From Chloroflexota bacterium (lineage in GTDB: Bacteria; Chloroflexota; Dehalococcoidia; DSTF01; RBG-16-68-14), in NCBI GenBank assembly GCA_022573935.1, contig JACZTE010000097.1, forward strand, positions 1 to 5,170: a DNA stretch of 5,170 nt, given 5' to 3'. Every line of letters begins with the position of its first letter. Position 1 is the stretch's first letter. The position numbers and the translations under genes are program-made. Under the pieces are notes generated by a model. It had not been told where the DNA came from. It made no database searches and was given only the letters and a program-made list of their open reading frames with translations. Positions 1 through 5,170 of the stretch are shown in pieces.

Positions 1-284
1 AAGCGCCAGCTCTCGATCAGCGTCTCCGGATCGAGCGCGAACAGATCCTCGCGATGGCTGATGAGCAGCAGATCATCGCTTTGGACCGGCGAAGCCCAGC
101 CCCTCGGCGATGCGATAGATGTGCAGGCGGTGAGCAGGATCCCCGAGACTGCGAGTACGAGGAGCGCCAGCGAAGCGAGACGGCGAGACGCCCGTGGCGT
201 GGTTCGACGCTTAGCCGTGAACGTTTCACGTGAAACATCGTCGACGCCCCGACGTGCAGGGACGCCGTTAGGGCACTGGATCAT
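1..284 (-). CDS. Lipoprotein with PQQ/beta-propeller-like start, partial (C-terminus outside window)
   Basis: This reading frame stays open from an ATG at 284 to the window edge (94 codons, no stop), so only the N-terminus is visible. After a basic, Arg-rich segment (about residues 25-35) comes a hydrophobic stretch, SLALLVLAVSGILLTAC (38-54), that ends in a good lipobox (L-T-A-C, lipidated Cys54). This predicts a secreted, membrane-anchored lipoprotein. The last visible residues, LLLISHREDLFALDPETL, resemble a PQQ-type beta-propeller blade (pattern: hydrophobic strand, then L-ALD-ETG). That family assignment rests on one partial repeat and is inference. The ATG is the only ATG in the frame and overlaps the end of yidD by 17 bp, so the gene is probably translationally coupled to the rpmH-rnpA-yidD unit. 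The n-region before the hydrophobic core is unusually long (about 37 residues). A parS palindrome lies inside the coding region. The position after yidD is where yidC commonly lies; yidC may follow outside the window. Confidence 0.68.
   Translation of the reverse strand, partial: MIQCPNGVPARRGVDDVSRETFTAKRRTTPRASRRLASLALLVLAVSGILLTACTSIASPRGWASPVQSDDLLLISHREDLFALDPETLIESWR
222..237. promoter_or_regulatory. parS: parS centromere site (ParB binding)
   Basis: The sequence contains the perfect 14-bp palindrome GTTTCACGTGAAAC at 223-236. With flanks it matches 15 of the 16 positions of the bacterial chromosomal parS consensus TGTTTCACGTGAAACA; read on the minus strand the single mismatch is the last base. 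ParB/Spo0J loads on such sites as a CTP-dependent clamp and recruits SMC and ParA for origin segregation. It lies within the 5' coding part of the lipoprotein gene, where it encodes V-S-R-E-T, so the site is accommodated by coding sequence. Only one copy is seen in the window; parS sites usually cluster near oriC, which agrees with the neighbouring rpmH-rnpA-yidD genes. Confidence 0.9.
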
Positions 285-480
285 AACCTCTCGCGTGGAA
301 TGGGTGGCAGCGTGCCAATCGCCGCAGCGTTAGGAAGCTTCCCTTCACCACGCCGTACTTCTCAATCGCCGAGTAGCTGTAGTGCGAGCAGGACGGCTGG
401 AACCGGCACGCAGGCGGCATTCCGCTCGAGAACGCGCCCTGGTACCATCGTATCGTCGCCAGCGCAAGCCGTGTCGTCAT
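268..480 (-). CDS. yidD: YidD, membrane protein insertion efficiency factor
   Basis: This 70-residue protein matches the small YidD (DUF37/HPr-like haemolytic) family over its whole length. It shows an N-terminal amphipathic segment (TTRLALATIRWYQ), the conserved cysteine core ACRFQPSCSHYSYSAIEKYG (about residues 24-43), the KG-L-LRRLARCHPFH stretch and the family's usual end, GYDPVP. YidD acts at the inner face of the cytoplasmic membrane and assists insertion of membrane proteins by YidC. The ATG at 480 directly follows the TAA of rnpA with no spacer, and a purine-rich AGAGGAAGGA at the end of rnpA serves as its ribosome binding site, so the two genes are tightly coupled. Length is at the short end of the family, which is typically 70-90 residues. 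Confidence 0.95.
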   Translation of the reverse strand: MTTRLALATIRWYQGAFSSGMPPACRFQPSCSHYSYSAIEKYGVVKGSFLTLRRLARCHPFHARGYDPVP

Positions 481-825
481 TTAGGATCCTTCCTCTGGCT
501 TCAGCAGGCCGGCTCGGATCATGAGGCCGGCCACCGATGCGCGCAGCTCGTGATAATCGGCCTCCGCCGCGCCGCGACGGGCGTTCAGTACCACGTCCCA
601 GCCCGAAGCTATCTGCAGCGAGCGAATGGCCTCGCGGAGCCTTCGCTTCAGCCGATTGCGCTTCACGGCGTTTCCTACCGCCTTGCTCGCGGTGTAGCCG
701 AAGCGGCTCAGCGGCTGGTCGGAAGGCAATGCGCGCAAGATCAGCAACTCGCTTCGATACGGCCGGCCGCGACGATAGACGGCGGCGAACTCGCTGCGGC
801 GACTCAGCCGTTGTGCTCGGCGCAT
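481..825 (-). CDS. rnpA: Ribonuclease P protein component
   Basis: RnpA is the protein subunit of ribonuclease P; it binds the catalytic RNA and the 5' leader of pre-tRNA to assist leader removal. The protein shows the family start RLSRRSEFAAVYRRGRPYRS, the central strand FGYTASKAVGNAVKRNRLKRRLREA containing the arginine-rich RNR signature (K-RNR-KRRLRE), and the WDVVLNARRGAA segment. The start chosen is ATG at 825 (114 residues), which places the conserved RL-R-EF-AVYR at the usual distance from the N-terminus. An in-frame TTG at 837 would add four residues (118 in total); neither start has a good Shine-Dalgarno, so the choice is uncertain. The gene follows rpmH after 33 bp and abuts yidD, the classic order. 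Confidence 0.93.
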   Translation of the reverse strand: MRRAQRLSRRSEFAAVYRRGRPYRSELLILRALPSDQPLSRFGYTASKAVGNAVKRNRLKRRLREAIRSLQIASGWDVVLNARRGAAEADYHELRASVAGLMIRAGLLKPEEGS

Positions 826-858
826 GCCGTGGCCCAAGAAAGCCCGGCGAAACGAGAG

Positions 859-996
859 CTAGACAGAGAGCCGCTTCCGGCCCTTTCGTCTGCGTGCCCG
901 CAGCACGTTTCGGCCGCCGGGGGTGCTCATGCGCGCCCGAAAACCGTGAACTCGCTTGCGGGGAATTCGTTTCGGCTGATAGGTACGCTTGGGCAC
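859..996 (-). CDS. rpmH: 50S ribosomal protein L34
   Basis: This 45-residue, extremely basic protein begins [20 protein letters not shown] and continues with [20 protein letters not shown] and KRLSV. This is the L34 signature (K-RT-QP--R-R-R-HGFR-RM-T--GR-VL--RR-KGR--L) across the entire chain, with normal family length. L34 is a late-binding component of the large ribosomal subunit. The start is GTG at 996, with GGAGG at 1005-1001 only 4 nt upstream, a rather short spacing; the ATG at 1018 is out of frame. The gene is first in the rpmH-rnpA-yidD operon and has its own promoter just upstream. It is too short to be picked up by simple length-filtered gene finding. Confidence 0.95.
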
Positions 997-1030
997 ACTG
1001 CCTCCGTTCTGCTCGCATGAAGCCTAGGCC

Positions 1031-1059
1031 AGTATACGAAGCTGGCGCGCGTGGGTCAA
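1031..1059 (-). promoter_or_regulatory. Sigma-70/sigma-A-type promoter of rpmH operon
   Basis: On the minus strand, TTGACC (1059-1054) and TATACT (1036-1031) are separated by exactly 17 bp. Each box matches five of six consensus bases. The predicted transcription start is near 1024, about 28 nt before the rpmH GTG start, giving a short leader that contains its GGAGG. No other well-matched pair was seen upstream of rpmH. Confidence 0.78.
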
Positions 1060-1223
1060 CGAGGAGAGGCACCGCCCTGGAGAAATGAGCAGCCAGCGCA
1101 GCCCTCCTTGTAGGAGAGGGGCGATATACAGAGCTATGTTGAGATAGATAAACTAAACAGATGGTGTATCGGTATGAACGGCTTTGGCTGCGCAGGGACG
1201 CTCTGAGACATGGACAGAACGCC
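1060..1223. other. Intergenic spacer between divergent rpmH and groES promoters
   Basis: I see no gene here. The stretch 1121-1180 is AT-rich (about 60 percent A+T) inside GC-rich surroundings, and an imperfect hairpin (7 bp with one bulged A and a TGT loop) lies around 1102-1119. I found no DnaA-box-like TTATCCACA, so there is no support for an origin in this spacer even though its gene neighbours are origin-associated in many bacteria. Confidence 0.5.
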
Positions 1224-1252
1224 TTGCGCCTGCTCGCTACGTGACGTAAGAT
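1224..1252 (+). promoter_or_regulatory. Putative sigma-A promoter of groES-groEL
   Basis: TTGCGC (1224-1229) and TAAGAT (1247-1252) are spaced 17 bp apart. The -35 box is weak (3 of 6) and the -10 is moderate (4 of 6). The predicted transcription start near 1259-1261 falls exactly at the front of the CIRCE operator, the usual arrangement for HrcA control, and this supports the call more than the box matches do. Confidence 0.55.
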
Positions 1253-1261
1253 GAGATGGCA

Positions 1262-1288
1262 TTAGCACTCTCGCCATGAGAGTGCTAA
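1262..1288. promoter_or_regulatory. CIRCE operator (HrcA binding site)
   Basis: TTAGCACTC (1262-1270) and GAGTGCTAA (1280-1288) form a perfect 9-bp inverted repeat around a 9-bp spacer, identical to the CIRCE consensus; the palindrome extends by one more A/T pair on each side. HrcA binds CIRCE and represses class I heat-shock genes, and GroEL itself favours active HrcA, so groESL should be induced on heat or folding stress. The operator would lie at the transcription start and in the groES leader. No hrcA gene is in the window. Confidence 0.97.
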
Positions 1289-1324
1289 TGTATCAGATAC
1301 CCGTATGTGAAAGGAGATCCCCTC

Positions 1325-1636
1325 ATGGCCACGGCAACAAAGAGCAAAATGAAGCTGATCCCGTTGGGCGACAGGCTGGTGATCAAGGCTGTCGAGCAAG
1401 AAGAGGTGCTATCGAGTGGCATCGTGATTCCGGATACGGCGAAGGAGAAGCCGCAGCAGGGCGAGGTCATCGCAGCCGGACCGGGCCGCCTGGACGACGA
1501 CGGCAAGCGCATCGCGATGGACGTGAAGGCCGGCGACCGTGTTCTCTATGCCAAATACTCTGGCCAGGAGATCAAGATCGACCGAGAAGAGTACATCGTC
1601 TTGTCGGAAAAGGACGTGCTCTGCAAGGTCGGTTAA
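1325..1636 (+). CDS. groES: Co-chaperonin GroES (Cpn10)
   Basis: GroES is the heptameric lid that caps GroEL and closes the folding chamber in the cytoplasm. The 103-residue protein has the family layout: the N-terminal strand KLIPLGDRLVIKAVEQEE, the mobile loop with the GroEL-contacting SSGIVIPDTAKEKPQQG stretch (about residues 31-47), the conserved EVIAAGPG, the roof hairpin LDDDGKR, and then VKAGDRVLYAKYSGQEIKIDREEYIVLSEKDVL. The start is ATG at 1325, with AGGAG at 1312-1316 eight nt upstream; a GTG at 1307 is in frame but would place the ribosome binding site inside the gene and adds non-family residues. A short N-terminal extension (ATATKSKM) precedes the conserved core. The gene is followed 46 bp later by groEL and is controlled by CIRCE. 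Confidence 0.97.
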   Translation: MATATKSKMKLIPLGDRLVIKAVEQEEVLSSGIVIPDTAKEKPQQGEVIAAGPGRLDDDGKRIAMDVKAGDRVLYAKYSGQEIKIDREEYIVLSEKDVLCKVG

Positions 1637-1667
1637 GTCCAGCGTCCGTTCTTAACTAAGGTACTGA

Positions 1668-3308
<1,641 letters not shown>

Positions 3309-3343
3309 GCAGCGCAGCTCGAACAGCAGCCAGAACATGACGA

Positions 3344-3367
3344 GGGGCCGCCCGCAAGGGCGGCCCC
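3344..3367 (+). terminator. Hairpin behind groEL, possible terminator or 3' end stabiliser
   Basis: GGGGCCGCCC (3344-3353) and GGGCGGCCCC (3358-3367) form a perfect 10-bp stem closed by a GCAA (GNRA-type) tetraloop, 35 nt after the groEL stop. There is no T-run after the stem (TGCGCATCG follows), so it is not a canonical intrinsic terminator. It may act as a T-less terminator, a pause, or an RNA 3'-end stabiliser. Confidence 0.55.
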
Positions 3368-3381
3368 TGCGCATCGATACG

Positions 3382-3434
3382 GTAGCCGAGCCTTTCCAGG
3401 CTCGGCGGCGGCGAGGCTAGAAAGCCTCGCCTAC
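3382..3434. repeat. REP/BIME-like pair of inverted palindromes with GTAG feet
   Basis: Two hairpins lie in opposite orientation. The first (3382-3406, plus) has GTAG at its foot and the 9-bp stem GCCGAGCCT with AGGCTCGGC around loop TTCC. The second (3434-3410 read on the minus strand) also starts with GTAG and has the 9-bp stem GGCGAGGCT with AGCCTCGCC around loop TTCT. The two 25-nt units match at 20 positions. Four of the five differences form two compensatory base-pair swaps in the stem and the fifth is in the loop. A GTAG foot plus palindrome in inverted pairs is the layout of bacterial REP/BIME elements mobilised by RAYT transposases; that identity is inference, since no RAYT gene or second genomic copy is visible here. 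Confidence 0.6.
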
Positions 3435-3485
3435 GGAGACGCACGCGAAGCGTTCAAATGATCCACTACCAACTGGCCGCTCAAA

Positions 3486-3514
3486 TTGACAGGCCAGGGC
3501 AACTGTAGTAACAT
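3486..3514 (+). promoter_or_regulatory. Sigma-A-type promoter of the c-di-AMP riboswitch unit
   Basis: A perfect TTGACA (3486-3491) is followed after exactly 17 bp by TAACAT (3509-3514; 4 of 6 matches). The predicted start near 3521 lies just before the riboswitch aptamer, which strongly supports the pair as the promoter of this leader RNA. Confidence 0.75.
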
Positions 3515-3525
3515 AGCTTCCCGAA

Positions 3526-3672
3526 AGGACAATTACATACCCGCCTGCCGAATCCCTGAGGAGGGGAACGGGGGAACCACGAGAACTGGGGTGAATTCCC
3601 TTCGATGCGTCGGAGGAATAGGCCAGCTCCTTCAGGCCGAACCCGTCAGCTAACCTCGTAGGCATCTGGAGG
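3526..3672 (+). promoter_or_regulatory. Cyclic di-AMP riboswitch (ydaO/yuaA type) aptamer
   Basis: The leader carries the conserved blocks of the ydaO-yuaA RNA in the right order. They are a 5' block CCGCCTGCCGAATCCC (3541-3556), the purine-rich GAGGAGGGGAAC (3559-3570), GGGGTGAATTCCC (3588-3600), and the highly diagnostic 3' block CCGAACCCGTCAGCTAACC continuing into TCGTAGGC (3638-3663). GCCT (3543-3546) can pair with AGGC (3660-3663) to close the junction. This RNA class binds two molecules of c-di-AMP and normally switches genes off when ligand is high. It lies between a good promoter and an intrinsic terminator on the same strand. Edges are approximate; the family assignment is by recognised conserved sequence, not by a covariance search. 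Confidence 0.9.
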
Positions 3673-3689
3673 AGGCGTCGACCAGCGTG

Positions 3690-3726
3690 AGCGGGACGAG
3701 GGTCGCGCCCTCGCCCTGCTATTTTT
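3690..3726 (+). terminator. Intrinsic terminator = riboswitch expression platform
   Basis: AGCGGGACGAGGG (3690-3702) pairs with CCCTCGCCCTGCT (3708-3720) around loop TCGCG. This gives a 13-position stem with one G-U pair and one A/C mismatch, followed by A and a run of five Ts (3722-3726). It starts 27 nt after the conserved aptamer core and lies before the downstream coding region, so it is the likely off-switch. Two upstream segments can compete for its arms: GGCG-CGACC (3674-3683, one bulged T) with GGTCGCGCC (3701-3709), and the aptamer's CCTCGT (3654-3659) with ACGAGG (3696-3701). Confidence 0.85.
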
Positions 3727-3818
3727 GTGCCTACAATTTGGTCGGCTTGGCCTGACTCCCCTAACCCGTTCCCAGCAATATTTTGTCGATCGCCAGATGG
3801 ACACAAGGAGGTGAATCC

Positions 3819-4337
3819 ATGCCGTGCGAGGTCGAGATACCGCAGCATTTGCGAACGGAGTCCCCGAATCGGGCCGCGGCTAAGCCTGCGAGCGCGCTAT
3901 CGGCTGGCCTGTCCAGCGGGCCGCTCAACGGGCTTTTGATCACCGCTGACCGTGCGTTGGCGCGCGCGTTTCGCCGAGAGCTGGGCCGATGCGCCGAATC
4001 TACGCTCCCCTTCGACGTGCGCGCGAACTTCGAGCAGGCGCTGACCGAGGCCGCAGACGCGTACCATTGGGTGGGCGTGGACTTGGACGGCGCCATCGCA
4101 CCGTCTGAAGCCGTGCGACTGGCCCGCTGCTCCTGGCCGGCCGCTCGTGTCGTCGTGCTGAGCGGCTGGTGGAGCGAACGCGATGTCTTCGCGCGGGACT
4201 TGGCCGATCTGGTGATCCACAAGCCTCTGCGCGCACCGGAGCTGCTCGCCTTTCTGCGCGTGCTGTCTGGCGCCCCGCAGCCGGATGCCGAGCGGGTCGG
4301 AGCGCAGAGCGAAACCGTCACCACCGCTACCGGCTAG
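3819..4337 (+). CDS. Stand-alone receiver-like (CheY-fold) protein, putative
   Basis: This 172-residue protein looks like a single response-regulator receiver domain with unstructured ends. After about 35 low-complexity residues come strand 1, GLLITAD (38-44, acidic Asp44), helix RALARAFRREL, and strand 3, WVGVD (84-88), where Asp88 is at the phosphoacceptor position. Strand 4, RVVVLS (110-115), ends in the Ser/Thr position, and strand 5, LVIHKP, holds the conserved Lys135-Pro136, followed by LRAPELLAFLRVL. The usual acidic pair after strand 1 is reduced to one Asp. No output domain follows, only an Ala/Gln/Thr-rich tail (152-172). The start is ATG at 3819, with a strong AAGGAGGTG (3805-3813); an in-frame TTG at 3783 lacks this. 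It is the only plus-strand gene after the c-di-AMP riboswitch and terminator, from which it is separated by 92 nt, and it faces pcm. Fold assignment is by pattern only. Confidence 0.8.
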   Translation: MPCEVEIPQHLRTESPNRAAAKPASALSAGLSSGPLNGLLITADRALARAFRRELGRCAESTLPFDVRANFEQALTEAADAYHWVGVDLDGAIAPSEAVRLARCSWPAARVVVLSGWWSERDVFARDLADLVIHKPLRAPELLAFLRVLSGAPQPDAERVGAQSETVTTATG

Positions 4338-4361
4338 GCTGTTCGACCAAGTCAGGGCCTT

Positions 4362-4385
4362 AAGCGCGAGCCGGACTCGCAGCTT
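4362..4385. terminator. Weak hairpin between convergent genes
   Basis: AAGCGCGAG (4362-4370) pairs with CTCGC-GCTT (4376-4385, one bulged A) around loop CCGGA, in the 47-bp gap between the receiver-like gene and the pcm stop codon. No clear T-run follows on the plus strand, so a bidirectional terminator role is only possible, not shown. Confidence 0.3.
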
Positions 4386-5074
4386 CAGGCGACGGGCTGC
4401 TGCCCGTTTTGGCGATCTCCCCGGTCTGACCAGCCTCCGTCGGTCGAGATCAACGGCACGAAACGGCATTCGCCCATGCGCTCGGTCTTGATCCCCCGCT
4501 CCGACTTGGTCGTTCGCACCAACTGCTGAACGCGCCGGCCGCCCACCGGCACCACCAGCCGGCCTCCCATCGCCAACTGTTCGACGAGCGAAGACGGCAC
4601 GTCCGGTGCGCCGGCGGCCACGGTAATCGCGTCGTAGGGCGCCTCCGCGGGCCAGCCCAGCGCCTCGCCGGCGACGACGACGCGCACGTTGGCGTAGCCG
4701 AGCAGCTCCAGCCGCCTCCGCGCCGATGCCGCCAGTTCGGGCACTCGCTCCACGCTTACCACTTCGCGCGCCATGAGCGAGAGCAGCGCCGCCTGGTAGC
4801 CGGAGCCGGTGCCTACTTCCAGCACCTTCTCGTCGCCCTGCAGCAGCATCGCCTGCGTCATGATCGCCACCATGAGCGGCTGCGAGATCGTCTGGCCGTG
4901 GCCGATCGGCAGGGGCCGGTCCTCGTACGCGTGGCGTTGCAGCTCCGATGCCACGAAGCGTTCGCGTGGCACCCGGAAAAACGCGGCGCGGACGCGCTCG
5001 TCGCGCACCTCCGCGCGGAAGGCGCGTACCATGGCCTCTCGGGCCGCCTGGTAGTCTATGGGATCGATTGGCAT
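4385..5074 (-). CDS. pcm: Protein-L-isoaspartate O-methyltransferase
   Basis: Pcm uses S-adenosylmethionine to methylate the alpha-carboxyl of L-isoaspartyl residues in aged proteins, which starts their repair to L-aspartate. The 229-residue protein has the family hallmarks in order: VPRERFV (35-41), YEDRPLPIGHGQTISQP (50-66, substrate loop), the SAM motif VLEVGTGSGYQAALL (84-98), VVSVERVPELA (105-115, acidic residue at the end of strand 2), APYDAITVAAGAPDVP, and LAMGGRLVVPVGG followed by FVPLIS. The start is ATG at 5074, with GGAGGGG (5086-5080) upstream. Where most relatives have G-D-G before the LGW stretch, this protein reads A-G-E (135-137), a departure in the SAM-binding region. The tail after FVPLIS is short and Gln/Arg-rich. 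It is convergent with the receiver-like gene; no co-directional partner is visible in the window. Confidence 0.95.
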   Translation of the reverse strand: MPIDPIDYQAAREAMVRAFRAEVRDERVRAAFFRVPRERFVASELQRHAYEDRPLPIGHGQTISQPLMVAIMTQAMLLQGDEKVLEVGTGSGYQAALLSLMAREVVSVERVPELAASARRRLELLGYANVRVVVAGEALGWPAEAPYDAITVAAGAPDVPSSLVEQLAMGGRLVVPVGGRRVQQLVRTTKSERGIKTERMGECRFVPLISTDGGWSDRGDRQNGQQPVA

Positions 5075-5170
5075 GGCTGCCCCTCCATGGGCATGCTGCC
5101 GCTGCGACCGAAGCTTAGCACATGGTTCTGAGGCGCATCCGCACCTGACGGCTGGGAAGCTGGTTGACAG
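5075..5170. other. Upstream region of pcm, with a lone TTGACA at the window edge
   Basis: No well-matched minus-strand promoter for pcm was found here; a TAAGCT preceded by TGC around 5110-5120 is only a 3-of-6 -10 match. On the plus strand, TTGACA at 5164-5169 is a perfect -35 box, but its -10 partner would lie outside the window, so a promoter for a gene to the right cannot be confirmed. Confidence 0.3.

Follow-up and report, generated by a model that had tools for sequence, protein, structure and literature searches.

The window, by which we mean the whole stretch of 5,170 nt analysed from a Chloroflexota bacterium (contig JACZTE010000097.1), carries on its plus strand one complete unit between groEL and the convergent pcm gene, composed of a promoter, an aptamer, a terminator, a ribosome-binding site and a gene for a protein of 172 amino acids (Table 1). 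The preliminary description of this DNA had listed these elements in series and had stated that the gene is the only one downstream of the riboswitch before the convergent gene; both observations were confirmed. A riboswitch serving groEL or pcm was ruled out, since groEL precedes the aptamer and pcm is convergent. Transcripts of the upstream groEL may also read through into the region of the 172-aa gene. Elsewhere in the window, an inverted repeat (TTAGCACTC-N9-GAGTGCTAA) lies before groES at positions 1262-1288 and is presumably a CIRCE element, the kind of element bound by HrcA. On the minus strand, a short frame before rnpA (862-1000) may, by reading, resemble ribosomal protein L34 (rpmH), and a strong GC hairpin with no U-tract was seen by eye 3' of groEL (3343-3366).

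Table 1. Features of the riboswitch-gene unit and its convergent neighbour, in coordinates of the window.
Feature	Position	Strand	Remarks
Sigma-70-type promoter	3486..3514	+	-35 TTGACA 3486-3491, 17-nt spacer, -10 TAACAT 3509-3514
c-di-AMP (ydaO/yuaA) riboswitch aptamer, RF00379	3536..3679	+	92.1 bits, E 2e-21, full length
Loop strand CTCCTTCA	3627..3634	+	complementary to 3667-3674: 8 pairs, one G-U
3' tail partner TGGAGGAG of the loop strand 3627-3634	3667..3674	+	RNAalifold consensus helix
Candidate antiterminator strand CCTCGT, aptamer 3' strand	3654..3659	+	complementary to ACGAGG 3696-3701, read directly
Intrinsic terminator	3690..3726	+	stem 3690-3720, U-tract 3722-3726
Ribosome-binding site (Shine-Dalgarno) AAGGAGGTG	3805..3813	+	similar in aligned leaders
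172-aa stand-alone pseudo-receiver gene	3819..4337	+	172 codons
Protein-L-isoaspartate O-methyltransferase (pcm)	4385..5074	-	convergent neighbour, conserved in 5/5 related loci

The identity of the leader was examined with the Rfam covariance model RF00379, whose curated gathering score is 38 bits. The match in the window clearly exceeds this cut-off and covers model positions 1-134, with 50 of the 56 strongly conserved positions identical, so the c-di-AMP riboswitch proposed in the preliminary description was recovered by the covariance search. Members of this class feature a long-range pairing from a loop to the 3' tail. In the window, the pairing between the loop strand and the 3' tail is part of a 12-pair helix in the RNAalifold consensus, each pair being standard in 5-6 of 6 leaders, and we take it to be the loop-to-3'-tail pseudoknot of the aptamer. 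The whole-leader consensus mixes promoter DNA with leader and was used solely for this one helix. Judged from its sequence, the leader is probably a c-di-AMP OFF riboswitch; this direction is proposed because passages of PMC6488665 and PMC9960051 describe transcription termination upon c-di-AMP binding.

The 172-aa protein has 31 relatives at E <= 0.001, six of them 83-99 percent identical to the window protein, and the alignment of the 32 sequences contains 20 invariant columns, which rules out a chance reading frame. The query matched nothing in PHROGs, NCBIfam or Pfam, and no family, PF00072 included, reached the Pfam gathering score. When the 32 family members were compared with Pfam, one matched PF00072 (E 0.17) and four matched PF24896 Receiver_CRE1 (best E 0.011). 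The family profile recognised receivers weakly among the PDB sequences (best chain E 0.0068; KdpE 0.008-0.039). The structural model and its comparison gave a (beta-alpha)5 receiver fold, residues 1-33 and 154-172 being below pLDDT 50. Thus the receiver-like fold suggested earlier agrees with the structure and, weakly, with the PDB profile, and is not recognised by Pfam; the suggestion that the protein stands alone as a single domain was upheld. The call goes beyond fold resemblance, as D88, S115 and K135 fall at receiver positions in the alignment with KdpE, in agreement with the model.

The receiver domain of KdpE (PDB 1zh2, 4kny), which is among the best profile matches, has the same fold, with 27-29 percent identity in the structural alignment, but its acidic pair is intact. 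KdpE also has a DNA-binding domain. The likeness to KdpE gave no evidence here for a role of the 172-aa protein in K+ transport. In addition, four loci found in a wider search (L019, L024, L029 and L030, see below) encode short stand-alone proteins that carry the WSE...HKP motif of the core family (YKP in L024) and lack the riboswitch; three of the four gave no Pfam match at E 0.05. These proteins may represent a wider, undescribed group of pseudo-receivers.

Residues of the active site were counted over 36 sequences, namely the 31 relatives, the window protein and four members from genomes of the order, leaving out a gene split in genome G002; these sequences are not independent, several of them being near-identical to the window. 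D88 (the phospho-Asp position), K135, P136, H134, W118 and S119 are invariant (36/36), and S115 is present in 34, with Ala in the other two. The two Mg-binding acids were placed with the help of the ungapped alignment with KdpE and of the point at which strand 1 ends in the model. The first position is acidic in 2 sequences and the second (D or E) in 32; no sequence has both and two have neither, while the query itself has A43 and D44. The full five-residue receiver site (two acids, Asp, Ser/Thr, Lys) was therefore found in none of the 36 members. D90 occurs in 33/36. At the K-3 position of beta5 all members carry Val or Ile and none an aromatic residue, and at K+2 all carry Leu, Val or Ile. 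W117 (32/36) forms with the invariant W118 a tryptophan patch, which is a candidate surface for a partner.

According to the definition given in PMC12632262, a pseudo-receiver is a receiver domain without at least one of the five conserved residues. With Ala at the first acid in the query and the pair incomplete in 36/36, the 172-aa protein is a pseudo-receiver in this sense. In the sections of that review dealing with these proteins, pseudo-receivers share with our family the (beta-alpha)5 fold, the loss of active-site residues, a non-aromatic K-3 and an aliphatic K+2. The first and second acids are non-acidic in about 20 and 80 percent of them, respectively, whereas in our set this holds for 34/36 and 4/36; the query differs furthermore in that no Pfam model matches it. 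According to the same sections, CheY moves towards active conformations when K+2 is Ala, Ile, Leu or Val, and pseudo-receivers carry these residues more often; a few pseudo-receivers that are constitutively active appear to be controlled through their synthesis or availability. This account, together with the leader, suggests that the 172-aa protein would be regulated by its amount. The words riboswitch and c-di-AMP are absent from the main text of the review.

The preliminary description had linked the riboswitch to phosphotransfer signalling. As written, this link did not find support, given the acid pair missing from every member and the Val or Ile fixed at K-3; since the target is a pseudo-receiver, any such link is uncertain, and regulation through abundance is the likelier option. 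Phosphorylation may still occur, with D88 and K135 invariant and S115 nearly so. The protein could then function as a single-domain receiver whose Mg site is reduced to D44, D88 and perhaps D90. A histidine kinase or acetyl phosphate would phosphorylate D88, and the riboswitch would do no more than set the ceiling of a phosphotransfer pathway. The conservation of Asp, Lys, Ser, D90 and the second acid fits such a protein, as does the relevant part of PMC12632262, where direct contact with the metal is ascribed to the second acid and only a water-mediated one to the first. However, a residue pair that is never complete, a K-3 that is never aromatic, the two members without both acids and the two with Ala for Ser are against it, and no kinase was found among the neighbouring ORFs that were annotated, which are part of the neighbours. 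We consider a working receiver rather unlikely, and an adaptor that acts through its amount remains our preferred reading.

As for the mode of action of the leader, the terminator has a folding energy of -22.5 kcal/mol (z -2.33; 4 of 200 shuffles equally good), and its hairpin is also kept in G002. The six-base complementarity between the aptamer 3' strand and the 5' arm of the terminator makes a plausible candidate antiterminator. In minimum-energy folds of the whole leader, which are unable to draw pseudoknots, neither the aptamer as a unit nor this antiterminator appears. When the leader is folded up to 3818, the terminator persists and the ribosome-binding site (3807-3813) is paired with the aptamer 5' strand (3542-3549). 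This pairing could reflect translational control instead of termination, a second level of control, or a folding artefact; because of it we slightly lowered our confidence in termination control of an adaptor and slightly raised that in a translational mechanism. In a set of 60 leaders, made up of the 59 of the order and that of the window, 34 have a terminator-like hairpin no more than 220 nt from the aptamer, compared with 10 to 21 in ten shuffled sets, and 32 have one no more than 80 nt away, compared with 3 to 11. This excess supports termination as a common mode in the order. Among the six leaders of the core genes, those of the window and of the five genomes with the core gene, a terminator was detected in three, namely that of the window, that of G002 and, with TTCATT as a weak tract, that of G001, and none was detected in G003, G183 and G004; in G003 a strong hairpin folds without a U-tract. 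For the window, termination thus has good support, and for the other core leaders it is a possibility.

These leaders without a detectable terminator, and the pairing of the ribosome-binding site, would suit a leader that acts on translation or via Rho, with the hairpin being incidental. There are precedents in the pertinent passages of PMC9960051: the c-di-AMP riboswitch of C. glutamicum is translational and that of S. coelicolor lacks a canonical terminator. Nevertheless, the hairpin and U-tract of the window are canonical, are kept in a relative and persist in the very fold that pairs the ribosome-binding site. Moreover, locking this site to the free aptamer strand would make the ligand an activator of expression, contrary to the usual OFF direction. 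For these reasons we hold this mechanism to be improbable, and transcription termination is the mode that we favour for the window.

The preliminary description had proposed looking for the same riboswitch-gene pairing in related genomes. A pattern scan of an 84,980-species genome collection found four loci encoding relatives, all in Chloroflexi metagenome-assembled genomes. In the order, where 18 genomes were searched and all candidates scored, the core protein family is present in five (G001, G002, G003, G004 and G183), with weak matches in G172 and G194. RF00379 lies upstream on the same strand in all five core genomes, one of the aptamers being truncated: the scores are 82.6 (G001), 94.4 (G002), 82.7 (G003) and 79.7 bits (G183). 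The truncated one, in G004 (L004:3181-3280), reaches 25.8 bits, which falls short of the cut-off, and keeps the ends and the 3' tail. A different hairpin has taken the place of its middle, and the element may be a relic or else a c-di-AMP aptamer in shortened and possibly altered form. The start codon follows the end of the aptamer by 130-142 nt in every core genome and in the window, and the -35 TTGACA is invariant in 6/6 aligned leaders. That the riboswitch of the window is itself a relic and leaves the expression of the gene unaffected, as the truncated G004 element might hint, is scarcely credible, since the window and the four other relatives keep full aptamers (79.7-94.4 bits) at near-constant spacing despite a protein identity that falls, over the matched part, to 60-61 percent in G001 and G003.

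Regarding the neighbourhood, pcm is convergent downstream in the five core loci (66-94 percent identity), and in G002 a 202-aa frame without a Pfam match lies between the core gene and pcm (L002:286-891). Upstream there is a 3-hydroxyacyl-CoA dehydrogenase gene in G001 and G004 (by Pfam) and in G003 and G183 (by reading the DNA), where the window has groEL. A further search covered 294 genomes of the class, drawn from a larger group, with up to 12 candidates scored in each genome. It gave at least 17 matches in 14 genomes among these candidates. Six of them belong to the core family in its five genomes; the G002 gene accounts for two, as its pieces lie on separate contigs (L018, L028). The remaining 11 (L019-L027, L029, L030), which are weak and include ordinary response regulators as well as short WSE...KP proteins, showed no RF00379 in their loci of roughly 3 kb, so that no wider association of distant relatives with the riboswitch was found.

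c-di-AMP riboswitches are present in 18/18 genomes of the order, with 59 hits, 58 of them above the cut-off, and a diadenylate cyclase domain (PF02457) was found above cut-off in all five core genomes, which are those of the relatives and not the window's own. The frames behind the 59 riboswitches were clustered (loci L061-L118, from the order to which G001 belongs), and one member per cluster was annotated with Pfam. The clusters cover 48 of the 59 sites, leaving the others unassigned, and comprise a GT2-like membrane enzyme (12 sites), a GT20 trehalose-phosphate synthase with what we assume to be a related phosphatase (11), a 69-aa zinc-ribbon-like protein (11), for which the zinc-ribbon matches do not reach the curated cut-off, a protein of some 99-122 aa (5), the pseudo-receiver (5), a TreT-type trehalose synthase (2) and a cupredoxin-like protein (2). 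Given the trehalose-synthesis targets, the pseudo-receiver belongs to a c-di-AMP regulon with an osmolyte theme. At four loci (L067 in G001, L074 in G002, L077 in G004 and L084 in G241), the 69-aa gene is followed on the same strand by a second small zinc-finger-like ORF and then by a LuxR-type response regulator (annotated with Pfam in the G001 copy). A full LuxR-type response regulator may thus also be under c-di-AMP control in these four genomes.

In the portions of PMC7266159, PMC10117811 and PMC9960051 that treat ydaO targets, these are K+ and amino-acid transporters and proteins of osmotic shock and the cell wall, whereas here the target is a stand-alone pseudo-receiver. The ydaO/yuaA leader of B. 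thuringiensis kdpFABC, as presented in the excerpted part of PMC6488665, also has a full-length aptamer followed by an intrinsic terminator, located 143 bp upstream of the start codon, and the OFF logic is expected for both. A CheY-type regulator of osmotic adaptation, OsaB, is described for Streptomyces in PMC10117811, whose passages on it mention no riboswitch. A precedent in kind comes from c-di-GMP: in the pages of PMC12548384 devoted to it, the response-regulator operon cmrRST of C. difficile is controlled by a second-messenger riboswitch, so that receiver-domain proteins are the targets in both cases, and CmrT is discussed as possibly constitutively active. It differs in the messenger and riboswitch class, in its positive control, and in having OmpR-family regulators, where the window has a lone domain without an output domain. 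The survey of PMC3766115 includes ydaO-yuaA sites and five Chloroflexi genomes; the passages concerned do not name the ydaO targets of Chloroflexi. In the open-access full texts, judged mostly by title and opening of the abstract, we recognised no description of a c-di-AMP riboswitch with a receiver-like gene; Block 2010 and Nelson 2013 possibly list one. As far as searched, the pseudo-receiver represents a kind of target not previously described for this known riboswitch. In the cmr operon, cmrS encodes a kinase.

The explanation that we prefer, and consider somewhat probable, is that a c-di-AMP OFF switch sets the amount of a stand-alone adaptor that is probably independent of phosphorylation. 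The aptamer, terminator, gene, predicted fold, residue pattern and conserved pairing are seen at the level of sequence; the response to the ligand, the direction of the switch, the independence of phosphorylation and the binding of a partner are inferred. The RNA would start near 3521. At high c-di-AMP the aptamer would fold, the downstream hairpin would form and transcription would stop at 3722-3726. At low c-di-AMP the aptamer 3' strand would pair instead with the 5' arm of the terminator, the polymerase would read through and the 172-aa protein would be made. What this single-domain pseudo-receiver does would depend mainly on how much of it is present: it would be an adaptor that binds other proteins and is active as soon as it has been synthesised. 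Low c-di-AMP would turn it on together with other c-di-AMP-controlled genes, including those for trehalose synthesis.

A broader reading, which we offer tentatively and regard as possible, is that in one Chloroflexota clade a stand-alone pseudo-receiver is always active and receives its sole input from the c-di-AMP riboswitch, the RNA having taken over from the kinase. The messenger would set the amount and the protein would dock on a kinase, a polymerase or an enzyme, carrying the osmotic state onward. The small regulators behind the same riboswitch (the 69-aa zinc-ribbon-like protein, followed in four genomes by the LuxR-type response regulator) would, as part of this same tentative reading, place c-di-AMP above a cascade of regulators and not over transporters alone.

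The sequence suggests, then, that in a group of uncultured Chloroflexota, where the pairing of riboswitch and gene is conserved, the bacterial stress messenger c-di-AMP sets the amount of a small, stand-alone protein of signalling type. Small regulatory proteins would then join transporters and cell-wall enzymes in the c-di-AMP regulon. The switching on and off of bacterial pseudo-receivers is called a mystery in the text of PMC12632262 that addresses it. Here the regulatory element in view is an RNA switch that is well understood, which makes this pseudo-receiver a clean example of how abundance could serve as the signal.
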